DNA from: Rhodoluna sp.
Lineage (GTDB): Bacteria > Actinomycetota > Actinomycetes > Actinomycetales > Microbacteriaceae
DNA: 64,000 bases
NCBI RefSeq assembly: GCF_024639375.1
Contig: NZ_JAHEIM010000001.1
Coordinates: 1-64,000 of the forward strand
Reading direction: 5' to 3'
Positions 1 to 64,000 of the stretch are shown here, one piece after another; the stretch's first letter is position 1, and each line of letters opens with the position of its first letter. Under the pieces are notes generated by a model. The model worked only from the letters and a program-made list of their open reading frames with translations. It was not told the origin of the DNA and did no database searches. A program made the translations under genes and the position numbers.

Positions 1-2388
1 GCAACTCCGCCACCGGCAACTCCTGGCGCACCAGCGCCGGCAGCCCCGGCCGCGGCCGCTCCAGCAGCGCCTTCGGCCACCCCAGGCATTCCTCGCCCGG
101 GCAACAATCCTTTTGCAGCTTCACAGGGCATGGGCATTCCTCGCCCAGTTAGCCGCCCAGGCAACAACCCATTCGCTTCGGCTCAGGGAATGGGTCGCCC
201 AGGCGCACCTCGCCCTGCAGGTGCCGGCCGCCCAGGTGGCCCAGGTGCCGGTGGCGCAGGTCGCCCAGGTGGTGCCGGCGGTGCTGGTCGTCCAGCAGGC
301 GCTGGTGGCCCAGGTCGTCCGGGTGGTTTCTCTGGTGCTCCGCGTCCCGGTTTTGGTGGCGGTGCTCCAGGTGGTGCTCCAGGTGCGGGTGGCTTTAACC
401 GCCCAGGCGGTGGCCCAGCTGGTGGTCGCGGTCGCGGTGTTGGCGGTGGAACCGCAGGTGCGTTTGGTAAGGGCGGTGCTCGTGGCCAAAGCCGTGCGCG
501 CAAGTCAAAGCGTGCAAAGCGCGAAGAGTTCGAACAGCGCACCAATGCGCCATCACTTGGTGGCGCGATTGTTCCACGCGGTGACGGCAACACAGTTGTG
601 CGTTTGCGTCGCGGTGCCTCAATCCAAGATTTTGCCGACAAGATTGAAACTACTCCTGGTCAGTTGATCACCGTGCTTTTCGCACTTGGTCAAATGGCAA
701 CTGCAACCGCATCGCTAGACGAAGAGACTTTCCAGATTCTTGGTGAAGAGCTTGGTTACAAGATCGAAGTTGTTTCACCAGAAGACGAAGAGCGCGAACT
801 GTTCGACAGCTTCGGCCTCGATGTTTCAACAGACTACGACGATGACGAAGAAGATCTAGTTGCCCGCCCTCCAGTAGTTACCGTTATGGGTCACGTTGAC
901 CACGGTAAGACTCGCTTGCTTGACAGCATTAGAAACTCAAACGTCATCGCAGGCGAAGCAGGTGGCATCACCCAGCACATTGGTGCCTACCAGGTGCACG
1001 TTGAGCACGAAGGCATCGACCGCGCAATTACCTTTATCGATACACCGGGTCACGAGGCGTTTACCGCTATGCGTGCACGTGGTGCACAGGTAACCGACGT
1101 TGCGATTCTGGTTGTTGCCGCCGATGACGGTGTGATGCCGCAGACCATTGAAGCGTTGAACCACGCTCAATCGGCCGGTGTACCTATCGTTGTTGCTGTT
1201 AACAAGACCGATAAAGAGGGCGCGAACCCATCGAAGATTCGTCAGCAGCTAACCGAGTTCAACTTGCTAGCCGAAGAATACGGCGGTGACGTGATGTTCG
1301 TTGACGTTTCTGCGTTGACAGGCAAGGGCATCAAGGAGCTTCTTGACGCTGTGCTTTTGACCGCGGATGCTGCGCTCGACATGCGCGCCAACCCAAACAA
1401 AGACGCTCGCGGTGTTGCCATCGAAGCAAACCTAGACAAGGGTCGTGGTTCAGTTGCAACCGTTCTGATTCAGTCAGGAACTTTGCACGTTGGTGACTCA
1501 ATCGTTGCGGGTGCTGCTCACGGTCGCGTTCGAGCAATGTTCGACGAGAACGGCAACGCGGTTGAGGCTGCTGTGCCTAGCCGCCCTGTTCAGGTTCTTG
1601 GTTTGCAGTCAGTGCCTCGCGCTGGTGACACATTTGTGGTTACCGAAGACGAGCGTCAGGCTCGTCAGATTGCCGAGAAGCGTGAAGCTGCCGACCGCAA
1701 CGCACTGCTTGCTAAGACTCGCAAGCGCGTTAGTCTCGAAGACTTCACCAAGGCTCTTGAAGACGGCAAGGTCGAGTCACTTAACCTCATCATCAAGGGT
1801 GACGTTTCTGGTGCTGTTGAAGCACTTGAAGACTCGTTGCTCAAGATCGAAGTTGACGATTCAGTTCAGTTGCGCATCATCCACCGTGGTGTTGGTGCAA
1901 TTACCGAGTCTGACGTTAACCTTGCAACCGTTGACAGCGCCATCATCATTGGCTTCAACGTTAAGCCAGACAACAAGGCCAAAGAACGTGCCGACCGCGA
2001 GGGCGTTGACATTCGTCAGTACTCAGTTATCTATGCAGCTTTGGATGACATCGAGAAGGCCCTTAAGGGAATGCTTAAGCCTGAATACGAAGAGGCGCAG
2101 CTTGGAACCGCAGAGGTTCGCGAACTGTTCAAGTCTTCAAAGGTTGGCACCATCGCAGGTTCGATCGTTCGCTCGGGCACCATTAAGCGAAACTCTTCGG
2201 CACGCGTTCTTCGCGACGGCAAGGTAATTGTCGACAACGTGAAGATCGAGTCGCTAAAGCGATTCAAGGATGACGCAACCGAAGTTCGCACCGACTTTGA
2301 GTGTGGTATCGGACTTGCCGGCTTCAACGAGCTTGAGCTTGGCGACATCATTGAGACATTCGAAATGCGCGAAAAGCCTCGCGTTTAG
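1..2388 (+). CDS. infB: Translation initiation factor IF-2 (5' end outside window)
   Basis: IF-2 is the GTPase that brings initiator tRNA to the 30S subunit and promotes subunit joining. The frame is open from base 1, so the start codon lies upstream; 795 residues are visible. Up to about base 480 the protein is a Gly/Pro/Arg/Ala-rich low-complexity region typical of actinobacterial IF-2. A basic linker and the IF-2N-like helical segment follow. The G domain carries G1 GHVDHGKT (889-912), G2/G3 with DTPGHE, and NKTD. The C-terminal beta-barrel and tRNA-binding domains follow, ending EMREKPRV. rbfA starts 18 bp downstream, as in the usual infB-rbfA-truB cluster. The repetitive 5' part makes long open frames in other phases; these are shadows. 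Confidence 0.98.
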
Positions 2389-2406
2389 TTAGACGGAATT
2401 AAGTAA

Positions 2407-2853
2407 ATGGTTGATGCTGCACGTGCCCGCAAACTTGCGGAACGCATTAAGGTTTTGGTGGCCGAGGCGCTTGAGCGCGCGGTCAAAGACCCTGACCTCG
2501 GTTTTGTAACCATCACCGATGTGAAGGTCACACCAGACCTGCAGCACTCAACCATTTACTTCACTGTTTATGGTTCTAACGAAGACAAAAAGCGCAGCGC
2601 CGAAATCATCGAAAAGAACCGCGGAGTAATTCGTCGCGAAGTGGGACACAAGCTAAACATTCGCCTTACTCCAACTGTCACTTTTGTTGCCGACGAAATT
2701 CCTGAAACGGCAGCACACATGAACGACTTGCTGGCTGCGGCAAAGGCCCGCGACGAAGAAGTGGCTCGCTTGGCCGCTGAAGCGCAATGGGCTGGCGAAG
2801 CTAACCCATACAAAGAGCCAAAACAGCACCACGACGAAGAAGACGAAGACTAA
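2407..2853 (+). CDS. rbfA: 30S ribosome-binding factor RbfA
   Basis: RbfA is a small KH-like protein that binds immature 30S subunits and helps 16S rRNA 5'-end maturation, notably in the cold. The 148-residue product has the family pattern: an N-terminal helix (ARKLAERIKVLVAEALERAV), the DLGFVTITDVKVTPDLQHSTIYFTV core in pieces, and RLTPTVTFVADEIPE. The tail is acidic (HHDEEDED), as in other actinobacteria. ATG 2407 follows infB by 18 bp and the stop directly abuts the truB ATG, so it is translated as part of the infB-rbfA-truB operon. Confidence 0.96.
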   Translation: MVDAARARKLAERIKVLVAEALERAVKDPDLGFVTITDVKVTPDLQHSTIYFTVYGSNEDKKRSAEIIEKNRGVIRREVGHKLNIRLTPTVTFVADEIPETAAHMNDLLAAAKARDEEVARLAAEAQWAGEANPYKEPKQHHDEEDED

Positions 2854-3762
2854 ATGCCTTCTGGCCTGGTTCTGATTGATAAACCGATAGGTTTCACCAG
2901 TCACGACGTAGTTGCCAAACTGCGCGGCATCGCCGGCACCCGTCGCGTGGGCCACGCCGGCACTCTCGACCCAATGGCCACCGGACTATTGCTAATCGGC
3001 ATCAACTCGGCCACCAAACTGCTCACTTTTTTAGTTGGCGAAAACAAAACTTACTTGGCAACCATTCGCCTCGGTGCCAGCACCATAACCGATGACAAAG
3101 AATCTGAATTTCTAACCGTTGCAAATGCTGCGGATGTCTCCGCCCTAACTGACGATCAGGTTGAAAACGCAATTTCACAGCTGCGTGGCGAGATCATGCA
3201 AGTGCCAAGTTCGGTGAGTGCAATCAAAGTTGATGGCCAACGCGCATATGCAAAAGTTCGCGGGGGAGACGAAGTAAAACTCGCAGCCCGCCCAATCACA
3301 ATTCACAAATTTGAAATTCTTTCGGCCCCGACTCGGGTGACCGAAGGCGGCAATTCTTTTATCGATGTCGAGGTTGTCGTTGATTGTTCGTCGGGCACTT
3401 ACATTCGCGCACTTGCTCGCGATCTTGGCGAGGTGCTTGGTGTTGGTGGCCACCTAACCGCTCTGCGTCGCACCAAAGTTGGCAGCTACAACATCGAGCA
3501 GGCTCAATCGCTAGAAGGCCTCACTCGCGAAACCCTCCAAGTGTTGCCAATCGAGCAGGCAGCCAAGCAGCAATTTGAAGTTCGCAAACTTTCGGCACAA
3601 GAGGTAATTGATATTCGTCACGGCAAAAAATTGGCTGTGGAAAACGAGGGTGACCAACCCGTTGCCGCTTTGGATGATTCGGGCAATTTGATTGCCATGC
3701 TCACCAAACAAGGTATCTCGGTTAAGTCGCTCGTAGTTTTTGCGGAGGGTAATGATGCTTGA
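2854..3762 (+). CDS. truB: tRNA pseudouridine(55) synthase TruB
   Basis: TruB converts U55 of the tRNA T-loop to pseudouridine. The 302-residue protein begins MPSGLVLIDKP and contains the catalytic motif GHAGTLDPMATG, with Asp39 as the expected nucleophile. The thumb and C-terminal PUA-like region follow (SAQEVIDIRHGK region). ATG 2854 is directly after the rbfA stop. The 3' end overlaps the next gene by 8 bp, and that gene's Shine-Dalgarno (GGAGGG) lies inside truB, implying translational coupling. Confidence 0.97.
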   Translation: MPSGLVLIDKPIGFTSHDVVAKLRGIAGTRRVGHAGTLDPMATGLLLIGINSATKLLTFLVGENKTYLATIRLGASTITDDKESEFLTVANAADVSALTDDQVENAISQLRGEIMQVPSSVSAIKVDGQRAYAKVRGGDEVKLAARPITIHKFEILSAPTRVTEGGNSFIDVEVVVDCSSGTYIRALARDLGEVLGVGGHLTALRRTKVGSYNIEQAQSLEGLTRETLQVLPIEQAAKQQFEVRKLSAQEVIDIRHGKKLAVENEGDQPVAALDDSGNLIAMLTKQGISVKSLVVFAEGNDA

Positions 3763-4120
3763 TTGGCTTTATTCGGCGCAGGTTGCGATTGCCACATCCG
3801 CAGGAGTGTTGTGTTTGATTTTGGGCTTAGCCAAACGCAAACCAAGTCTGATCACGCTGGGTTCTATTGCTCTGGTTGAGCTGGGGTTGCTGGTTCAACT
3901 CATCGCCTCAATCGCCATCGTGATTTCGGGGGCCCGAGCCAAAAATGACACCATTGAGTTCTTTGCCTATCTGCTGGTTGCCTTGATGATTCCGGTCGGG
4001 GCGGTTTTCTGGGCTTTGATAGAGCGAAACCGCTGGTCAACCGTAGTTTTGGCGGTTGCCGGGCTAACCGTGGCAGTCATGCTGGTTCGAATGCACCAAA
4101 TTTGGACTGGAATTTACTGA
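3755..4120 (+). CDS. Small four-helix membrane protein of unknown function
   Basis: I do not recognise a named family. The 121-residue protein has four predicted membrane segments (about residues 5-26, 34-62, 72-93 and 97-116) and almost no soluble part, so it should be an integral inner-membrane protein. ATG 3755 is preferred over ATG 3752 because GGAGGG at 3744-3749 then has a 5-nt spacing. It overlaps truB by 8 bp, so it is probably the last gene of the infB-rbfA-truB transcript. The next gene, pstC, has its own promoter. Small membrane genes downstream of truB occur in related actinobacteria, but no function can be read from the sequence. Confidence 0.8.
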   Translation: MLDWLYSAQVAIATSAGVLCLILGLAKRKPSLITLGSIALVELGLLVQLIASIAIVISGARAKNDTIEFFAYLLVALMIPVGAVFWALIERNRWSTVVLAVAGLTVAVMLVRMHQIWTGIY

Positions 4121-4145
4121 AAAATAGTCCCAAAAACGCCAAGTT

Positions 4146-4167
4146 GTTCACCTTGCGTTTACCTAGC
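4146..4167 (+). promoter_or_regulatory. PHO-box-like direct repeat upstream of pstC
   Basis: Two 7-mers, GTTCACC (4146-4152) and GTTTACC (4157-4163), are spaced with an exact 11-bp period. This is the layout of actinobacterial PhoP/PhoB sites (GTTCACC-type direct repeats). The site lies about 30 bp upstream of the proposed -10 box, the position expected for an activator. Seen: repeat and spacing. Inferred: PhoP binding and phosphate-starvation induction. Confidence 0.75.
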
Positions 4168-4194
4168 GACTAGCGAAATTTCACTAGCGCCGAA

Positions 4195-4200
4195 CATTAT
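4195..4200 (+). promoter_or_regulatory. Candidate -10 box of a leaderless pstC transcript
   Basis: CATTAT ends 7 nt before the pstC ATG, and no purine-rich Shine-Dalgarno lies between them. Transcription would therefore begin at or next to the A of the start codon. An ACTAGCG repeat (4169-4175 and 4183-4189) lies in the -35 to -10 interval; its role is unknown. Confidence 0.5.
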
Positions 4201-4207
4201 TGTTGCT

Positions 4208-5191
4208 ATGACTGCCCAAGCACCCGAGAAGATTCCGCCACGCCTCAAACTGGTAGTAAAGCCAACCACTGTTCCAGACAAGATTTTCTTCGGAATCTCT
4301 ACTGCAGCTGGCTACTCGTCTATCGTGCTTGTTTCGCTGATCTTGTTGTTCTTGATCATTCGCGCCTGGCCGGCCTTCGCTTCGCAAAACATTTTTGACT
4401 TCATGTTTGCTGCTGGTTGGGATAACGCAGCTCAGCCACCAATTTTCCACATCGGCGCAATGCTCTGGGGTTCGCTCCTAGTTGCGGGACTCGGAGTTTT
4501 GTTTGCAATTCCAATGGCGATCTCAATTGCCTACTTCATTGAATTCATGGCTCCAAAGGCAATTGCAAAAGGCGCAACCGTTTTAGTTGACTTCCTAGCG
4601 GCTATTCCTTCGATTGTGCTTGGCCTCTGGGGTTTCACAGTTCTTTCACCAGTGGCTGCCGAATGGGCGGCGATGCTTAATAAGTCCCTGGGCTTCATTC
4701 CGATTTTTGCAAACGGTGACGCAAACTTTCAGCGGTCACCATTCATCGCCGGCATCGTAGTTTCGGTGATGATCGTGCCGATCATCGCATCAATTACTCG
4801 CGAAATTTTCAGCCAGATGGACCAAGAGCTCATCAAGGGTTCATTGGCTTTGGGTGCTACAAAAGAGAGCACTTTCCGTCGCGTTATCCTGCCAACCGCA
4901 TCCGGCGGCATCGTGGGTGGTGTTTTGCTTGGTCTTGGCCGTGCCCTAGGTGAGACCGTCGCAATCTTCTACGTGTTGAACGTTATTTACGACGACTTCA
5001 ACTGGTTCAACATTCTTGAGCCACGCGGTGGTTCGATTGCATCATTGATTTTGGCGAAGTTTGGTGAAGCCACTTCGGATGAAATTCCTGCGCTGATGGC
5101 TGCCGGTGTGGTTTTGTTCGTCGTGACTTTGATCATTAGCTCGATTGCTTCTTACATCGTGGCTAAGGCTCAGCCTTGGAGGAAGAACTAA
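4208..5191 (+). CDS. pstC: Phosphate ABC transporter permease PstC
   Basis: PstC is one of the two membrane subunits of the high-affinity phosphate importer PstSCAB. The 327-residue protein has a cytoplasmic N-terminus, a first membrane segment around residues 35-58, and the binding-protein-dependent permease core. The EAA loop is recognisable around 215-245 (KGSLALGATKESTFRRVILP). About six membrane helices are visible. The stop overlaps the pstA ATG by one base (TAATG). The gene is preceded by a PHO-box-like repeat and a promoter that seems to give a leaderless mRNA. Here pstS is the last gene of the set, unlike the classical pstSCAB order. Confidence 0.96.
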   Translation: MTAQAPEKIPPRLKLVVKPTTVPDKIFFGISTAAGYSSIVLVSLILLFLIIRAWPAFASQNIFDFMFAAGWDNAAQPPIFHIGAMLWGSLLVAGLGVLFAIPMAISIAYFIEFMAPKAIAKGATVLVDFLAAIPSIVLGLWGFTVLSPVAAEWAAMLNKSLGFIPIFANGDANFQRSPFIAGIVVSVMIVPIIASITREIFSQMDQELIKGSLALGATKESTFRRVILPTASGGIVGGVLLGLGRALGETVAIFYVLNVIYDDFNWFNILEPRGGSIASLILAKFGEATSDEIPALMAAGVVLFVVTLIISSIASYIVAKAQPWRKN

Positions 5192-6276
5192 TGGCTAACA
5201 CTATTGACCTAAGCCCAGTCGCTCGTCCTAAAACGGCGACTCCTTGGACTCGCACTTCGCCAGCTCAGAAACTTTCATACGCAGCGGCTGTCGTTGTGCC
5301 AGCCGGTCTTTACGCGTTGTACATGGTGCTAACCGGTGCAGATTTGATGTCTGGTTTGTTCACAATCTTCTTGCCACTTCAAATTCTGGTTGGCATGCTT
5401 GCTGGAATTTTGACCTACGGCAAGAAGGGCATCATGGATGCACTTCTTTATGTAGTGACAATTTTCTTCTCGGCATTCGTTTTGGTGCTACTGCTTTCAG
5501 TGATTTGGTCACTAACTGAGGCGGGGTTGAAGGCAATAAGTCCTCACTTCTTCTATCAAAACAACAACTACGTGCAGGTGAACACCAGTCTTGAATACGG
5601 TGGTGTAGGTCACGCAATTCTCGGAACCGTGCTGATCGTTGGAGTTTCGGCTTTGATCACCGTGCCTCTCGCAATTGCAACCGGAGTGTTCCTAACTGAG
5701 ACTCGCAGCAAGACTCGCGGTGTAATTCGCACTTTGTTGCAGGCTATGTCAGGTTTGCCTTCGGTGGTTGCCGGTTTGTTTGTTTACTCAATGCTTATCG
5801 TCACAGGCGTTACACAGTATGCAGGTTGGGCTGGTGCTATCGCCTTGATTCCGTTGATGTTGCCAACCGTGGCTCGAGTTACCGAAGAGGCACTTCGACT
5901 TGTGCCAGTAGAGCTTCGCAACGGTGCACTTGCACTTGGCGCACCAGCATGGCGTGCATTCTTGCAGGTGACCTTGCCGGCAGCTCGCACGGGAATTTTG
6001 ACTGCTGTTTTGCTTGGTCTAGCTCGCGTGATTGGTGAGACTGCTCCACTAATTTTGACAACGCTGCCTGGCAACGGAACCAATTTGAACATCTTTGAGG
6101 GCCCGATTGCCACTCTGCCTACCTACATCTACTACTACATCTCGGTTGGTTTCGACACCTCTATCCAACGCGCTTGGGGTGCTGCGCTGGTCATCATGAT
6201 TTTGGTAGCCATCTTGTTTACTTCAGCTCGTCTAGTTGCTCGTCCAGTCGGTCAATTCCGCAAAAAGGGAAAATAA
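5191..6276 (+). CDS. pstA: Phosphate ABC transporter permease PstA
   Basis: PstA is the second permease subunit of the phosphate importer. The start is ATG 5191, which overlaps the pstC stop and has GGAGGAAGAAC just upstream. The 361-residue product has an N-terminal extension with two or three extra hydrophobic segments (residues 30-100) before the permease core. The EAA loop (ELRNGALALGAPAWRAFLQVTLP, in pieces) is near residues 235-257, followed by GETAPL. It ends with a basic cytoplasmic tail. pstB starts directly after the stop, so pstC, pstA and pstB are translationally linked. Confidence 0.96.
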   Translation: MANTIDLSPVARPKTATPWTRTSPAQKLSYAAAVVVPAGLYALYMVLTGADLMSGLFTIFLPLQILVGMLAGILTYGKKGIMDALLYVVTIFFSAFVLVLLLSVIWSLTEAGLKAISPHFFYQNNNYVQVNTSLEYGGVGHAILGTVLIVGVSALITVPLAIATGVFLTETRSKTRGVIRTLLQAMSGLPSVVAGLFVYSMLIVTGVTQYAGWAGAIALIPLMLPTVARVTEEALRLVPVELRNGALALGAPAWRAFLQVTLPAARTGILTAVLLGLARVIGETAPLILTTLPGNGTNLNIFEGPIATLPTYIYYYISVGFDTSIQRAWGAALVIMILVAILFTSARLVARPVGQFRKKGK

Positions 6277-7059
6277 ATGAACACCAACATTAAGAACCAC
6301 CTAACCTCAGAAGACGTAAACGTCTGGTTCGGCGAGCGTCACGTTCTAAAGAACGTGTCACTGCAGTTTCCAAACCGTCAGGTGACCGCGCTCATTGGCC
6401 CGTCTGGTTGTGGCAAGTCAACTTTTATTCGCACGCTAAACCGCATGCACGAGTTGATTCCTTCAGCTGGTTTCGCTGGCAAGGTATTGCTAGATGGCGA
6501 CGACATTTACGGCGAAAGCGTTGACCCGGTTACCGTGCGCGCAAAAATCGGAATGGTCTTTCAGAAGCCAAACCCGTTCCCAACTATGTCGATTAAAGAC
6601 AACGTGCTTTCAGGCATGAAACTTTCGGGCACCAAGATCACCAACGGTGAAGAGCTAGTTGAAACTTCTCTTCGTCGCGCATCAATCTGGAACGAAGTTA
6701 AAGACCGTCTAGGCGAGCCAGCACTTTCACTTTCAGGTGGTCAGCAGCAGCGTCTTTGCATTGCCCGCGGTTTGGCTATGAGCCCAGAAGTGCTATTGAT
6801 GGATGAGCCTTGTTCAGCGCTAGACCCAGGCTCAACCCGTCGCATCGAGGAGACCATTCTTGAGCTAAAAGAGCAGATGACCATCGTTATTGTGACTCAC
6901 AACATGCAGCAAGCACAGCGCGTTGCAGACCAAACTGCTTTCTTCTTGTCTGAAGACGGCAACCCGGGTCACGTTGTTGAGTTTGGCACCACCGACCAAG
7001 TGTTCAACATGCCAGTTGATGCGCGCACCAACGACTACGTAAACGGCCACTTCGGTTAA
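6277..7059 (+). CDS. pstB: Phosphate ABC transporter ATP-binding protein PstB
   Basis: PstB hydrolyses ATP to drive phosphate import through PstC/PstA. The 260-residue protein shows Walker [10 protein letters not shown] (about residues 42-50), a Q-loop region with [11 protein letters not shown], the signature LSGGQQQRL, Walker B LLMDEP and the switch histidine in VTHNMQQA. The FQKPNPFP stretch is typical of PstB within the ABC superfamily. It starts directly after the pstA stop. A second PHO-box-like array begins 6 bp after its own stop, in front of pstS. Confidence 0.97.
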
Positions 7060-7065
7060 GCAAAC

Positions 7066-7098
7066 GTTAACCTTTGGTTCTTGCGCCGTTCAGGCACT
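7066..7098 (+). promoter_or_regulatory. Three-unit PHO-box-like array upstream of pstS
   Basis: GTTAACC (7066-7072), GTTCTTG (7077-7083) and GTTCAGG (7088-7094) recur every 11 bp, each followed by four less conserved bases. This matches the PhoP direct-repeat layout also seen before pstC. It implies that pstS has its own phosphate-responsive promoter, allowing more binding protein than permease. A convincing -10/-35 pair was not identified between here and the pstS start. Confidence 0.65.
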
Positions 7099-7173
7099 TT
7101 GCTAACCAAGTTAACTTGCAAGCCTTTCAATGTAACCAGTCTGAATAGACCCCCAATACAAGGAGAAAAAAAT

Positions 7174-8187
7174 ATGAAGCGTTCATTCGCTGGCATCCTA
7201 GCTGCTACAGCTTTGGTTGCATCTTTCGCAGTATCGCCTGCTGCAAACGCCGCTGATGTAAGCATCACTGGTTCAGGCTCTTCATACATCAACTCAATGG
7301 TTACTACTTGTGCTGCTGCTGCTGATGGCGTAAAGGTTACTTACGCAAAGCCTGGTTCTGGCGCTGGCCGTGCAGCATTCGCTGCTGGCACCGTTGACTT
7401 TGGTGGAACCGACTGGGTTTACACCGCAACCGAGGCAAAGCCTTCTGTTAAGTGGACCTACGTTCCAGTAGTTGCTGGCCCAATCGTTGTGACTTACAAC
7501 GTTCCTGGTCTAAACCTAAAGCTTGACGCTAAGACTCTTTCAGCAATCCTTAAGGGCAAGATCACCACTTGGAACAACGCAGCAATTGCGAAACTAAACA
7601 AGGGTGCAGCTCTTCCTTCACAGAACATCACCATCGTTTACCGTGCAGCATCATCAGGTACCACTCAGAACCTAGTTGCGTACCTTCGCGACCTAGTTCC
7701 TGGCGACTCTTGGAAAGACTCAGGCACTTACACCACTGCTTCGGGTAACTCAAAGGGCACTGGTGTTCCAACAAACACTGAAATCGTAAACACTGTAAAG
7801 AAGACTCCTTACACAATTGGTTACGCAGACCTTGCTGACACCCTAACCGCTGGTGTTCAGGCAGCTGCAATCAAGAACGGTGCAGGCGCTTACGTAAAGC
7901 CAACCGTTTCAGCTGCAGCTAAGTTCCTTGCAAAGCAGCCGATGTCTTCAAACGGCGTTGTTCGTTTTGACTACGAAGAAGTTATCAAGGGTGCTTACAA
8001 CCTTGCTCTAGTTGCTTACGCAGTTGCTCCAACTGCTTCAGGCTCTGACAAGGCTGCTGCAACCAGCACCTGGTTGAAGGCTTTCGTTGGCACCTGTGCG
8101 CCAGCAAAGGCTGCTGCACTTGGTTATGTAGCGCTTACTGGCTCTGCTAAGACCACTGCTCTAAAGCTTGCTGCAACCGTAAAGTAA
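7174..8187 (+). CDS. pstS: Phosphate-binding protein PstS (secreted, no lipobox)
   Basis: PstS binds extracellular phosphate and delivers it to PstC/PstA. The start is ATG 7174, 8 nt after AAGGAGA. The N-terminus is a classical signal peptide with predicted cleavage after AANA (about residue 27). There is no lipobox cysteine, which is unusual for a monoderm, where PstS is normally lipid-anchored. Binding-site motifs are present: GSGSSY, PGSGAGR, DFGGTD and RAASSGTTQN. The mature protein is about 310 residues. A 12-bp-stem terminator follows the gene. A lipoprotein paralogue lies directly downstream and could serve as the membrane-tethered partner. Confidence 0.94.
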   Translation: MKRSFAGILAATALVASFAVSPAANAADVSITGSGSSYINSMVTTCAAAADGVKVTYAKPGSGAGRAAFAAGTVDFGGTDWVYTATEAKPSVKWTYVPVVAGPIVVTYNVPGLNLKLDAKTLSAILKGKITTWNNAAIAKLNKGAALPSQNITIVYRAASSGTTQNLVAYLRDLVPGDSWKDSGTYTTASGNSKGTGVPTNTEIVNTVKKTPYTIGYADLADTLTAGVQAAAIKNGAGAYVKPTVSAAAKFLAKQPMSSNGVVRFDYEEVIKGAYNLALVAYAVAPTASGSDKAAATSTWLKAFVGTCAPAKAAALGYVALTGSAKTTALKLAATVK

Positions 8188-8210
8188 TCAGCAAACAGAG
8201 TTAAATCAGA

Positions 8211-8242
8211 AGAGGAGCGCGATCATCCGGTCGCGCTCCTCT
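8211..8242 (+). terminator. Strong hairpin between pstS and its paralogue
   Basis: A perfect 12-bp inverted repeat (8211-8222 with 8231-8242) flanks an 8-nt loop. It is followed by ACTGTTTCTCT, a poor T-tract, so it may be a partial terminator or an mRNA 3'-stabilising stem that favours pstS over the downstream gene. Confidence 0.75.
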
Positions 8243-8279
8243 ACTGTTTCTCTAAAGTCTCAAACCTAAAGGAATCAAA

Positions 8280-9344
8280 ATGCTCGCCAAGTCACTAAAA
8301 GTTTCAGCTCTTGCGCTAGGTCTCATGATTGGCTTGACCGCCTGTGACCCGCCAATGCCACCGGAGCTGCTTACCGAACTTGCCGAGCGCAGCGTTACCT
8401 GCGTAGACGGACCGGTCACCGTTTCAGTGCCAGAAGGTCTTGTAGACCAGGCAGACACCTGGGCCGCGACTCTTGTTGATGCCTGCCCAGGCACACAGTT
8501 CAGTTATGTAGCAGATGGTCAGAAGGCCGACATCGTGCTTTCGGCATCGCAGCCTGCCGCTACCGTGTGCAAGCCTTTCGCTACTGCACCCTTTGCCATC
8601 GATGGCACCGCTCTAGTTTTCATGTCTGCTGACTTCACCAACATCAACCTTGATGGGGCTGCAGCCGCCGGCATTTTGACTGGTCAGATTTCAACCTGGG
8701 ATGACCCAGCTCTTGTAGCCCTAAACCCAGACATTGCACTTCCGTCTACTGCCATCACTCTCGACACCAAGGCTCCAGCACCGCAAATTGCTGCCGCTGA
8801 AGCGTGGCTGTCAAATTTGACTAAGACCGAAGTAAAACTTTCAAACTTCACCGTTGATAACTCTGCAACTGGCCAGGATCGCCTCTACAACATGCCTGAA
8901 GGCGCTCTGGGCCTCGCAGCATTCTCTGACTCAATGGCTGCCAGCGCTTACATGGCAACCATCATCGCCGGCCCAGATGCAACAGTTGATTTCGTGAACC
9001 CAGAATCTGCAACCTTGGCTTCTGCTGCAACTCAGCTAAAGATCACCAAAGATGCAGCCTCGGTAACTGTCGCACTTGACCCAAGCATCAAGGCAACTCC
9101 GCCAGCTGGTTCAGACACCGTGCCAAACCCATACCAAGCAATTTTTGCCACCAACATGTACCTATGTGGCAAAGACAACTTAAATGCCCGTGCGCTTGCG
9201 CGTTTCTTGCTTCGTCAAGACACTCAGGGAAACGTTGCTGGTGGAACCTCACTGCCGTTGCCTAACAACGTAAAGTTCAAGGCAATCTCGTTGATTGAGA
9301 CCGGCTTGCCGTCACCAAGCCCTGTTGCCACCGAAGGCAACTAA
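8280..9344 (+). CDS. PstS-like lipoprotein with degenerate phosphate site
   Basis: This is a 354-residue lipoprotein with signal peptide and lipobox LTAC (Cys22). The middle aligns by eye with the upstream PstS: ILTGQISTWDDPALVALN here against ILKGKITTWNNAAIAKLN there, at the same distance from a following strand. Where PstS has the phosphate-gripping loop RAASSGTTQ, this protein has DTKAPAPQ, so the Arg and SGT residues are gone. It probably no longer binds phosphate in the standard way. It could bind another ligand or act as a membrane anchor or modulator for the non-lipidated PstS. ATG 8280 follows AAAGGAATC. Expression is probably by read-through of the pstS terminator. Confidence 0.85.
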   Translation: MLAKSLKVSALALGLMIGLTACDPPMPPELLTELAERSVTCVDGPVTVSVPEGLVDQADTWAATLVDACPGTQFSYVADGQKADIVLSASQPAATVCKPFATAPFAIDGTALVFMSADFTNINLDGAAAAGILTGQISTWDDPALVALNPDIALPSTAITLDTKAPAPQIAAAEAWLSNLTKTEVKLSNFTVDNSATGQDRLYNMPEGALGLAAFSDSMAASAYMATIIAGPDATVDFVNPESATLASAATQLKITKDAASVTVALDPSIKATPPAGSDTVPNPYQAIFATNMYLCGKDNLNARALARFLLRQDTQGNVAGGTSLPLPNNVKFKAISLIETGLPSPSPVATEGN

Positions 9345-9371
9345 GCCCCGAATTTTGACACCGGTCGCCAA

Positions 9372-9386
9372 GGATAGAATCTATCC
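9372..9386 (+). promoter_or_regulatory. Palindrome containing the -10 box of a leaderless promoter
   Basis: GGATAG-AAT-CTATCC is a perfect 6-bp inverted repeat around AAT. It contains TAGAAT (9375-9380), a good -10 hexamer, ending exactly 6 nt before ATG 9387, and no Shine-Dalgarno is present. The dyad could be a repressor operator covering -10 and the transcription start, or could be coincidental. Confidence 0.5.
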
Positions 9387-9797
9387 ATGGCGACCGGTTC
9401 TTCATCTCTAGGCATTGGCCGCGTTCTTATAGCCGCATATGCAGTGTTGGCTTTTGCCTCTTTTGGTCGAGCCGGATACGAACTCGCTGCAAAATTCAAT
9501 GAAGCCCCTTTGCCGTATGCGCTTTCGGCATTCTCTGCGGTGGTTTACATCGTTGCCACCTTCGCGCTGGCTCGCCGTGGTTCAACAGCCCGCAAAATTG
9601 CTTCGATTGCCGTGAGCATCGAATTGCTCGGTGTTCTCACAATTGGAGCAGCGAGCCTGATTTGGCCAGAGGTATTCACGTTTGACGGCAAGCAGGTTCG
9701 CACAGTTTGGTCATTCTTCGGCATCGCCTACGGCTTCGTTCCATTGGTTTTGCCGGTGCTCGGCTTGCTTTGGTTAAGAAAGACGGCAACTAAGTAA
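9387..9797 (+). CDS. Small four-helix membrane protein upstream of ribF
   Basis: The 136-residue product has four predicted membrane segments (about residues 11-35, 43-63, 71-93 and 105-128). I do not recognise a named family. A TAGAAT -10 box 6 nt before the ATG and the lack of a Shine-Dalgarno suggest a leaderless mRNA. Its TAA overlaps the ribF ATG by one base, so the two are cotranscribed and coupled. Similar small membrane genes occur next to ribF in related actinobacteria, but the link to flavin metabolism is only by position. Confidence 0.82.
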   Translation: MATGSSSLGIGRVLIAAYAVLAFASFGRAGYELAAKFNEAPLPYALSAFSAVVYIVATFALARRGSTARKIASIAVSIELLGVLTIGAASLIWPEVFTFDGKQVRTVWSFFGIAYGFVPLVLPVLGLLWLRKTATK

Positions 9798-10723
9798 TGC
9801 AACACATCCAAGGCTTAAATAACGTGAACGCTGAGCAGACTGGCAGTGCCGTCACAATCGGCAAGTTTGATGGCATTCATCTTGGGCACCAAAAACTTAT
9901 TGGTGCCTTGTTAAATGTTGCCCAAGAGCACCAAATCGCCAGCGTCGTGGTCACTTTCGACCGCCACCCAGATGCACTTTTGAATCCGCAGCAATGCAAG
10001 CTGCCTCTAGTTGGCGCGGGCCAAAAAATTGCCTTGCTCGAGAACCTTGGCGTTGATCAACTGCTCACTCTCGAGTTTGACCACGCACTAGCTCAGCTGA
10101 CTCCAGAAGAGTTCGTAGTCAACATTTTGGTGCAGGCGCTCAAAGCCAAAGTTGTTTTGGTGGGAGAGGACTTCAAGTTTGGAGTTCGCGGCAGCGGCGA
10201 TGTTTCAACCCTGCACGACCTAGGTCAACAATTCGGATTTGAAGTTCGCGTTGTTTCAAGCGCCTTTGTGGGCGATCAAAAAGTTTCAACCACTGCAATT
10301 CGCAATGCTTTGGATGAAGGCAATGTCACTGCAGCGGCAGCATTGCTGGGCCGCGTGCACACCACCATCGGTGTAATTGAACACGGACTCAAAATTGGTC
10401 GCACAATTGGTTTTCCAACAGCCAACATGGCGCGTGACTGCGAAGGCTATTTGCCCCTAGATGGCGTCTATGCCGGTTGGCTTATTGCCGATGGAGTGCG
10501 CTACCCAGCAGCCCACTCAGTTGGCATCAACGAAACTTTTCAAGCAGTGCCGCGATTGGTTGAATCGCATGTGCTCGATCGCAACGACATTGACCTATAC
10601 GACAAAATCGTGACCCTCGAATATGTCGAGTTCATTCGCCCTGCTGCAAAATTCAATGGCGTGGATGACCTGGTTGCGGAAATTAACCGCGACCTAGACA
10701 AGGTTCGCGCGGTTCTGGCCTAG
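9797..10723 (+). CDS. ribF: Bifunctional riboflavin kinase/FAD synthetase RibF
   Basis: RibF phosphorylates riboflavin to FMN and adenylylates FMN to FAD. The 308-residue protein has an N-terminal nucleotidyltransferase domain with GKFDGIHLGH (residues 22-31, HxGH-type motif) and a downstream TTAIRNAL region. The C-terminal kinase domain has GRTIGFPTANM and the LPLDGVYAG segment. The length is typical. The start ATG overlaps the stop of the upstream membrane gene. No FMN riboswitch is seen. Confidence 0.96.
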   Translation: MQHIQGLNNVNAEQTGSAVTIGKFDGIHLGHQKLIGALLNVAQEHQIASVVVTFDRHPDALLNPQQCKLPLVGAGQKIALLENLGVDQLLTLEFDHALAQLTPEEFVVNILVQALKAKVVLVGEDFKFGVRGSGDVSTLHDLGQQFGFEVRVVSSAFVGDQKVSTTAIRNALDEGNVTAAAALLGRVHTTIGVIEHGLKIGRTIGFPTANMARDCEGYLPLDGVYAGWLIADGVRYPAAHSVGINETFQAVPRLVESHVLDRNDIDLYDKIVTLEYVEFIRPAAKFNGVDDLVAEINRDLDKVRAVLA

Positions 10724-10828
10724 CTCGCCAAGTCTCAGACAACACACAGGTGTTTTGCACCTTGCGCTCAAGTTGCCCTGCGAAATTGTTCTTGTGGCAA
10801 AGACCACCAAAACGAATTGAGGCAAAAA

Positions 10829-11203
10829 ATGAGTGAGCAAAACCAAAACTCGCCTTACGAATATGACGCACCTAAGGGTGGCATCAAACGCAAGGCAACC
10901 AGCATCGCCGTTCTAGGTGTGTTGGCAGCTGGGGCAATCGTTGGCGGCAGCGCTTGGGCCTCAACTAACACTTCTCCAGATCCTGTGGCTCCGACATCCC
11001 AGGTTGTAAGCGCCAGCACAGATGCTGCCACCGACGCAACCGCAACCGATGAAACAACCGAGGGCACTTACACAGTTGATGACCCAACCGTGAGCGTGCC
11101 AGTGGTTTCATACTCAGACGACGATGACGCAGACGACCAAGGTGACGATGCCGATGACCAGAGCGTCGACAGCACTCACGACGACACTGAAGCTGACGAC
11201 TAA
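10829..11203 (+). CDS. Small single-span protein with Asp-rich extracellular tail
   Basis: I do not recognise this 124-residue protein. It has a short cytoplasmic N-terminus with a basic KRK stretch, one membrane segment (about residues 24-46), a Thr/Ala/Ser-rich linker and a C-terminal tail dominated by Asp (runs such as DDDDADDQGDDADDQ). The tail should lie outside the membrane and could bind cations. ATG 10829 follows GAGGC at a short distance. It is 15 bp upstream of a second gene of similar design, so they probably form a two-gene unit. Low-complexity sequence limits family assignment. Confidence 0.75.
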   Translation: MSEQNQNSPYEYDAPKGGIKRKATSIAVLGVLAAGAIVGGSAWASTNTSPDPVAPTSQVVSASTDAATDATATDETTEGTYTVDDPTVSVPVVSYSDDDDADDQGDDADDQSVDSTHDDTEADD

Positions 11204-11218
11204 TAACAGGGGGAACAC

Positions 11219-11572
11219 ATGACTAAGAAAACTAAAGCAGAAGAAGTAGTAGAAGGCCCATACGTGGTCGAAGAAGCCAAGGCGAAGCGTGCACTACCTA
11301 GTTGGATCAAGTCACGTGCGGCCAAGATTACTGCGGTTTCAGTGGCCGGGGCCTTGTTGCTTGGTGGCGCGTTCGTTGCCGGTGCAGCAGTAGGGCACGA
11401 GATCAATGATCCACGTGGTGGTTTTGCTGCTCAGTTCGGCGACCGCGATGGCGATCACGATCGTGGCGTTTTCAACAATGCGCCTCGACCTCCGCATGGC
11501 CCAGGTGATGGTGATGGTTTCCAGCCACCGGCAAATCCAACTGCTCCGGATGCGTCTACGACTAATCCGTAA
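11219..11572 (+). CDS. Small single-span protein with Asp/His/Pro/Gly-rich tail
   Basis: This 117-residue protein has a charged N-terminus (MTKKTKAEEVVEGPY), a basic-flanked membrane segment at about residues 40-60 (AVSVAGALLLGGAFVAGAAVG region) and a C-terminal extracellular tail rich in Asp, His, Arg, Pro and Gly (GDRDGDHDRG, RPPHGPGDGDG). A clear ribosome-binding site (CAGGGGG) lies before ATG 11219. With its neighbour at 10829 it forms a pair of membrane-anchored, disordered, potentially metal-binding surface proteins; that role is speculative. A hairpin about 30 bp downstream probably ends the transcript. Confidence 0.75.
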   Translation: MTKKTKAEEVVEGPYVVEEAKAKRALPSWIKSRAAKITAVSVAGALLLGGAFVAGAAVGHEINDPRGGFAAQFGDRDGDHDRGVFNNAPRPPHGPGDGDGFQPPANPTAPDASTTNP

Positions 11573-11602
11573 TTTGTTTTCTGGCAGTTAGATGTGAGTC
11601 TT

Positions 11603-11639
11603 AGCCCCGGCATGGCGATTGTCGGGGCTTTGGCTTACC
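11603..11639 (+). terminator. Probable terminator after the small single-span pair
   Basis: AGCCCCG (11603-11609) pairs with CGGGGCT (11633-11639), with a G/C-containing loop, followed by TTTGGCTT. The T-tract is short, so efficiency is uncertain. Confidence 0.5.
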
Positions 11640-11650
11640 ATTGGAGCAAC

Positions 11651-11693
11651 CCCAAAAAATCGAGACCCAGACGTTTAGGTTGGATTTTTTGGG
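11651..11693. repeat. 11-bp perfect inverted repeat upstream of tmRNA
   Basis: CCCAAAAAATC (11651-11661) is repeated in inverted form as GATTTTTTGGG (11683-11693) with a 21-nt spacer. It ends 17 bp before the mature tmRNA 5' end and so overlaps the likely -35 region. It could be an operator, part of a terminator for upstream transcription (A-tract/T-tract stem), or a processing signal of the tmRNA precursor. Confidence 0.6.
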
Positions 11694-11710
11694 AGTTGGT
11701 AACTAAATAT

Positions 11711-12080
11711 GGGGATGATCGGTTTCGACAGTGCATGTGTAACTGAATGAAGCGGGTCGTGAATGTAGCGTCAACACGTAAATGTCCGCTGCAAACTATA
11801 AGTGCTAAATCATCACGCACTGACTTCGCCCTAGCTGCTTAATAGCGCTTAGCCCGAAGTCCGTTAGACCAGATTTGATTTCGTTCTGGAGCCTAGCGTC
11901 ATTTAGAAATCTTGCTTCGTAGTTATGCCTTAGGGCTACGTTGGACTTTAACTAGGACTGGGCCCGTCGGTTATGTCGCTTCAAGCTAGCACCGGGGCCG
12001 AGTAGAACCTTATTGAAGCTACACCCGTAGAATAGTCAGAAACTCTGTATTGGACGGGGGTTCAATTCCCCCCATCTCCA
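11711..12080 (+). ncRNA. ssrA: Transfer-messenger RNA (tmRNA)
   Basis: tmRNA rescues stalled ribosomes and tags the nascent peptide for proteolysis. The 5' end GGGGATGATCGGTTTCGAC and the 3' end with GGGGGTTCAATTCCCCC and CATCTCC form the tRNA-like domain; GGGGATG pairs with CATCTCC. The discriminator A is at 12080, and CCA is not encoded (next bases are CTC). The tag reading frame starts at the resume codon GCT 11804 and encodes AKSSRTDFALAA, followed by tandem stops TAA TAG (11840-11845). The one-piece form and the ALAA end are typical. A terminator follows at 12131. Confidence 0.97.
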
Positions 12081-12130
12081 CTCAGGGCAGTGCCGCAAGG
12101 CACCGGCTAACGAGTCATCCCATAACAAGC

Positions 12131-12158
12131 AACCCACCAGTAATGGTGGGTTTTTTGT
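12131..12158 (+). terminator. Intrinsic terminator of tmRNA
   Basis: AACCCACCA (12131-12139), loop GTAA, TGGTGGGTT (12144-12152), then a run of T residues to about 12158. This is a classical Rho-independent terminator. Confidence 0.9.
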
Positions 12159-12205
12159 TTAACTTTCAAGGGCTGCGAACTTTGTGTTTTTGGCAAACAT
12201 CAAAC

Positions 12206-13393
12206 CTAGAGTTTGTCGGGAAGGTTTAGCGAAGGCTTCAAACTGACCGCATACTTGGCTACTTTTTCGTAGAAATTAGTCGGGGTTAGGCCAAAGTTGT
12301 CTTCAAACGCAGTTGCAAAGCTCTTAGTTTTTACGTCCATCATGAACATCTTGATTTGCTTGATGCCAAATTTTGCGACCAACACTTCTGTCGCCACAGC
12401 GCCCAGGTAGTAAGAAACCGAACCTAAATTCTTCATTTTCTCTGTTGGAACTGTTCGGGTCATTGAGTCGGTTTGCGCGAAGCAGTTCATGATGTCAGCT
12501 TCGGTTGCCGTTTTACAAATGTCTTGTCTGAGATACAAAGACCTGGCGTCAAAGTTGATGAAATAATCCAGCTGATTTGGCATCGATGAGTCTTTGTAGA
12601 GTCCAAGGTAGGCGCCGAAAAATGAGCCACCACCATAGGAAAACCACATAGGCAGAACGTTGGGGTTTGAAGCCTGTAAAACGTTTCCAAAGTATTCGTG
12701 GGGGGTGGTCTGCAAATTTTGAATGTCTTCATGGTGCTGCCCGATGCACTGAAAAATGATCGGATGATTGTCATCGGTAAGAAAGGCTCGTGCCCCGGTG
12801 CATGCGCCAATATCTATACCCTGCTGAATTTTCTTTGAGAAAGATTCAGAAAAACCGCTACAGAAATTTGCTTTGGCGCAAAGCACGGAATCAACACTGT
12901 TGACGTCTCCTTCGGCAAAGTAGGTCGCATAAACCTTTTTTGGCTTGAATATGTCGCTCCAGAGGTTTATCGAGTTTTGCAGGGCAGGCACCTGCTGTTT
13001 TGCGTATGCCACATCTGCACTAGCGCCAACAATCAGTTCAATTGAGGCATCTGACTTCTGCGAGGCAAAGAGTGTTTTTGTGAATTCGTTCCACGCAGCT
13101 TTGCGAACGTTTGTTTTGTTCAGATTGTCCAGGTCTATCACTGTCGCAACTGAGGCCGTTGGCGTTTGTGTTGGCGCAGAGGCCTTTGATTTTGCGTAGG
13201 TCCACACCTTCTTTCTATTTTTCAACACACAGGAGTAAGTCTTAGTCGCTACTGTTTTCACAAGCCCGACTTTCGAGCAGACGCTGCCAATTTTTGGTGC
13301 TGCTGCCACACCGTCAAGCGTTTGGAGTGTGAGCGCCAAAATAATTACCAGTGCGCCCAGCGATACTTTTGTGAAATTACCCCAAATTTTCAT
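12206..13393 (-). CDS. Secreted peptidase-MA-like protein with degenerate zinc site
   Basis: The 395-residue product has a signal peptide (about residues 1-32, ending GVAAA). After it comes a short module with the pattern G-x2-C-x3-G...Y-x-C...W, a type of module I associate with freshwater actinobacteria. The C-terminal half resembles peptidase MA/gluzincin folds: a PHEYFGNVL helix (near 12690-12700), then LPMWFSYGGGSFFGAYLGL, then a terminal YYLGAVATEVLVAKFG...FEDNFGL region. The expected HExxH is HEYFG and the Glu of the WxxEG motif is Tyr, so two zinc ligands are lost. It is probably catalytically inactive. ATG 13393 has GAGGG directly adjacent; an alternative TTG lies at 13420. Confidence 0.8.
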   Translation of the reverse strand: MKIWGNFTKVSLGALVIILALTLQTLDGVAAAPKIGSVCSKVGLVKTVATKTYSCVLKNRKKVWTYAKSKASAPTQTPTASVATVIDLDNLNKTNVRKAAWNEFTKTLFASQKSDASIELIVGASADVAYAKQQVPALQNSINLWSDIFKPKKVYATYFAEGDVNSVDSVLCAKANFCSGFSESFSKKIQQGIDIGACTGARAFLTDDNHPIIFQCIGQHHEDIQNLQTTPHEYFGNVLQASNPNVLPMWFSYGGGSFFGAYLGLYKDSSMPNQLDYFINFDARSLYLRQDICKTATEADIMNCFAQTDSMTRTVPTEKMKNLGSVSYYLGAVATEVLVAKFGIKQIKMFMMDVKTKSFATAFEDNFGLTPTNFYEKVAKYAVSLKPSLNLPDKL

Positions 13394-13510
13394 CCCTCTA
13401 TGCTTGCACCAGATTTGCAAATAGTTCTATGGGTTATGCATTTGTTATTTTGTGGTTGGTTTTCCGAAAGATCCTCAGCGCGGGTGTTAGTGTGAGAAAA
13501 AAAGGTAATC

Positions 13511-13888
13511 ATGTCATTCGGTGCAGCAATTAAGAGCTTTTGGGTCAACTACGTAAACTTCACAGGCCGCGCTCGTCGCAGTGAGTTTTGGTTTGCATTC
13601 CTTTTCACTTCTTTGGTGAGTGCCGCGATCGGCATCGTTTTTCCTGGCCACGTTGAGCACATGAGTGGCTTCGACATTCAGCAGTCGTCAGCAGCCTCTA
13701 ATCTTTGGTCTTTGGCTACATTCCTGCCAACCTTGGCAATCACCTGGCGTCGACTTCACGACGTTGACAAATCAGGTGGCTGGTTCTTCTTCGTGTTCTT
13801 GCCAATCGTGGGCTGGATTCTGCTCTTGATTCAGTTGGTCAAAGACAGCGTTCCAGGTGCCAACCGATTTGGCGAACCCGTTAAATAA
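13511..13888 (+). CDS. DUF805 family membrane protein
   Basis: The 125-residue protein matches the DUF805 (YhaH-like) pattern: an N-terminal FVNYVNFTGRARRSEFWFA-type stretch, three to four membrane helices, and the conserved TWRRLHDVDKSGGW segment before the last helix. The molecular function of the family is unknown; members are inner-membrane proteins. AAAAAAAGG lies upstream of the ATG. A small hairpin (CCCGTTA with TAACGGG, 13877-13892) overlaps the stop codon. The TRIC-like gene follows 16 bp later and is probably cotranscribed. Confidence 0.9.
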   Translation: MSFGAAIKSFWVNYVNFTGRARRSEFWFAFLFTSLVSAAIGIVFPGHVEHMSGFDIQQSSAASNLWSLATFLPTLAITWRRLHDVDKSGGWFFFVFLPIVGWILLLIQLVKDSVPGANRFGEPVK

Positions 13889-13904
13889 CGGGCACACTTA
13901 AGGC

Positions 13905-14555
13905 ATGAATTCAACCCCAACCATCGCCGAGTGGCTGGTTAGCTATGGCAACCAAGCATTCGAAGTGGTTGGGGTTCTTGCTTTTGCGCTTTCGGGTCTA
14001 ATTGAGGCCGCTCGCAAAAAACTCGACCTAGTGGGCATGGCGATGGTTACCGCCCTCGCAGCCTTTGGTGGCGGAACCCTTCGAGATTTGCTGCTCAACC
14101 GAAGGCCATTCTTTTGGGTTGAAAACGAATTTTGGCTCTGGGCCATCCTGGGGCTTTGTGCACTTGCCCTGTTTTTCATGCGCGCCCGCCACATTGAACT
14201 CACCGAGCGAGCAACTCAATGGCCCGATGCCTTGGGGCTTGGCATCTTCGCCGCCGGCGGCACCCAGATTGCACTTGATGCAAACATGTCACCGCTAATT
14301 GCAGTGCTGATGGGTGTGATTACAGCTGTGTTCGGTGGCGTGCTGCGCGATGTAGTGGTGAACGAGATTCCACGTGCGTTTAACGATCACCAGCCATATG
14401 CTGTGGTGGCATTTGCTGGGGGCTGGGTCGTGGTTGCGGCTAATGCACTGAACTGGAGTTCATTCTTGGCCGTGGGAATTGGAAGTCTAGCGATTGTGTC
14501 GGTGCGCTTGGCAGCAATGATTTTTGGTTGGCGTTTGCCAACCTGGCGCGTTTAG
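13905..14555 (+). CDS. TRIC/UPF0126 family cation channel protein
   Basis: Bacterial TRIC (UPF0126/YicG) proteins form homotrimeric monovalent cation channels. The 216-residue product has seven predicted membrane helices in two inverted three-helix repeats. Each repeat carries the family glycine-rich kink and RD signature: AFGGGTLRDLL (about residues 51-61) and AVFGGVLRDVVV (about 143-154). The second is followed by NEIPRAF. It ends with a short cytoplasmic tail. It lies 16 bp after the DUF805 gene. Assignment is strong; the physiological ion is not evident. Confidence 0.92.
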   Translation: MNSTPTIAEWLVSYGNQAFEVVGVLAFALSGLIEAARKKLDLVGMAMVTALAAFGGGTLRDLLLNRRPFFWVENEFWLWAILGLCALALFFMRARHIELTERATQWPDALGLGIFAAGGTQIALDANMSPLIAVLMGVITAVFGGVLRDVVVNEIPRAFNDHQPYAVVAFAGGWVVVAANALNWSSFLAVGIGSLAIVSVRLAAMIFGWRLPTWRV

Positions 14556-14566
14556 CGCAAAAGCTT

Positions 14567-14959
14567 TTAGGCTGATTGCTCAACTTCGGCACAAGGTGCC
14601 AACTGGGCAACGCGCTGAGGAGTTACACCCAACAACACGGCAATGTCTCGCATGGTTAATCCGCGGTCACGCATGCGACCAACTACATCGCGAATCTCGG
14701 CAGAGGCTTCTTCTTGCAGGCGAGTGGCATCGGCCATCTTTTGCTGAGCAGCTTCAATGTCGCAGATGATGCCGGGCATAACTGCCTCAACCTTCACCAC
14801 GATGTCGCATTTTGACTCACCGGTGAGGTTCTCGGCTAATGCCTTGATTTGCTCGGTGGCCTTGTCTAGGCGTTTGGCCGTGGTGCGAAAGTTATCCAGT
14901 TCTGGCACGGCAACAAGCCAACCATCGCCTTGGCGCTCACATAGGGCTTTGATCTCCAT
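14567..14959 (-). CDS. Orphan HicB-like domain with C-terminal helix-turn-helix
   Basis: The 130-residue protein begins with a stretch resembling the HicB partial RNase-H fold (CERQGDGWLVAVPEL ... TAKRLDKATEQIKALAENL, residues 7-45). A helical linker follows, then a C-terminal helix-turn-helix (LTMRDIAVLLGVTPQRVAQL, about 100-119). HicB antitoxins often carry a DNA-binding domain, but no HicA toxin gene is adjacent, so it may be a stand-alone regulator. It is transcribed divergently from the DoxX-like gene across a 137-bp region containing a dyad that could be its operator. The HicB relationship is moderate; the HTH call is firmer. Confidence 0.7.
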   Translation of the reverse strand: MEIKALCERQGDGWLVAVPELDNFRTTAKRLDKATEQIKALAENLTGESKCDIVVKVEAVMPGIICDIEAAQQKMADATRLQEEASAEIRDVVGRMRDRGLTMRDIAVLLGVTPQRVAQLAPCAEVEQSA

Positions 14960-15012
14960 GGTGGCTCTTTTCTAAACTTTCGATTAATTCTACCACTTTT
15001 GTAAAGGCCTAC

Positions 15013-15042
15013 TTGACTTATTTAGTAAACCCGTGCTTTACT
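15013..15042 (+). promoter_or_regulatory. Promoter with AGTAAA/TTTACT dyad before the DoxX-like gene
   Basis: TTGACT (15013-15018) and TTTACT (15037-15042) form an 18-bp-spaced -35/-10 pair. AGTAAA (15024-15029) and TTTACT (15037-15042) are a perfect inverted repeat with a 7-nt spacer, covering the spacer and -10. A transcription factor bound here would block the promoter; the divergent HTH gene is the obvious candidate. Confidence 0.5.
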
Positions 15043-15096
15043 TATCAACTGTAAATCCGATTTCTCGGAAACTCAAGACTAATTCAAAGGAATTTC

Positions 15097-15522
15097 ATGA
15101 ACATCGTTATCGCAATCGCCGCCCTAGCGGTTTCAGCATTCAGCGCATTTGGCTTCTGGAAAGCTGGCTCATTCAAGTCAAAGGCTTCAAAGGAAGTTCT
15201 ATTGGGCGCAGGCATGGGCTGGGTTGAGAAGACCCCTCTAGGCACCGTTCGTCTAGTTGCTTGGCTAGAGATCCTTGGCGCAATTGGTGTTGTGCTTGCT
15301 CCAATCGGCGCATACGTGACCACCGGTGACTTGTCAGTTGCTTCAAAGTGGATTGGTGTTGCAGCTGCAGCCGGTCTTGCTCTAACCATGCTTGTTGCAT
15401 TCATCATGCACGCAGCTCGTGGCGAGGCTAAGTACACCTGGAAGATCAACACCCAGATGTTCCTAACCGCAGTTGTTGCTGGCGTGCTTCAGGCATTCGT
15501 AACTCTGCCAGTGCTTGGCTAA
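15097..15522 (+). CDS. DoxX-like four-helix membrane protein
   Basis: The 141-residue protein has four membrane segments (about residues 3-24, 48-75, 85-108 and 120-138). The pattern resembles the DoxX-like family: a first helix ending in a Gly/Phe turn, LEILGAIGVVLAP in the second and a Lys/Arg-rich loop before the last. Such proteins are linked to redox or small-molecule metabolism, but the exact role is unknown. ATG 15097 follows AAAGGAA. The 3' end faces the ECF S-component gene with only a 3-bp gap and no visible terminator. Confidence 0.8.
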   Translation: MNIVIAIAALAVSAFSAFGFWKAGSFKSKASKEVLLGAGMGWVEKTPLGTVRLVAWLEILGAIGVVLAPIGAYVTTGDLSVASKWIGVAAAAGLALTMLVAFIMHAARGEAKYTWKINTQMFLTAVVAGVLQAFVTLPVLG

Positions 15523-15525
15523 GGT

Positions 15526-16290
15526 CTAAAGCTTTTCAAAACCAGCCCTGTTTGCTGCTCGATTGAGAGTGGCCAGCAGGGCTGGTGCCGTTACCAAGAT
15601 CAAAACACTCGTAGTGATTGCTCGACCAAGATCCCAAATCAACCCACCGGTGAGTAGTTCGTAATTAATAAACCTCAGGATGTTCGCGCCCACACCTTCG
15701 CCGGCTGCGTATGAGACTGAGCTGCCGATGCCAGCCAAGAATGGCCAGTTCCACATCGTCATTAATCCGCCGTAAATAAAACTCGAAATTGTTGCGTAGC
15801 CAATCAATGCGGTGAGCAGCAACCAGCGACGTTTTGGTTTGGGAATGAAGCCGGCGCCAAGACCAATTAATCCGGCAGCCATCATTTGAAATGGCAACCA
15901 TGGGCCAACGCCACCACTGAGCAGTGCGCTCACGAGCAACGAAGTTGTGCCAAGCAAAAAGCCGAAGCCACTGCCAAAAACAGATGCGCTGATGATGATG
16001 ATGAAAAACGCCGTTTCAACACCGGCGGTGCCAGCGCCCAGCATTCGCACCACCGCGTTAAGCGCCGTGAGCACTCCCAAAATTGCCAGGTGCCTTGAGT
16101 CAATTCCGCCGGTGGCAAACTCCACCAATATCAAAACCAAAATCATCGGCATCAGCAAAATAAAAGCTGTTTGGGCAACCACGGCTTCGTTGGCTGCCGT
16201 CGAGCCAATAAACAAAGGCCAGGTAAACATCAAAAGCGAGGTTAGGCCAGCGGCACCAATGATCACTTTGGATAGTGCAGATGTTTTCAT
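15526..16290 (-). CDS. ECF transporter substrate-binding (S) component, probably for cobalamin
   Basis: The S component of an energy-coupling-factor importer binds the vitamin in the membrane. The 254-residue hydrophobic protein has about six membrane helices and the Gly/Ala-rich small-residue helices of S components (ISASVFGSGFGFLLG; GGVGPWLPFQMMAAGLIGLGAG in part). Start ATG 16290 overlaps the ATPase gene stop by 4 bp (ATGA). It is the last gene of a five-gene operon under a cobalamin riboswitch, so I infer it is CbrT-like and takes up cobalamin or a corrinoid. The substrate is inferred from context, not from residues. Confidence 0.85.
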   Translation of the reverse strand: MKTSALSKVIIGAAGLTSLLMFTWPLFIGSTAANEAVVAQTAFILLMPMILVLILVEFATGGIDSRHLAILGVLTALNAVVRMLGAGTAGVETAFFIIIISASVFGSGFGFLLGTTSLLVSALLSGGVGPWLPFQMMAAGLIGLGAGFIPKPKRRWLLLTALIGYATISSFIYGGLMTMWNWPFLAGIGSSVSYAAGEGVGANILRFINYELLTGGLIWDLGRAITTSVLILVTAPALLATLNRAANRAGFEKL

Positions 16291-17876
16291 GACAGCACCA
16301 CCTGAGCGACGGTGAGTAATCCTGGTTGATTGCAAATCTGAGCCACCTGGGTTGCCAGATCAGATTCTGCGCCGAGAGCAATTTCGGTTTTGCCGCTGAA
16401 CACCATTTGGCCTGCTGCCAACTGAATAACCTCATCGGCAACAAGTGCCACAAACTCAACATCGTGAGAGGCCAGCACAATGCATTTGCCCATCTGGCGA
16501 AGTTTGATTAACTGGTCGGCGAGCTGTTGCTTGGCCGCGTAATCGAGACCGCGAGTGGGTTCGTCGAGCAACAAAATCTTGGCGCCTTTAACTAGTTGAA
16601 TGGCCAGCACCAAAGCCAACTGTTGACCAGAAGAAAGATCACGCGGGTGAATTGCTGGGTCGATGCGGCCGGCAAGTTTTTCAAAAAGCGAAGCAGTGGT
16701 GGCGGGGGATACCTTGGCGAACCGGTCTGATTCTTCAAGCTCCAGGGCGAGTGAATTTAGAAACAGCAGGTCTGATGCTTTTTGCGGCACCATGGCCACC
16801 ACGGATAGGCGCTCATCCGTTGGCATTGATGCGCAGTCGCCCCAAGGTGTAATTGCGGTGCCGGTGGAGCGCAGCCCTGAACCCTGAAGGGCCCAAAGCA
16901 AGCTGGTTTTGCCTGAGCCGTTAGGCCCCATGATTGCAGTGATTTGCGCTTGGTTCACGGTTGCAGTGAATGGTTGCAGGGCAATCTCGTCTTGGTAGCG
17001 AACCGACAGCTCATTGATCTTGAGTGCCCAGTCCTTGGCTGCATTCTCGGCAATCGGAAGCCGCGGTCTAATTTCAAAAAGACGCTCACCGATTCCATTG
17101 CGAGCTTCGGCGGCAGTAGTTGCCAGTGGCAGCAGTTCAAGTTTTTGACTCAACTCAATTACCGGAGGAACCATTCGGTAGTCGTTGAATTGTTCGCGGG
17201 CTGCGCCCTTAGTTACCGAGCCATCGCCGTGCACCACAATTACTGAGTCAACTTGCTCAACAACGCGCTCGATGCGGTGTTCAGCTAACAACACGGTGAT
17301 GCCCAGTTCACTCGAGAGTCGCTTGAGTGTTTTCACAATTTCTAACGCAGCCTGCGGGTCAAGTGCCGAGGTTGGCTCATCAAGCAACAAAACTTTTTGT
17401 CCTGCGGCGAGTGCTGCAGCTATTGCAACACGTTGTTGTTGGCCCCCGGATAAAAATCCGAGTGGTTGGTGCAGAAGTTTCTCGATGCCCAGTTGAGCAG
17501 CAATCTGCTCAATGCGAACTCGCATCTCGGCAGGTGCAACTCCAAGTTGCTCAAGCCCGTAGGCAAGTTCATCAATCACAGTGTCAGCAACGAATGCCGA
17601 CTCGGGCTGTTGATTTACAAATCCGATTTTGTCGGAGAGCTCATGTGGCAACTTGCTGGCAATCTCAATTTCATCCAGCTTGATGCTGCCCTTGAATTTG
17701 CCACCGGTGAAGTGTGGAGCTAATCCGTTGATGACCTTGAGCAAAGTTGACTTTCCTGAGCCAGTAGGCCCGCAAACCAAAACAAATTCACCTGATTCAA
17801 TTTGCAGGTTTACACGATTTAGGTTTGGCGAATCGCTGGCCTTATAACTAAAAGAAACATCCGCGATTTTTATCAA
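16287..17876 (-). CDS. ECF transporter ATPase, two fused ABC domains
   Basis: This is the energising subunit of the ECF transporter, with EcfA1-like and EcfA2-like halves in one chain (about 529 residues). Domain 1 has Walker A GPTGSGKST, signature LSGGQQQR and Walker B LLLDEPTSALDP. Domain 2 has GPNGSGKTS, a modified signature LSSGQQLAL and LLLDEPTRGLDY. TTG 17876 is taken as the start because it overlaps the EcfT stop by 4 bp (TTGA) and gives MIKIADVSFSY, the usual ABC N-terminus; TTG 17888 and GTG 17885 are alternatives. Fused ECF ATPases are common in actinobacteria. Confidence 0.93.
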   Translation of the reverse strand: MIKIADVSFSYKASDSPNLNRVNLQIESGEFVLVCGPTGSGKSTLLKVINGLAPHFTGGKFKGSIKLDEIEIASKLPHELSDKIGFVNQQPESAFVADTVIDELAYGLEQLGVAPAEMRVRIEQIAAQLGIEKLLHQPLGFLSGGQQQRVAIAAALAAGQKVLLLDEPTSALDPQAALEIVKTLKRLSSELGITVLLAEHRIERVVEQVDSVIVVHGDGSVTKGAAREQFNDYRMVPPVIELSQKLELLPLATTAAEARNGIGERLFEIRPRLPIAENAAKDWALKINELSVRYQDEIALQPFTATVNQAQITAIMGPNGSGKTSLLWALQGSGLRSTGTAITPWGDCASMPTDERLSVVAMVPQKASDLLFLNSLALELEESDRFAKVSPATTASLFEKLAGRIDPAIHPRDLSSGQQLALVLAIQLVKGAKILLLDEPTRGLDYAAKQQLADQLIKLRQMGKCIVLASHDVEFVALVADEVIQLAAGQMVFSGKTEIALGAESDLATQVAQICNQPGLLTVAQVVLS

Positions 17877-18832
17877 GGCAACCACCAATGCATGATTGCG
17901 CCAAAAATTGCCACTCCGCCGAATGCCATCACGGCAAAGTCCTGTGACTGCCAGTTGGCTTTGATCAATCGGGTTCGGTTGCTCTTGCGTGAGGTGATGC
18001 GCACGGCGATTGCGGCAAAGGCTACGGCCAACAAACCCAGGGCCAGTGCCAAGAGTTGCAACTGGCCATTGACTAAAAACAGGTAAATCGCCATTGAGGT
18101 TGCTAGCAGCGACCCAAGGCTCATCAGGCGAGCTAGTGTTTGCTCAAACCGCGACATGGTTCCGCGTCTGCCAAATCCTCGCGCATCCATGCTGGCGGCC
18201 AATGCAAGTGAATGGTCAATGGTGTCTTCAAGCACTGGAATAACCGTGCCGGCCAAGGCACCAAGGCCTTTGCTGCGACCGCGCAAAGACCTGGCTCGGC
18301 GCACTCGTTGCAAACTCTCGATTAACTGTGGCGCTAGGTTGATGGCCACCGAAATGGCACTTGCGATTTCATAAAGAGCAGCCGGCGTTGATTTTAAAAG
18401 TTTGCGAGGGTTAGCCAGAGTGTTGGCAAGACCAATGCTCAAAATGATTGCCGAAAGTCTCAGGCCATCTGCGAATGCTGCACCAAGTGAAGCGGCAGAA
18501 ACGTTGCCGAGCATTGAAATTGAACCACCGAGACCGAGATTGATTTCAAGGGCAGGCAGCTGCAGCAAGGTGTCGTCAGCAGGTGCCGAGTAATTAAAAA
18601 CAATTCGAAAGGCAACGCGGGTTAGCAAGATGAAAGCGGAGAGGCCCAAATAAAACTTCAGCGATTGTGACCAAGGAGCTGGTTCGCGCGCAATCAGAAT
18701 AACTGCGACACAAAATGCGATTGTGCTGATCAAGATAAGTGGGTTGGATGTCATGCCGCTAGCGAATGCAAGACAAATGCCCAGCACCCACCAGGTTGCC
18801 GGCTCAAAGTTAGATGCCTTAAGCGCAGCCAC
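17873..18832 (-). CDS. ecfT: ECF transporter transmembrane coupling protein EcfT
   Basis: EcfT couples ATP hydrolysis to toppling of the S component. The 319-residue product has several membrane helices and two cytoplasmic Ala-Arg motifs of EcfT coupling helices (RRARSLRGR and SMDARGFGR). A C-terminal pair of membrane segments is present. GTG 18832 is chosen because earlier residues would lie inside the upstream gene and the next ATG would remove part of the first helix; it gives a 14-bp overlap with the lipoprotein gene. Position between the binding proteins and the ATPase fits one operon. Confidence 0.88.
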   Translation of the reverse strand: MAALKASNFEPATWWVLGICLAFASGMTSNPLILISTIAFCVAVILIAREPAPWSQSLKFYLGLSAFILLTRVAFRIVFNYSAPADDTLLQLPALEINLGLGGSISMLGNVSAASLGAAFADGLRLSAIILSIGLANTLANPRKLLKSTPAALYEIASAISVAINLAPQLIESLQRVRRARSLRGRSKGLGALAGTVIPVLEDTIDHSLALAASMDARGFGRRGTMSRFEQTLARLMSLGSLLATSMAIYLFLVNGQLQLLALALGLLAVAFAAIAVRITSRKSNRTRLIKANWQSQDFAVMAFGGVAIFGAIMHWWLP

Positions 18833-19355
18833 GAGTCTTCGGCTCAAATCTTGGCAGCACGTCGTTTGAGCTTTGGTTAGGTGCAACCCACACCCATGCT
18901 TCGTAGCCACCGCAAACCACCGAGTGGCCGGCTGCACCAATTGGGCTTAAGAGCCATCCGGGGCCTAGGTTTGGGTTAGTCACAAAATAGGCCCAGTTGC
19001 CCTCGGCGTAGGTTGGCGTATCTTGGCAGTCTTGTTCGGCAACGCTTGGCCAACCTTCGATGCGACAGACGAACGCACTTGGGTTATCGCCAGTGCCTTC
19101 AACCTTTAAGTCGGCCGCTTCAAATAATTGCCAGCTCTTTGCAGTTGCGTCAACCGCAACATCGTTGCGAACCATGACTTCGCGATTCGAATCTTTGCCA
19201 AAGTCAATCACCAGAGTGACGTGGCTCTCGCTGGAAGAGTTGTAAACCTTGCTGGGCGTTTGCGCGGGTTCGCCTGCAGAAAGCGTGCAGCCACTTAAGC
19301 CAATTGCCGAAATGGCAATCAGCGCAACGGCAGCTTTCTGCAGGCGATTACGCAT
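18819..19355 (-). CDS. DUF4430-like lipoprotein, transcobalamin beta-domain-like
   Basis: The 178-residue protein has a signal peptide with lipobox LSGC (Cys23), so it should be anchored on the outer face of the membrane. The mature part resembles DUF4430, the small beta domain found at the C-terminus of transcobalamin and intrinsic factor: VTLVIDFG strand, FVCRIEGWPSV, NWAYFVTN, and a closing CGGYEAWVWV. Its ATG overlaps the stop of the alpha-toroid gene by one base (TAATG). I infer it forms the second half of a split B12-binding protein and docks cargo on the ECF transporter. The family call is by eye and deserves a profile search. Confidence 0.75.
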   Translation of the reverse strand: MRNRLQKAAVALIAISAIGLSGCTLSAGEPAQTPSKVYNSSSESHVTLVIDFGKDSNREVMVRNDVAVDATAKSWQLFEAADLKVEGTGDNPSAFVCRIEGWPSVAEQDCQDTPTYAEGNWAYFVTNPNLGPGWLLSPIGAAGHSVVCGGYEAWVWVAPNQSSNDVLPRFEPKTRGCA

Positions 19356-20335
19356 TAGTTTTTCTTGATCAGATCTAGGTAGCTCAAACCAATCAGTGGC
19401 ACATAGCCCTGAGAGGTTGAGTAAACATCACCTAGGCCAGCTGACCATGAGGTTTTGAAACCACCGGTTGGCGCAAGCTTTGACTGCAGCCAAGCCGAGT
19501 AAGCGGTGATTTTCGCTCCAGCTGCCTTTAGGCCCATCGCCGCATAGGCAGTTGAGTTGATCGATGCTTCACCGTAGGCATCCCAGTGATTGTTTGCAAC
19601 ATCGGTTGAACGCAGGTAGGCCACAGCAGTCTTGGTTGCGGCTAGACGAAGAGCATCTTGGTCTTTGCTGCCGAAGGTCTTGTAGAGCGAAATAGCCTGC
19701 AGGGCCAAGCCGGTTGCATCTGCAGAGCTGTCAGTGCCACCAGAGCCAAATCCACCATCAGCATGTTGTTGCTTCAGCATCTGCAAAACAACTTTGTTGG
19801 CCAATGACTTTTCGTCGTAGCTGTTCAAGCCGAGCGATGCCCATGCGTAATCGATTGATCCAGCCGCAACTCCGGTGATCTCACCGGTGGTCGCGTTGGT
19901 AACTGCCTTGAGTTTCTTGAAAACCATTGCGCGAACTGCGTTGTTTGGCACATCAAGTGCTTCGCTAGCGAACAGGAACAAACCTGCGCGACCAACTTTA
20001 AGAGTGCCATCGGCGTTGGTTAGAAAACCAGGAGCCGCTTTGTTTCCAATTGCATTCAGGCTGCTGGCCAAAACATTTTGAACCGCAGGTAGCTGTTTGG
20101 TAAGTGAGCGACCGCCAGCTTTTAGCTGAATCATCGACTCGAGGGTTACGCCCCACTCGGTTTTTCCATAAAGATCTACCTTCTTGCCGTCGGTGCCAAA
20201 TGCACCAGCCAAGAAAGTAACTGTCTCAGGGAATTTAGTTTCCGCTGCTTGCGCTGCAAGGGGAATTGATAGTGCCAGTGTTGTGATTGCTGTGATTGCC
20301 GCTAATTTGCGCAACCCAGATTTAGCTTCGAACAT
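19355..20335 (-). CDS. Secreted alpha-toroid protein, transcobalamin/intrinsic-factor-like
   Basis: This 326-residue protein has a signal peptide (about residues 1-30, cleavage near AQA) and no lipobox. The mature part shows repeated helical units of the terpenoid-cyclase/prenyltransferase alpha-alpha toroid type, clearest at QHADGGFGSGGTDSSADATG and LALQAISLYKTF, and again at STAYAAMGLKAAG. This fold forms the large domain of human intrinsic factor and transcobalamin. It is the first gene after a cobalamin riboswitch and overlaps the DUF4430 lipoprotein gene. The inferred role is binding cobalamin outside the cell. Enzymatic cyclase activity is unlikely: the DXDD and CaaX-type catalytic motifs are not visible. 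Confidence 0.8.
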   Translation of the reverse strand: MFEAKSGLRKLAAITAITTLALSIPLAAQAAETKFPETVTFLAGAFGTDGKKVDLYGKTEWGVTLESMIQLKAGGRSLTKQLPAVQNVLASSLNAIGNKAAPGFLTNADGTLKVGRAGLFLFASEALDVPNNAVRAMVFKKLKAVTNATTGEITGVAAGSIDYAWASLGLNSYDEKSLANKVVLQMLKQQHADGGFGSGGTDSSADATGLALQAISLYKTFGSKDQDALRLAATKTAVAYLRSTDVANNHWDAYGEASINSTAYAAMGLKAAGAKITAYSAWLQSKLAPTGGFKTSWSAGLGDVYSTSQGYVPLIGLSYLDLIKKN

Positions 20336-20340
20336 TCGAA

Positions 20341-20380
20341 ACCTTTCGCTTCATGCGATCTGAGTGCGAAGGCGAAAGGT
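20341..20380 (-). promoter_or_regulatory. RBS-sequestering hairpin of the B12 leader
   Basis: On the minus strand ACCTTTCGC (20380-20372) pairs perfectly with GCGAAAGGT (20349-20341), 9 bp. The 3' arm contains the Shine-Dalgarno (GAAAGG) that ends 5 nt before ATG 20335. This is the expected expression platform of a translational cobalamin riboswitch. A second stem (GACTCC with GGAGTC, 20393-20429) lies between it and the aptamer, and no U-tract follows. Confidence 0.75.
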
Positions 20381-20440
20381 TTGACACCATTCGACTCCGA
20401 CCGTAGACCTCGACGGTAAATATGGAGTCAATTGTTTTTT

Positions 20441-20568
20441 GCAGGCATTCCGACTGTTGAAGCGAACTTCAAATCACGGTTGCGGGTCAGCGCCAGATTC
20501 TCACTGGCTTCCCCTGCTCAAAACAAAAGCTGTTGCCCATGAGGGCAACTCGATAAACATAGCAGGCA
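20441..20568 (-). ncRNA. Cobalamin riboswitch
   Basis: The minus strand carries the cobalamin aptamer signature: GAAGCCAGTGAGAATCTGGC followed by GCTGACCCGCAACCGT, and near the 3' side AGTCGGAATGCCTGC. These match the B12-box consensus almost base for base. It lies upstream of the alpha-toroid, DUF4430, ecfT, ECF ATPase and S-component genes, and predicts that the operon is repressed when adenosyl- or methylcobalamin is plentiful. A promoter just upstream would start transcription at the aptamer 5' end. Confidence 0.95.
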
Positions 20569-20569
20569 A

Positions 20570-20598
20570 AAGTTATGGCAAATGAAGCGACTTGCCAA
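20570..20598 (-). promoter_or_regulatory. Promoter of the B12 operon
   Basis: On the minus strand TTGGCA (20598-20593) and TAACTT (20575-20570) are spaced by 17 bp. Transcription would start near 20563-20566, at the first bases of the riboswitch. The promoter overlaps the 3' end of the upstream CPBP gene, so the operon can be transcribed independently of it. Confidence 0.6.
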
Positions 20599-21322
20599 CC
20601 AAGGCGAAGCCAACAAAGCTCACGGCATCTAACACAAAGTGTGCAACCACCAGTGGCATTACTCGACCCCAGCGGCGATAGGCCCAACCAAAAACCAAGC
20701 CCATGGCAACGTTGCCAATAAAGCCACCAAACCCTTGATAAAGGTGGTAGCTGCCTCGAATCAAAGCCGAACCCAGCAACTGCCAACGAAAACTCACGCC
20801 GAGTTTCTCGAGCCGATCAAAAAGGTAGCCAACCATGATCACTTCTTCGAGAAGTGCGGCGCGAACTGCTGCCAGCAGCAACACCGGCACCGCCCACCAA
20901 TAGCTCGGCAACTCGGCCGGCACAACCTTCGACGACCAACCCAAGATTCGCGCCAGCAAATAAAGCCCGATTCCGGGCACACCAATCAAAGCCGCCAGCG
21001 CCAAGCCGCGAACCGCACTTTGGCCGAACCGCGCGAAATTCAAGCCGATTCGGGCAAATGGATTTCCGTTGGTTTGCCAAAGCAAAAACAGCGCCAGGGC
21101 CACCGGCGCCAGGCCAAAACCTATCCCAAGCAGTTGATAGGTGAGGTCGAGCCATTCACGTTGGGCCATCGAGGGGTTGAGTGTGGTCACTTGGTTTGCC
21201 AGGCCGCTCGGGGCAGTGAGCTTGGCAATCAGTGAAACTATCGAATAAACCGCGGATGCGCCCAGGCTCAGGGCAAAGACAATGGCGAGCTCGGCTACCA
21301 GTGGCTTACGGGCGGTCGTCAA
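20573..21322 (-). CDS. CPBP family intramembrane metalloprotease-like protein
   Basis: CPBP (CAAX protease and bacteriocin-processing, ABI) proteins are multi-pass membrane glutamic-type proteases. The 249-residue product has about seven membrane segments. Motif 1 is ALLEEVIMVGYLFDRL (Glu-Glu present, but the usual FRG/R is not), motif 2 has SYHLYQGFGG and motif 3 AHFVLDAV. TTG 21322 is chosen because AAGGAA sits 7 nt upstream and it yields a short cytoplasmic N-terminus. It overlaps the DCC gene by 17 bp, suggesting cotranscription. The substrate is unknown. It precedes the B12 operon but is outside its riboswitch control. Confidence 0.82.
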   Translation of the reverse strand: MTTARKPLVAELAIVFALSLGASAVYSIVSLIAKLTAPSGLANQVTTLNPSMAQREWLDLTYQLLGIGFGLAPVALALFLLWQTNGNPFARIGLNFARFGQSAVRGLALAALIGVPGIGLYLLARILGWSSKVVPAELPSYWWAVPVLLLAAVRAALLEEVIMVGYLFDRLEKLGVSFRWQLLGSALIRGSYHLYQGFGGFIGNVAMGLVFGWAYRRWGRVMPLVVAHFVLDAVSFVGFALVGKSLHLP

Positions 21323-21677
21323 TTGAACATTCCTTGGTGCCACCAGGCAAACGGTGGCGATTCTTGGCAACCCAGGCATAAACCAACGCCGAAACAGGGG
21401 AGTAGAAGGTAATTAGAGAACCCAGCAGGCGCCAGCCGTAGGTGGGTTGTTGGCTCAGAATCCAGGCTGCTGCGCGGTGGCCACCCAAGCGTTTTTCGCC
21501 ATCAACCAGCCAAATCTGCTCGCGAACCTGAGCTTCGGTCAGGCCGTAATCTGCGGGGTTTATTTTTTGAAACGCCACATAGCGACTGAACCAGGGCAGG
21601 TGATCGATGCCCCAGCGCAGTGACTGGCGACAAAAGGCGCAATCGCCGTCGTAGATAAGGGTCGCAGACTCGTTCAC
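21306..21677 (-). CDS. DCC family (DUF393) thiol-disulfide oxidoreductase-like protein
   Basis: The 123-residue protein has the defining N-terminal motif YDGDCAFCRQS (residues 9-19), i.e. DGxCxFC, then an aromatic HLPWFSRYVAFQ segment and a C-terminal LLGSLITFYSP region typical of DUF393. The function of the family is not established; a thioredoxin-like redox role is proposed from the CxxC. Start is GTG 21677, with no strong Shine-Dalgarno. The downstream CPBP gene overlaps its end. Confidence 0.88.
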   Translation of the reverse strand: MNESATLIYDGDCAFCRQSLRWGIDHLPWFSRYVAFQKINPADYGLTEAQVREQIWLVDGEKRLGGHRAAAWILSQQPTYGWRLLGSLITFYSPVSALVYAWVAKNRHRLPGGTKECSIDDRP

Positions 21678-21705
21678 GGTTCTAGGCTAACCCCGTTTGG
21701 GCAGT

Positions 21706-21747
21706 TAGAATGTAGGTGCAGGGGCCTCAAAGATGCAGTTCTGCACC
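21706..21747 (+). promoter_or_regulatory. Candidate promoter and leader hairpin of typA
   Basis: TAGAAT (21706-21711) is a good -10 hexamer without a convincing -35. Just downstream GGTGCAG (21715-21721) and CTGCACC (21741-21747) form a 7-bp inverted repeat at the predicted transcript 5' end. The stem could stabilise the mRNA or be an operator. Confidence 0.4.
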
Positions 21748-21806
21748 CCCTAATTTCATTAAACGCGCAGGCAAAAAATCTCGCGCGCTCAAAAGAGGAT
21801 GTTCTT

Positions 21807-23720
21807 ATGGCTCAGGCCACCAGAGATGATTTGCGTAACGTAGCGATTGTTGCCCACGTAGACCACGGAAAAACCACACTTGTTGACGCGATGCTTCGCC
21901 AGACCGGTTCATTCAGCGACCACGCCGCAGTGGGCGAACGCGTAATGGACTCAGGTGACCTTGAGCGCGAAAAGGGAATCACCATTCTTGCCAAGAACAC
22001 CGCGATTGCCTACAAGGGCGAGCACTCTGGCGGCAAAGAAATCACCATCAACGTTATTGACACCCCAGGCCACGCCGACTTCGGTGGCGAGGTTGAGCGC
22101 GGTCTTTCAATGGTTGACGGCGTTGTGCTTTTGGTTGACGCATCTGAAGGTCCACTGCCTCAGACTCGCTTCGTATTGCGCAAGGCGCTTGAGTCAAAGC
22201 TTCCAGTGATCTTGTTGGTTAACAAGACTGACCGCCCGGATGCTCGCATCGACGAGGTTGTAGAAGAGACTCACGACTTGCTATTGGGTCTTGCATCTGA
22301 TCTTCACGACACTGTTCCAGATCTAGACATCGACGGCATTCTTGAGTTGCCAATTATTTATGCATCTGGTCGCGCTGGTATTGCATCACTTACCAAGCCT
22401 GCCGATGGCACCATGCCTGAGGGCGAAAACCTTGAGCCACTATTTGGCGCAATCATGAAGTACATCCCGGCTCCAAAGTACGACGACGAGGCTCCACTTC
22501 AGGCGCACGTCACCAACCTTGACGCATCTCCATTCTTGGGTCGACTTGCGTTGCTTCGTATTTTCAACGGAACTCTTAAGAAGGGTCAGCAGGTTGCTTG
22601 GGTTCGTCAGGATGGCACCACTCAGAACGTAAAGATCACTGAGCTTCTAAAGACCAAGGCGCTTGAGCGTTTTCCAACCGAAGAAGCTAACCCAGGTGAC
22701 ATCGTTGCGGTTGCCGGCATCGAGGAGATCACTATCGGTGAAACTTTGGCCGACCCTAACGACGTTCGCCCGTTGCCAATGATCACCGTTGACGACCCAG
22801 CTATCTCTATGACGATTGGTATTAACACCTCGCCATTGGCTGGTCGCGTCAAGGGTGCAAAGGTAACTGCACGTCTCGTGAAAGACCGTCTAGACAAAGA
22901 GCTAATCGGTAACGTGTCAATCAAGGTTTTGCCTACCGAGCGTCCAGACGCTTGGGAAGTTCAGGGTCGTGGAGAGCTTGCTCTTGCGATTTTGGTTGAG
23001 CAGATGCGTCGCGAAGGTTACGAGCTAACCGTTGGTAAGCCTCAGGTAGTTACCAAGCGCGTCGATGGCAAGTTGCATGAGCCTTACGAAGACCTAACCA
23101 TCGATGTTCCAGAAGAGTTCTTGGGTTCAATGACTCAGCTACTTGCTGCTCGCAAGGGTCAGATGAAGAACATGGTTTCTAACTCAACCGGTTGGACGCG
23201 CATGGAGTTCCGTGTTCCGAGCCGCGGACTTATTGGTTTCCGCACCGAGTTCCTAACTCAGACCAAGGGAACCGGTATTGCTAACGCAATTTCAGCTGGA
23301 TACGACGCCTGGGCAGGTGAGATTGTGACTCGCAACAACGGTTCACTAATTGCTGACCGTGCCGGTGTAGTTACTCCGTTTGCGATGATTGGTTTGCAAG
23401 AGCGTGGTTCATTCTTCGTTCAGCCAACCAGCGAGGTTTACGCGGGAATGGTTGTTGGCGAGAACTCACGCGCCGACGACATGGACATCAACATCACCAA
23501 GGAAAAGAAGCTCACCAACATGCGTGCAGCTTCTTCTGACGAATTCCAGTCACTAACCCCACCACGCACTTTGTCGCTAGAAGAGTGTCTTGAATTCGCT
23601 CGTGAAGATGAGTGTGTTGAGGTTACTCCTGAGGCAACCCGCATTCGCAAGGTTGAGCTAGATGCAAACGTTCGTGCGCGTCTATACTCACAGCGCAAGA
23701 ATGCCAGCGACTCTAAATAA
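21807..23720 (+). CDS. typA: Ribosome-associated translational GTPase TypA/BipA
   Basis: BipA is an EF-G-like GTPase that binds 70S ribosomes and supports assembly and stress adaptation. The 637-residue protein begins with the G domain (AHVDHGKTT, residues 16-24; DTPGHADFGGEVER; NKTDRPDA), followed by the beta-barrel domain II, EF-G-like domains III and V (GRGELALAILVEQMRREGYEL) and the BipA-specific C-terminal domain with KEKKLTNMRAASSDE. ATG 21807 follows AGAGGA. A 128-bp upstream region holds the promoter. A strong bidirectional terminator follows. Confidence 0.97.
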   Translation: MAQATRDDLRNVAIVAHVDHGKTTLVDAMLRQTGSFSDHAAVGERVMDSGDLEREKGITILAKNTAIAYKGEHSGGKEITINVIDTPGHADFGGEVERGLSMVDGVVLLVDASEGPLPQTRFVLRKALESKLPVILLVNKTDRPDARIDEVVEETHDLLLGLASDLHDTVPDLDIDGILELPIIYASGRAGIASLTKPADGTMPEGENLEPLFGAIMKYIPAPKYDDEAPLQAHVTNLDASPFLGRLALLRIFNGTLKKGQQVAWVRQDGTTQNVKITELLKTKALERFPTEEANPGDIVAVAGIEEITIGETLADPNDVRPLPMITVDDPAISMTIGINTSPLAGRVKGAKVTARLVKDRLDKELIGNVSIKVLPTERPDAWEVQGRGELALAILVEQMRREGYELTVGKPQVVTKRVDGKLHEPYEDLTIDVPEEFLGSMTQLLAARKGQMKNMVSNSTGWTRMEFRVPSRGLIGFRTEFLTQTKGTGIANAISAGYDAWAGEIVTRNNGSLIADRAGVVTPFAMIGLQERGSFFVQPTSEVYAGMVVGENSRADDMDINITKEKKLTNMRAASSDEFQSLTPPRTLSLEECLEFAREDECVEVTPEATRIRKVELDANVRARLYSQRKNASDSK

Positions 23721-23731
23721 GTCTTAAAAAG

Positions 23732-23766
23732 AAAATCCCTGCCGAATTATTCGGCAGGGATTTTTT
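23732..23766 (+). terminator. Bidirectional terminator between typA and the FTR1 gene
   Basis: ATCCCTGCCGAA (23735-23746), loop TTA, TTCGGCAGGGAT (23750-23761), flanked by A and T runs. It can stop typA on the plus strand and the convergent permease gene on the minus strand. Confidence 0.93.
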
Positions 23767-23783
23767 ATTTTGAAGTTTGCGCC

Positions 23784-24602
23784 TTAGGCAGCAACCTTCT
23801 TCTTGGTCTTTGAACGGTTCCAGAAGATGATTGCGGTTGGAATGAAGTACAGCGCCCATACCAAAGTTTCTAGTTGGCTCGGTGTTGCTCTAAAGCTGAT
23901 TGTGCCGCGAAGAATTGTGTCGAGCACGCCACCCTTGACTACAACGTTGCTCACGTCATAGCTGGTTGCAGTTAGGAACGGCAAGAAGCCGATCTCTTGG
24001 AATTCGTGAATGCCGTAAGCCAAAATGCCAGCAGCAACAATCACAAGGAATGCGCCGGTGTATTTGAAAAATACGCTGAGGTTTAGTTTCACAGCACCGC
24101 GGTAGATGAAGTAGCCAAGCACTGCCGCGGTGAGCAATCCCAAGATTGCACCGAACACAGGGTTGGTGTCAGTGCCGGTCGAACGAGCGGCACTCCAGAT
24201 GAACACGGAAGTCTCGGCGCCTTCACGAATCACTGCAAAGAATGCCACCGCGGTAAGGCCAACGGCTGAACCTTCTTTAACCTTGTCGATGCGGCCACGA
24301 AGATCGCCTCCCAGGTTCTTGCTCTGCTTGGCCATCCAGAAAATCATCCAGGTGACGAACACCACGGCAATAATCGAGGCCGAACCGGCGATGATTTCGT
24401 TGGTTCCTTCTGGAACCTCTTGCACCACATAGGTCAAGAAGACGCCAATGCCGATCGAAACCAAAATTGCTGAAATCACTCCCACCCACAGGGCACGCAG
24501 GCCTTTGTGCTGGCCCAGTTTCACTAGGTAGGCAACGAGGATGCCAACGATGAGGGCGGCTTCAAGGCCTTCGCGAAGGCCGATCAAGAAGTTAGCGAGC
24601 AA
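23784..24602 (-). CDS. efeU: FTR1/EfeU family iron permease
   Basis: FTR1-family permeases import ferric iron. The 272-residue protein has seven predicted membrane segments and both family motifs: REGLEA in the first helix (about residues 10-15) and REGAET in the fourth (about 125-130). No EfeO or EfeB gene is adjacent, so the periplasmic/oxidase partners are elsewhere or absent. Start TTG 24602 has GAAAGG about 10 nt upstream. The upstream region holds two DtxR-like operator half-site pairs, predicting iron repression. The gene is divergent from the mshB-like gene. Confidence 0.92.
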   Translation of the reverse strand: MLANFLIGLREGLEAALIVGILVAYLVKLGQHKGLRALWVGVISAILVSIGIGVFLTYVVQEVPEGTNEIIAGSASIIAVVFVTWMIFWMAKQSKNLGGDLRGRIDKVKEGSAVGLTAVAFFAVIREGAETSVFIWSAARSTGTDTNPVFGAILGLLTAAVLGYFIYRGAVKLNLSVFFKYTGAFLVIVAAGILAYGIHEFQEIGFLPFLTATSYDVSNVVVKGGVLDTILRGTISFRATPSQLETLVWALYFIPTAIIFWNRSKTKKKVAA

Positions 24603-24628
24603 TTGATTTTTACCTTTCAGGGGGATTA

Positions 24629-24658
24629 CTTAGGTAACACTAAGTTAGGCAACCCTAA
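24629..24658 (-). promoter_or_regulatory. Tandem DtxR/IdeR-like operators
   Basis: CTTAGGTAACACTAAG (24629-24644) and TTAGGCAACCCTAA (24645-24658) are adjacent dyads resembling the iron-box consensus TTAGGTTAGSCTAACCTAA; both match about two thirds of its positions. They lie 27-56 bp from the FTR1 start and should overlap its promoter. They may also affect the divergent gene. Confidence 0.65.
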
Positions 24659-24685
24659 GTTGGCAAGGATTATTTCCAAATCACA

Positions 24686-24691
24686 TAAAGT
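24686..24691 (+). promoter_or_regulatory. Candidate -10 of a leaderless promoter before the mshB-like gene
   Basis: TAAAGT ends 6 nt before ATG 24698, and no Shine-Dalgarno is present in the intervening GTTTGT. This is consistent with transcription starting at the start codon. Confidence 0.4.
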
Positions 24692-24697
24692 GTTTGT

Positions 24698-25825
24698 ATG
24701 GCCAAGCCTCAATTCAACCCAACACGACTGCTTATTGTTCACGCGCACCCAGATGACGAGAGCCTTTACACCGGTCACATCATTGCCGACCGCATCGCGA
24801 AGAAATCCGAGGTGATGGTTTTGACCCTCACTCGCGGTGAACGCGGCAAGGTGAAGCTTGCCGAGCTAAAGCCTCTAGAGGGCAATTTTGCGGCCATGGG
24901 TGCGTTTCGCCGCACCGAACTTATCGAGGCGCTAAAGGCTTTCGGCCCAGTGAAGCACGCATTTGCCGGCACCCGCGCCTACCTAGATTCAGGCATGCGC
25001 ATCAACGCTTTTGGCAAACCAATCAAACCTAAAAACTTGGATGAGCTCGCGCTCTCGGCCGCTTCAAACTCCGTTATTGCAGACGATGTGGTGAAAGCGA
25101 TTCTCGAATTTAAACCGGACGCGGTGCTCACCTATAACCGCCGCGGGGGATTTGGTCACCCAGATCACAAGAAGGCCTACGAAGCATCTGCCATGGCGGT
25201 GCGCGAGGTTGCCCGTCAAACTAAGCGAGCACCACAGTTTTGGGTCGTTGCCGAACCACGAGAGAAATTTGATGCCGAAATTGGCGACGCCAAAACCGCG
25301 CTGATTAAGAAATCCGCACTCGAAGCTCATGCCAGTCAGGTAGCAGTCAGTGCCGAGACCTACTCGGTGGTGCCGGGCAAATATGTTCGTTATGACCGCC
25401 CAGAGCGCGTGCGGCTTGCTCATCCAAGTTCGATTGCTCAGTTCAAGCCCTTCTTAACTTTCTTTTGGGCGTTGCCGCTGGGTGTAATTTTTGGCCTCTT
25501 TGGCACCTTGATTCACCTGGTGCGCGCAAACGACGATTCATCAACACCTATTGGTTTGGTGGTTGCGCTTGCCATGACTGGCTCTGCCGCTCTGGCCCTG
25601 CGATTGCTTCGTGGCTCTCGAGGCGCACTCTATGTATTCAGCGGCGCTTTAACTGCGACTGTTTTTTGGATGGCACAGCGACAAATTGGTGGCGAAGTAT
25701 TTATCCCAGACCAGCTGCTTAGCAATATTTGGGCCTACGGTTCAATCGGTGTTTGTGCGCTAGTGATTATTTTTCCGAAAATTCAGGCTGGCGCGTGGCG
25801 CCGCAGTTCTCGTGGCCACCGTTAA
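24698..25825 (+). CDS. MshB-like PIG-L deacetylase fused to a membrane domain
   Basis: PIG-L/LmbE family enzymes remove N-acetyl groups from GlcNAc conjugates; MshB acts in mycothiol synthesis. Residues 1-245 hold the zinc deacetylase domain with AHPDDESLYTG (His, Asp, Asp) and the GGFGHPDHKKAY motif. After about residue 250 the protein continues with four membrane segments (FWALPLGVIFGLFG, VALAMTGSAALAL, ALYVFSGALTATV and GSIGVCALVIIF regions). In Mycobacterium mshB is followed by a separate small membrane gene, and ferredoxin and dapC-like genes are nearby; here the two appear fused and fdxA and dapC follow directly. Whether mycothiol is made cannot be told from this window. Confidence 0.85.
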   Translation: MAKPQFNPTRLLIVHAHPDDESLYTGHIIADRIAKKSEVMVLTLTRGERGKVKLAELKPLEGNFAAMGAFRRTELIEALKAFGPVKHAFAGTRAYLDSGMRINAFGKPIKPKNLDELALSAASNSVIADDVVKAILEFKPDAVLTYNRRGGFGHPDHKKAYEASAMAVREVARQTKRAPQFWVVAEPREKFDAEIGDAKTALIKKSALEAHASQVAVSAETYSVVPGKYVRYDRPERVRLAHPSSIAQFKPFLTFFWALPLGVIFGLFGTLIHLVRANDDSSTPIGLVVALAMTGSAALALRLLRGSRGALYVFSGALTATVFWMAQRQIGGEVFIPDQLLSNIWAYGSIGVCALVIIFPKIQAGAWRRSSRGHR

Positions 25826-25855
25826 TATAGAGACCAGTAATCGAGAGGGTTCAAA

Positions 25856-26173
25856 GTGACTTACGTAATCGCGCTGCCATGTGTAGATGTTAAAGACAAG
25901 GCATGCATCGAGGAGTGCCCGGTTGACTGTATCTATGAAAGTGACCGCATGCTTTACATCCACCCAGATGAGTGCGTTGACTGTGGTGCCTGTGAGCCTG
26001 TTTGCCCAGTAGAAGCGATTTACTACGAAGACGACCTCCCAGCTCAGTGGTCTGACTACTACAAGGCCAACGTTGAGTTCTTCAACGAGGTTGGCTCACC
26101 TGGCGGCGCTGCCAAGGTTGGCGTCATTCCTGGTGACCACCCAGTGGTTACCGCTCTTCCACAACAGGCTTAA
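25856..26173 (+). CDS. fdxA: 7Fe ferredoxin FdxA
   Basis: This small electron carrier has one 3Fe-4S and one 4Fe-4S cluster. The 105-residue protein contains the N-terminal cysteine set in PCVDVKDKACIEECPVDC and the canonical CVDCGACEPVCP set. The C-terminal extension LPAQWSDYYKANVEFF is typical of actinobacterial FdxA. Start GTG 25856 follows GAGAGGG. It is 5 bp upstream of dapC, an arrangement conserved in actinobacteria. Confidence 0.97.
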   Translation: MTYVIALPCVDVKDKACIEECPVDCIYESDRMLYIHPDECVDCGACEPVCPVEAIYYEDDLPAQWSDYYKANVEFFNEVGSPGGAAKVGVIPGDHPVVTALPQQA

Positions 26174-26178
26174 TTCTC

Positions 26179-27297
26179 GTGTTCGACCGCTTGCCGGAGT
26201 ATCCGTGGGAGCAACTAAAGCCATATTCAGCTAAAGCTGCAAAGCATGCCGGCGGTGCAGTTGATCTTTCAGTCGGTTCACCAGTTGATCCAACTCCATC
26301 GATCATTCAAGATGCGCTAAACGCATCATCAAACGCGCCGGGATACCCATCTACCGGCGGCTCGCTCGAATTTAAAAATGCCGTTGTTGAATGGTTTGCA
26401 CGACGTCGCGGTGTTGTTGGCCTAACCGCCGATCAAGTTATGCCAACCATTGGTTCAAAAGAATTGATTTCGTGGTTGCCACTGCTTATGGGTCTTGGTC
26501 CTGGCGATGTTGTGGTTCAGCCAAAGGTTGCTTACACCGCCTATGTCGTTGGTGCCGCAATGTGTGGTGCCGAAATTGTTTCTGAAGACGACCCAGCACA
26601 GTGGCCGGCAAACGCAAAACTAATTTGGATTAATTCACCCGGCAACCCTGATGGTCGCGTTCTTGACGTTGCCGAAATGAAAGCAGCTGTTGACCGTGCA
26701 CGCGAACTTGGCGCGTTGCTTGCGAGCGATGAATGCTACGCAGAACTTGGTTGGGGTGAGTGGTCTGACAAGTTAATTCCGAGCGTGCTCGACCCTCGCG
26801 TTTGTGGTGGTTCACACGAAGGAATTCTTGCGGTTTACTCACTAAGTAAGCAGTCCAACTTGGCCGGTTATCGAGCCGCTTTTGCGGTTGGCGAGGCTTC
26901 GTTGATTAAGGCTTTGGTAAACCTGCGCATGCACAGTGGTCTTAACACCCCTGCGCCGGTTCAGCGAGCCATGGTTGTTGCACTTGGCGACTACGAACAC
27001 GTTGCAATTGCCAAAGAAATTTACCGCGAACGCCGAGAAGTGCTTCTAAGCGCGATTCGTGCCTATGGATTTGAGCTTGCCGACAGCGAGGCTGGCCTTT
27101 ACCTATGGGCTACTCTCGGTGAGGACTGCTGGAAGACCGTTGATCGCATGGCCGATTTGGGCATCGTTGTGGTTCCAGGCACCTTCTATGGCGAACATTC
27201 CACCGACTATGTAAGGTTCTCGATCACCGCAACCGATGACAAAATCGCAGAGGCAGCAACACGCCTTCGTGATGCCATAGGCTTATCCAAGGCCTAA
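26179..27297 (+). CDS. dapC: Succinyldiaminopimelate transaminase DapC
   Basis: DapC is a PLP-dependent class I aminotransferase of the succinylase branch of lysine/diaminopimelate synthesis. The 372-residue product begins FDRLPEYPWEQLKPY, a signature of the actinobacterial DapC group. It has the substrate loop LSVGSPVDPTP, the NSPGNPDG motif, the Asp in SDECYAELGW, and the PLP lysine in YSLSKQSNLAGYR. Start GTG 26179 is 5 bp after fdxA. Product DAP is needed for peptidoglycan or lysine; which cross-link type the organism uses is not evident. Confidence 0.93.
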   Translation: MFDRLPEYPWEQLKPYSAKAAKHAGGAVDLSVGSPVDPTPSIIQDALNASSNAPGYPSTGGSLEFKNAVVEWFARRRGVVGLTADQVMPTIGSKELISWLPLLMGLGPGDVVVQPKVAYTAYVVGAAMCGAEIVSEDDPAQWPANAKLIWINSPGNPDGRVLDVAEMKAAVDRARELGALLASDECYAELGWGEWSDKLIPSVLDPRVCGGSHEGILAVYSLSKQSNLAGYRAAFAVGEASLIKALVNLRMHSGLNTPAPVQRAMVVALGDYEHVAIAKEIYRERREVLLSAIRAYGFELADSEAGLYLWATLGEDCWKTVDRMADLGIVVVPGTFYGEHSTDYVRFSITATDDKIAEAATRLRDAIGLSKA

Positions 27298-27327
27298 TCG
27301 GGCATAAAAACAGCACTAGGAGCTTCG

Positions 27328-28602
27328 ATGACCTCGAGCGAAAAAGTTTCACTCACCTATGGCGACATAACCGCCGAGTTTCCAGTAATTTCAGCCGTAG
27401 ATGGCCACGACGCAGTGGACATTTCGAAGCTAACCGCAACAACCGGTCTTACCGCTTTTGACCCTGGATTCGTAAACACCGCGTCGACCAAATCGGCGAT
27501 CACATTCATTGATGGCGACAAAGGAATTTTGCGCCACCGCGGTTACCCAATCGAGCAGCTTGCCGGTCACAAGAGTTTTCTTGAGACCTCATGGCTCTTG
27601 ATTTACGGCGAATTGCCAACTGCCGAGCAGCTCAAGACCTTCGAAGACGAAGTTCGTGAACACACGCTTATCAACGAAGCGCTCAAGAATCTTTTTGAGG
27701 CTATGCCACAGAGCGCGCACCCGATGGCAGTTTTGGCAGCCGGTGTTTCTGCGCTTTCAACTTTTTATCAAGACTCTCTCAACACTCACGATGCCGCGCA
27801 GGTTGAGCTTTCAACAATTCGTCTGTTGGCAAAGTTGCCGGTGTTGGCTGCCTATGCTCACAAGAACAGCTTGGGCCAGGCTCTTCTATACCCAGACAAC
27901 TCGTTGTCTTATGTAGAAAACTTCTTGCACTTGAACTTTGGCAACATGGCTGCGCCGTACGAGCAGAACCCGATCGTCACCAAGGCGATGGAAACTCTTT
28001 TGGTGTTGCACGCTGACCACGAGCAGAACTGTTCAACTTCAACCGTTCGTCTTGTTGGTTCAAGCCAGGCAAACCTGTTTGCTTCAATCTCTTCCGGCAT
28101 CAATGCTTTGTTTGGCCCACTGCACGGTGGCGCAAACGAAGCTGTGTTGCAGATGTTGCAAGAGATTCACGATTCAGGCATGAGCGTTCAAGACTTTGTA
28201 GACAAGGTCAAGAACAAAGAAGCTGGAATTCGTCTGATGGGCTTTGGTCACCGCGTATATAAGAACACTGACCCTCGCGCACGCATCGTTAAGGCAACTG
28301 CCGACCAGGTGCTTTCTGAGCTTGGAGTCAAAGACCCGCTGCTAGACATCGCCAAAGAACTTGAGGCTGCTGCTCTTGCTGATCCTTACTTCCAAGAGCG
28401 TCGTTTGTATCCAAACGTTGATTTCTACACTGGTGTCATTTACAAGGCCCTCGGATTCCCACCGCACATGTTCACTGCATTATTTGCAGTCGGGCGCTTG
28501 CCAGGTTGGATTGCTCACTGGCGCGAGATGAACGCTGATGCAGCCACCAAGATTGGTCGCCCGCAGCAGATTTACATCGGCAAGCCAGAGCGCTCAATCT
28601 AG
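27328..28602 (+). CDS. gltA: Citrate synthase
   Basis: The enzyme condenses acetyl-CoA and oxaloacetate to citrate, the entry step of the TCA cycle. The 424-residue type II-like enzyme has the catalytic histidines in the HEQNCSTSTVR region and GPLHGGANEAVL, plus the Asp in VDFYTGVIYKALG, and MGFGHRVYKNTDPRA. ATG 27328 follows CTAGGAG. It is 30 bp after dapC and may share its transcript. A strong terminator follows. Confidence 0.97.
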   Translation: MTSSEKVSLTYGDITAEFPVISAVDGHDAVDISKLTATTGLTAFDPGFVNTASTKSAITFIDGDKGILRHRGYPIEQLAGHKSFLETSWLLIYGELPTAEQLKTFEDEVREHTLINEALKNLFEAMPQSAHPMAVLAAGVSALSTFYQDSLNTHDAAQVELSTIRLLAKLPVLAAYAHKNSLGQALLYPDNSLSYVENFLHLNFGNMAAPYEQNPIVTKAMETLLVLHADHEQNCSTSTVRLVGSSQANLFASISSGINALFGPLHGGANEAVLQMLQEIHDSGMSVQDFVDKVKNKEAGIRLMGFGHRVYKNTDPRARIVKATADQVLSELGVKDPLLDIAKELEAAALADPYFQERRLYPNVDFYTGVIYKALGFPPHMFTALFAVGRLPGWIAHWREMNADAATKIGRPQQIYIGKPERSI

Positions 28603-28608
28603 ATGTTT

Positions 28609-28639
28609 AAAAACCCTCCGAGAAATCGGAGGGTTTTTC
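28609..28639 (+). terminator. Bidirectional terminator after gltA
   Basis: AAACCCTCCGA (28611-28621), loop GAAA, TCGGAGGGTTT (28626-28636) with flanking A and T runs. It serves gltA and possibly the convergent rsmD. Confidence 0.93.
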
Positions 28640-28691
28640 TTTAGCTCAGCACTTACTTCTTTATTAACCAATACACGACTGTGTTGGTCGG

Positions 28692-29267
28692 CTACGCCGA
28701 TTTCGACAGCCAATAAATGACTGTGTCGCCATAAGACTTTTCTTCATCGAGTTCGTAACCCGATGGCAGTTCTGGCATCGGGCTGCGGCTTGAACGCTCA
28801 ACCATAACAACCGCGTCGTTCGATAGTCGAGGCAACAACGCAGTTAGGTTTTCGGTAACTTCTTCGTTGTCAATTTCGTATGGAGGGTCGATGAAGACCA
28901 AGTCGTATTCAAGGGTGTCTTCACCAAGAAACTTGGAAACAGCTTTGTTGGCAACTTTGGTCACCTGGTCAAAGAAGCCCTCTTTTTCCATCGCCTTTTG
29001 AATCATCTGGCAGTTCTTAACGCACACTGCGGCGGCCTTGCCATCGCGTTCAACCAACATTGCATAGATGGCCCCACGGCTAACAGCCTCAAGGGCGAGT
29101 GCGCCGGTGCCTGCGTATAGGTCAAGCACGCGCAAGCCATCCACGTGATTGCGTGATGAGAGGCGGTTGAAAATTGATTCACGCACGCGATCGCTGGTTG
29201 GGCGAGTTGCCTTTGCTGGGCTGGTGAGTTGTCTTGAGCCGGCGATGCCGCTAATGATTCGTGTCAT
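28692..29267 (-). CDS. rsmD: 16S rRNA (guanine966-N2)-methyltransferase RsmD
   Basis: RsmD methylates G966 of 16S rRNA in the assembled 30S head. The 191-residue protein has the N-terminal TRPTSDRVRESIFN motif, the SAM-binding LDLYAGTGALALEAVSRGA loop and the catalytic DPPYE motif of N2-guanine methyltransferases. ATG 29267 is divergent from recG across about 50 bp. In other bacteria rsmD is commonly followed by coaD; here recG lies on the other strand and coaD beyond it. Confidence 0.95.
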   Translation of the reverse strand: MTRIISGIAGSRQLTSPAKATRPTSDRVRESIFNRLSSRNHVDGLRVLDLYAGTGALALEAVSRGAIYAMLVERDGKAAAVCVKNCQMIQKAMEKEGFFDQVTKVANKAVSKFLGEDTLEYDLVFIDPPYEIDNEEVTENLTALLPRLSNDAVVMVERSSRSPMPELPSGYELDEEKSYGDTVIYWLSKSA

Positions 29268-29319
29268 AACTCGCCAAGCCTATCGCTGTGCGCTGCCGCC
29301 CGTAGGCGAAGATAGAGGC

Positions 29320-31521
29320 ATGCTGCTTTCGCAAGAACCCCTTGACCGCGTGCTGGGTGACCGCACCGCCAAGTCATTTGCGAAACATCTTGGCCTCAAA
29401 ACCGTCGCCGATCTGTTGATGCACTTTCCCCGCCGCTATTCCACTCGCGGTGAGCTCACTCCGATAAGCGAGTTGCCAATTGGCGAAACCGCCACCGTGG
29501 TTGCCGATATTGTTGACGTCTCCGAGCGTCGAATGAAGGGCCGCGCCGGCAGCATCCTAGAAATTCGAATCACCGACGGCCATGGCTTCATGAGCCTCAC
29601 ATTTTTCAATCAAGCCTGGCGTCAAAAAGAACTTCGGGTAGGTGCCCGCGGATTATTTGCCGGCAAGATTGGCAGCTACCTAGGCAAGTTGCAATTAGCC
29701 CACCCCGACTACGAGCTGTTTCCAGATGAAGTTGCCGACGAAGACGCCAAGCGTTGGGCGCAGTTGCCAATTCCGATTTATCCGGCGGCCTCAACCATCA
29801 CCACCTGGGCGATTCAGAGGGCCATGGCGGTGGTGCTCGACACTCTTTCACCAATCGAAGATGAGTTGCCAGCCGAAGTAGTTCGGCAGCATAACCTGTT
29901 GAGCGCAAACGACGCGATTCACAAAATTCATCGCCCCGAGATTCATGATGATTGGCAAAGAGCGCGCGAAACCCTAAAGGTGCACGAAGCATTTTTGTTG
30001 CAGGCAACTTTGCTTAAGCGCCGCATAGAAAACCAACATGTGCGCACCACTTCACGTGTTGCTAAATCTGGGGGAGCGCTTGCCAAGTTTGATGCTGCGT
30101 TGCCGTTTGAACTAACCAAGGGTCAGATTGAGGTTGGTGCCCAGCTTCAAGAAGATCTCGAAAAAACTCATCCGATGAATCGATTGCTTCAAGGTGAAGT
30201 CGGCTCCGGTAAAACCGTGGTGGCACTTCGAGCCATGTTGGCAGTTGCAGATGCCGGCGGCCAATCTGCTTTGCTTGCACCAACCGAAGTTCTCGCCGCT
30301 CAACACTTTGCTTCGATGCGAAAAGTATTGGGTGACAGTTTGGCCGACGAAATTGGTCTCACCCTTTTGACTGGTCAACTAAACACCGCAGATCACAAGC
30401 GAGCTTTGTTGCAACTTGTCAGCGGCAAGGCACAAGTTGTGGTTGGCACACACGCCCTGATTGCCAACAGGGTGGAATTCTTTGACCTAGGCCTAATTGT
30501 GATTGATGAGCAACACCGTTTTGGTGTTGAGCAACGTGAAGCACTGCGACAAAAAGGCAAGCAGCCACCGCACGTTCTAACCATGACGGCAACACCCATT
30601 CCACGCACGCTTGCAGTAACAGTGTTTGGTGACCTAGATGTTTCAACGCTCAGCGAATTGCCAAAGGGTCGACAGCCAATTGCTTCGCACATTGTGCAGC
30701 TAAACCAACCAGCATTAGTCGCTCGCGCTTGGCAACGCATCGCCGAAGAAGTCGGCAATGGCAAGCAGGCTTTTGTGGTTTGCCCGCGCATCGATGAAGA
30801 TGACCCAGGCGTCGAGTTAATCGAATCTGGTGGCGCTGCCCAAGAAGATCAAACTTTCTTAGATGGCACCGATGAAGCCGCTGCAGAATTTGCCAAGAAA
30901 CCAAGGCAACCATTGGCTTCTGCAATCGGCATGACCGAGTCGCTGAAAAATGTTCCGGCTTTGAGTGGGCTAGCCATCGGCACGTTACATGGGCGAATGT
31001 CATCCGAAGAAAAAGCCGAAGTCATGGGCAAGTTTCAAAATCGAGAAATCGATGTTTTGGTTTCGACCACCGTTATTGAAGTTGGTGTCGATGTGCCCAA
31101 CGCAACCGTGATGGTGATTCTCGACGCCGACCGGTTTGGCGTGAGTCAGTTGCACCAACTTCGTGGTCGAGTTGGTCGTGGCACCGACCCAGGCCTTTGC
31201 CTAATGCTCACAACCGCCGAAGAGGGTTCGATTGCTCTTGAACGCTTGAGCGCGGTTGCCAAAACTACGGATGGCTTCGAACTCAGCGAGATTGACCTTG
31301 AACTTCGTCGCGAGGGAGATGTGCTTGGCGAAAGTCAATCGGGTGGTCGCTCAAGTTTGAAACTGGTTCGCGTGGTTCAAGACGCCAAGTTGATTCAGCA
31401 ATTGCGCATAGACGCCGAGAAACTGTTTGAGGTCGACCCAACGCTCGAAAAGCACCCGCTGCTTGCCCAGACCCTTGAACTCCAAGATCAAGTGCGCCAA
31501 ACATATTTAACAAAGGTGTAA
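29320..31521 (+). CDS. recG: ATP-dependent DNA helicase RecG
   Basis: RecG remodels stalled replication forks and branch-migrates Holliday junctions. The 733-residue protein has an N-terminal wedge/OB domain (about 1-230), Walker A GEVGSGKTV, the DEQH box (IDEQHRFGVEQR), TATPIPRTL, and C-terminal helicase motifs including TTVIEVGVDVPNA and QLRGRVGRG. ATG 29320 is preferred over farther upstream starts because those would run into the divergent rsmD. A 40-residue acidic insert lies around the middle of helicase domain 2, which is common in actinobacterial RecG. Confidence 0.96.
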   Translation: MLLSQEPLDRVLGDRTAKSFAKHLGLKTVADLLMHFPRRYSTRGELTPISELPIGETATVVADIVDVSERRMKGRAGSILEIRITDGHGFMSLTFFNQAWRQKELRVGARGLFAGKIGSYLGKLQLAHPDYELFPDEVADEDAKRWAQLPIPIYPAASTITTWAIQRAMAVVLDTLSPIEDELPAEVVRQHNLLSANDAIHKIHRPEIHDDWQRARETLKVHEAFLLQATLLKRRIENQHVRTTSRVAKSGGALAKFDAALPFELTKGQIEVGAQLQEDLEKTHPMNRLLQGEVGSGKTVVALRAMLAVADAGGQSALLAPTEVLAAQHFASMRKVLGDSLADEIGLTLLTGQLNTADHKRALLQLVSGKAQVVVGTHALIANRVEFFDLGLIVIDEQHRFGVEQREALRQKGKQPPHVLTMTATPIPRTLAVTVFGDLDVSTLSELPKGRQPIASHIVQLNQPALVARAWQRIAEEVGNGKQAFVVCPRIDEDDPGVELIESGGAAQEDQTFLDGTDEAAAEFAKKPRQPLASAIGMTESLKNVPALSGLAIGTLHGRMSSEEKAEVMGKFQNREIDVLVSTTVIEVGVDVPNATVMVILDADRFGVSQLHQLRGRVGRGTDPGLCLMLTTAEEGSIALERLSAVAKTTDGFELSEIDLELRREGDVLGESQSGGRSSLKLVRVVQDAKLIQQLRIDAEKLFEVDPTLEKHPLLAQTLELQDQVRQTYLTKV

Positions 31522-31554
31522 ATCACGGGACTGTGCCTGAAACACACACTGGGC

Positions 31555-31560
31555 TAACCT
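31555..31560 (+). promoter_or_regulatory. Candidate -10 of a leaderless coaD promoter
   Basis: TAACCT ends 6 nt before the coaD ATG, with TGAGCC between and no Shine-Dalgarno. The spacing matches other candidate leaderless genes in this window. Confidence 0.45.
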
Positions 31561-31566
31561 TGAGCC

Positions 31567-32073
31567 ATGTCTTCAATCGCTGTGTATCCCGGCTCATTCG
31601 ACCCAATCACGCTCGGTCACCTAGATGTTGCCCGCCGTGCCGCCGGAATCTTTGATGAATTGCACATCCTCGTGGTGCACAACCCAGCAAAGTCGCCGCT
31701 GTTTTCTAGCGAAGAGCGGGTTGAGTTAATTCGTGCCAGCCTCGGTGAATTGGGTATCCATTCGGGAGCAAAGCTATCCGTAGACACTTTGGATTCTGGT
31801 CTGCTCGTGAATTACTGCAAGATGGTCAGCGCCAGCACCATCATTAAGGGGTTTAGAAACAGTTCTGACCTTGATTACGAATTGCCAATGGCTCAGGTGA
31901 ACAAAGATCTAGCCGCCGTTGAGACGATTTTTATGGCTTCGGCCCCAGAACATGGCTTGGTTTCAAGCAGTTTGGTCAAGCAGGTGGCCGAACTCGATGG
32001 CGATGTTTCGAAATATGTTTCGCGGGCAGTGGCTCGTGCGTTAGCCTCTTCTTCGGCTAATCGAAAGGGCTAA
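31567..32073 (+). CDS. coaD: Phosphopantetheine adenylyltransferase CoaD
   Basis: CoaD makes dephospho-CoA from phosphopantetheine and ATP. The 168-residue protein has the nucleotidyltransferase motif PGSFDPITLGH (TLGH residues 15-18), the RNSSDLDYELPMA segment and the C-terminal SSSLVKQVA (ISSS-type) motif. The length is typical. It is followed after 6 bp by yceD, and a leaderless promoter is likely in front. Confidence 0.96.
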   Translation: MSSIAVYPGSFDPITLGHLDVARRAAGIFDELHILVVHNPAKSPLFSSEERVELIRASLGELGIHSGAKLSVDTLDSGLLVNYCKMVSASTIIKGFRNSSDLDYELPMAQVNKDLAAVETIFMASAPEHGLVSSSLVKQVAELDGDVSKYVSRAVARALASSSANRKG

Positions 32074-32079
32074 ATCATC

Positions 32080-32595
32080 ATGGCGAACACTGAATATCAA
32101 ATCTCAGTGCGCGATCTGATGCACAAACCCGGCCAGATGCGCGAATACAAGCTTGATATCGTCACCCCAGAAGACATGGGCGAGGGCATTGCCAAGGTTT
32201 CAAAGGGAGTTGAGCTCGACCTTGACGTTCGTTTGGAGTCAGTTCACGAGGGCATTTTGGCCACCGGTGAGGTCTTTGTAGATGCTGATGCCGAGTGCAG
32301 TCGCTGCCTCGACCCGCTAACTGTGCCTATTGAGGTAGATTTTCAGGAACTTTTCGCCTATTCTTTAACCAACGAGGATGACTCAGTTGTTGAAGACGAG
32401 CAAATCGATCTTGATCAAGTCATCCGTGACGCGGTAGTTCTAAACCTTCCGTTCCACCCACTTTGTTCAGAAGACTGTCCTGGTCTTTGCGCGGAATGCG
32501 GTGTGAAGATGGCCGACAATCCGCACCACGTGCACGAAGCCCCGATTGATTCGCGGTGGAACGCCCTAGAAAGCTTCACGAAAAAGGAAGAGTAG
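32080..32595 (+). CDS. yceD: YceD/DUF177 family protein
   Basis: YceD-family proteins are conserved next to rpmF and are linked to 23S rRNA or ribosome accumulation. The 171-residue product has the family SRCLDPL motif around residue 70 and a C-terminal cysteine cluster ([13 protein letters not shown]) that probably binds a metal. ATG 32080 is six bases after coaD. rpmF follows 4 bp downstream, the near-universal arrangement. Confidence 0.93.
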
Positions 32596-32599
32596 TACC

Positions 32600-32803
32600 A
32601 TGCCAGTACCTAAGAGACGCCTCTCACGTTCACGCACACACGCGCGTCGTTCACAGTGGAAGGCCGCTGAAGTTACCCTGGTGAAGACCATTGAAAACGG
32701 CAAGACCGTTTACTCAATGCCTCACCGCGCAAAGCTAGTTGAAGACTCAAACGGCAACGCGCTGTTCCTTGAGTACAAGGGCCGCAAGGTCGCTGACGCT
32801 TAA
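32600..32803 (+). CDS. rpmF: 50S ribosomal protein L32
   Basis: The 67-residue protein begins [20 protein letters not shown], the standard L32 N-terminus. It has no cysteines, so it is the zinc-independent (C-) form, as expected in many actinobacteria. It lies between yceD and rnc and is part of the coaD-yceD-rpmF-rnc run. Confidence 0.98.
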
Positions 32804-32821
32804 GACTTTTTAAGTCACGCG

Positions 32822-33484
32822 ATGGACGTTCTTTGCACTCGCTTAGGCGTTGACCTCGAGCCTCAGTTGCTCGAACTCGCATTGACTCACCGCTCATATT
32901 CATATGAGCATGGCAACCTACCCAACAACGAACGCCTCGAATTTCTCGGGGACTCGGTGTTGGGTTTCGTTGTTACGGCACACATTCACGATTTGCTCAC
33001 CGATTTGCCTGAAGGCGAATTAACCAAAGTTAAAAACGCGGTGGTGTCTGCGCGCGCTCTAGCTTCGATTGCCGGTGACCTCGGCATTGGCGAATTCATG
33101 CGACTCGGCAAAGGTGAAGAGCAAACCGGTGGCCGCACCAAAATGAACTTGCTTGCCGACACCTTCGAAGCAATCCTGGGCGCCATCTATGTTTCTAAGG
33201 GTCTAGACGCCGCACAAGAGTTTGTCGCGCGTTTTGTTTTTCCATTGCTTGAGGACACCGATGCGCTTCGTGAAAACAGTGACCCAAAAACCACTTTGAA
33301 CGAGCGCCTGCAAGCTCTGGGCAAGCCAATCGCAAATTACGAAACCACTCACGAAGGCCCAGACCACGACCGGGTTTTCTTTGCCAAAGTTTTTGTTGAC
33401 GAAAAACAAATTGGCTCCGGCCAAGGTCGCACTCGCAAGGGTGCCGAAACCGAAGCTGCCATCGACGCCCTCGTTTCGCTTTAG
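32822..33484 (+). CDS. rnc: Ribonuclease III
   Basis: RNase III cleaves double-stranded RNA in rRNA processing and mRNA decay. The 220-residue protein has the catalytic signature NERLEFLGDSVLGF (about residues 36-49), a second acidic cluster in LADTFEAILGAIY, and a C-terminal dsRNA-binding domain (NERLQALGKP to KGAETEAAIDAL). ATG 32822 is 18 bp after rpmF; mutM follows after 3 bp. Confidence 0.97.
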   Translation: MDVLCTRLGVDLEPQLLELALTHRSYSYEHGNLPNNERLEFLGDSVLGFVVTAHIHDLLTDLPEGELTKVKNAVVSARALASIAGDLGIGEFMRLGKGEEQTGGRTKMNLLADTFEAILGAIYVSKGLDAAQEFVARFVFPLLEDTDALRENSDPKTTLNERLQALGKPIANYETTHEGPDHDRVFFAKVFVDEKQIGSGQGRTRKGAETEAAIDALVSL

Positions 33485-33487
33485 TCC

Positions 33488-34417
33488 ATGCCTGAACTTC
33501 CAGAAGTAGAAACCGTTCGCGCCGGCTTGGCGCCTGCGCTCACCAATGCAAAAGTCACCGGCGTGGATGTTCTCGACGCGCGATCGCTAAAGCGTCACCC
33601 GGGTGGCGTCGAAGATTTTAAGCAGACGCTGATTGGCGCAAAGATTTTGGGCGTGGTTCGTCGTGGCAAATTTCTTTGGTTGCCAATCGAGGTCAAAGGC
33701 ACAACGCAAAAACTTGCGCTGGTTGGTCACTTGGGCATGAGCGGGCAAATGTTGCTTCGCAGCCCAGGCGCATCCGAAGACAAACTCACCCGCGTGGTGA
33801 TTCACGCCAAGTGCGCCGATGGCGAAAAAGTTGAATTTCGTTTTATCGATCAGCGCATTTTTGGTTCGTTGGCGATTGATGAATTAATTGAAACCTCGGA
33901 TGGCAAGCCCGGTGGTTTTAGCGCCGGGGTAGGGCTCGGTCAGTACTGGCAGAACATGATTCCTCGCCAGGCGGCGCACATCACCCGTGACCCTTTGGAC
34001 GAAGATTTCGACGAACCAGCCGTGCTAGCCAAATTCAAGAAAAAGAATTCGGGAATCAAGCGCGTGCTGCTGGACCAACAAACTTTAAGTGGCATTGGCA
34101 ACATTTATGCCGACGAGGCGCTGTGGCAGGCCAAGTTGCATTACGACCAGCCTGCAGCTTCGATTTCGAAGGCCAAGGCTAGCGAATTGTTGGCGGCCGT
34201 CAAAGACATCCTGGCCAAGGCAGTGGCGCAGGGCGGCACGAGTTTTGACGAGCAATACAAGAATGTGAATGGCGAAAGCGGCTATTTTGCTGTGTCTTTG
34301 AACGCATATGGCATGACTGGCCTGCCCTGCAAGCGCTGCGGCCACCCAATCAAGCGTGAAAACTGGATGAATCGCGGTTCGCACCTTTGCCCTAAGTGTC
34401 AGAGGCGGCGTGGCTGA
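33488..34417 (+). CDS. mutM: Formamidopyrimidine-DNA glycosylase MutM
   Basis: MutM (Fpg) removes 8-oxoguanine and formamidopyrimidines. The 309-residue enzyme starts MPELPEVETVR: Pro2 is the catalytic amine after Met removal and Glu3 is essential. The helix-two-turn-helix is followed by a C-terminal zinc finger with CKRCGHPI and CPKCQ. The rnc-mutM-smc order is typical of actinobacteria. Confidence 0.97.
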   Translation: MPELPEVETVRAGLAPALTNAKVTGVDVLDARSLKRHPGGVEDFKQTLIGAKILGVVRRGKFLWLPIEVKGTTQKLALVGHLGMSGQMLLRSPGASEDKLTRVVIHAKCADGEKVEFRFIDQRIFGSLAIDELIETSDGKPGGFSAGVGLGQYWQNMIPRQAAHITRDPLDEDFDEPAVLAKFKKKNSGIKRVLLDQQTLSGIGNIYADEALWQAKLHYDQPAASISKAKASELLAAVKDILAKAVAQGGTSFDEQYKNVNGESGYFAVSLNAYGMTGLPCKRCGHPIKRENWMNRGSHLCPKCQRRRG

Positions 34418-34485
34418 TGCGGTATTTTGGTTATTCGTGGCTTTTGCCACACTAACCAACAATCAGCGAGGGGCGGGGGAATAGC

Positions 34486-37400
34486 TTGTATCTCAAGAGC
34501 CTCACCCTCAAGGGCTTCAAGTCTTTCGCTCAGCCAACCACTTTCGCGTTTGAAAAAGGCGTTACGGCCGTTGTTGGCCCTAACGGTTCCGGAAAATCAA
34601 ACGTCGTTGACGCGCTCGCCTGGGTTATGGGTGAGCAAGGCGCCAAGAGCCTTCGCGGCGGCAAGATGGAAGACGTTATCTTTGCCGGCACATCTACAAA
34701 GGGCCCGCTAGGTCGCGCCGAAGTTATTTTGACCATCGATAACAGCGATGGTGCCTTGCCAATTGACTACACCGAAGTGACTATTGCTCGAACCTTGTTT
34801 CGCAACGGTGGCAGTGAGTATGCAATCAACGGCGATGCTTGCCGCTTGCTAGACGTTCAAGAATTGCTTAGCGACTCAGGTTTGGGTCGCGAAATGCACG
34901 TGATTGTTGGTCAGGGTCAGCTTGATTCAGTGCTTCGTGCAACACCTGAAGAGCGTCGTGGCTTTATTGAAGAAGCTGCCGGAATTTTGAAGCACCGTCG
35001 CCGCAAAGAAAAAACAGAGCGCAAGCTCGAGGCAATGCAGGCGAACCTGACTCGTTTGAACGACTTGGCCGGCGAAGTTCGTCGTCAACTCAAGCCACTT
35101 GGTGCTCAAGCCGAGGTTGCTCGCGAAGCCCAGGGCATTGCTTCGGTGGTTCGCGACGCTAAGGCTCGTTTGTTGGCTGCGGATATTTCAGACCTGCACC
35201 GCGCACTCGAAGAAACGGCTAAGAGCGAAGCCGATCGTCGTGGCGAACGCAACATCTTGCAAGAGTTGCTTGCCGAAAACACAGCGCGTTTGGGTCAACT
35301 AGAAGCCGCTCAGGTTTCAACCGACCTAGATCAGGCGCGCAATCTTTCTTACCAATTTGATTCACTAGCTGAGCGCTTGCGTTCATTGCTTTCGATTGCC
35401 AACCAGCGCGTTGCGTTGCTTGGTTCGCAGGCTGAAGTTGCTGGCGCTCAACTTGACCCAGCAGCTCTTGAAGCAGAGGCTCAGGCTGCAAGCAATGCGG
35501 CCGTTGAACTAGCGGCAACTGTTGAAACTCTCAAGGCGGCATTGCACGAGGCTGAAGCTTCGCGCAGCGAAGCTCGTGATGTGCTTGAAAAGTTTGACAA
35601 CCAGGTTGCCGAGCAAAATGCATTGATTTCTAAGTTCGACCTAGACAAAGCACGCTTGGCAAATGAAGCAACTGTTGCCGAATCTAAGTTGGCGTCTTTG
35701 CGCGATGAAGTTGTTCGTCACCAAAGTGCACTGGCCGAGTCACGCGATCGCTTCAATGCGAGCAAGGCTGAGTACGACTCGCTTGAACAGCAATTGCAAA
35801 ACCAGCAGTCACCGCAAGACAGCGGTCTTGAAGGTCGCTATGAAGCGGCACAAAAAGCTGTTTCAGATGCGGGCGCAAAGATCGAATCACTTCGCGAAGA
35901 AATTCACCAGGCAGAGCGTGAGCGCGACTCACTTTCGGCAAAGCGCTCGGCGCTAAACCTAACGCTTGAGCAAAAAGACGGCGCCACCGAATTGTCGGCC
36001 GCTGGTCTGCGCGGTATCCGTGGCCTGGTTGCAAGTCACATGAAAATTCAAAATGGTTTCGAGACTGCTATTGCCGCAGCGCTTGGACCATTGGCCGATG
36101 CTTTGGTTGCTGACTCTCGCGACGAAGGTCTGGCAGCGATTGAGCACTTGAAGAAGAGCGATGGCGGTCGTGTTGAGCTGATCGTTGCAGACGTCGACGC
36201 CAAGGGTGCAGCTAGCAACCTGCCAAATGTTGCCGGTGCTCGTGCGGCTGCGGATGTTGTCGAAGCGCCAACTGGAATTTTGGCGTTGCTAAATAACGTG
36301 GTCATCGTTGACGATCTTGACGCAGCGCGCTCGCTTTACAACAGCGACAAGTCAACTCTGAAATTAGTTTTGATTACTCGCGATGGCGATGTTCTTACTG
36401 AGTCGGTTATTCGCGGTGGTTCATCAAGCAAGCCTTCGAAGCTTGAGCTTGTTGCAGAGCGCGATGCTGCTGAGACTCGTCTGGTTGAAGTAAACGACCA
36501 CATCGAGAAATCACGCGCCGAATTGGCGCAGGCTCGAGCTACCGAAGATGCCGCAAAAGTTTCTGCCAAAGAGGCATTGGCTGCACTAAATGAATATGAC
36601 GCCGTGCTTGCTGGCAACGCTGAAAAGCTTGGTCGTTTGCGTGTTCAAGTTGAAGCTGCTCAGGCTGAAGTAGACCGCTTGGCTCAGGTTGCCGCGACTG
36701 CAGAGTTTGCAATTGCCGAAGCCTCGAGTGCACTTGCCACCGCGGTTGAAGCGCACGATGAATTTGCTGCGCAAGAGCGCCCTGAACTTGATTTGGCCAA
36801 CCGTCAAACTTTGGCTGACAACCTTGAGCAAGAGCGTCAGCGCGAGTTGGATATTCGCATTGAACTTGGCGCAGCGGTCGAGCGTTTGCGCGTAGAGCAA
36901 GAACGTGCAACTTCGCTTCAGTCACAAATTGCCGAAGCACGCGAAGCTATTGAGCGTGCCAAGATTGCGGCCGCTGCACAACAGCGTCAATTGCAGTCGG
37001 CAAAACGAGTGCTGCACGCTTTGCCGAACTTTATGAACGCAGTTGCCGACAGCGCATCTCAGGCAAAGCTTCGTTTGCACGAGCTGGAATCTGCGCGCGC
37101 AAACCAGAACGCCGAACTTGTGAAGCTTCGCGGCGAAACCGCAGAGATTCAAATGAAACTTGCAGGCCTCACTCAGAGCGTGCACGACATGGAACTTGCC
37201 AACCACGAGAAGCGCCTGACCTTGGCCAACTTGGTATCGCGTTCAAACGATGAACTTGGCCTTGAGCAGTCGATCTTGCTCGAAGAGTATGGCCCAGACA
37301 AGTTGATTCCAGACGAAGAAGCAGAATCCGGCAGCAAGCCATTTGTGCGCGAAGAACAGCAGAAGCGCTTGAAAGATGCTGAGCGTTTGTTTGAGAAGCT

Positions 37401-38001
37401 TGGCAAGGTCAACCCATTGGCTCTTGAAGAATTTGCGGCGCTCGAACAGCGCCACAAGTTCTTGACCGAGCAGCTTGCTGACTTAACTCAGACTCGCAAA
37501 GACTTGCTACAGATCATTGAAGACCTTGACTCGAAGATGCAAACAATCTTTGCCGAGGCCTTTGAAGACACCCGCAAGGCTTTTGAAGAAGTGTTCCCAA
37601 CCTTGTTCCCTGGCGGAACCGGTTCGATTTTCTTGACAAACCCTGAGAGCTTGTTGACCACTGGCCTCGAGGTCACCGTGAAGCCTGCCGGTAAGCGCAT
37701 CGAGCGCCTGTCATTGCTTTCGGGTGGTGAGCGTTCGCTTGCAGCGGTGGCACTTATGGTTGCAATCTTTAAGGCGCGCCCTTCACCGTTCTATGTGATG
37801 GATGAGGTTGAAGCCGCACTTGACGATGCCAACCTTGGCCGTTTGTTGCAGATTTTTGAAGACCTGCGCACCAACTCGCAGTTGATTATCATCACGCACC
37901 AGAAGCGCACCATGGAGATCGCGGATGCGCTCTATGGCGTTTCAATGCGTCAAGACGGTGTGTCAGCAGTTGTTGGCCAGCGTCTTATTGAGAAGGAATA
38001 G
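34486..38001 (+). CDS. smc: Chromosome segregation protein SMC
   Basis: SMC is the core ATPase of condensin, which compacts and aligns chromosomes. The 1171-residue protein has an N-terminal Walker A GPNGSGKSNV (residues 32-41), a first coiled coil, a hinge around residues 500-650, a second coiled coil, and the C-terminal signature LSGGERSLAAVAL and Walker B YVMDEVEAALDD. TTG 34486 is the start, preceded by GGGGGAA; YLKSLTLKGFKSFA is the standard N-terminus. scpA/scpB are not in the window. ftsY follows 2 bp after the stop. Confidence 0.97.
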   Translation: MYLKSLTLKGFKSFAQPTTFAFEKGVTAVVGPNGSGKSNVVDALAWVMGEQGAKSLRGGKMEDVIFAGTSTKGPLGRAEVILTIDNSDGALPIDYTEVTIARTLFRNGGSEYAINGDACRLLDVQELLSDSGLGREMHVIVGQGQLDSVLRATPEERRGFIEEAAGILKHRRRKEKTERKLEAMQANLTRLNDLAGEVRRQLKPLGAQAEVAREAQGIASVVRDAKARLLAADISDLHRALEETAKSEADRRGERNILQELLAENTARLGQLEAAQVSTDLDQARNLSYQFDSLAERLRSLLSIANQRVALLGSQAEVAGAQLDPAALEAEAQAASNAAVELAATVETLKAALHEAEASRSEARDVLEKFDNQVAEQNALISKFDLDKARLANEATVAESKLASLRDEVVRHQSALAESRDRFNASKAEYDSLEQQLQNQQSPQDSGLEGRYEAAQKAVSDAGAKIESLREEIHQAERERDSLSAKRSALNLTLEQKDGATELSAAGLRGIRGLVASHMKIQNGFETAIAAALGPLADALVADSRDEGLAAIEHLKKSDGGRVELIVADVDAKGAASNLPNVAGARAAADVVEAPTGILALLNNVVIVDDLDAARSLYNSDKSTLKLVLITRDGDVLTESVIRGGSSSKPSKLELVAERDAAETRLVEVNDHIEKSRAELAQARATEDAAKVSAKEALAALNEYDAVLAGNAEKLGRLRVQVEAAQAEVDRLAQVAATAEFAIAEASSALATAVEAHDEFAAQERPELDLANRQTLADNLEQERQRELDIRIELGAAVERLRVEQERATSLQSQIAEAREAIERAKIAAAAQQRQLQSAKRVLHALPNFMNAVADSASQAKLRLHELESARANQNAELVKLRGETAEIQMKLAGLTQSVHDMELANHEKRLTLANLVSRSNDELGLEQSILLEEYGPDKLIPDEEAESGSKPFVREEQQKRLKDAERLFEKLGKVNPLALEEFAALEQRHKFLTEQLADLTQTRKDLLQIIEDLDSKMQTIFAEAFEDTRKAFEEVFPTLFPGGTGSIFLTNPESLLTTGLEVTVKPAGKRIERLSLLSGGERSLAAVALMVAIFKARPSPFYVMDEVEAALDDANLGRLLQIFEDLRTNSQLIIITHQKRTMEIADALYGVSMRQDGVSAVVGQRLIEKE

Positions 38002-38003
38002 TC

Positions 38004-39164
38004 ATGGGCTTTCTCTTCTGGAAGAAGAAGCGCAAGGATGAGCCTGAAGTTGCGGCACCGGTTGAAGTAATCGACGTGGTTGTCGAAGATGCTGTAGTCG
38101 AAGAAGTTATCGCTGCCGAGCCGGAGCCAACTCCTGTAGTAGTTGTACCGGAACCTGAACCAACGCCGATTGTTGTTGTTGCCGAACCGGAACCCGTAAT
38201 AGTTGCCCCGGTTGCTCCAGCGCCGGTCATCAATGTTCCAGTCGAAGTCGCACCGGCTCCAGAAGTAGTCGAAGAACTAGAAGCCGTTGAACTTCCAAAA
38301 CGCAGCGCCCGCAAAGGAATCCGTTCACTTTTTTCTCGCATCAAGTTTGATCCGGCAAATCTGGATGACCTCGAAGATATCTTGATTCAAGCCGACTTTG
38401 GCGTGGATGCTTCAAGCGCCATTGTTGATGAAGTCAAAGCCGCTGCAAAGAAGCAGGGTGCAAAATCCGAGGCAGATTTGAAGAAAATCTTGGCTCAAAT
38501 TATTGCTGCCAATTTGGAACACCCAGCCAAAGCTCTGAACCTGAGCGACGGCAAGTTGCCTTATGTGTTTTTAGTTGTCGGTGTGAATGGTGTTGGCAAA
38601 ACCACCACCATCGGCAAACTAGCAAAGTGGATGACCGAGGGTGGCTGGAAAGTTGTGATTGGCGCAGCCGACACATTTAGAGCAGCGGCGGTTGATCAGG
38701 TGGCTACTTGGGCCGAACGCGCCGGTGCCCAAATTGTGAAGCCAAAGCTTGAAGGGCAAGACCCAGCTGCCGTTGCATTCGAAGCGGTAGAAGCGGCAAT
38801 TAAATCAGAAGCCGACGTTCTTATCATCGACACTGCAGGTCGCTTGCAAAATAAAAAAGACTTGATGAACGAACTCGACAAGATTCGTCGCGTGGTTGAG
38901 AAGCAGGCTTCGATTGCCGAAGTTCTTTTGGTGCTAGATGCAACTACTGGCCAAAACGGTCTGACTCAAGCAAAGGCTTTCACCGAGGTTGCCAACGTAA
39001 CCGGGGTAGTGCTAACCAAACTCGATGGCACAGCCAAGGGTGGCATTGTTTACTCAATTCAGCGCGAACTTGGAATTCCTGTAAAACTAGTTGGCGTTGG
39101 TGAAGGAATCGAAGACTTTGCGTTCTTTGACGCCCAAGAGTTCGCCAACGGATTAGTTAGCTAA
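38004..39164 (+). CDS. ftsY: Signal recognition particle receptor FtsY
   Basis: FtsY is the membrane-associated GTPase that receives SRP-ribosome complexes. The 386-residue protein has an acidic, Val/Pro/Glu-rich N-terminal region (about residues 10-95) with repeated EPEPTP units, then the N domain, then the G domain with GVNGVGKTTT, DTAGRLQN and TKLDGTAKGG. The position between smc and ffh is common in actinobacteria. ATG 38004 is 2 bp after smc. Confidence 0.97.
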   Translation: MGFLFWKKKRKDEPEVAAPVEVIDVVVEDAVVEEVIAAEPEPTPVVVVPEPEPTPIVVVAEPEPVIVAPVAPAPVINVPVEVAPAPEVVEELEAVELPKRSARKGIRSLFSRIKFDPANLDDLEDILIQADFGVDASSAIVDEVKAAAKKQGAKSEADLKKILAQIIAANLEHPAKALNLSDGKLPYVFLVVGVNGVGKTTTIGKLAKWMTEGGWKVVIGAADTFRAAAVDQVATWAERAGAQIVKPKLEGQDPAAVAFEAVEAAIKSEADVLIIDTAGRLQNKKDLMNELDKIRRVVEKQASIAEVLLVLDATTGQNGLTQAKAFTEVANVTGVVLTKLDGTAKGGIVYSIQRELGIPVKLVGVGEGIEDFAFFDAQEFANGLVS

Positions 39165-39174
39165 GGAGTAGCGG

Positions 39175-40677
39175 TTGTTCGGCAATCTTTCTGATCGTCT
39201 CGTCGAGACGTTTAAGAACCTGCGCAGCAAAGGCAAACTAAGCCCTGCTGACATTGACGCAACCCTTCGTGAGATTCGCCGTGCCCTGCTCGAAGCTGAC
39301 GTAGCTCTCGAAGTTGTTAAAAATTTCACCGCCGCAGTTCGCGAGCGTGCCCTTGGTGACGAAGTATCAAAAGCTCTTAACCCAGCCCAACAAGTTGTGC
39401 AGATTGTTAACGATGAACTCGTCACCATTCTGGGTGGGCAGCAGCGCAAACTAACTTTTGCAAAAACCGCACCAACAGTAATCATGCTTGCCGGTTTGCA
39501 GGGTTCTGGTAAGACCACCCTCGCCGGAAAACTTGCCAAGTGGTTGAAAGACCAAGGTCAAACTCCAATTTTGGTTGCGGCTGACTTGCAGCGACCTAAC
39601 GCCGTCAACCAATTGCAGGTTGTTGGTGAGCGCGTTGGTGTTCCAGTGTTTGCTCCAGAGCCAGGCAATGGCGTGGGCAACCCAGTATCCGTAGCAAAAG
39701 ATTCGATCAAGCACGCCAAGCAAAAAATGTTCAGCGTTGTCATCGTCGACACCGCAGGTCGTTTGGGCATCGATGAAGAGTTGATGACCCAGGCTAAAGA
39801 TATTCGCAAGGCCGTGGACCCAGACGAAGTTCTTTTCGTAATCGACTCAATGGTTGGTCAAGATGCGGTCAACGTTGCCAAGGCATTTGAAGACGGCGTT
39901 GGCATCACCGGCGTTGTGCTCACCAAACTTGATGGCGATGCTCGCGGTGGTGCGGCGCTTTCGGTGGCCTCGGTTACCGGCAAGCCAATCATCTTCGCTT
40001 CAAATGGCGAGGCCATGGATGCCTTCGAGCCGTTCTACCCAGACCGCATGGCAAGCCGCATTTTGGACATGGGTGACATTCTCACTCTGATTGAGCAAAC
40101 TCAAAAGCAGTTTGATCAAGAAGAAGCTCGAGCCATGGCCGAGAAGATTGCCAAAGAGACCTTCACTCTTGAGGACTTCTTAGACCAGATGCAGCAGATC
40201 AAAAAGATGGGCTCGCTCAAAAACATGCTGGCCATGATGCCGGGTGCCGGCCAAATGCGTCAGCAACTTGAAAACTTTGACGAAAAAGAAATCGACCGCA
40301 CCGAGGCAATCATTCGCTCGATGACTCCGGCAGAACGCCGCCAGCCAAAAATTCTCAACGGTTCCCGACGCTCACGCATCGCTCGTGGTTCGGGAATGAC
40401 CGTGACCGACGTGAATTCGCTGGTTAATCGCTTTGAGCAAGCGGCCAAGATGATGAAGGGCATGGCTAAGGGTGGCGGTATGCCGCAAATGCCTGGAATG
40501 CCGCCGATGCCTGGCCTGGGTGGCTTTGGTGGCTCAAAAGCCAAGGGCAAAGACAAGAAAAAGGGCTCAAAATCGGGCAACCCAGCCAAGCGCGCAGCCG
40601 AAGAAGCCGCCCGCGGCCTTGGCCAAAAGCCTGCACCCGGCACTGACGGCACCGCGGGATCATCCTTCGGGCTTTGA
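39175..40677 (+). CDS. ffh: Signal recognition particle protein Ffh
   Basis: Ffh binds signal sequences and the SRP RNA. The 500-residue protein has the N domain, the G domain (GLQGSGKTTLAGKLA, DTAGRLGIDEE, TKLDGDARGG) and the Met-rich M domain (DFLDQMQQIKKMGSLKNMLAMMPG region, SRRSRIARGSG RNA-binding motif), with a Gly/Met/Pro-rich and basic C-terminus. Start TTG 39175 follows AAGGAG. SRP RNA was not found in this window. Confidence 0.97.
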   Translation: MFGNLSDRLVETFKNLRSKGKLSPADIDATLREIRRALLEADVALEVVKNFTAAVRERALGDEVSKALNPAQQVVQIVNDELVTILGGQQRKLTFAKTAPTVIMLAGLQGSGKTTLAGKLAKWLKDQGQTPILVAADLQRPNAVNQLQVVGERVGVPVFAPEPGNGVGNPVSVAKDSIKHAKQKMFSVVIVDTAGRLGIDEELMTQAKDIRKAVDPDEVLFVIDSMVGQDAVNVAKAFEDGVGITGVVLTKLDGDARGGAALSVASVTGKPIIFASNGEAMDAFEPFYPDRMASRILDMGDILTLIEQTQKQFDQEEARAMAEKIAKETFTLEDFLDQMQQIKKMGSLKNMLAMMPGAGQMRQQLENFDEKEIDRTEAIIRSMTPAERRQPKILNGSRRSRIARGSGMTVTDVNSLVNRFEQAAKMMKGMAKGGGMPQMPGMPPMPGLGGFGGSKAKGKDKKKGSKSGNPAKRAAEEAARGLGQKPAPGTDGTAGSSFGL

Positions 40678-40726
40678 AACTCGTGGCTTGACTAGCGCTG
40701 AAGGGCAAAGTCTGGCAGAATAGAGC

Positions 40727-40769
40727 GGTTGTCGCCGTTTGACCCTCTAACCAAACGATTACGACAACC
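40727..40769 (+). promoter_or_regulatory. Structured leader element upstream of rpsP
   Basis: GGTTGTCG (40727-40734) pairs with CGACAACC (40762-40769), and inside it CGTTTG (40736-40741) pairs with CAAACG (40752-40757), giving a two-part stem with a 4-nt bulge. A T5 tract (40778-40782) follows after 8 nt. It lies 80 bp before the rpsP start and could be an attenuator, a protein-binding leader or the end of the ffh transcript. Confidence 0.55.
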
Positions 40770-40848
40770 CCTAGAGCTTTTTCTACCGAGTGTGCCCCCA
40801 CGCTCACGGTTGAACGTTCGCCTCAATACGAATAATCAGGAGCAATCG

Positions 40849-41418
40849 TTGGCTGTTAAGATCCGCCTAAAGCGTCACGGAAAAATCCGTGCACCTCACT
40901 ACCGCATCGTGGTAGCAGACTCTCGTACACACCGTGACGGTCGTGTAATCGAGGAGATCGGTCGTTACATTCCGACCGAAAACCCATCTTTCATCGAAGT
41001 TAACTCTGAGCGCGCTCAGTACTGGCTTGGCGTTGGCGCACAGCCAACCGAGCAGGTCGCTGTGTTGCTAAAGCTGACTGGAGACTTCCAGGCTTCAAAG
41101 GGTGACAAGAACGCAAAGAACACCGTTCAGGTGAAGGCTGCAAAGCCAGAGTTCGTAATTGACTCAAAGAAGAAGACTGTTCTGATTCCTAAGGATGAAC
41201 TAGCTGCGAAGAAGGCTGCACCTGTAGCCGAAGAAGCAGCAGCTGTTGAAGAAGTTGCTGCAGAAGCAACCGAAGCAGCAGTTGAGACTCCTGCAGTTGA
41301 AGAAGTAGCTGCAGAGGCACCTGCTGCAGAAGCAGAAGTTGTTGCCGAAGCACCTGCTGAAGAAGTTGCTGTTGAAGCTGCACCTGCAGCTGAAGCCGCT
41401 GAATCAACCGAGGCTTAA
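40849..41418 (+). CDS. rpsP: 30S ribosomal protein S16 with long acidic Ala/Glu tail
   Basis: S16 is needed for 30S assembly. Start TTG 40849 follows AGGAG and gives [19 protein letters not shown], the conserved N-terminus. The S16 fold occupies about residues 1-100. A tail of about 65-70 residues made mostly of Ala, Glu, Val and Pro (EEVAAEA-type repeats) follows, longer than usual even for actinobacteria. The total is 189 residues. khpA starts 3 bp downstream in the rpsP-khpA-rimM-trmD run. A structured leader precedes the gene. Confidence 0.96.
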
Positions 41419-41421
41419 TAA

Positions 41422-41658
41422 GTGCTAGCCGCTGCGCTCGAACACCTAGTTAAAGGAATCGTCGACAATCCTGACGACGCCACTGTAACTGCACGCTCAA
41501 CCTCGCGAGGAGACTTGCTTGAGGTTAACGTGCACCCAGATGATCTGGGTCGCGTGATCGGGCGCAACGGCCGCACTGCCAAAGCGTTGCGCACCGTTGT
41601 CAACGCCCTAGCCGATGGCAAAAAAGTCCGCGTAGACGTGGTGGACACCGATTTCTAG
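41422..41658 (+). CDS. khpA: KH-domain RNA-binding protein KhpA
   Basis: KhpA (YlqC) is a small RNA chaperone that partners KhpB in many Gram-positives. The 78-residue protein is a single KH domain with the GxxG loop in VIGRNGRTAKALR. Start GTG 41422 is 3 bp after rpsP. The stop codon overlaps the proposed rimM start region (ATTTCTAG), implying coupling. Confidence 0.96.
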   Translation: MLAAALEHLVKGIVDNPDDATVTARSTSRGDLLEVNVHPDDLGRVIGRNGRTAKALRTVVNALADGKKVRVDVVDTDF

Positions 41659-42193
41659 CAAGACAACGCTCCGAGTTGGCCGTCTGGTCAAGGCCCACGG
41701 CCTAAAGGGAGCGTTCAAACTTGAGCTTTATACCGATAGCCCCGACGAGCGTTTTAAGCCCGGAGCTGTTCTGGACCTTCAGGTTCCTGACACCTCACCT
41801 TGGTTTGGTAAAACCGTCACGGTAAAAGAACTGCGTTATTACAACCAGTCACCGGTGCTATTTCTAAACGAAGCCGAAGACCGTGATGCGGCCGACACTC
41901 TTGTCAAAGCAATCCTTTTGGTAAATGCCGATGTCGAGGCGTTGCCAGCCGAACCAGACGCTTGGTACGACCACCAGCTTGTTGGTTTGCGCGTTCTTCG
42001 TGGAGGTGTCGAGGTTGGCAAAGTTATTCGCGTTGATCACTTGCCAGCACAAGACTGCCTGGCCATCGAGACAGCCACCGGCGAAGTGTTATTGCCGTTC
42101 CTAAAGATTTTTGTGCCTACCGTTGACATCACCAAGGGTGAAGTCACCATCACACCTCCGGGTGGCTTGTTCGAAGAGTTGCCAGAGAACTAA
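41651..42193 (+). CDS. rimM: 16S rRNA maturation factor RimM with non-canonical ATT start
   Basis: RimM binds S19 and assists 30S head maturation. The coding frame shows the conserved N-terminus [20 protein letters not shown] and C-terminal PRC-barrel region ([12 protein letters not shown]). An in-frame stop (TAG 41633-41635) is followed by no ATG, GTG, TTG or CTG before the conserved VGRLVKAHG segment. ATT 41651 is the best start: it gives (M)[10 protein letters not shown], overlaps the khpA stop by 8 bp and has GGTGGA upstream. Starting at GTG 41855 would delete the N-terminal domain. The product is about 180 residues. ACG is a less likely alternative; a sequence error cannot be excluded. 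Confidence 0.88.
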
Positions 42194-42195
42194 TC

Positions 42196-42882
42196 ATGCG
42201 CATCGATGCCGTCACAATCTTTCCGGACTATTTCAAGGCGCTCGATCTTTCGCTTTTGGGTAAGGCCCGCGAAAAAGAACTTATTGAACTAAACGTTCAC
42301 GACCTGCGCGACTTCACGCATGACAAACACAAAACTGTGGATGACAGCCCGTATGGCGGCGGTGCTGGCATGTTGATGAAGCCTGAACCGTGGGGAGAAG
42401 CCCTGGACTCGGTGTTAGCCGAAGATGGCAGCTCGATCGCGATTTTCACTTCGCCGGCCGGTGAGCAATTCAAGCAGGCCACCGCTTATGAGTTGGCCAA
42501 CGCAAAGCATATTGTTTTTGCCTGTGGGCGCTACGAAGGCATTGACCAACGCGTGGTTGACTACGCGCAAACCAAGGCTCAGGTTCGCTTGATCAGCCTG
42601 GGTGACTACGTTCTCAATGGCGGTGAGGTGGCTGCCCTAGCCATGATCGAAGCCATCGCACGCTTGATTCCAGGTGTAATCGGCAATGCCGAAAGCCTCA
42701 CCGAAGAATCACACACCGATGGCTTGCTCGAATACCCGAGCTACACCAAACCGGCGTCCTGGCGCGGATTTGATGTGCCCGAGGTTCTCACCAGCGGAAA
42801 CCACGCAGCGATTGCTGCCTGGCGCAAACAACAGCAAATTGAGCGCACTCAGCGCGTTCGCCCAGACCTGCTTTCTGAATAG
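42196..42882 (+). CDS. trmD: tRNA (guanine37-N1)-methyltransferase TrmD
   Basis: TrmD makes m1G37 next to the anticodon and prevents frameshifting. The 228-residue SPOUT enzyme begins [13 protein letters not shown], with [17 protein letters not shown] and the knot residues [11 protein letters not shown] and [12 protein letters not shown]. It starts 2 bp after rimM. The next gene rplS has its own promoter. Confidence 0.97.
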
Positions 42883-42889
42883 CCTCGCC

Positions 42890-42918
42890 TTGCCGTTTGC
42901 CCATCCGCGGGCTAAACT
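42890..42918 (+). promoter_or_regulatory. Promoter of rplS
   Basis: TTGCCG (42890-42895) and TAAACT (42913-42918) are separated by 17 bp. The transcript would begin near 42925 with a leader of about 108 nt before the rplS ATG. Confidence 0.65.
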
Positions 42919-42925
42919 AGTGAGG

Positions 42926-43032
42926 TTGTTCGCCTTAGACGCTCTGCCACAGGGGAGCCAGGCAATATGAATAACAAACCATCAATTACTTACCCGTTGT
43001 TGACCTGTGAGCAGTAACAGAAGGCGAAACAA
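42926..43032 (+). promoter_or_regulatory. rplS leader with RBS-occluding long-range stem
   Basis: TTGTTCGCCTT (42926-42936) is complementary to AAGGCGAAACAA (43021-43032) with a single bulged A, 11 bp in all. The 3' arm contains the rplS Shine-Dalgarno (AAGG) and ends next to the ATG. A 16-codon ORF lies in the loop. This layout suggests translational control of L19 by leader folding, perhaps by L19 itself; that is inference. Confidence 0.55.
42967..43017 (+). CDS. Possible 16-residue leader peptide in the rplS leader
   Basis: ATG 42967 opens a 16-codon frame (MNNKPSITYPLLTCEQ) ending TAA 43015-43017, 15 bp before the rplS ATG. AGGGGAG lies about 10 nt upstream. Translation of it would bring ribosomes next to the stem that covers the rplS ribosome-binding site and could open it. 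There is no direct evidence that it is translated. Confidence 0.35.
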   Translation: MNNKPSITYPLLTCEQ

Positions 43033-43383
43033 ATGAACATTCTTGACTCAGTCGACTCAGCGTCTCTTCGCACCGACATCCCAGCGTTCCGCGTTGGTGA
43101 CACCGTAAAGGTTCACGTAAACATCATCGAAGGTAACCGCAGCCGTGTGCAGGTTTTCCAGGGCATCGTTATCCGTCGCTCAGGTGACTCAGTTCGCGAG
43201 ACTTTCACCGTTCGCAAGATTTCTTTCCAGGTAGGCGTTGAGCGTACCTTCCCAATTCACTCACCAGTTATCGAGAAGATCGAAGTTGTAACTCGCGGTG
43301 ACGTTCGTCGCGCCAAGCTTTACTTCTTGCGTGAGCTTCGCGGCAAGAAGGCGAAGATCGCCGAAAAGCGCGACAACATCTAA
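43033..43383 (+). CDS. rplS: 50S ribosomal protein L19
   Basis: L19 sits at the subunit interface. The 116-residue protein has the standard motifs [31 protein letters not shown] and [15 protein letters not shown] in succession, and ends [14 protein letters not shown]. It has its own promoter and a structured 108-nt leader. lepB follows after 21 bp. Confidence 0.98.
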
Positions 43384-43391
43384 TCTGCGAT

Positions 43392-43397
43392 TAACTT
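43392..43397 (+). promoter_or_regulatory. Candidate -10 of a leaderless lepB promoter
   Basis: TAACTT ends 7 nt before ATG 43405, and TTAATCC between them is not a Shine-Dalgarno. lepB may have a leaderless transcript in addition to read-through from rplS. Confidence 0.35.
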
Positions 43398-43404
43398 TTA
43401 ATCC

Positions 43405-44154
43405 ATGAGTCACATCGGGCTTCCAGAAGGCTCGCAACACAGAGCACCACGCAGCGCCAAAGCTAGATGGCGTCGAATCAGAAAAAACATTTTTGTTTCC
43501 TTCTTTATCGACCTGCTAGTAATTCTTGGTTCTGCGTTGGTGCTTTCGTTGTTAATCAAGACTTTCTTGATTCGATCATTCTTCATTCCGTCAGGTTCAA
43601 TGCTCGAAACTTTGAAGATCGACGACCGCATCATCGTGAACGAATTGGTGCCGAATGTAATTCCAATCGAACGCGGCGACGTTGTGGTTTTTAAAGATCC
43701 CGGCGGATGGCTTGGCCCAATTGAGGCTCGTCAACTTAACCCGTTCGAGGCAACAGCCGAATGGTTCTTGTCTGCGTTTGGAGTCGTTGCGCCTGATAGC
43801 AGTCAGCACTTGGTAAAGCGCGTGATCGGTGTTGGCGGCGATCACATCACATGTTGTGATGGCGACGGCAAACTAACCATCAACGGCCACGCCCTCAACG
43901 AGCCTTACCTTGCTAAAGACATGCAGCCCTCAAATCTCGAATTTGATATCACAGTGCCTGAGGGTTCAATTTGGGTGATGGGCGACAACCGCAGCAACTC
44001 AGAAGACTCGCGCTACCACCAAGACTTGCCAAGCAAGGGTTTTGTAAGCAAAGAATTTATTGTTGGTCGCGCTGTGATTGTTAGCTGGCCTTTTAGCAAC
44101 TGGCAGTGGTTAGACAACTATCCAAATGTCTTCAAAGATATTCCCAAGCCTTGA
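43405..44154 (+). CDS. lepB: Type I signal peptidase LepB
   Basis: LepB cleaves Sec and Tat signal peptides at the outer face of the membrane. The 249-residue protein has a basic cytoplasmic N-terminus, one membrane anchor (about residues 33-56), the catalytic Ser65 in PSGSMLETL and Lys138 in LVKRVIGVGGD, then VMGDNRSNSEDSR. It ends in a lipophilic C-terminal strand. rnhB begins inside its 3' end (29-bp overlap). Confidence 0.96.
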   Translation: MSHIGLPEGSQHRAPRSAKARWRRIRKNIFVSFFIDLLVILGSALVLSLLIKTFLIRSFFIPSGSMLETLKIDDRIIVNELVPNVIPIERGDVVVFKDPGGWLGPIEARQLNPFEATAEWFLSAFGVVAPDSSQHLVKRVIGVGGDHITCCDGDGKLTINGHALNEPYLAKDMQPSNLEFDITVPEGSIWVMGDNRSNSEDSRYHQDLPSKGFVSKEFIVGRAVIVSWPFSNWQWLDNYPNVFKDIPKP

Positions 44155-44827
44155 CCTAGAACGTGAACTCTTTAATCGGGGTTCACGTTTTGTCGTTGGC
44201 ATGGATGAAGTTGGCCGCGGTGCGATTGCCGGTCCAGTGGCCGTTGGCGTCGCAATCCTAGATAAAAATGATTCGCGAATTAGTGAACCTTGGCCGGCAC
44301 AGCTACGTGATTCAAAACTGATCAGTGAAAAAGTGCGCAACGCAATTGTTGAACCGTTGCAGCAATGGGTTTCGGGTTCGGCAGTTGGCATGGTGAGCGC
44401 TGCCGAAATTGATGAATTGGGCATTGTGGCGGCACTGGCCAAGGCAGGCCAGACTGCGCTGCAAGAGCTGTTGGCAGCTGCGAGCCTGCGGGCAGCAATT
44501 GTGGCCGATGGGGCAACCATCATTTTGGATGGATCACATAACTGGCTCGGCGCGAAGGCTTCGGGAATTGATGTTCTAGTGCGCACAAAGGCTGACCGTG
44601 ATTGCGTTTCGGTTGCCGCCGCCTCGGTGGTGGCCAAGGTGAGTCGCGACAACTTGATGATTGAACTCGCTAAATCGCTGCCGGCCTATGGGCTAGAGGG
44701 TCATAAGGGCTATGCCTCGGCTGGCCACATTGAGGCAGTTCGTGCTATTGGCCCGTCTAATGAACATCGAGTGACCTGGTTGACCAAGATTCTGGCCGAC
44801 GCCGAGCCTGCCGGGCCAGAGGCTTAG
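44126..44827 (+). CDS. rnhB: Ribonuclease HII
   Basis: RNase HII excises ribonucleotides from DNA. The 233-residue protein has the DEDD-type sites: GMDEVGRGAIAGPV (Asp, Glu), LRDSKLISEKVRN, the Asp of VADGATIILDGSH and AASVVAKVSRD. ATG 44126 is taken as start, overlapping lepB by 29 bp. The lepB-rnhB-DUF2469 order is conserved in actinobacteria. Confidence 0.94.
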   Translation: MSSKIFPSLDLERELFNRGSRFVVGMDEVGRGAIAGPVAVGVAILDKNDSRISEPWPAQLRDSKLISEKVRNAIVEPLQQWVSGSAVGMVSAAEIDELGIVAALAKAGQTALQELLAAASLRAAIVADGATIILDGSHNWLGAKASGIDVLVRTKADRDCVSVAAASVVAKVSRDNLMIELAKSLPAYGLEGHKGYASAGHIEAVRAIGPSNEHRVTWLTKILADAEPAGPEA

Positions 44828-44830
44828 ACT
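44825..44830 (+). promoter_or_regulatory. Candidate -10 of a leaderless promoter before the DUF2469 gene
   Basis: TAGACT overlaps the rnhB stop codon and ends 7 nt before ATG 44838, with TTTAGCA between and no Shine-Dalgarno. Confidence 0.4.
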
Positions 44831-44837
44831 TTTAGCA

Positions 44838-45161
44838 ATGGACGAGAACGATTTTGACGACTACGACAGAGAAGCTGAGTTAGCTCTCTATCGCGAATAT
44901 CGCGATGTTGTGGGCACATTTAAATATGTGATTGAAACCGAGCGCCGTTTTTACCTGGCCAATGAGGTTGACCTAAAGCGTGTAGACGCCGCCAACGACT
45001 TTTACTTTGAACTCAACATGAAAGATGTTTGGGTTTGGGATATCTACCGCAGTGATCGCTTTGTAAACAACGTGCGAGTGCTCACCTTTAAAGACGTGAA
45101 CGTCGAAGAACTAACCGGTCAGGTATTTAACTTGCCTAAAGACCTCGCTGTCGGCGAATAG
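44838..45161 (+). CDS. DUF2469 family protein
   Basis: This is a conserved actinobacterial protein of unknown function, almost always next to rnhB. The 107-residue product has the family stretch YDREAELALYREYRDVV, then FKYVIETERRFYLAN and WVWDIYRSDRFV. It is acidic and soluble. A -10 box 7 nt before the ATG suggests a leaderless mRNA of its own. The gap to yraN is 61 bp. Confidence 0.95.
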   Translation: MDENDFDDYDREAELALYREYRDVVGTFKYVIETERRFYLANEVDLKRVDAANDFYFELNMKDVWVWDIYRSDRFVNNVRVLTFKDVNVEELTGQVFNLPKDLAVGE

Positions 45162-45222
45162 TTTTATCCACAGATTATCCGCGGGATAACCACCGCTCGG
45201 CTCGTTTGTCGATGCTTGGTTA

Positions 45223-45591
45223 GTGCACAAAAATCAACTGCTTGGCAAATATGGTGAAGACCGCGCCGCTGACTATTTTTTGAATCTGGGCTATGAAGTT
45301 ATCGACCGCAATTGGCGGTGTGCCGAAGGCGAAATTGATCTAATCACCTTCAAGACGGGGCGATTTGTCTTCACGGAGGTAAAGACCCGAAGTGGCCGCG
45401 GCTACGGGCATCCATTTGAAGCAATCACGGCGCAAAAAGTTCAACGCATGCGCAGGCTGGTGGCGCTGTGGTGCGAACAGCGCGAAAAAACTGGTGAGTC
45501 GGTGCTTGGCAAAAAGGTGCGGCTCGACGCAATTAGTGTTTTGGTCACCAATGGCAAGGTTGCCATCGAGCATCTCAAGCAGGTCTATTAA
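45223..45591 (+). CDS. yraN: UPF0102 (YraN) endonuclease-like protein
   Basis: YraN proteins have a restriction-endonuclease-like fold; their function is unproven. The 122-residue product has the family motifs GKYGEDRAADYFLNLGY, WRCAEGEIDLIT and FTEVKTRSG, with a Glu-Asp-(E)VK nuclease core. Start GTG 45223 has no clear Shine-Dalgarno. Its TAA overlaps the comM ATG by one base. Confidence 0.94.
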   Translation: MHKNQLLGKYGEDRAADYFLNLGYEVIDRNWRCAEGEIDLITFKTGRFVFTEVKTRSGRGYGHPFEAITAQKVQRMRRLVALWCEQREKTGESVLGKKVRLDAISVLVTNGKVAIEHLKQVY

Positions 45592-47174
45592 TGCAACTTG
45601 CCAAGAGTTATGCAATCAGTCTGATGGGCTTGGCTGGCACATTAATTGAGGTTGAGGCCGAGATTTCGAGCAACTTGCCAAATTTTGTATTGGTTGGTTT
45701 GCCTGATGCCTCGCTGTCTGAAGCAAAAGATCGCGTGCGCGCAGCCATTCACAACTCAGGTTTAGAAATGCCTGCTCGCAGAGTGACCATAAACTTGTCG
45801 CCCGCTTCGGTGCCAAAGCAGGGTGCCAGTTTCGACCTCTCTATTGCTGTGGCAATCTTGGCTGCCAATGGTGTGGTGCAGAGCGAGGCTGTTGCATCGG
45901 CAATTCACATTGGTGAGCTTGGCCTCGATGGTTCGATTCGCAGAGTTGCCGGTGTGTTGCCGAGTCTTATTTCGGCAGTGAATGCTGGTTTTAAGCGAGC
46001 AATCGTGCCGATGGCAAATCTCGAAGAAGCACGATTGGCCCAAGGCATTGAGGTGGTTGGGGCTGTGCACCTAGCCCAAGTGGCCAAAATCCACGGGGCA
46101 GAAATTGAATTCGAACCACCTTCTGTTGAGCCGATAATTCGGGTCGAAAGCCCAAGGGCGGCGCAAGAATTCAACAGCATCGACATTGCTGATGTGATTG
46201 GCCAAGTAGAAGCCATTTCAGCGCTCACAGTTGCTGCCGCAGGAGGGCATCACCTTTTGATGGTGGGCGCCCCCGGAGCCGGCAAAACTATGTTGGCAGA
46301 ACGACTTGCTACTTTGTTGCCAGATCTGGCTCACGCTTGCGCCATCGAAACCACTGCCGTTTATTCAATTGCAGGCCATCGATTAGTGCAGAACACCGGC
46401 GTTGATTCGCTAATTGTTCGTCCGCCATTTCAGGCACCTCATCACACCTCTTCAGTGACTGCTCTCGTAGGCGGGGGAATGGGGTCTCCCCGACCCGGGC
46501 TAATCTCGCTGGCAAATCACGGGGTGTTGTTTTTAGACGAGGCTCCGGAATTTCAATTGCCAGCGCTCGAATCGTTGCGTCAACCGCTGGAGTCGGGTGA
46601 GGTTGTCATCAACCGATCGGGTGGCACTGCAAGGTTTCCAGCTCACTTTCAATTGGTGCTGGCTGCAAACCCCTGCCCCTGCGGCAACAACACCGGCAAG
46701 GGCAAGCGTTGTGTTTGCACGCAAGGTCAAAAGTTGCGCTACGCGGCAAAACTTTCTGGCCCTTTGCTCGATCGTGTAGACATTCGCCTGCAAATTCAAC
46801 CGGTATCAAAAACTCAGCTAGCCATGTTGAAGGCTGAGGGGCACAGCAATAAATCTTCGAAGCAATTACGCGAAATTGTCACCGAGGCAAGGGCGCGTGC
46901 AGCTGCAAGACTTGCCGGCACTCCTTGGTCAATAAATGCTCAAGTGCCAGGCGCTTATCTGCGTAAGCATTTGAAGATTGACGATGGAGTTGGCCAGCAA
47001 TTGCAAAAGGCACTCGAAAAAGGCTCAATCAGCATGCGTGGTTTTGATCGTTGCGTTCGACTTGCCTGGACCAACGCAGATTTGGCGGGTCGCGACAAAC
47101 CTAATGAAGAAGATTTGGCCGAGGCCATCCTGTTGCGCGGCAGCGAGAATCCAATGGAGTTTGGTCATGCTTAA
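45591..47174 (+). CDS. comM: ComM/YifB family Mg-chelatase-like AAA ATPase
   Basis: ComM is a hexameric branch-migration helicase that promotes integration of donor DNA during natural transformation. The 527-residue protein has an N-terminal Lon-like domain (GLPDASLSEAKDRVRAA), Walker A GAPGAGKTM, Walker B VLFLDEAPEF, the C4-like ANPCPCGNN segment with a following CVC, and a C-terminal lid. It overlaps yraN by 1 bp and dprA by 8 bp, making a yraN-comM-dprA-xerC block. Confidence 0.95.
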   Translation: MQLAKSYAISLMGLAGTLIEVEAEISSNLPNFVLVGLPDASLSEAKDRVRAAIHNSGLEMPARRVTINLSPASVPKQGASFDLSIAVAILAANGVVQSEAVASAIHIGELGLDGSIRRVAGVLPSLISAVNAGFKRAIVPMANLEEARLAQGIEVVGAVHLAQVAKIHGAEIEFEPPSVEPIIRVESPRAAQEFNSIDIADVIGQVEAISALTVAAAGGHHLLMVGAPGAGKTMLAERLATLLPDLAHACAIETTAVYSIAGHRLVQNTGVDSLIVRPPFQAPHHTSSVTALVGGGMGSPRPGLISLANHGVLFLDEAPEFQLPALESLRQPLESGEVVINRSGGTARFPAHFQLVLAANPCPCGNNTGKGKRCVCTQGQKLRYAAKLSGPLLDRVDIRLQIQPVSKTQLAMLKAEGHSNKSSKQLREIVTEARARAAARLAGTPWSINAQVPGAYLRKHLKIDDGVGQQLQKALEKGSISMRGFDRCVRLAWTNADLAGRDKPNEEDLAEAILLRGSENPMEFGHA

Positions 47175-48411
47175 ACCACGGGACCTAAAAGTAAGTGATT
47201 CCGAAGTTGACTCGGTTTTGATGCACATTAATGATGACGAAGATCGGCTCAGTGCTTTCGCTTCGATTGCGTGGAGCATTGTGTGCGAACCAGGCGACGG
47301 CACCGCAGGATTACTGGTGAAAACATTTGGTGCGGCTGAAGCGTTGAAGCTTGAGCTTGACCAGGTTGCCCCAAGTCGAATCATTGAGATGCTGCTAGAA
47401 GCAAATGCAATTTACTCAGCCAAGTCGAATCAATGGCATGATCGATTCACAGAGGGCCGTGAACGCTGGAAGGCCCGGCTAAATTTCGCTTCAGTGTTAA
47501 CTGCTGCAAACACGCTTCGATATTTGAATGGCAAATTACTCACCAATCAGTCACAGCTTTGGCCACTTCAAATAAATGATCTAGCCGAAGACGATAAGAG
47601 TTTTCAGCCCCATGCACTTTGGGTTCGAGGTCAGGCATCAAACTTGCCTCTAACCAATCGCTCGCTTGGCGTGGTTGGTTCGCGCACGGCAACCTCGTAT
47701 GGCGAATTTGTAACTGCAGATTTAATTGCAAGCCCAGTTTCGCGCAACTACTCAATAATTTCGGGTGGTGCATATGGAATCGATTCATTGGCTCACCGAG
47801 CCACTCTGGCTCTCGACGGAATCACATTTGCCGTCATGGCCGGCGGAATAGACGAGTTTTATCCGACGGCAAATAATCAACTCTTTGATCAAATCATGCG
47901 CAACGGGGCAATGATTAGCGAGGTTGCGCCGGGTTCGGCACCTACCAAGTGGCGATTCCTGCAGCGAAATCGGTTGATAGCTGCACTGAGCAATGCTGTT
48001 TTATTGGTTGAGGCGGGTCATCGGTCTGGCGCTCAAAATACGGCAACGCATGCCCACAACCTGAACCGGCCAATCGGTGCCGTTCCGGGGCCTATCACTG
48101 CACCAGCCTCGGCAGGTTGCCACAAGCTCATTCGCGAGGGAGTTGCACAGTTGATCACCGACTCGACCGACCTCTTTGATCTGCTCGGCGAACCAATTGA
48201 GTGGCAGAGCGTTGCTGAACTTACCGGCTTGGGCCCGTTGGAGATTCGAACCCTAGATGCAATCGGTTTCGGCAGTCTCGACATTGACAAAATTTGCAGC
48301 AGCGCCGGGCTCACAAAGAAGGAGGTTCGAATCGCTTTGAGCTCGCTTGAGCTCGACAAATTGGTGGTTCGCACCAACACCGGTTGGAGCAGGTCTCAAA
48401 CTACAGTTTGA
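47167..48411 (+). CDS. dprA: DNA-protecting protein DprA
   Basis: DprA binds incoming single-stranded DNA and loads RecA. ATG 47167 overlaps the comM stop by 8 bp. The 414-residue product has the Rossmann-like domain with GVVGSRTATSYG and SGGAYGIDSLAHRATL, PGPITAPASAGCHKLIREGVA, and a C-terminal winged-helix. comM and dprA together hint at transformability, but no com uptake genes are in the window. Confidence 0.94.
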   Translation: MLKPRDLKVSDSEVDSVLMHINDDEDRLSAFASIAWSIVCEPGDGTAGLLVKTFGAAEALKLELDQVAPSRIIEMLLEANAIYSAKSNQWHDRFTEGRERWKARLNFASVLTAANTLRYLNGKLLTNQSQLWPLQINDLAEDDKSFQPHALWVRGQASNLPLTNRSLGVVGSRTATSYGEFVTADLIASPVSRNYSIISGGAYGIDSLAHRATLALDGITFAVMAGGIDEFYPTANNQLFDQIMRNGAMISEVAPGSAPTKWRFLQRNRLIAALSNAVLLVEAGHRSGAQNTATHAHNLNRPIGAVPGPITAPASAGCHKLIREGVAQLITDSTDLFDLLGEPIEWQSVAELTGLGPLEIRTLDAIGFGSLDIDKICSSAGLTKKEVRIALSSLELDKLVVRTNTGWSRSQTTV

Positions 48412-48413
48412 AT

Positions 48414-49322
48414 GTGGCCAACTCACTCAGTCAATCGCTCGCGGGGTTTGAACAACACCTTGGCGCCGGTCGCGGCTACTCAGCAAACACAGTTAAGGCC
48501 TACGTCACTGATGTAGCCGATTTGGTCGCATCTTTGAGCCTTCAAAACATCGCAACGGTTGATCAAATCACACTTGAAGGTTTGCGCGATTGGTTGTGGC
48601 AGGTGACCCAAAAAGGTTTGACCAAGGCAACGATTGCGCGCAAAAGCGCTGCCGTCAGATCGTTCACCGCCTGGCTAGCGGCTACTAAACAAATTGAGAT
48701 AGACCCAGGGCTGCGACTCCGCTCGCCAAAATCCTCGCGCACTCTGCCAAAGGTGGTTTCTCGAGAGAGTTTGCAGATGATTTTCGAGTCACTAGAGATT
48801 CGAGCCACCGCGGATAACCCGCAGGGTGTTCGTGATCTTTTGGCTGTGGAATTGCTTTATGCCTCGGGCGCACGCGTGAGTGAACTAGTGGGACTGAATC
48901 TTGAAGACATCGACCTAACCCGCAACATTATGCGGGTGACCGGTAAGGGCAGTAAGCAACGAATGATTCCATTCGGGCAACCCGCACGTGATGCGCTGAA
49001 TCGATGGCTCGGCTCGGCTCGAGCTGAGCTTGCTAACGAAAAAAGCGGAACCGCACTTTTGCTCAACAGCAAAGGTGAGCGAATCGGTGTGCGGCAGGTT
49101 TATGGTTTGGTTGCCAAATTATTGGGGGATACCCCATCGGGCGTAGCCGGCCCGCACTCGTTGCGTCACTCGGCGGCCACCCACCTTTTGGATGGCGGTG
49201 CTGATTTGCGTGCGGTTCAAGAATTGCTGGGCCATGCCAGCCTGGGCACCACGCAGATTTATACCCACGTTTCGGTGGAGCGTTTGCGTGAGGGCTATAA
49301 AAACGCTCATCCGCGGGCCTAA
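48414..49322 (+). CDS. xerC: Tyrosine recombinase XerC
   Basis: XerC/D recombinases resolve chromosome dimers at dif. The 302-residue protein has the SAM-like N-terminal domain (RGYSANTVKAYVTDV) and catalytic residues: Arg in ASGARVSELVGL, Lys in TGKGSKQRMIP, HSLRHSAATHLL, LGHASLGTTQIYTHVS with the Tyr. GTG 48414, 2 bp after dprA, is chosen for length; TTG 48384 inside dprA is an alternative. No dif-like site was identified nearby. Confidence 0.92.
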   Translation: MANSLSQSLAGFEQHLGAGRGYSANTVKAYVTDVADLVASLSLQNIATVDQITLEGLRDWLWQVTQKGLTKATIARKSAAVRSFTAWLAATKQIEIDPGLRLRSPKSSRTLPKVVSRESLQMIFESLEIRATADNPQGVRDLLAVELLYASGARVSELVGLNLEDIDLTRNIMRVTGKGSKQRMIPFGQPARDALNRWLGSARAELANEKSGTALLLNSKGERIGVRQVYGLVAKLLGDTPSGVAGPHSLRHSAATHLLDGGADLRAVQELLGHASLGTTQIYTHVSVERLREGYKNAHPRA

Positions 49323-49849
49323 CCCACATTTGGCAACAGGCGACTTGGGTTCATGCGACCAATCAGGGCAAGCGGCGAGAGATATTTGCCATTGATTTTC
49401 ATGGCAAAGTGCAGGCACCTGGCAGCAAAACAATGCTGGTTATAACTAGGCAAGGCGTCGCAAACCTTGGCAATTACTTGGCTGCGGAGAACCGACTCTC
49501 CAGCAGCCACGATTGGGCAGGCCGGTTCAAATTCGGTTGAAATGGCTGAACCGTGCATGATGCTGAGCACCGAGCGGTTCACCACCATCCCGGCAAAATA
49601 GACAACTCCATCGGCCGGCGCCAAAACTGGCTGCCCCAGCGAAACTTGGTAGTCCACTCCGCGATGCCCGGCCGAGTAGTCAGAGTTAGGTTGGCGATAT
49701 TGGTTGATTAGCTCAATCGGCGGGTTTAGTGGCATTTGCCAGGCCGGATTGCCCGGCAAGGGCGCGCCGGAAGAGGCCATCGGCCCAAAAACCATCAAAA
49801 CCACTGCTGCCAAGGAAGCCAAACCGGTGCGCATGTGCCAAAACCTCAT
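49319..49849 (-). CDS. M23 peptidase-like secreted protein with altered HxH motif
   Basis: M23 proteins are zinc endopeptidases of peptidoglycan. The 176-residue product has a signal peptide (about residues 1-28), a Pro-rich stretch, the GHRGVDYQ motif (His and Asp zinc ligands) and the C-terminal RCLHFAMKI, where the first His of HxH is replaced by Cys. The zinc His remains but the catalytic His is missing, so activity is doubtful. ATG 49849 is chosen for the signal peptide; ATG 49834 is possible. An M23 gene divergent from rpsB is conserved in actinobacteria. It overlaps the xerC 3' end by 4 bp. Confidence 0.85.
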   Translation of the reverse strand: MRFWHMRTGLASLAAVVLMVFGPMASSGAPLPGNPAWQMPLNPPIELINQYRQPNSDYSAGHRGVDYQVSLGQPVLAPADGVVYFAGMVVNRSVLSIMHGSAISTEFEPACPIVAAGESVLRSQVIAKVCDALPSYNQHCFAARCLHFAMKINGKYLSPLALIGRMNPSRLLPNVG

Positions 49850-50062
49850 GCGACCAGCATCCCAAGTGGGCCTGATTGCCAGATAAACATTGGGCAAACG
49901 GTGGATAACCTCGCCCAGACGCTGATAGACTTTGCAAAGCGGCAAGCTCGCGAAATCCCTCTTTTGATGGCCTTCTAAAAGCATGCCGACTTCGCGTGTC
50001 GAACTAGATACCAAATCTTCGGTCCTGAGCAATCAGGCGATTCGGATCCGGCACCAGGTGTA

Positions 50063-50111
50063 TCAAGCAACCGCTTGAAACAGAAAACTGATTGGTGCAC
50101 ATTTGTGCGCC
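50063..50111 (+). promoter_or_regulatory. Hairpins in the rpsB leader
   Basis: TCAAGC-AACC-GCTTGA (50063-50078) and GGTGCAC-ATTT-GTGCGCC (50094-50111, one G-U pair) are adjacent stems. The second ends 4 nt before the AAAGGAG ribosome-binding site of rpsB. The 280 bp between the M23 start and rpsB also holds several A/T-rich candidate promoters but none convincing; autoregulation by S2 is possible. Confidence 0.45.
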
Positions 50112-50129
50112 GTAAAAGGAGAAACTGCC

Positions 50130-50975
50130 ATGGCAGTAGTAACAGTTCGCCAGCTGCTCGACAGCGGCGTTCACTTCGGGCACCAGACCCGTCGTTGGAA
50201 CCCAAAGATGCGTCGCTTCATTCTGACCGACCGTTCAGGCATCTACATCATCGACCTTCAGAAGTCACTTGCATTCATTGACAAGGCTTACGACTTCGTG
50301 AAGGACACCGTTGCACACGGTGGCTCAATTCTTTTCGTTGGCACCAAGAAGCAGGCTCAAGAGGCAATCGCTGAGCAGGCTCTTCGTGTTGGCCAGCCAT
50401 ACATCAACCAGCGCTGGTTGGGTGGTCTATTGACCAACTTCCAGACCATTCAGATGCGTCTTGCACGTCTGAAGGAACTAGAAGTTATGGACTTCACTGG
50501 CAAGACCAAGACTGGTCTTACCAAGAAGGAACTTCTTATTCTTCGTCGCGAGAAGGACAAGCTTGAGAAGGCACTGGGCGGTATCCGCAACATCACCAAG
50601 ACTCCATCAGCGATCTGGGTTGTAGACACCAACAAAGAGCACCTAGCAATCACCGAAGCTAAGAAGCTTGGCATTCCGGTTATCGCAATTCTTGACACCA
50701 ACTGTGACCCAGATGAGGTCACCATCGGTATCCCAGGTAACGACGACGCAATTCGTTCAGTTCAGCTGCTAACCCGCGTTATCGCAGACGCAGTTGCTGA
50801 GGGTCTAATTGCTCGTCACTCAAAGCCAGAGGCAGAAGCAGAGCCTCTAGCTGAGTGGGAGCGCGAACTTCTAGAGCAGGGCAACGCAGCAGCAGCTGCA
50901 GCGCCGGTTGCTGAGTCAACCACCGAAACCCCAGAAGTTGCAGCAGAAGTTGCAGCAGTAGAGGAAGCAAAGTAA
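50130..50975 (+). CDS. rpsB: 30S ribosomal protein S2
   Basis: S2 joins the 30S subunit late. ATG 50130 follows AAAGGAG and gives [22 protein letters not shown] in two parts. The 281-residue protein has the core motifs [20 protein letters not shown] and [14 protein letters not shown], and a C-terminal Ala/Glu-rich acidic tail of about 30 residues. tsf follows 2 bp after the stop, the universal rpsB-tsf pair. Confidence 0.97.
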
Positions 50976-50977
50976 AC

Positions 50978-51805
50978 ATGGCAAACTACACCGCCGCAGA
51001 TGTAAAGGCGCTTCGCGAGAAGTCAGGCGCCGGAATGATGGACTGCAAGAGTGCACTTGACGAAGCCGAAGGCAACGTTGAGAAGGCTATGGAAGTTCTT
51101 CGCCTAAAGGGCCTAAAGGGCGTTACCAAGCGTGAAGGTCGCACCACCAGCAACGGTCTTATCGTTGCTCGTGTTTCAGGCGGCACCGGTTACCTAATCG
51201 AGCTAGCTTGTGAGACCGACTTCGTTGCTAAGGCAGAGAAGTTCATTGCACTCGCAGATTCAGTTGCTGACGCAATTGCTGCCGCTGGCGCAACCGACCT
51301 AGCTTCAGCTTTGACTGCAAACCTAAACGGCAAGACCGTTCAGGATGCAATCAACGACGAAGCAGCAATCATGGGCGAGAAGGTAGAACTGCGCAAGGTT
51401 GCAGCCGTGAAGGATGCAGCTGTTGACGCTTACCTACACCGCACCAGCAAGGACCTACCTCCTCAGGTTGGTGTTTTGGTTGCTTACTCAGGTTCAGACG
51501 CTGACACCGCTCACGACGTTGCAGTTCACATTGCAGCGTTCAGCCCAACTGCTCTTACTCGCGATGACATCGCGGCTGAGACTGTTGAGACCGAGCGTCG
51601 CATTGCTGGCGAAACCGCTCGCAACGAAGGCAAGCCAGAAGCTGCACTAGAGAAGATCGTTGAAGGCCGTGTTACTGGCTTCTTCAAGGAGAACGTACTT
51701 CTAGAGCAGGACTTTGCAAAGGACAACAAGAAGTCAGTTGCTAAGGTTCTTGACGAAGCTGGCCTAAAGGTTTCTGCGTTCCTACGCTTCCGCGTTGGCG
51801 CATAA
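50978..51805 (+). CDS. tsf: Elongation factor Ts
   Basis: EF-Ts recycles EF-Tu by GDP release. The 275-residue protein has the UBA-like N-terminus (VKALREKSGAGMMDCKSAL), the core signature ELACETDFVAKAEKF (with the TDFV motif) and the C-terminal dimerisation subdomain. ATG 50978 lies 2 bp after rpsB. A 14-bp-stem terminator follows. Confidence 0.98.
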   Translation: MANYTAADVKALREKSGAGMMDCKSALDEAEGNVEKAMEVLRLKGLKGVTKREGRTTSNGLIVARVSGGTGYLIELACETDFVAKAEKFIALADSVADAIAAAGATDLASALTANLNGKTVQDAINDEAAIMGEKVELRKVAAVKDAAVDAYLHRTSKDLPPQVGVLVAYSGSDADTAHDVAVHIAAFSPTALTRDDIAAETVETERRIAGETARNEGKPEAALEKIVEGRVTGFFKENVLLEQDFAKDNKKSVAKVLDEAGLKVSAFLRFRVGA

Positions 51806-51818
51806 CTAAAGCTCAAAC

Positions 51819-51851
51819 AAAAAGGCTCGGTCGTTTCGGCCGGGCCTTTTT
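51819..51851 (+). terminator. Intrinsic terminator after tsf
   Basis: A 14-bp stem (51820-51833 with 51837-51850, two G-U pairs) with loop TTT and a terminal T run. It separates rpsB-tsf from pyrH. Confidence 0.9.
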
Positions 51852-51862
51852 GCTGCTCGGTT

Positions 51863-51868
51863 TACAAT
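51863..51868 (+). promoter_or_regulatory. Candidate -10 of the pyrH promoter
   Basis: TACAAT is a near-consensus -10 about 36 nt before the pyrH ATG. No good -35 is seen because that position falls in the tsf terminator. Confidence 0.5.
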
Positions 51869-51903
51869 AGAACAAGTAAATTCCCATGATTCAGGAGGCT
51901 TCG

Positions 51904-52614
51904 ATGCCACAGAAAAAGCGCCGCGTACTGCTAAAGCTTTCGGGCGAGGCTTTCGGTGGCGGCACCATCGGAGTGAACCCTGACATCGTTGCTCAAATTG
52001 CAAAAGAGATTGCTGACGGCGCTAAGTCAGCAGAGGTTGCAATCGTGGTTGGCGGTGGCAACTTCTTTAGGGGTGCCGAGCTTTCACAACGTGGCATGGA
52101 GCGCACTCGCGCTGACTACATGGGCATGTTGGGCACTGTGATGAACGCCCTAGCCCTGCAAGACTTTCTAGAACAAGCCGGCGTGGATGTTCGTGTGCAG
52201 TCGGCAATTACCATGTCCCAGGTTACCGAGCCATACATTCCACTGCGCGCAATTCGCCACCTTGAAAAAGGTCGCGTTGTAATCTTTGGAGCCGGCGCAG
52301 GCTTGCCTTACTTCTCTACCGACACAGTTGCTGCGCAGCGTGCACTCGAAATTAAAGCCGACGAAGTTTTGGTTGCCAAGAACGGCGTAGACGGCGTTTA
52401 CTCGGCTGACCCTAAGAAAGACCCGAGCGCAGTCAAGCTAGAAAAAATTACCTACCAGGATGCCTTGGTGCAGGGCCTAAAGGTTGTTGACGCAACTGCG
52501 TTTAGCTTGTGCATGGATAACAAGATGCCGATGCGCGTATTTGGAATGCAGGGTGGAGCAAACATCACCGATGCAATCAAGGGCAAGAAAATCGGAACTT
52601 TCGTTTCGGCTTAA
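51904..52614 (+). CDS. pyrH: Uridylate kinase PyrH
   Basis: PyrH phosphorylates UMP to UDP. ATG 51904 follows AGGAGG at good spacing. The 236-residue amino-acid-kinase-fold protein has [23 protein letters not shown] and [13 protein letters not shown]. frr starts 28 bp downstream, completing the rpsB-tsf-pyrH-frr-cdsA order. Confidence 0.97.
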
Positions 52615-52642
52615 CTAAAACTTTTTACAACAGGAGAAAATC

Positions 52643-53203
52643 ATGATTTCAGAAATCTTGGCAACCGCGACCGACAAAATGGGCAAAGCGGTAGAAGCGG
52701 CTAAGGATGACTTTTCAAACGTGCGCACCGGCCGCGCTAACCCACAGTTGTTTCAAAAAGTGATGGTTGATTACTACGGCACTCCAACTCCGTTGGCTCA
52801 GCTTGGTCAGTTGGCCAACCCAGAGGCTCGCACCATCGTGATCACTCCTTATGACAAGGGTGCGCTTAAGGCAATTGAAGCAGCGCTTCGTGAAATGCCA
52901 AACCTAGATGCCAACCCACAAAACGATGGCAACCTAATTCGTGTGACGCTCCCAGACCTAACCGAAGAGCGTCGTCGTGAATATGTGAAGTTGGTTAAGG
53001 CTAAGGCTGAAGACCACCGCGTTGCTGTGCGCAACGTGCGTCGCAAGGGAAACGATGACCTTGCTGCACTAAAGAAGGATTCGCTAGCTGGCGACGATGA
53101 AATCTCACGCGCCGAAAAAGAACTAGATGCGCTAACCAAAACTTATGTTGACGCAATTGACGAAGCGCTAAAGCGCAAAGAAACCGAACTGCTCGAGGTT
53201 TAA
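52643..53203 (+). CDS. frr: Ribosome recycling factor
   Basis: RRF splits post-termination ribosomes with EF-G. The 186-residue protein has [22 protein letters not shown] and the C-terminal [14 protein letters not shown] region in a three-helix bundle. ATG 52643 follows CAGGAG. cdsA starts 1 bp after the stop. Confidence 0.98.
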
Positions 53204-53204
53204 G

Positions 53205-54062
53205 TTGAGTTCGCAGCAGGCAAAAACTGGAGGTCGAAGCCTTTCAAAATCGGTAATCGTCGGCGTGCTGCTTGGTGCTGTTTTTCTGCTTTCAGTTCTA
53301 ATCTTCAAAGAACTTTTCATTCTGCTGGCTGCAATTGCTGCCGGTGCTGGCGCCTGGGAACTTGCCGCTGCACTGCGCATCAAGGGTTGGCATGTTCCTC
53401 GAGTGCCGGTGACCGTCGGTTCGGTGCTGCTGATGCCAATTACCTACTACGGCGGTGCTGAGCTGCAGTGGCTTGGTGTTCTGGCGATTGTGGCGGCACT
53501 TGTGCTTTGGCGAATCGTTGAGCTGTTACTAGACAGCCGCTTGTATCCAAGTCAAAGCCTGCGTCTGACCCTTCGCGATTTTGCGGCATCTTCATTTGTG
53601 GTTATCTACCTGTCGCTGATGACTAGTTTCACCATGTTGCTGATGCGACGTGAAGATGGCTCAATGTGGGTTTTGGCTTTTGTCGTCACCGTTTCGATGG
53701 TCGACACCATGGGTTATTTGATCGGTCGCCAGTTTGGCCGTCACAAGCTTGCCCCAGGGGTTAGCCCAAAGAAAACTTGGGAAGGCTTGCTTGCGTCGAT
53801 CACCGCAGGTCTGGCATCCGCAATTTTGTTCAGCGTGTTTGGCTTGCACCTTTCATGGTGGGTTGGTTTGCTCTTTGGTGTCGTGCTTTTGCTTGGAGCC
53901 GTCTTTGGTGACCTCGCCGAATCTCTCATCAAGCGAGACCTCGGCGTGAAAGACATGAGCAGTGTCTTGCCCGGCCACGGTGGCGTGATGGATCGCCTGG
54001 ACTCAATCTTGCCGACCGCATTGCTCACTTACCTCTTTGCTTCGATAGTTTTGCCGCTCTAA
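53205..54062 (+). CDS. cdsA: Phosphatidate cytidylyltransferase CdsA
   Basis: CdsA makes CDP-diacylglycerol for phospholipid synthesis. The 285-residue membrane protein has about seven helices and the signature KDMSSVLPGHGGVMDRLDS near the C-terminus, plus RQFGRHKLAPGVSPKKTWEG in part. Start TTG 53205, directly after frr. The final gene of the conserved ribosome-recycling block. Confidence 0.95.
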   Translation: MSSQQAKTGGRSLSKSVIVGVLLGAVFLLSVLIFKELFILLAAIAAGAGAWELAAALRIKGWHVPRVPVTVGSVLLMPITYYGGAELQWLGVLAIVAALVLWRIVELLLDSRLYPSQSLRLTLRDFAASSFVVIYLSLMTSFTMLLMRREDGSMWVLAFVVTVSMVDTMGYLIGRQFGRHKLAPGVSPKKTWEGLLASITAGLASAILFSVFGLHLSWWVGLLFGVVLLLGAVFGDLAESLIKRDLGVKDMSSVLPGHGGVMDRLDSILPTALLTYLFASIVLPL

Positions 54063-54081
54063 GGCGCGAGAGAATAGACCC

Positions 54082-54633
54082 GTGAGTTTTTCATTTCCTA
54101 AAGAGTCGGCAAAACAATTTGGCTACAACCCAGAACAGGTTGATAGCTTCGTCGAGCTGGCTCGTCGTCAGTTCAACGATGCATCCCTAGGATTGGTAAC
54201 TGCCGATCAGGTGCGAAATACCGAGTTTGACTTGGTTGCCGGTGGCTACATTATTGGAGCCGTTGACACAGCCCTTGACCGTCTCGAAGATTCATTTGCC
54301 TCTCGCGAAATTGCGCACCAAAAAATTACTCGTGGCGATGCAGCTTTGGCCGATCGCCTGGCGCGCGTCGTTGAAATTGTTAAGGGTCGAACTGATCGAC
54401 CTAAGGGCAAAAAATTTAAATCCACCGGATTGCTCCTGCGCGGCTACAGTCGCAAGCAAGTTGATGCTCTTTGTGACCAAATAGCTCTGCATGTTGGCTC
54501 AGGAACCAAGCTGCCGTTAAATGTCGTTCGCCGCTCTACATTTAAAACTAAGAGGGGTGGCTATGTTGAAAGTCAGGTTGACGCGTTCATTGATCGCGTT
54601 GTTGATATTTTGCAGATTGAGGCCAACCGCTAG
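54082..54633 (+). CDS. DivIVA-domain repeat protein
   Basis: The 183-residue protein has at least three short DivIVA-type units: FGYNPEQVDSFVELA (residues 13-27), LLRGYSRKQVDALCDQI (about 120-136) and GGYVESQVDAFIDRVVDIL near the end. A weaker unit (GGYIIGAVDTALDRLED) lies near residue 52. DivIVA domains bind curved membrane at poles and septa. GTG 54082 is the start, with GAGAGAAT upstream. It is smaller than canonical Wag31 and lacks a long coiled coil, so it is a paralogue with an undefined division or polarity role. Confidence 0.85.
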   Translation: MSFSFPKESAKQFGYNPEQVDSFVELARRQFNDASLGLVTADQVRNTEFDLVAGGYIIGAVDTALDRLEDSFASREIAHQKITRGDAALADRLARVVEIVKGRTDRPKGKKFKSTGLLLRGYSRKQVDALCDQIALHVGSGTKLPLNVVRRSTFKTKRGGYVESQVDAFIDRVVDILQIEANR

Positions 54634-55276
54634 CTTGCTTGCATTGGTCGTGCTCGCGAGCACTAGTCAAGCAATTGCTTTTGAGGTCACACCAGCCACC
54701 GCGGCTACCTCTGTTTCGGCAACAGCCGCACTGAATAAATTGCCAATAAAAGGGCGGGCGCCCAAAACTGGCTACGACCGAACAAATTTCAGTGATGGTT
54801 GGGGCGACATCGGATACTGCGACACGCGCAACTACATTCTTAAGCGGGACCTCACCAACATCACTTGGCGCAGCAGCCCAGATTGCACTGTGGCCACCGG
54901 CACACTTCACGACCCATACACCGGCAAAGTAATTCATTTTGTGAGGGGAGTGGGCTCATCGTTAGCTGTTCAAATCGACCATGTGGTAGCGGTTAGCGAC
55001 GCCTGGCAAAAAGGCGCTCAACAACTCGGCTATTCCAAGCGGTATGCCTTTTACAACGATCCACTGAATCTTCTTGCAGTCGATGGCCCTACCAACTCAT
55101 CCAAAGGCGATGGCGATGCGGCCACCTGGCTGCCACCCAATAAGGGCTATCGTTGCGCCTATGTAGCCCGACAAATTGCTGTGAAACGCAAGTATTCACT
55201 CTGGGTCACAAGCGCCGAGAAGTCAGCGATGGCAAGGGTTCTAGCCGGTTGCCCAACGCAGAAGCTGCCTAACTAA
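54563..55276 (+). CDS. Secreted HNH endonuclease family protein
   Basis: This extracellular DUF1524-like nuclease has, after a hydrophobic N-terminus, the HNH core IDHVVAVSDAW (Asp-His), then FYNDPLNLLAVDGPTNSSKGD, AATWLPPN and a CAYV cysteine. Its active-site pattern (DHVV...NDPxNL...KGD) is complete. ATG 54563 follows AGAGGGG with good spacing but overlaps the DivIVA gene by 71 bp; TTG 54635 is a non-overlapping alternative. Likely role: degradation of extracellular DNA for nutrients. 237 residues from ATG 54563. Confidence 0.82.
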   Translation: MLKVRLTRSLIALLIFCRLRPTASLLALVVLASTSQAIAFEVTPATAATSVSATAALNKLPIKGRAPKTGYDRTNFSDGWGDIGYCDTRNYILKRDLTNITWRSSPDCTVATGTLHDPYTGKVIHFVRGVGSSLAVQIDHVVAVSDAWQKGAQQLGYSKRYAFYNDPLNLLAVDGPTNSSKGDGDAATWLPPNKGYRCAYVARQIAVKRKYSLWVTSAEKSAMARVLAGCPTQKLPN

Positions 55277-55365
55277 CTGGATGACTCTGGCACTTCAAAC
55301 CGAGCGCGGGTAAACTGGAGTTTTGCGGTTTGTGTTAACGCAGAGGCTGTTTTGAAAGGCTACTA

Positions 55366-56022
55366 ATGGGCAGACATGAGGCTTATAAGCCCCACTTGTC
55401 GAACCGTTTGGGTTCGGCCGTCGACTCAGCGCTCGCCAACACTCCTTTTTCTCGACCGAAACTCAACCTAAAAAAGCATGCCTTCAGGCCGTTGCTTGGG
55501 TTCCTTTTTTCAGTTGGCTTTATTTTGGTTTCGATTGTTGACCCTTATTCAGGCACCATGGCCAGTGCAGCCACAATTCAGATCTATAGCGATGACGAGC
55601 TCTCGCAAACCTACGGATACGCCGAGAGTCAAACAATTTCATTTGCGCGTGGTGGTTTTAACATCGTCACCGGCAACGACGCTGCGGCTATGTTCGTAGA
55701 GACGGCCGATATCCCATCCGCGGGCACCGCACAGTCATATGCATTTGCGCTGCTTAGCTCAATGAGCTTTGGTGTCGATCAGTACTCTTGCTTGGTCAAG
55801 CTTTGGCAGCGCGAATCAAACTGGCGAGTCGACGCTCATAACGCCTCATCGGGAGCCTACGGAATTCCACAGTCGCTGCCTGGTGTGAAGATGGCCACCG
55901 AAGGCGCTGACTGGCAAACCAACCCAGAGACTCAAATTCGCTGGGGTGTGAAGTACATCAAGGGTCGTTATGGCTCGCCTTGTGGTGCGCTGGCACACTC
56001 AGACAAACTCGGCTGGTACTAA
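55366..56022 (+). CDS. Lytic transglycosylase-like secreted protein
   Basis: The 218-residue protein has a basic N-terminus, one membrane/signal segment (about residues 44-66) and a C-terminal SLT-like domain: LVKLWQRESNWRVDAHNASSGAYGIPQSLPG in pieces, with Glu of RESNW as the catalytic acid, and INPETQIRWGVKYIKGRYGSP-type repeats. Such domains cleave or remodel peptidoglycan. A TAAACT -10 box (55311-55316) and GAAAGG before the ATG are seen. The stop directly abuts the next GTG. Confidence 0.87.
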   Translation: MGRHEAYKPHLSNRLGSAVDSALANTPFSRPKLNLKKHAFRPLLGFLFSVGFILVSIVDPYSGTMASAATIQIYSDDELSQTYGYAESQTISFARGGFNIVTGNDAAAMFVETADIPSAGTAQSYAFALLSSMSFGVDQYSCLVKLWQRESNWRVDAHNASSGAYGIPQSLPGVKMATEGADWQTNPETQIRWGVKYIKGRYGSPCGALAHSDKLGWY

Positions 56023-56319
56023 GTGCCACGCAGCAATCGCCCTAAGCGCTCAAAAAAAGAAGAGCCCGAAGAGCTAGATTTTTCAACCGTTAGATTTGGT
56101 TTTCGCCGCACCGAAATTAAGCGCGGAGTCGAATACACAACACAAACCACCGTGGGTGCCAATGCCGAAGATGACAAGGTATGGGTCTGCCCACATTGCC
56201 ACCTGCAGATCGCAAAAGGTGTTAGCCACATTGTTGCTTGGGATGAAGTGCGTGGCGTAGAAACCCGACGACACTTTCACAATGCCTGTTGGAAATCATT
56301 TCAGGGGCCGCTGCTGTGA
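56023..56319 (+). CDS. Small zinc-finger-like conserved protein
   Basis: The 98-residue protein has a highly basic start (MPRSNRPKRSKK), an acidic patch and a C-terminal metal-site candidate: CPHCHLQI and, 27 residues later, HFHNACW. The CxxC...HxxxC spacing suggests zinc binding. A short protein of this kind is found in other actinobacteria, often mislabelled ATP/GTP-binding; I cannot assign a function. Start GTG 56023 directly after the transglycosylase gene. The stop overlaps the hydrolase GTG by 4 bp (GTGA). Confidence 0.8.
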   Translation: MPRSNRPKRSKKEEPEELDFSTVRFGFRRTEIKRGVEYTTQTTVGANAEDDKVWVCPHCHLQIAKGVSHIVAWDEVRGVETRRHFHNACWKSFQGPLL

Positions 56320-57038
56320 GCATTGAAATTCGATCAAGCGTTGAACTGCCTTCGGTTCGTGAGGCCATAACCTTAACCACTCAAGATGGCCTAAAACTGA
56401 TTGGCGAACTGGCAATGCCTGTTGGGCGTGCTCCAGTTGCCACGCTCGTTACCTTGCACCCGTTGCCTACCCACGGCGGATTCATGGATTCCCACATTTT
56501 GCGTAAGGCCGCCAACCGTTTGCCAGAGCTTGCAAACGTTGCTGTGTTGCGCTTCAACACTCGTGGCACATCCTCACCACACGGCACCAGCGAGGGAACC
56601 TTTGGTGAAGGAATCACCGAGCAACACGATCTTGTAGCCGCATTGCAGTTTGCGAAAGAGCGTGGGTTGCCAAACCTCTGGCTCGTGGGTTGGTCTTTTG
56701 GAACCGAGTTGGCTTTGAAATATGGCTCTGACAAAGATGTTGTCGGCGCAATTTTGTTGTCGCCGCCGTTGCATCGCGCTTCGGATGTTGATTTAGAAAA
56801 ATGGGCAACCAGCGATAAGCAATTGATTGCCTTGATTCCAGAACACGATGACAATCTAAAGCCGGTCGAAGCTGCAGCGAGATTCTCATTGGTCCCGCAC
56901 GTCAAACTGATCGCGGTTGAGGGCGCAAAGCATCTTTGGGTGGGCGAAGAATCAACAGCACGAGTGCTTAACGAAATTGTGAAAGCAGTGAATCCAGCCG
57001 CTTATCCATTGCCAACCCTGTGGCAGCCAAACGCCTAA
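56316..57038 (+). CDS. Alpha/beta hydrolase family protein
   Basis: The 240-residue product has alpha/beta-hydrolase hallmarks: a strand leading to TLHPLPTHGG, RFNTRGTSSP, the nucleophile elbow GWSFG (Ser), a late Asp/Glu region and the catalytic His in KHLWVGE. This arrangement resembles the small YhhA/dienelactone-hydrolase-like cytoplasmic hydrolases whose substrate is unknown. GTG 56316 follows AGGGG and overlaps the previous stop (GTGA). Its 3' end overlaps the convergent AI-2E gene by 4 bp. Confidence 0.88.
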   Translation: MSIEIRSSVELPSVREAITLTTQDGLKLIGELAMPVGRAPVATLVTLHPLPTHGGFMDSHILRKAANRLPELANVAVLRFNTRGTSSPHGTSEGTFGEGITEQHDLVAALQFAKERGLPNLWLVGWSFGTELALKYGSDKDVVGAILLSPPLHRASDVDLEKWATSDKQLIALIPEHDDNLKPVEAAARFSLVPHVKLIAVEGAKHLWVGEESTARVLNEIVKAVNPAAYPLPTLWQPNA

Positions 57039-58087
57039 AGCGTGTCTTGGCGAGGAACAATAACCTGACGCAAAATCAGCATCACTGATGCTGCCACTGG
57101 AATAGCAACCAGCGCACCAAGAATTCCTAGAATCGCACCACCGGCAAGAGCCGCAACCACAACAACAGCACCCGGCACCTGCACCGCGCGGCTCATGATC
57201 TTTGGGCTAATCAGGTAAGCCTCAATCTGCATGTAGACCAGGTAGAAAACGCCAACAATAAGAGCCGTGATTGGTGAAACACTCAGTGCAACCAAAGTTG
57301 CAATAACCGCGGCGGTAATTGTTCCCACTAGAGGCACCAGGCCAAGCAGCAATGCGATTGCTGAAATGACTAGCGCGAATGGCACGCCGGTGACTGACAG
57401 CAAAATGAAGACGAAGAATGACTGGATGACACCGATAACAACTTGGCCCATCACATAGCGACCAACTGATTCGGCAATCTGCTCAGCCAAGTGAGCAAAC
57501 TTATCGCGACGCGAAGCCGGAACCAACGAGTAAGTCCAGCGCTTGAAGCGGTCGAGTGAAGCCATGAAATACAGCGTGAGAATCAGAATGATTAGCGCGC
57601 CAAAGAAGCCATTGAAAATTGACAGGCCTACCTGCCAAAGCCCGCCAAGCATTCCTGGCCAGTTAGCCGAGTTGCCCAGAAAATCCCCAGCGTTTGTAAC
57701 GGCTTGAGTGATGCTGCCGTTGAATTGACTGTCGAGGTTGGCAATGAATGAAAGGTTAAGAATTGAGTCAAACACCTCAGGTGCTGACTTGATGAAGTGA
57801 GCTGCCTGGCTGGCTAGGGGAGGGAACACCGCTGCGAAAAGCACTGCAATCACGGCAAGCAAGCTGGCGATCACGGTGAGAATCGCAAATTTGCGCGGCA
57901 TCTTGAGCTTCTCGAGTTTTGCAACCACCGGTTCGAATCCGAGGGCAATAAAGATTGAAGCAGCGATGTAGGTGAGCACGTTGGCAATCGATGCAATTGC
58001 GCCGCCGAGCAATAATGCTGCGAGCACACCTAGGCCGCCTAGAAGGCCAACCTGGAAGGCATTGGTGATTCTTGTATTCCCCTGCAT
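57035..58087 (-). CDS. AI-2E family transporter (PF01594-type)
   Basis: The 350-residue membrane protein has about eight helices in the AI-2E-transporter pattern: a first pair (residues 12-55), a long loop with EVFDSILNLSFIANLD, then FFGALIILILTLYFMASLDRFKR, and a C-terminal GLVPLVGTITAAVIATLVAL segment with PGAVVVVAALAGGAILGILGALVAIP in part. Family members export diverse substrates; TqsA-like function cannot be assumed. ATG 58087 follows AGAGG. Confidence 0.9.
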   Translation of the reverse strand: MQGNTRITNAFQVGLLGGLGVLAALLLGGAIASIANVLTYIAASIFIALGFEPVVAKLEKLKMPRKFAILTVIASLLAVIAVLFAAVFPPLASQAAHFIKSAPEVFDSILNLSFIANLDSQFNGSITQAVTNAGDFLGNSANWPGMLGGLWQVGLSIFNGFFGALIILILTLYFMASLDRFKRWTYSLVPASRRDKFAHLAEQIAESVGRYVMGQVVIGVIQSFFVFILLSVTGVPFALVISAIALLLGLVPLVGTITAAVIATLVALSVSPITALIVGVFYLVYMQIEAYLISPKIMSRAVQVPGAVVVVAALAGGAILGILGALVAIPVAASVMLILRQVIVPRQDTL

Positions 58088-58104
58088 GCCTCTAAACCTA
58101 TCGG

Positions 58105-59205
58105 TTAATAGCGAGAATCTGGGTTTTGCTGGGTTGGCGCTGCCAACACATTTCGAAGGTTTCGAAGGTAGACCTCAACCGATTCGCGTTCTGCCTGAAT
58201 CTTTTCGAGGGCATCTTTAGCCTCGTTGATTTTGCGCTCAGCGGCCTCTTGCGCTTGGGCAACCAATTGACGTGCCTCGGCCTCGGCTGCGGCGATGATT
58301 GCGTCGGCTTTTTTGCGGGTTGCAATCGTGGTCTGTTGGTTGATTGAAATCGCGGCAGCCTCAAGCGTCTCGGCTTCTAGGCGGGCAGCATTCGCGCGAG
58401 TCAAAGCGTTCGAAAGCTGAGCGTTCGCGTCGTCCAAGTATTTTTGGGTGGCGGCAACCGCGTGCTGGTGCTTGTCAAGATATTCAGCTTCAGCTTCGGC
58501 GCGACGTGCGGTTAGTTCAAGTTCAAGGTCGATTCGCGCCTGCTCACTGATCAGTGCATTTGCAGAATCCATGTCTACGCCACGAGCGATGTCTCTAAAG
58601 GTCATCATTTTTTGCTCAGCTAGGTTGCGTTCAACCTTGGCCTTCATCGATTCAATTTCACGCTTGGCATTGGCACGCATTTTGGCAACTTCGGTTGAAA
58701 TTGCGCCACGGATAGAGCCGGCTTCGCGAGTGGTCTCTTCTGAGATGCGAGTTGCCTCGGTGCGCGCCTGGTTAACAATTTCGTCGTAGTCGGTGCGGGC
58801 TGCGGTCATGATGCGGTCGGCTCGACGCTGGGCCTCGGCAACCAGAGAATCGTAGTAACCCTTGGCCTCGCCATGCAGCGCCTCAATCTCGGTTTCAAGT
58901 TGAGCGTGCAATTTGGCAGCTTGGTTTTTGGCCTCGGTAAGCAGGGTGGCGGCCTGGTCTTCGGCGGTGCTCAAAATAAGAGCTGCACGAGCGCCCACGC
59001 CTGAGTAAGACGGGGTGCCAGCCTCGGCCACCAAAATATCGGCTTGCTCGCGGGCGGCACTGGCTTCTTTTAGTTCTTGTGCCAATTGAGCGTTTTGGGC
59101 CGAAAGGCGCATCAGGTCTTTGCGAAGGTCGCGCAGGGCGTCTTCAACCGCAGCGCGCTCGTAGCCACGCATGACTACGGGGAATTCGGTCTCTTCGCCA
59201 GACAA
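58105..59205 (-). CDS. DivIVA-like long coiled-coil protein
   Basis: The 366-residue protein has an N-terminal MRGYERAAVEDALRDLRKD stretch similar to the DivIVA membrane-binding motif (about residues 12-30), then an almost continuous Ala/Glu/Arg/Lys coiled coil to residue 350. It resembles FilP/Scy or Wag31-type polarity scaffolds of actinobacteria. Start TTG 59205 has GGAG at good spacing. It precedes the AI-2E gene by 17 bp and is divergent from the membrane/lipoprotein fusion gene. It is a candidate polar-growth or cell-shape protein. Confidence 0.85.
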   Translation of the reverse strand: MSGEETEFPVVMRGYERAAVEDALRDLRKDLMRLSAQNAQLAQELKEASAAREQADILVAEAGTPSYSGVGARAALILSTAEDQAATLLTEAKNQAAKLHAQLETEIEALHGEAKGYYDSLVAEAQRRADRIMTAARTDYDEIVNQARTEATRISEETTREAGSIRGAISTEVAKMRANAKREIESMKAKVERNLAEQKMMTFRDIARGVDMDSANALISEQARIDLELELTARRAEAEAEYLDKHQHAVAATQKYLDDANAQLSNALTRANAARLEAETLEAAAISINQQTTIATRKKADAIIAAAEAEARQLVAQAQEAAERKINEAKDALEKIQAERESVEVYLRNLRNVLAAPTQQNPDSRY

Positions 59206-59280
59206 GGACGGCTCCTAGGCACTTCGGTAGAATGAACAGGGCAATTCCGCCCTTGGCAAGTTTACCCGATTGGATATCGC

Positions 59281-60978
59281 ATGCGCTTTCTGATTGCTGC
59301 TGCGCTATTTATGATTTCGGTGTTTTTGCTGCTTGGTGGTTTGGCTCAGCGCACTATCTGGGCGCCACCAACAGAGATTCGCCAGTCAATCGAGGCCGAT
59401 TCCGCTTCGGCGCTGGTGTTGATTCCCAATTCGGTGCTCGAATCTCACCCGGGCACTCCAGTTCTTGAGGCCAACGCCGCGGGCCAGATTTTTATGGCCT
59501 CAGGTCGCGAATCCGACATTGTTGCCTGGATTGGCAACGCGGAATATCTTCAGGTGGCCGCTGACCCAAAAACCAAGAAATTGGGGCTCGAAAAAAATCT
59601 TGGCGTTAGAAACTCGGGCAGCCCTATGGGTTCAGACCTTTGGCGCACCGAGCGCACTGGTCAAGGCGCTGCAACTTTGAAACTTAACCCAGCTTTGGAT
59701 GGCGCCGGGCTGTTGGCCAGCGACGGCTCATCCTCTGCGCCTCAAAAATTTGAGCTTGTTTGGCGATTGCCAGTAAGCAATTTTTGGTCGAATGCCTTGT
59801 TGATTGGTGGCGCTGCATTCTTGCTGGCCGCAATCATTTTGAACACCATCGCCTACAACGTGATGCGTCGCAAGCGTGGCCCAAGACGTCGCACCCCAAG
59901 TGCGCCTAAGCCACCGCAGTACCGACCAAAGAAGAAAGCGAATGCGGCACCTGTTCGAGGCCGCCGCTCGGTTCGTCGAGCCAAGATTGCGCTCCCGGCT
60001 TCGCTAACAATTCTGGCGTTGCTCACCGGTTGCGTTCCTGCTTCATCGCAATCACCGAGCCCTTCACCGTCAGCTAGTGGGGCCGAGGTTCCACCTGCAG
60101 CAGTGACCTATCAGCAGATCAAACGCATCCTTGCCGACACCGCCCAGGTTGCCGCCGATGCAGACCTGACCTCGGATAAAAAAGTCCTGAAATTCCGTTT
60201 CGCCGGTGCCGCCCTTGAACAACGCACCGCTCACTATTTGTTGCGCACTCGATCAACCAAGGTTGAAGCGTTGCCAGCGATTGTTGCCAAACCCATTTCA
60301 TTTAGCCTTCCTTCGGCAACTGCTGGTTGGCCACGCGCAATCATGGCCGTAACCGATGAGGCGGGCAATGCCCTGCCACAAATGTTGGTGCTAGAGCAGC
60401 AAACACCGCGAAGCCCATATCTGCTTTGGTACAACATTCGCCTGATGCCGGGTTCAACGCTTCCAGAAATGCCAGCATCTTCTGTTGGTGCAATTCCGGT
60501 CGAGTCAAACTCGCTGTTCCTAAAAATGCAGCCTAAGGATGTAGCCGTGGCATACGGTGACGTAATCAACAAGGGTGCCAGCAGTCTTAGCTCAGCACTA
60601 TTCAATCTCGACAAAGACGAGTTCTACAAGCAGGTTTCGGCTAGCCAAAAGAGCCAGGTGGCAAATCTAAAAACTGCCAACATGAAATTTGTGCACTCGC
60701 TTGGCGACCCAAATGTAATTTCTCTTGCTACTTCAAACGCTGGCGCGTTGGTTGCGGTCTACATGAAAGACACTTACACGATTCGCCCCAAGAAGCGCGG
60801 TTCTGCAGTGGCAGTCACCGGTCAAGAAAAAATCATGTTGGGCGCAGATGGTTCAACCACTGGTGTTCGCTCGGTTTATGGCGACATGCTGCTGTTCTAT
60901 GTTCCAGCGCTAAGTGATGATGCTCAGGTTAAGTTGCTCGGCGCCACCCAAGGTCTAGTTAGCGTGCGTGGTTTGTAG
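59281..60978 (+). CDS. Membrane protein with internal lipobox (apparent fusion)
   Basis: The 565-residue protein has two parts. Residues 1-200 have an N-terminal membrane segment, an extracellular stretch and a second segment at about 171-192, followed by a very basic Arg/Lys/Pro region (193-235). Then comes a second hydrophobic stretch with a lipobox, LLTGC (Cys251), and a Ser/Pro-rich linker to a globular C-terminal domain of about 300 residues. This looks like a membrane protein joined to a lipoprotein. The family is not recognised. TAGAAT at 59228-59233 is a candidate -10. Its stop overlaps the thioredoxin-like gene start (TAGTG). Confidence 0.78.
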   Translation: MRFLIAAALFMISVFLLLGGLAQRTIWAPPTEIRQSIEADSASALVLIPNSVLESHPGTPVLEANAAGQIFMASGRESDIVAWIGNAEYLQVAADPKTKKLGLEKNLGVRNSGSPMGSDLWRTERTGQGAATLKLNPALDGAGLLASDGSSSAPQKFELVWRLPVSNFWSNALLIGGAAFLLAAIILNTIAYNVMRRKRGPRRRTPSAPKPPQYRPKKKANAAPVRGRRSVRRAKIALPASLTILALLTGCVPASSQSPSPSPSASGAEVPPAAVTYQQIKRILADTAQVAADADLTSDKKVLKFRFAGAALEQRTAHYLLRTRSTKVEALPAIVAKPISFSLPSATAGWPRAIMAVTDEAGNALPQMLVLEQQTPRSPYLLWYNIRLMPGSTLPEMPASSVGAIPVESNSLFLKMQPKDVAVAYGDVINKGASSLSSALFNLDKDEFYKQVSASQKSQVANLKTANMKFVHSLGDPNVISLATSNAGALVAVYMKDTYTIRPKKRGSAVAVTGQEKIMLGADGSTTGVRSVYGDMLLFYVPALSDDAQVKLLGATQGLVSVRGL

Positions 60979-61907
60979 TGGCAGATTTCACTTCGCGCGC
61001 AAACCTTGCGGGCGCCTACGACCTGTCGTCGTTGCGCAAGCCGGAGGCTCCGGCTCAGCCAACGCAGGCAGCCGCTCCGCAGCAAAATATGGCCGAGGTT
61101 GCAGTACCTGATTTGGTTACGGTTGGCACCGAAGCTAACATCAAGGCCTTTTTGAATCTTTCTAAGTCGGTTGCCGTTGTTGTTGAATTTTTTGCAACCT
61201 GGAGCGAGCCAAGCAAGGTGCTAGGCGAGAAAATCGAAGCCGCAGTGCGCGCAAAGCAAGGTCAATTGCTGTTGGTTCGTGTTGATGCCGACAGCGCACC
61301 TACGCTGGTGCAGGCTTTTCAGGTCAAGTCGGTGCCGAGCGTTCTAACGCTTGTCAAAGGCCAGTCAGTTCCGTTGTTCGAGGGCGATCAAAGTGCCGAA
61401 TCGGTATCCGCAGTTTTAGACCGTTTGCTAGAAGTTGGCAAAGAGAACGGAATCACTGGCAAGGTTGTGGTTTCTGAGGGCGCCAAGGCACCGGAGCCAG
61501 AACTGCCACCTCTGCACAAAGCTGCATTCGACGCGATTGACGCAGGGGATTACCCGGCAGCCGTTGAGTTTTATAAAAGGGCCTTAGCTGAAAAGCCGAG
61601 CGACCAACTTGCCGTTGCCGGTTTGGCTCAAGCAAACCTTTTGGTGCGCACCAGCCAATTTGATGTTGATGCCGCCGTTGCTTCAGAGCCAAGCCAACTG
61701 CAAGAAATTCTCAACAAGGCAGATGCTTGTGTTGCTTTGGGTCACGCGCAGCAAGGCTTCGATGTGATTCTTAAGCGCTTTGCAATTGCCGATCAAACCG
61801 AGCGCGAAATACTGCGCAAACACCTGCTCGAACTATTTCAGGTTTGGCCTCAAGACTCATCTGAGGTTATTGCAGCTCGTCGCGCACTAACCGCGCTGCT
61901 TTTTTAA
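60978..61907 (+). CDS. Thioredoxin-fold/TPR protein lacking redox cysteines (CnoX-like)
   Basis: The 309-residue protein has a thioredoxin fold in which the usual WCGPCK is WSEPSK (in FFATWSEPSKVLG), so no disulfide chemistry is possible. A C-terminal TPR region (about 175-309) starts with LHKAAFDAIDAGDYPAAVEFYKRAL. This is the CnoX/YbbN architecture; CnoX is a holdase/chaperone. The pairing with glgB is conserved in actinobacteria (compare Mycobacterium Rv1324/Rv1326c). GTG 60978 overlaps the upstream stop. The gene is convergent with glgB. Confidence 0.85.
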   Translation: MADFTSRANLAGAYDLSSLRKPEAPAQPTQAAAPQQNMAEVAVPDLVTVGTEANIKAFLNLSKSVAVVVEFFATWSEPSKVLGEKIEAAVRAKQGQLLLVRVDADSAPTLVQAFQVKSVPSVLTLVKGQSVPLFEGDQSAESVSAVLDRLLEVGKENGITGKVVVSEGAKAPEPELPPLHKAAFDAIDAGDYPAAVEFYKRALAEKPSDQLAVAGLAQANLLVRTSQFDVDAAVASEPSQLQEILNKADACVALGHAQQGFDVILKRFAIADQTEREILRKHLLELFQVWPQDSSEVIAARRALTALLF

Positions 61908-61912
61908 TTCGA

Positions 61913-64000
61913 CTACTTAGCCGGCTTGAACCAAACTGCACCCAGTGGCGGAACCGAAATGGTTGCCGAGTGGGGTTGACCGTGCGAGCCTTCGCCGTTG
62001 GCAGTGATTCGACCAAAGTTTCCAACACCCGAGCCGCCAAATTCTTCGGCATCGGTGTTTAGCACTTCAATCCATTCGCCACTGATAGGCAGCCCCAACT
62101 TGAAGTTGTGGTGTGGGTGCCCAGCAAAGTTGATAACTACTGCAAGCGGGTTGCCAGCGTCGTCATAACGCAAGAAGCTCAGCAGATTGGCGTCGGCGTT
62201 GCCACCATCAATCCACACGAATCCTTGGTGCTCGTGATCGCGCTGCCAAAGCGCCGGGGTAGCGGTGTAGATCTTGTTGAGCACGCCAACCAATGAGTGC
62301 AAGCCGCGGTGACTTGGTTGATCAAGAATCCACCATTCCAAACCGCGCTCTTGGTTCCATTCAGATTGCTGGCCGAATTCCGAACCCATAAACAAAAGTT
62401 GCTTGCCTGGGTGAGACCACATGAATGCCAAATAGGCACGCACGTTAGCCAGCTGCTGCCAGCGGTCTCCAGGCATCTTGGCAAGCAATGAACCCTTGCC
62501 GTGCACGACTTCGTCGTGGCTGATTGGCAGGATGAATTTTTCATCGTAGGCATAGAGCATCGAGAAGGTTAGTTCGCCGTGGTGGTAGCGACGGTAGGCC
62601 GGGTCTTTCTCAATGTATTGAAGGGTGTCATTCATCCAACCCATGTTCCATTTGAAACCGTAGCCAAGGCCGCCACCGTCGGTTGGCGCACTTACGCCAC
62701 CCCAACTGGTTGACTCTTCGGCAATCATCATGATGCCCGGGTTGCGGCGATATGCCGTTGCGTTCACTTCTTGCATGAACGCAATTGCGTCTAGGTTTTC
62801 TCGACCACCGTATTGGTTAGGCAGCCAGTTGTCACCTTCACGTGAATAGTCCAGGTAGAGCATTGAGGCAACAGCGTCTACGCGAAGGCCGTCGATGTGG
62901 AACTCTTCGAGCCAGTAAAGAGCGTTGGCAACCAAGAAGTTTTTAACTTCGGTTCGACCAAAGTCAAAGATGAAAGTGCCCCAGTCTGGGTGCTCGCCAC
63001 GGCGCGCATCTTCGTGCTCATAAAGCGCGCGGCCATCAAAGCGACCCAATGCCCATTCGTCTTTTGGAAAGTGCGCTGGAACCCAGTCCAGAATTACGCC
63101 GATGCCAGCTTCGTGTAGGCGATCGATTAGGTACTTCAATTCATCTGGAGAACCGAATCGCGATGTTGGTGCGTAGTAGCCAGTTACCTGGTAGCCCCAT
63201 GAAGGTGCATATGGGTGTTCAGCCAATGGCATGAACTCAACGTGGGTGAAACCAGTTTCCAAAATATAAGGAATCAGTTCGTCTGCAAGTGAACGGTAGT
63301 CCAAGCCAATTCGCCAAGATCCTGCGTGCAATTCATAGATCGACATTGGTGACTTGAGTGCATCGCGTTTGCTGCGGGCTTCAATCCACTTTGTGTCGTT
63401 CCACTTATATGAAGAGTCGGTAATGACCGATGCGGTGTTTGGTGGCACCTCGGTGGCGCGGGCCAGTGGGTCGATCTTTGTGATCCAATTGCCATCCTGG
63501 GTAAGAATTTCGTATTTGTATTTATTGCCAAGGCCTACACCTGGGATAAAGATCTCCCAAACGCCACTTGAGCCCATCACGCGCATTGAGTGTGCAACGC
63601 CATTCCAGTGGTTGAAGTCGGCGACCACGCGCACAGCTTGTGCGTTAGGAGCCCAAACAGCAAAACGGGTGCCGGCTGTATTGCCAAGGCTGCTGGTGAA
63701 GCTAACGATGTGAGAACCCAGTGCTTTCCAGAGTTCTTCGTGGCGGCCCTCGCGAATTAGGTGCAGATCAAGTTCGCCCAGGGTAGGTGCGTGGCGGTAT
63801 GGGTCGTCAACTCGCCATGTGGTGTCTGCGCCATCGCCTTGATAGGTGGCAACAATGCGATAGTCAGGTGCGCTGTTAGCTGCTACGAATCCCTGCCACA
63901 CGCCATGCGCAAGGTGCTGCAAGTCGATCATTTCGCCAGCGGTCAATTCGGCCTTAACCGATTTGGCAAGCGGCTTTAGGGTGCGAATTACCCAGCCACC
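61913..64000 (-). CDS. glgB: 1,4-alpha-glucan branching enzyme GlgB (5' end outside window)
   Basis: GlgB makes alpha-1,6 branches in glycogen. The minus-strand frame is open to the window edge, so the start is beyond 64000; 695 residues are visible. Motifs of the GH13 catalytic domain are present: DWVPAHFPKDEW, the nucleophile Asp in GLRVDAVASMLYLDYSR, the acid Glu in IAEESTSWG and SHDEVVHGKGSL. The visible N-terminus (GGWVIRTLKPLAKSVKAEL in part) is the start of the CBM48-like module. C-terminal beta-domain complete. Confidence 0.97.
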   Translation of the reverse strand, partial: GGWVIRTLKPLAKSVKAELTAGEMIDLQHLAHGVWQGFVAANSAPDYRIVATYQGDGADTTWRVDDPYRHAPTLGELDLHLIREGRHEELWKALGSHIVSFTSSLGNTAGTRFAVWAPNAQAVRVVADFNHWNGVAHSMRVMGSSGVWEIFIPGVGLGNKYKYEILTQDGNWITKIDPLARATEVPPNTASVITDSSYKWNDTKWIEARSKRDALKSPMSIYELHAGSWRIGLDYRSLADELIPYILETGFTHVEFMPLAEHPYAPSWGYQVTGYYAPTSRFGSPDELKYLIDRLHEAGIGVILDWVPAHFPKDEWALGRFDGRALYEHEDARRGEHPDWGTFIFDFGRTEVKNFLVANALYWLEEFHIDGLRVDAVASMLYLDYSREGDNWLPNQYGGRENLDAIAFMQEVNATAYRRNPGIMMIAEESTSWGGVSAPTDGGGLGYGFKWNMGWMNDTLQYIEKDPAYRRYHHGELTFSMLYAYDEKFILPISHDEVVHGKGSLLAKMPGDRWQQLANVRAYLAFMWSHPGKQLLFMGSEFGQQSEWNQERGLEWWILDQPSHRGLHSLVGVLNKIYTATPALWQRDHEHQGFVWIDGGNADANLLSFLRYDDAGNPLAVVINFAGHPHHNFKLGLPISGEWIEVLNTDAEEFGGSGVGNFGRITANGEGSHGQPHSATISVPPLGAVWFKPAK

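Follow-up and report, generated by a model that had tools for sequence, protein, structure and literature searches.

How do the products of a five-gene operon that stands behind a cobalamin riboswitch in a Rhodoluna genome work together, and on which substrate? The window analysed here is the 64,000-nucleotide stretch at the start of contig NZ_JAHEIM010000001.1, and the operon lies on its minus strand. The original prediction described it as a bacterial capture system for B12 that resembles transcobalamin and delivers to its own importer. Our analysis leads to a similar picture, which we regard as likely: the operon would serve the scavenging of B12 (corrinoids) through a split transcobalamin-like pair of proteins and a dedicated ECF importer.

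Organization of the operon and its leader

Downstream of the AdoCbl riboswitch follow, in this order, the genes for a toroid protein, a β-grasp lipoprotein (hereafter the β-protein), EcfT, a fused double EcfA and an S component. Reading from the coordinates confirms that all five are on the minus strand and overlap one another. The overlaps are 1 base for the toroid and β-protein genes (TAATG), 14 bases for those of the β-protein and EcfT, and 4 bases for those of the fused ATPase and the S component, while EcfT and the ATPase share 4 bases if the latter starts at TTG 17876 and 13 if it starts at the alternative GTG 17885. A search for this gene order in relatives, as proposed with the prediction, found it again in other genomes of the genus, whose proteins are 25-69% identical, so the operon is more than a chance arrangement. 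All five genes are present in 19 of the 28 same-genus loci that were fetched (in pieces in one of these, L055), seven loci end at contig ends yet agree as far as they are present (L054 has a shortened toroid) and two carry a lone toroid.

The aptamer (20389-20539, minus strand) was detected by cmscan as RF01482 over the full model (E = 2.6e-6); it scores 50.5 bits where 50 are needed for gathering. This is barely above the cut-off, but it does establish the riboswitch core that had been proposed ahead of the operon. The sole other gathering-level match in the window is a tmRNA. At the same site the general model RF00174 scores 31.4 bits, slightly below its cut-off of 31.5, and the whole assembly contains one match of the RF00174 type, at the operon leader. 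RF01482 reaches up to 61.1 bits at the operons of relatives, and a gathering-score riboswitch is found at 21 of the 28 fetched loci.

Between the aptamer and the first gene, a hairpin (20336-20384, minus strand) is present in both the MFE and centroid folds, in which 20372-20382 pairs with 20339-20349. It is predicted to pair the likely ribosome-binding site GAAAGG, which lies directly ahead of the toroid start codon. The fold of the whole leader has a z-score of -2.1, and 4 of 200 shuffled sequences are equally stable. The hairpin is a candidate translational expression platform with a putative regulatory role.

Two putatively extracellular proteins with predicted transcobalamin folds

The β-protein (18819-19355, minus strand, 178 amino acids) carries the lipobox LSGC at residues 20-23. 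In a Foldseek search with its AlphaFold2 model (pLDDT 89), the 17 best PDB matches are all transcobalamin, haptocorrin or entry 3u7z (probability 1.00, E = 7.5e-4 to 1e-2, two of them with E < 0.001). The predicted likeness to the transcobalamin β domain is therefore specific, and by fold the protein fits the transcobalamin clade of SLBB β-grasp domains. A further mark of that clade is a β-hairpin inserted behind the helix, in which a hydrophobic residue stacks against the base of the corrinoid; the model has short strands behind its helix. Four cysteines are invariant in all 24 members of the family, as aligned from 23 of 26 loci and the window (the near-copy L051 was left out, as were L054 and L055). 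The description of this protein as a DUF4430-like lipoprotein held for the lipobox and the fold; by sequence we reject an assignment to DUF4430 (PF14478), since at E up to 0.1 none of the 24 sequences of the family, the one from the window among them, is matched by it. Alignment of the family with a small set of three PF14478 proteins using hhalign likewise found nothing (probability 4.4). The family is unnamed.

The toroid protein (19355-20335, minus strand, 326 amino acids with a signal peptide) would take the place of the α domain. Its AlphaFold2 model is mainly helical (pLDDT 93), and Foldseek retrieves transcobalamin, haptocorrin and intrinsic factor with E between 4e-4 and 9e-4. Drimenyl diphosphate synthases rank above these (E = 6e-6), and glycosidases and complement thioester domains are also among the matches. 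A structural match to the transcobalamin α domain is therefore found as expected, but judging from the models it is generic, unlike the specific one of the β-protein. Single-sequence PDB searches with the toroid, the β-protein and the S component gave no match at E up to 10; family profiles brought a gain for the toroid only, for which a 26-row profile finds squalene-hopene cyclase at E = 2.5e-7. This profile was built from 25 of the 28 fetched loci and the window, leaving out the near-copy L051 and the incomplete L054 and L055. Against Pfam, the toroid sequence alone stays under the cut-off (Prenyltrans, E = 0.017). The expected profile hit thus came from the family and not from the single sequence, and together with the fold it places the protein in the α/α toroid superfamily (terpenoid cyclase/TED/cobalamin-binding). 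Cobalamin_bind (PF01122) matches weakly: with a threshold of E = 0.1 it is listed for two of 26 toroids, the better of them at 0.0071. The toroid of the window is not listed at this threshold, so that its sequence does not place it in that family. Histidine 250 of the toroid is present in all 26 family members and is a candidate cobalt ligand.

The ECF module

The identities proposed for EcfT and the ATPase were confirmed. The transmembrane coupling subunit EcfT (17873-18832, minus strand, 319 amino acids from GTG 18832) matches Pfam CbiQ with 37.3 bits (cut-off 25). The fused double ECF ATPase EcfA-EcfA' (16287-17876, minus strand, 529 amino acids from the TTG start) contains two ABC_tran stretches (E = 6.3e-49), and TIGR04521 and TIGR04520 are its top models, below their cut-offs. 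For the S component, the putative substrate-binding membrane subunit (15526-16290, minus strand, 254 amino acids from ATG 16290), position and a single match below the cut-off argue for the proposed identity; this match, to TIGR04518 (a folate-family ECF S model), has E = 8.4e-5 and scores 22.4 bits, where the cut-off is 60. In an alignment of 25 hand-picked loci and the window a GPW motif is invariant and identity to the window protein is 33-69%. No significant similarity to solved S components or other PDB entries was detected with the single sequence or the profile (best E = 0.57). The tree of this family leaves out 14 of the 16 loci L062-L077, which are duplicates, and rows shorter than 190 amino acids. 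The operon thus has the composition of an ECF transporter: EcfT, two ATPase domains and this S component.

Distribution outside the genus

The β-family profile matches 146 of 394 Actinomycetes genomes outside the genus at E = 0.001 per genome, many of them partially (60 of the listed match rows cover the last part of the profile only). From these 146, we hand-picked 20 loci for family spread, which are therefore not a random sample. In 18 of the 20 the β-protein adjoins same-strand ECF genes, a cobalamin-clan riboswitch lies upstream in 15, and a toroid is found by profile in 12. In a further set of 14 loci, ECF genes adjoin the β-protein in 12, and only L118, L119, L121 and L124 carry a riboswitch that reaches the gathering score close to the β gene and on the strand of the operon. 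MetH adjoins the module in L114 and L115.

Circularly permuted relatives of the β-protein, recognized at the sequence level, exist alongside the normal form. We considered that the permutation might bring the anchor from one terminus of the protein to the opposite one and dropped the idea, as hydrophobic C-terminal flanks are common to permuted and non-permuted distant β-proteins.

In L113-L119, L121, L122, L168, L170 and L185-L187, the β-protein and the ECF genes occur together while no toroid is found by profile, a search that can miss toroids (L171 is an example). These loci would suit a system in which the ECF transporter imports B12 without any transcobalamin-like clamp, the β-protein by itself either serving as receptor or covering the S component like a lid, while the toroid acts otherwise at the surface, for instance as a cell-wall tether. 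The generic nature of the match between the toroid and transcobalamin is compatible with such an arrangement. We nevertheless consider it unlikely: in most of the genus the toroid gene comes first behind the riboswitch, a toroid is present in more than half of the chosen distant loci, and α plus β is the defining composition of transcobalamin. Within the split transcobalamin-like pair, the β-protein probably forms the core, with the toroid as an accessory that raises affinity, since relatives without a detected toroid keep the β-protein beside ECF genes.

A broader proposal follows the same lines and is put forward tentatively, at somewhat less than even chances. In a large part of the Actinomycetes, the ECF transporter for B12 may use an extracellular partner, an unnamed transcobalamin-β-like domain that would dock the vitamin to the S component, persists without the toroid and occurs in normal and circularly permuted forms. 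ECF transporters are not otherwise known to use an extracellular binding-protein partner.

The substrate

A cobalamin riboswitch (RF00174, E <= 0.001) is found in 17 of 23 genomes of the genus, our own included, with one copy in each and all 17 at the operon. The genome under study encodes a B12-binding domain within a MetH-sized frame of 1180 amino acids and the class II ribonucleotide reductase NrdJ (595.8 bits, cut-off 399.95), while neither CbiC nor the MetE N-domain was found in it. Judged from its gene content, this small-genome Rhodoluna relative apparently cannot make B12. In a search for a BtuCD alternative, its single match to FecCD, the family of BtuC, lies in a 280-amino-acid frame and scores 34.6 bits (cut-off 26.5) against about 200-314 bits for complete members in other families, and is therefore probably not a BtuC. 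Inside the genus, operon and B12 enzymes do not go together cleanly when compared by eye. Two genomes (G009, 91% complete, and G015, 81%) have a MetH-type domain and no operon was found in them, and the incomplete genomes G002, G011, G018 and G019 have operon genes but neither MetH nor NrdJ above cut-off.

The riboswitches, all at the operon, and the presence of MetH-type and NrdJ proteins without detected CbiC or MetE make B12 the best-supported substrate. Import of something other than intact B12, be it heme, cobalt or a corrinoid precursor such as cobinamide, is improbable. In favour of such a substrate, EcfT is a relative of CbiQ, Rhodoluna is reported to be auxotrophic for heme (PMC12381374) and an ECF heme importer has been described (PMC7299338). 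Against this, every genus genome with a cobalamin riboswitch has it at this operon, the β-protein matches cobalamin carriers first, and with no CbiC found cobalt import for de novo synthesis is unlikely. Cobinamide is possible as a co-substrate beside B12.

That the toroid is instead an enzyme unrelated to B12, such as a small terpene cyclase, has very little probability: class II terpene cyclases are its top fold and profile matches, but it consists of a signal peptide and a single 296-residue toroid, has a fixed place in a cobalamin-riboswitch operon and lacks the DxDD string in all 26 family members. In 24 of the 26 there is no cysteine beyond residue 30, and the string GEQ is present in two. 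The DxDD string and the cysteine are motifs of cyclase and thioester functions, and their absence speaks against both roles, which we reject on this basis.

Proposed mechanism and relation to known systems

In the proposed scavenging system, low intracellular adenosylcobalamin would leave the operon switched on. From the signals seen in their sequences, the toroid would be secreted and the β-protein would be held by its lipid anchor on the outer face of the membrane. As separate α and β domains, the two predicted folds could then clamp a corrinoid between them, and the membrane-held β-protein may pass it on to the dedicated S component. By analogy with ECF transporters such as ECF-CbrT, the EcfT/EcfAA' motor would move the S component through the membrane.

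The idea of B12 capture of this kind was known before, having been predicted for other bacteria in 2007, a precedent that the original prediction did not name. Burroughs et al. (2007) described bacterial transcobalamin-like SLBB proteins with an α/α toroid and CbiO/CbiQ neighbours and proposed B12 scavenging (PMC1796856). As in our operon, an extracellular toroid and β-grasp stand beside an ECF-type ATPase and a CbiQ-like protein, and the hosts are usually short of key enzymes of B12 synthesis. According to the excerpt of that paper, those systems occur mostly in low-GC Gram-positives and planctomycetes, less often in euryarchaea, and a toroid-SLBB fusion is common (PMC1796856), whereas here there are two proteins, the sequences of the β family fall outside PF14478, and the operon also includes a riboswitch and an S component. 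The animal carriers transcobalamin, haptocorrin and intrinsic factor share the α toroid and β-domain folds with the modelled operon proteins; in contrast to them, the two folds are on separate polypeptides here, identity is 9-16% among the structural alignments listed, and B12 binding is putative.

Among importers of the ECF type, ECF-CbrT of Lactobacillus delbrueckii takes up cobalamin and cobinamide with high affinity (PMC5997447). It differs from the Rhodoluna system in that one ECF module is common to several S components, and the excerpt of that report mentions no extracellular partner. Kang et al. (2017) described an ECF module behind cobalamin riboswitches in acI actinobacteria (PMC5301498), again with no extracellular toroid or β-protein mentioned in the excerpt. 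What looks new is the two-protein form, the unnamed β-family that is kept where no toroid is found, and its circularly permuted relatives.

The 2007 idea held that animal transcobalamin derived from bacterial scavenging proteins (PMC1796856). As Rhodoluna is available in culture (PMC12381374), it could be tested there. If our reading is correct, B12 capture in small freshwater actinobacteria relies on the two folds that also serve animals for this purpose, and the system would allow the study of an ECF transporter with extracellular capture partners.

Operon layout and its link to B12

The AdoCbl riboswitch (20389–20539, minus strand) scores 50.5 bits against a gathering threshold of 50. It is followed 3' by five minus-strand genes with successive overlaps of 1, 14, 4 and 4 bases (starts as chosen), in agreement with the original prediction. 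The first two genes encode the toroid (19355–20335) and the beta-protein (18819–19355). Of the ECF importer that was predicted to follow, EcfT and the fused double ATPase are confirmed by a CbiQ match above the Pfam cut-off and by two ABC ATPase domains (Pfam) in the next gene, while the S component, encoded last, has as its sole match a folate-family ECF S component below the cut-off. In the MFE fold as well as the centroid fold, the likely ribosome-binding site of the toroid gene is paired within a hairpin 3' of the aptamer, which suggests that the riboswitch may act on translation.

The operon is tied to B12 through regulation and need. A cobalamin riboswitch is found in 17 of 23 searched genomes of the genus, including the window's own, with one in each (E of 0.001 or better). 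All 17 lie directly upstream of the toroid gene or, in genomes G013 and G018, of the beta-protein gene; some fall below the RF00174 cut-off, that of the window scoring 31.4 versus 31.5. The window's own genome encodes a B12-binding domain in a frame of the size of methionine synthase, as well as a class II ribonucleotide reductase above its cut-off. Neither CbiC nor the MetE N-terminal domain was found in it, absences that are no proof because the assembly is 93.85% complete. Rhodoluna is described as a streamlined freshwater genus in PMC12381374, and the organism studied here presumably shares this habitat.

Fold of the two extracellular proteins

On their own, neither the toroid nor the beta-protein has a Pfam match above the cut-off or a PDB match by sequence. 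Same-genus relatives of both were aligned to build profiles, and 17-row alignments were used as AlphaFold2 input. The beta-protein family profile has no match in the PDB. In the Foldseek search with the beta-protein model (pLDDT 89, pTM 0.81), the first 17 ranks are taken by transcobalamin, haptocorrin and 3u7z; the last is a putative metal-binding protein of 97 residues and probably a DUF4430 protein. Each has a probability of 1.00 and two lie under an E of 0.001; beyond rank 17 the probabilities are lower, except for intrinsic factor at ranks 23 and 29.

The toroid was detected in 29 of 59 related genomes including the window's own, all within the genus, using a single-sequence search. Its profile matches squalene–hopene cyclase in the PDB (E = 2.5e-7), and the AlphaFold2 model (pLDDT 93, pTM 0.92) bears out the terpenoid-cyclase-like toroid that was predicted. 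The top Foldseek matches are drimenyl diphosphate synthases (E = 6e-6, rmsd about 7.5). The 19 matches under 0.001 include transcobalamin (2v3n, E = 3.9e-4), haptocorrin (4kki, E = 5.9e-4, TM 0.63 by query, rmsd 4.8), intrinsic factor (2pmv, E = 9e-4) and glycosidase-like toroids. The proposed transcobalamin folds are thus recovered for both proteins, but generically for the toroid. Judged by the models, the first protein of the operon is a genuine toroid without transcobalamin-specific likeness, and the fold matches of the beta-protein are the more specific.

The further assignment of the beta-protein as DUF4430-like fails at the sequence level: PF14478 is listed for none of the 24 family members (23 loci and the window), and hhalign of the family with three PF14478 proteins gave no match. 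PF14478 is itself rare in the same class (four of 296 genomes). The beta-family profile matches 146 of 394 genomes and 68 of 138 genera in the class, many of them partially (E of 0.001 per genome).

His250 of the toroid, located in an NHW.A.G loop, is invariant in all 26 toroids of the alignment of 25 same-genus loci and the window (A1) and is a candidate cobalt ligand; it is not conserved in the distant toroids of loci L112 and L123. Anchoring differs in the same-genus loci: by pattern, a lipobox is present in nine of 26 toroids versus one of 24 beta-proteins, the one being that of the window.

Conservation of the operon

The expected five-gene order is found in 19 of 28 same-genus loci (in pieces in L055), and seven more are consistent as far as the contig end (with a shortened toroid in L054). 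The beta gene follows the toroid gene in 16 of 16 named relatives, MAGs that carry the labels Rhodoluna, Microbacteriaceae, Micrococcales or Actinomycetota. The remaining two loci, L034 and L057, have a toroid without partner genes, which may reflect either real loss or an assembly fault. These toroid genes (L034:4928–6097 and L057:3133–4158) are intact; neither beta nor ECF genes lie downstream of them, and no riboswitch beside them reaches gathering. L034 shares some neighbour genes with the window. In five loci (L043, L045, L046, L050 and L051) a glycine riboswitch is found next to the cobalamin riboswitch, on the other strand.

Further loci were fetched in two sets, of 14 and then 20. The first includes L118 and L119, the loci of G013 and G018 within the genus, in which the riboswitch lies immediately 5' of the beta gene, a single frame comprises EcfT and both ATPases, and no toroid was found. 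The beta gene is beside ECF genes in 12 of the 14 loci, and an operon-strand riboswitch at gathering is near it in four (L118, L119, L121 and L124). L112 has toroid, beta-protein, EcfT, EcfAA and S component together, while L120 and L125 contain PF14478 and none of the window operon's genes. In L123 and L124 the genes for beta-protein, EcfT, EcfAA, S component and toroid come in this order and are followed by one for a genuine PF14478 protein; the toroid frame of L123 has an LPLTG-like stretch together with a hydrophobic tail at its end. In the second set, 18 of 20 loci (all except L169 and L183) have the beta gene next to ECF genes in the same orientation, 15 have a cobalamin-clan riboswitch upstream that reaches gathering, and the profile detects a toroid in 12, weakly in L173; that of L171 was missed by the profile and seen by eye. 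From these counts of ECF neighbours and toroids, this ECF family has its more constant partner in the beta-protein, the toroid being intermittent as far as the profile detects it.

EcfT, two ATPases and S form one continuous frame in L114 (8729–11581), L115 (5034–8060), L185 and L187, while in L186 the S component occupies a second frame apart from EcfT and the ATPases. In all five loci the beta gene precedes the ECF frame, no toroid or riboswitch was found, and the S components form one clade in the S-component tree; in L114 and L115 the operon adjoins MetH. Since L185–L187 belong to the window's own family, the operon of the genus seems to differ in version from that of its kin.

Circular permutation of the beta-domain

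The second half of the beta-domain precedes the first in L116, L117, L121, L168, L170, L171 and L173, with second segments that are individually weak (E from 0.09 to 5e-5). The order is also permuted in L122 and, by eye, in L172. A profile of these nine proteins scores 53.3 over 40 columns against the single beta-domain. Against a head-to-tail doubled domain the score is 100.5, from an alignment of 98 columns that spans the junction (probability 98.6, E = 1.4e-15), while each of three column-shuffled controls reaches a probability of at most 0.1. The permuted genes share the operon setting of the non-permuted ones. All nine loci are placed within a single 12-row region of the S-component tree that also contains three non-permuted loci, which is compatible with one origin of the permuted form and equally with several. 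Among the matches listed in the beta-family survey, 60 rows cover the profile end alone, starting at position 108 or beyond, as the permuted proteins do; seven of the 60 were inspected as permuted.

A shift of the anchored end with the permutation is not borne out, because hydrophobic C-terminal flanks occur both in five of the nine permuted proteins and in many non-permuted distant ones.

Relation to known B12 uptake systems

Burroughs et al. (2007; PMC1796856) proposed a role in B12 scavenging for bacterial SLBB proteins that resemble transcobalamin; many of these are toroid fusions, and their genes accompany those for CbiO and CbiQ. In contrast to that frequent fusion, toroid and beta-protein are separate genes in the window. 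ECF modules behind cobalamin riboswitches are described for acI actinobacteria by Kang et al. (2017; PMC5301498), and ECF-CbrT is an ECF transporter shown to import B12 (PMC5997447). Among the matches listed from the openly licensed literature, nothing is closer to this transcobalamin-like ECF operon form. By analogy the two extracellular proteins would bind B12, clamp it jointly and hand it over to the S component.

Another beta-grasp domain, the E1 UFD, is known in circularly permuted form (PMC1949818); no report of such a permutation in transcobalamin-like domains was found among the matches listed. The operon is a well-supported variant of a B12-scavenging kind that was already predicted. 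Its newest elements are the circular permutation within the unnamed beta-family and the wide tie of this family to an apparent B12 ECF transporter.
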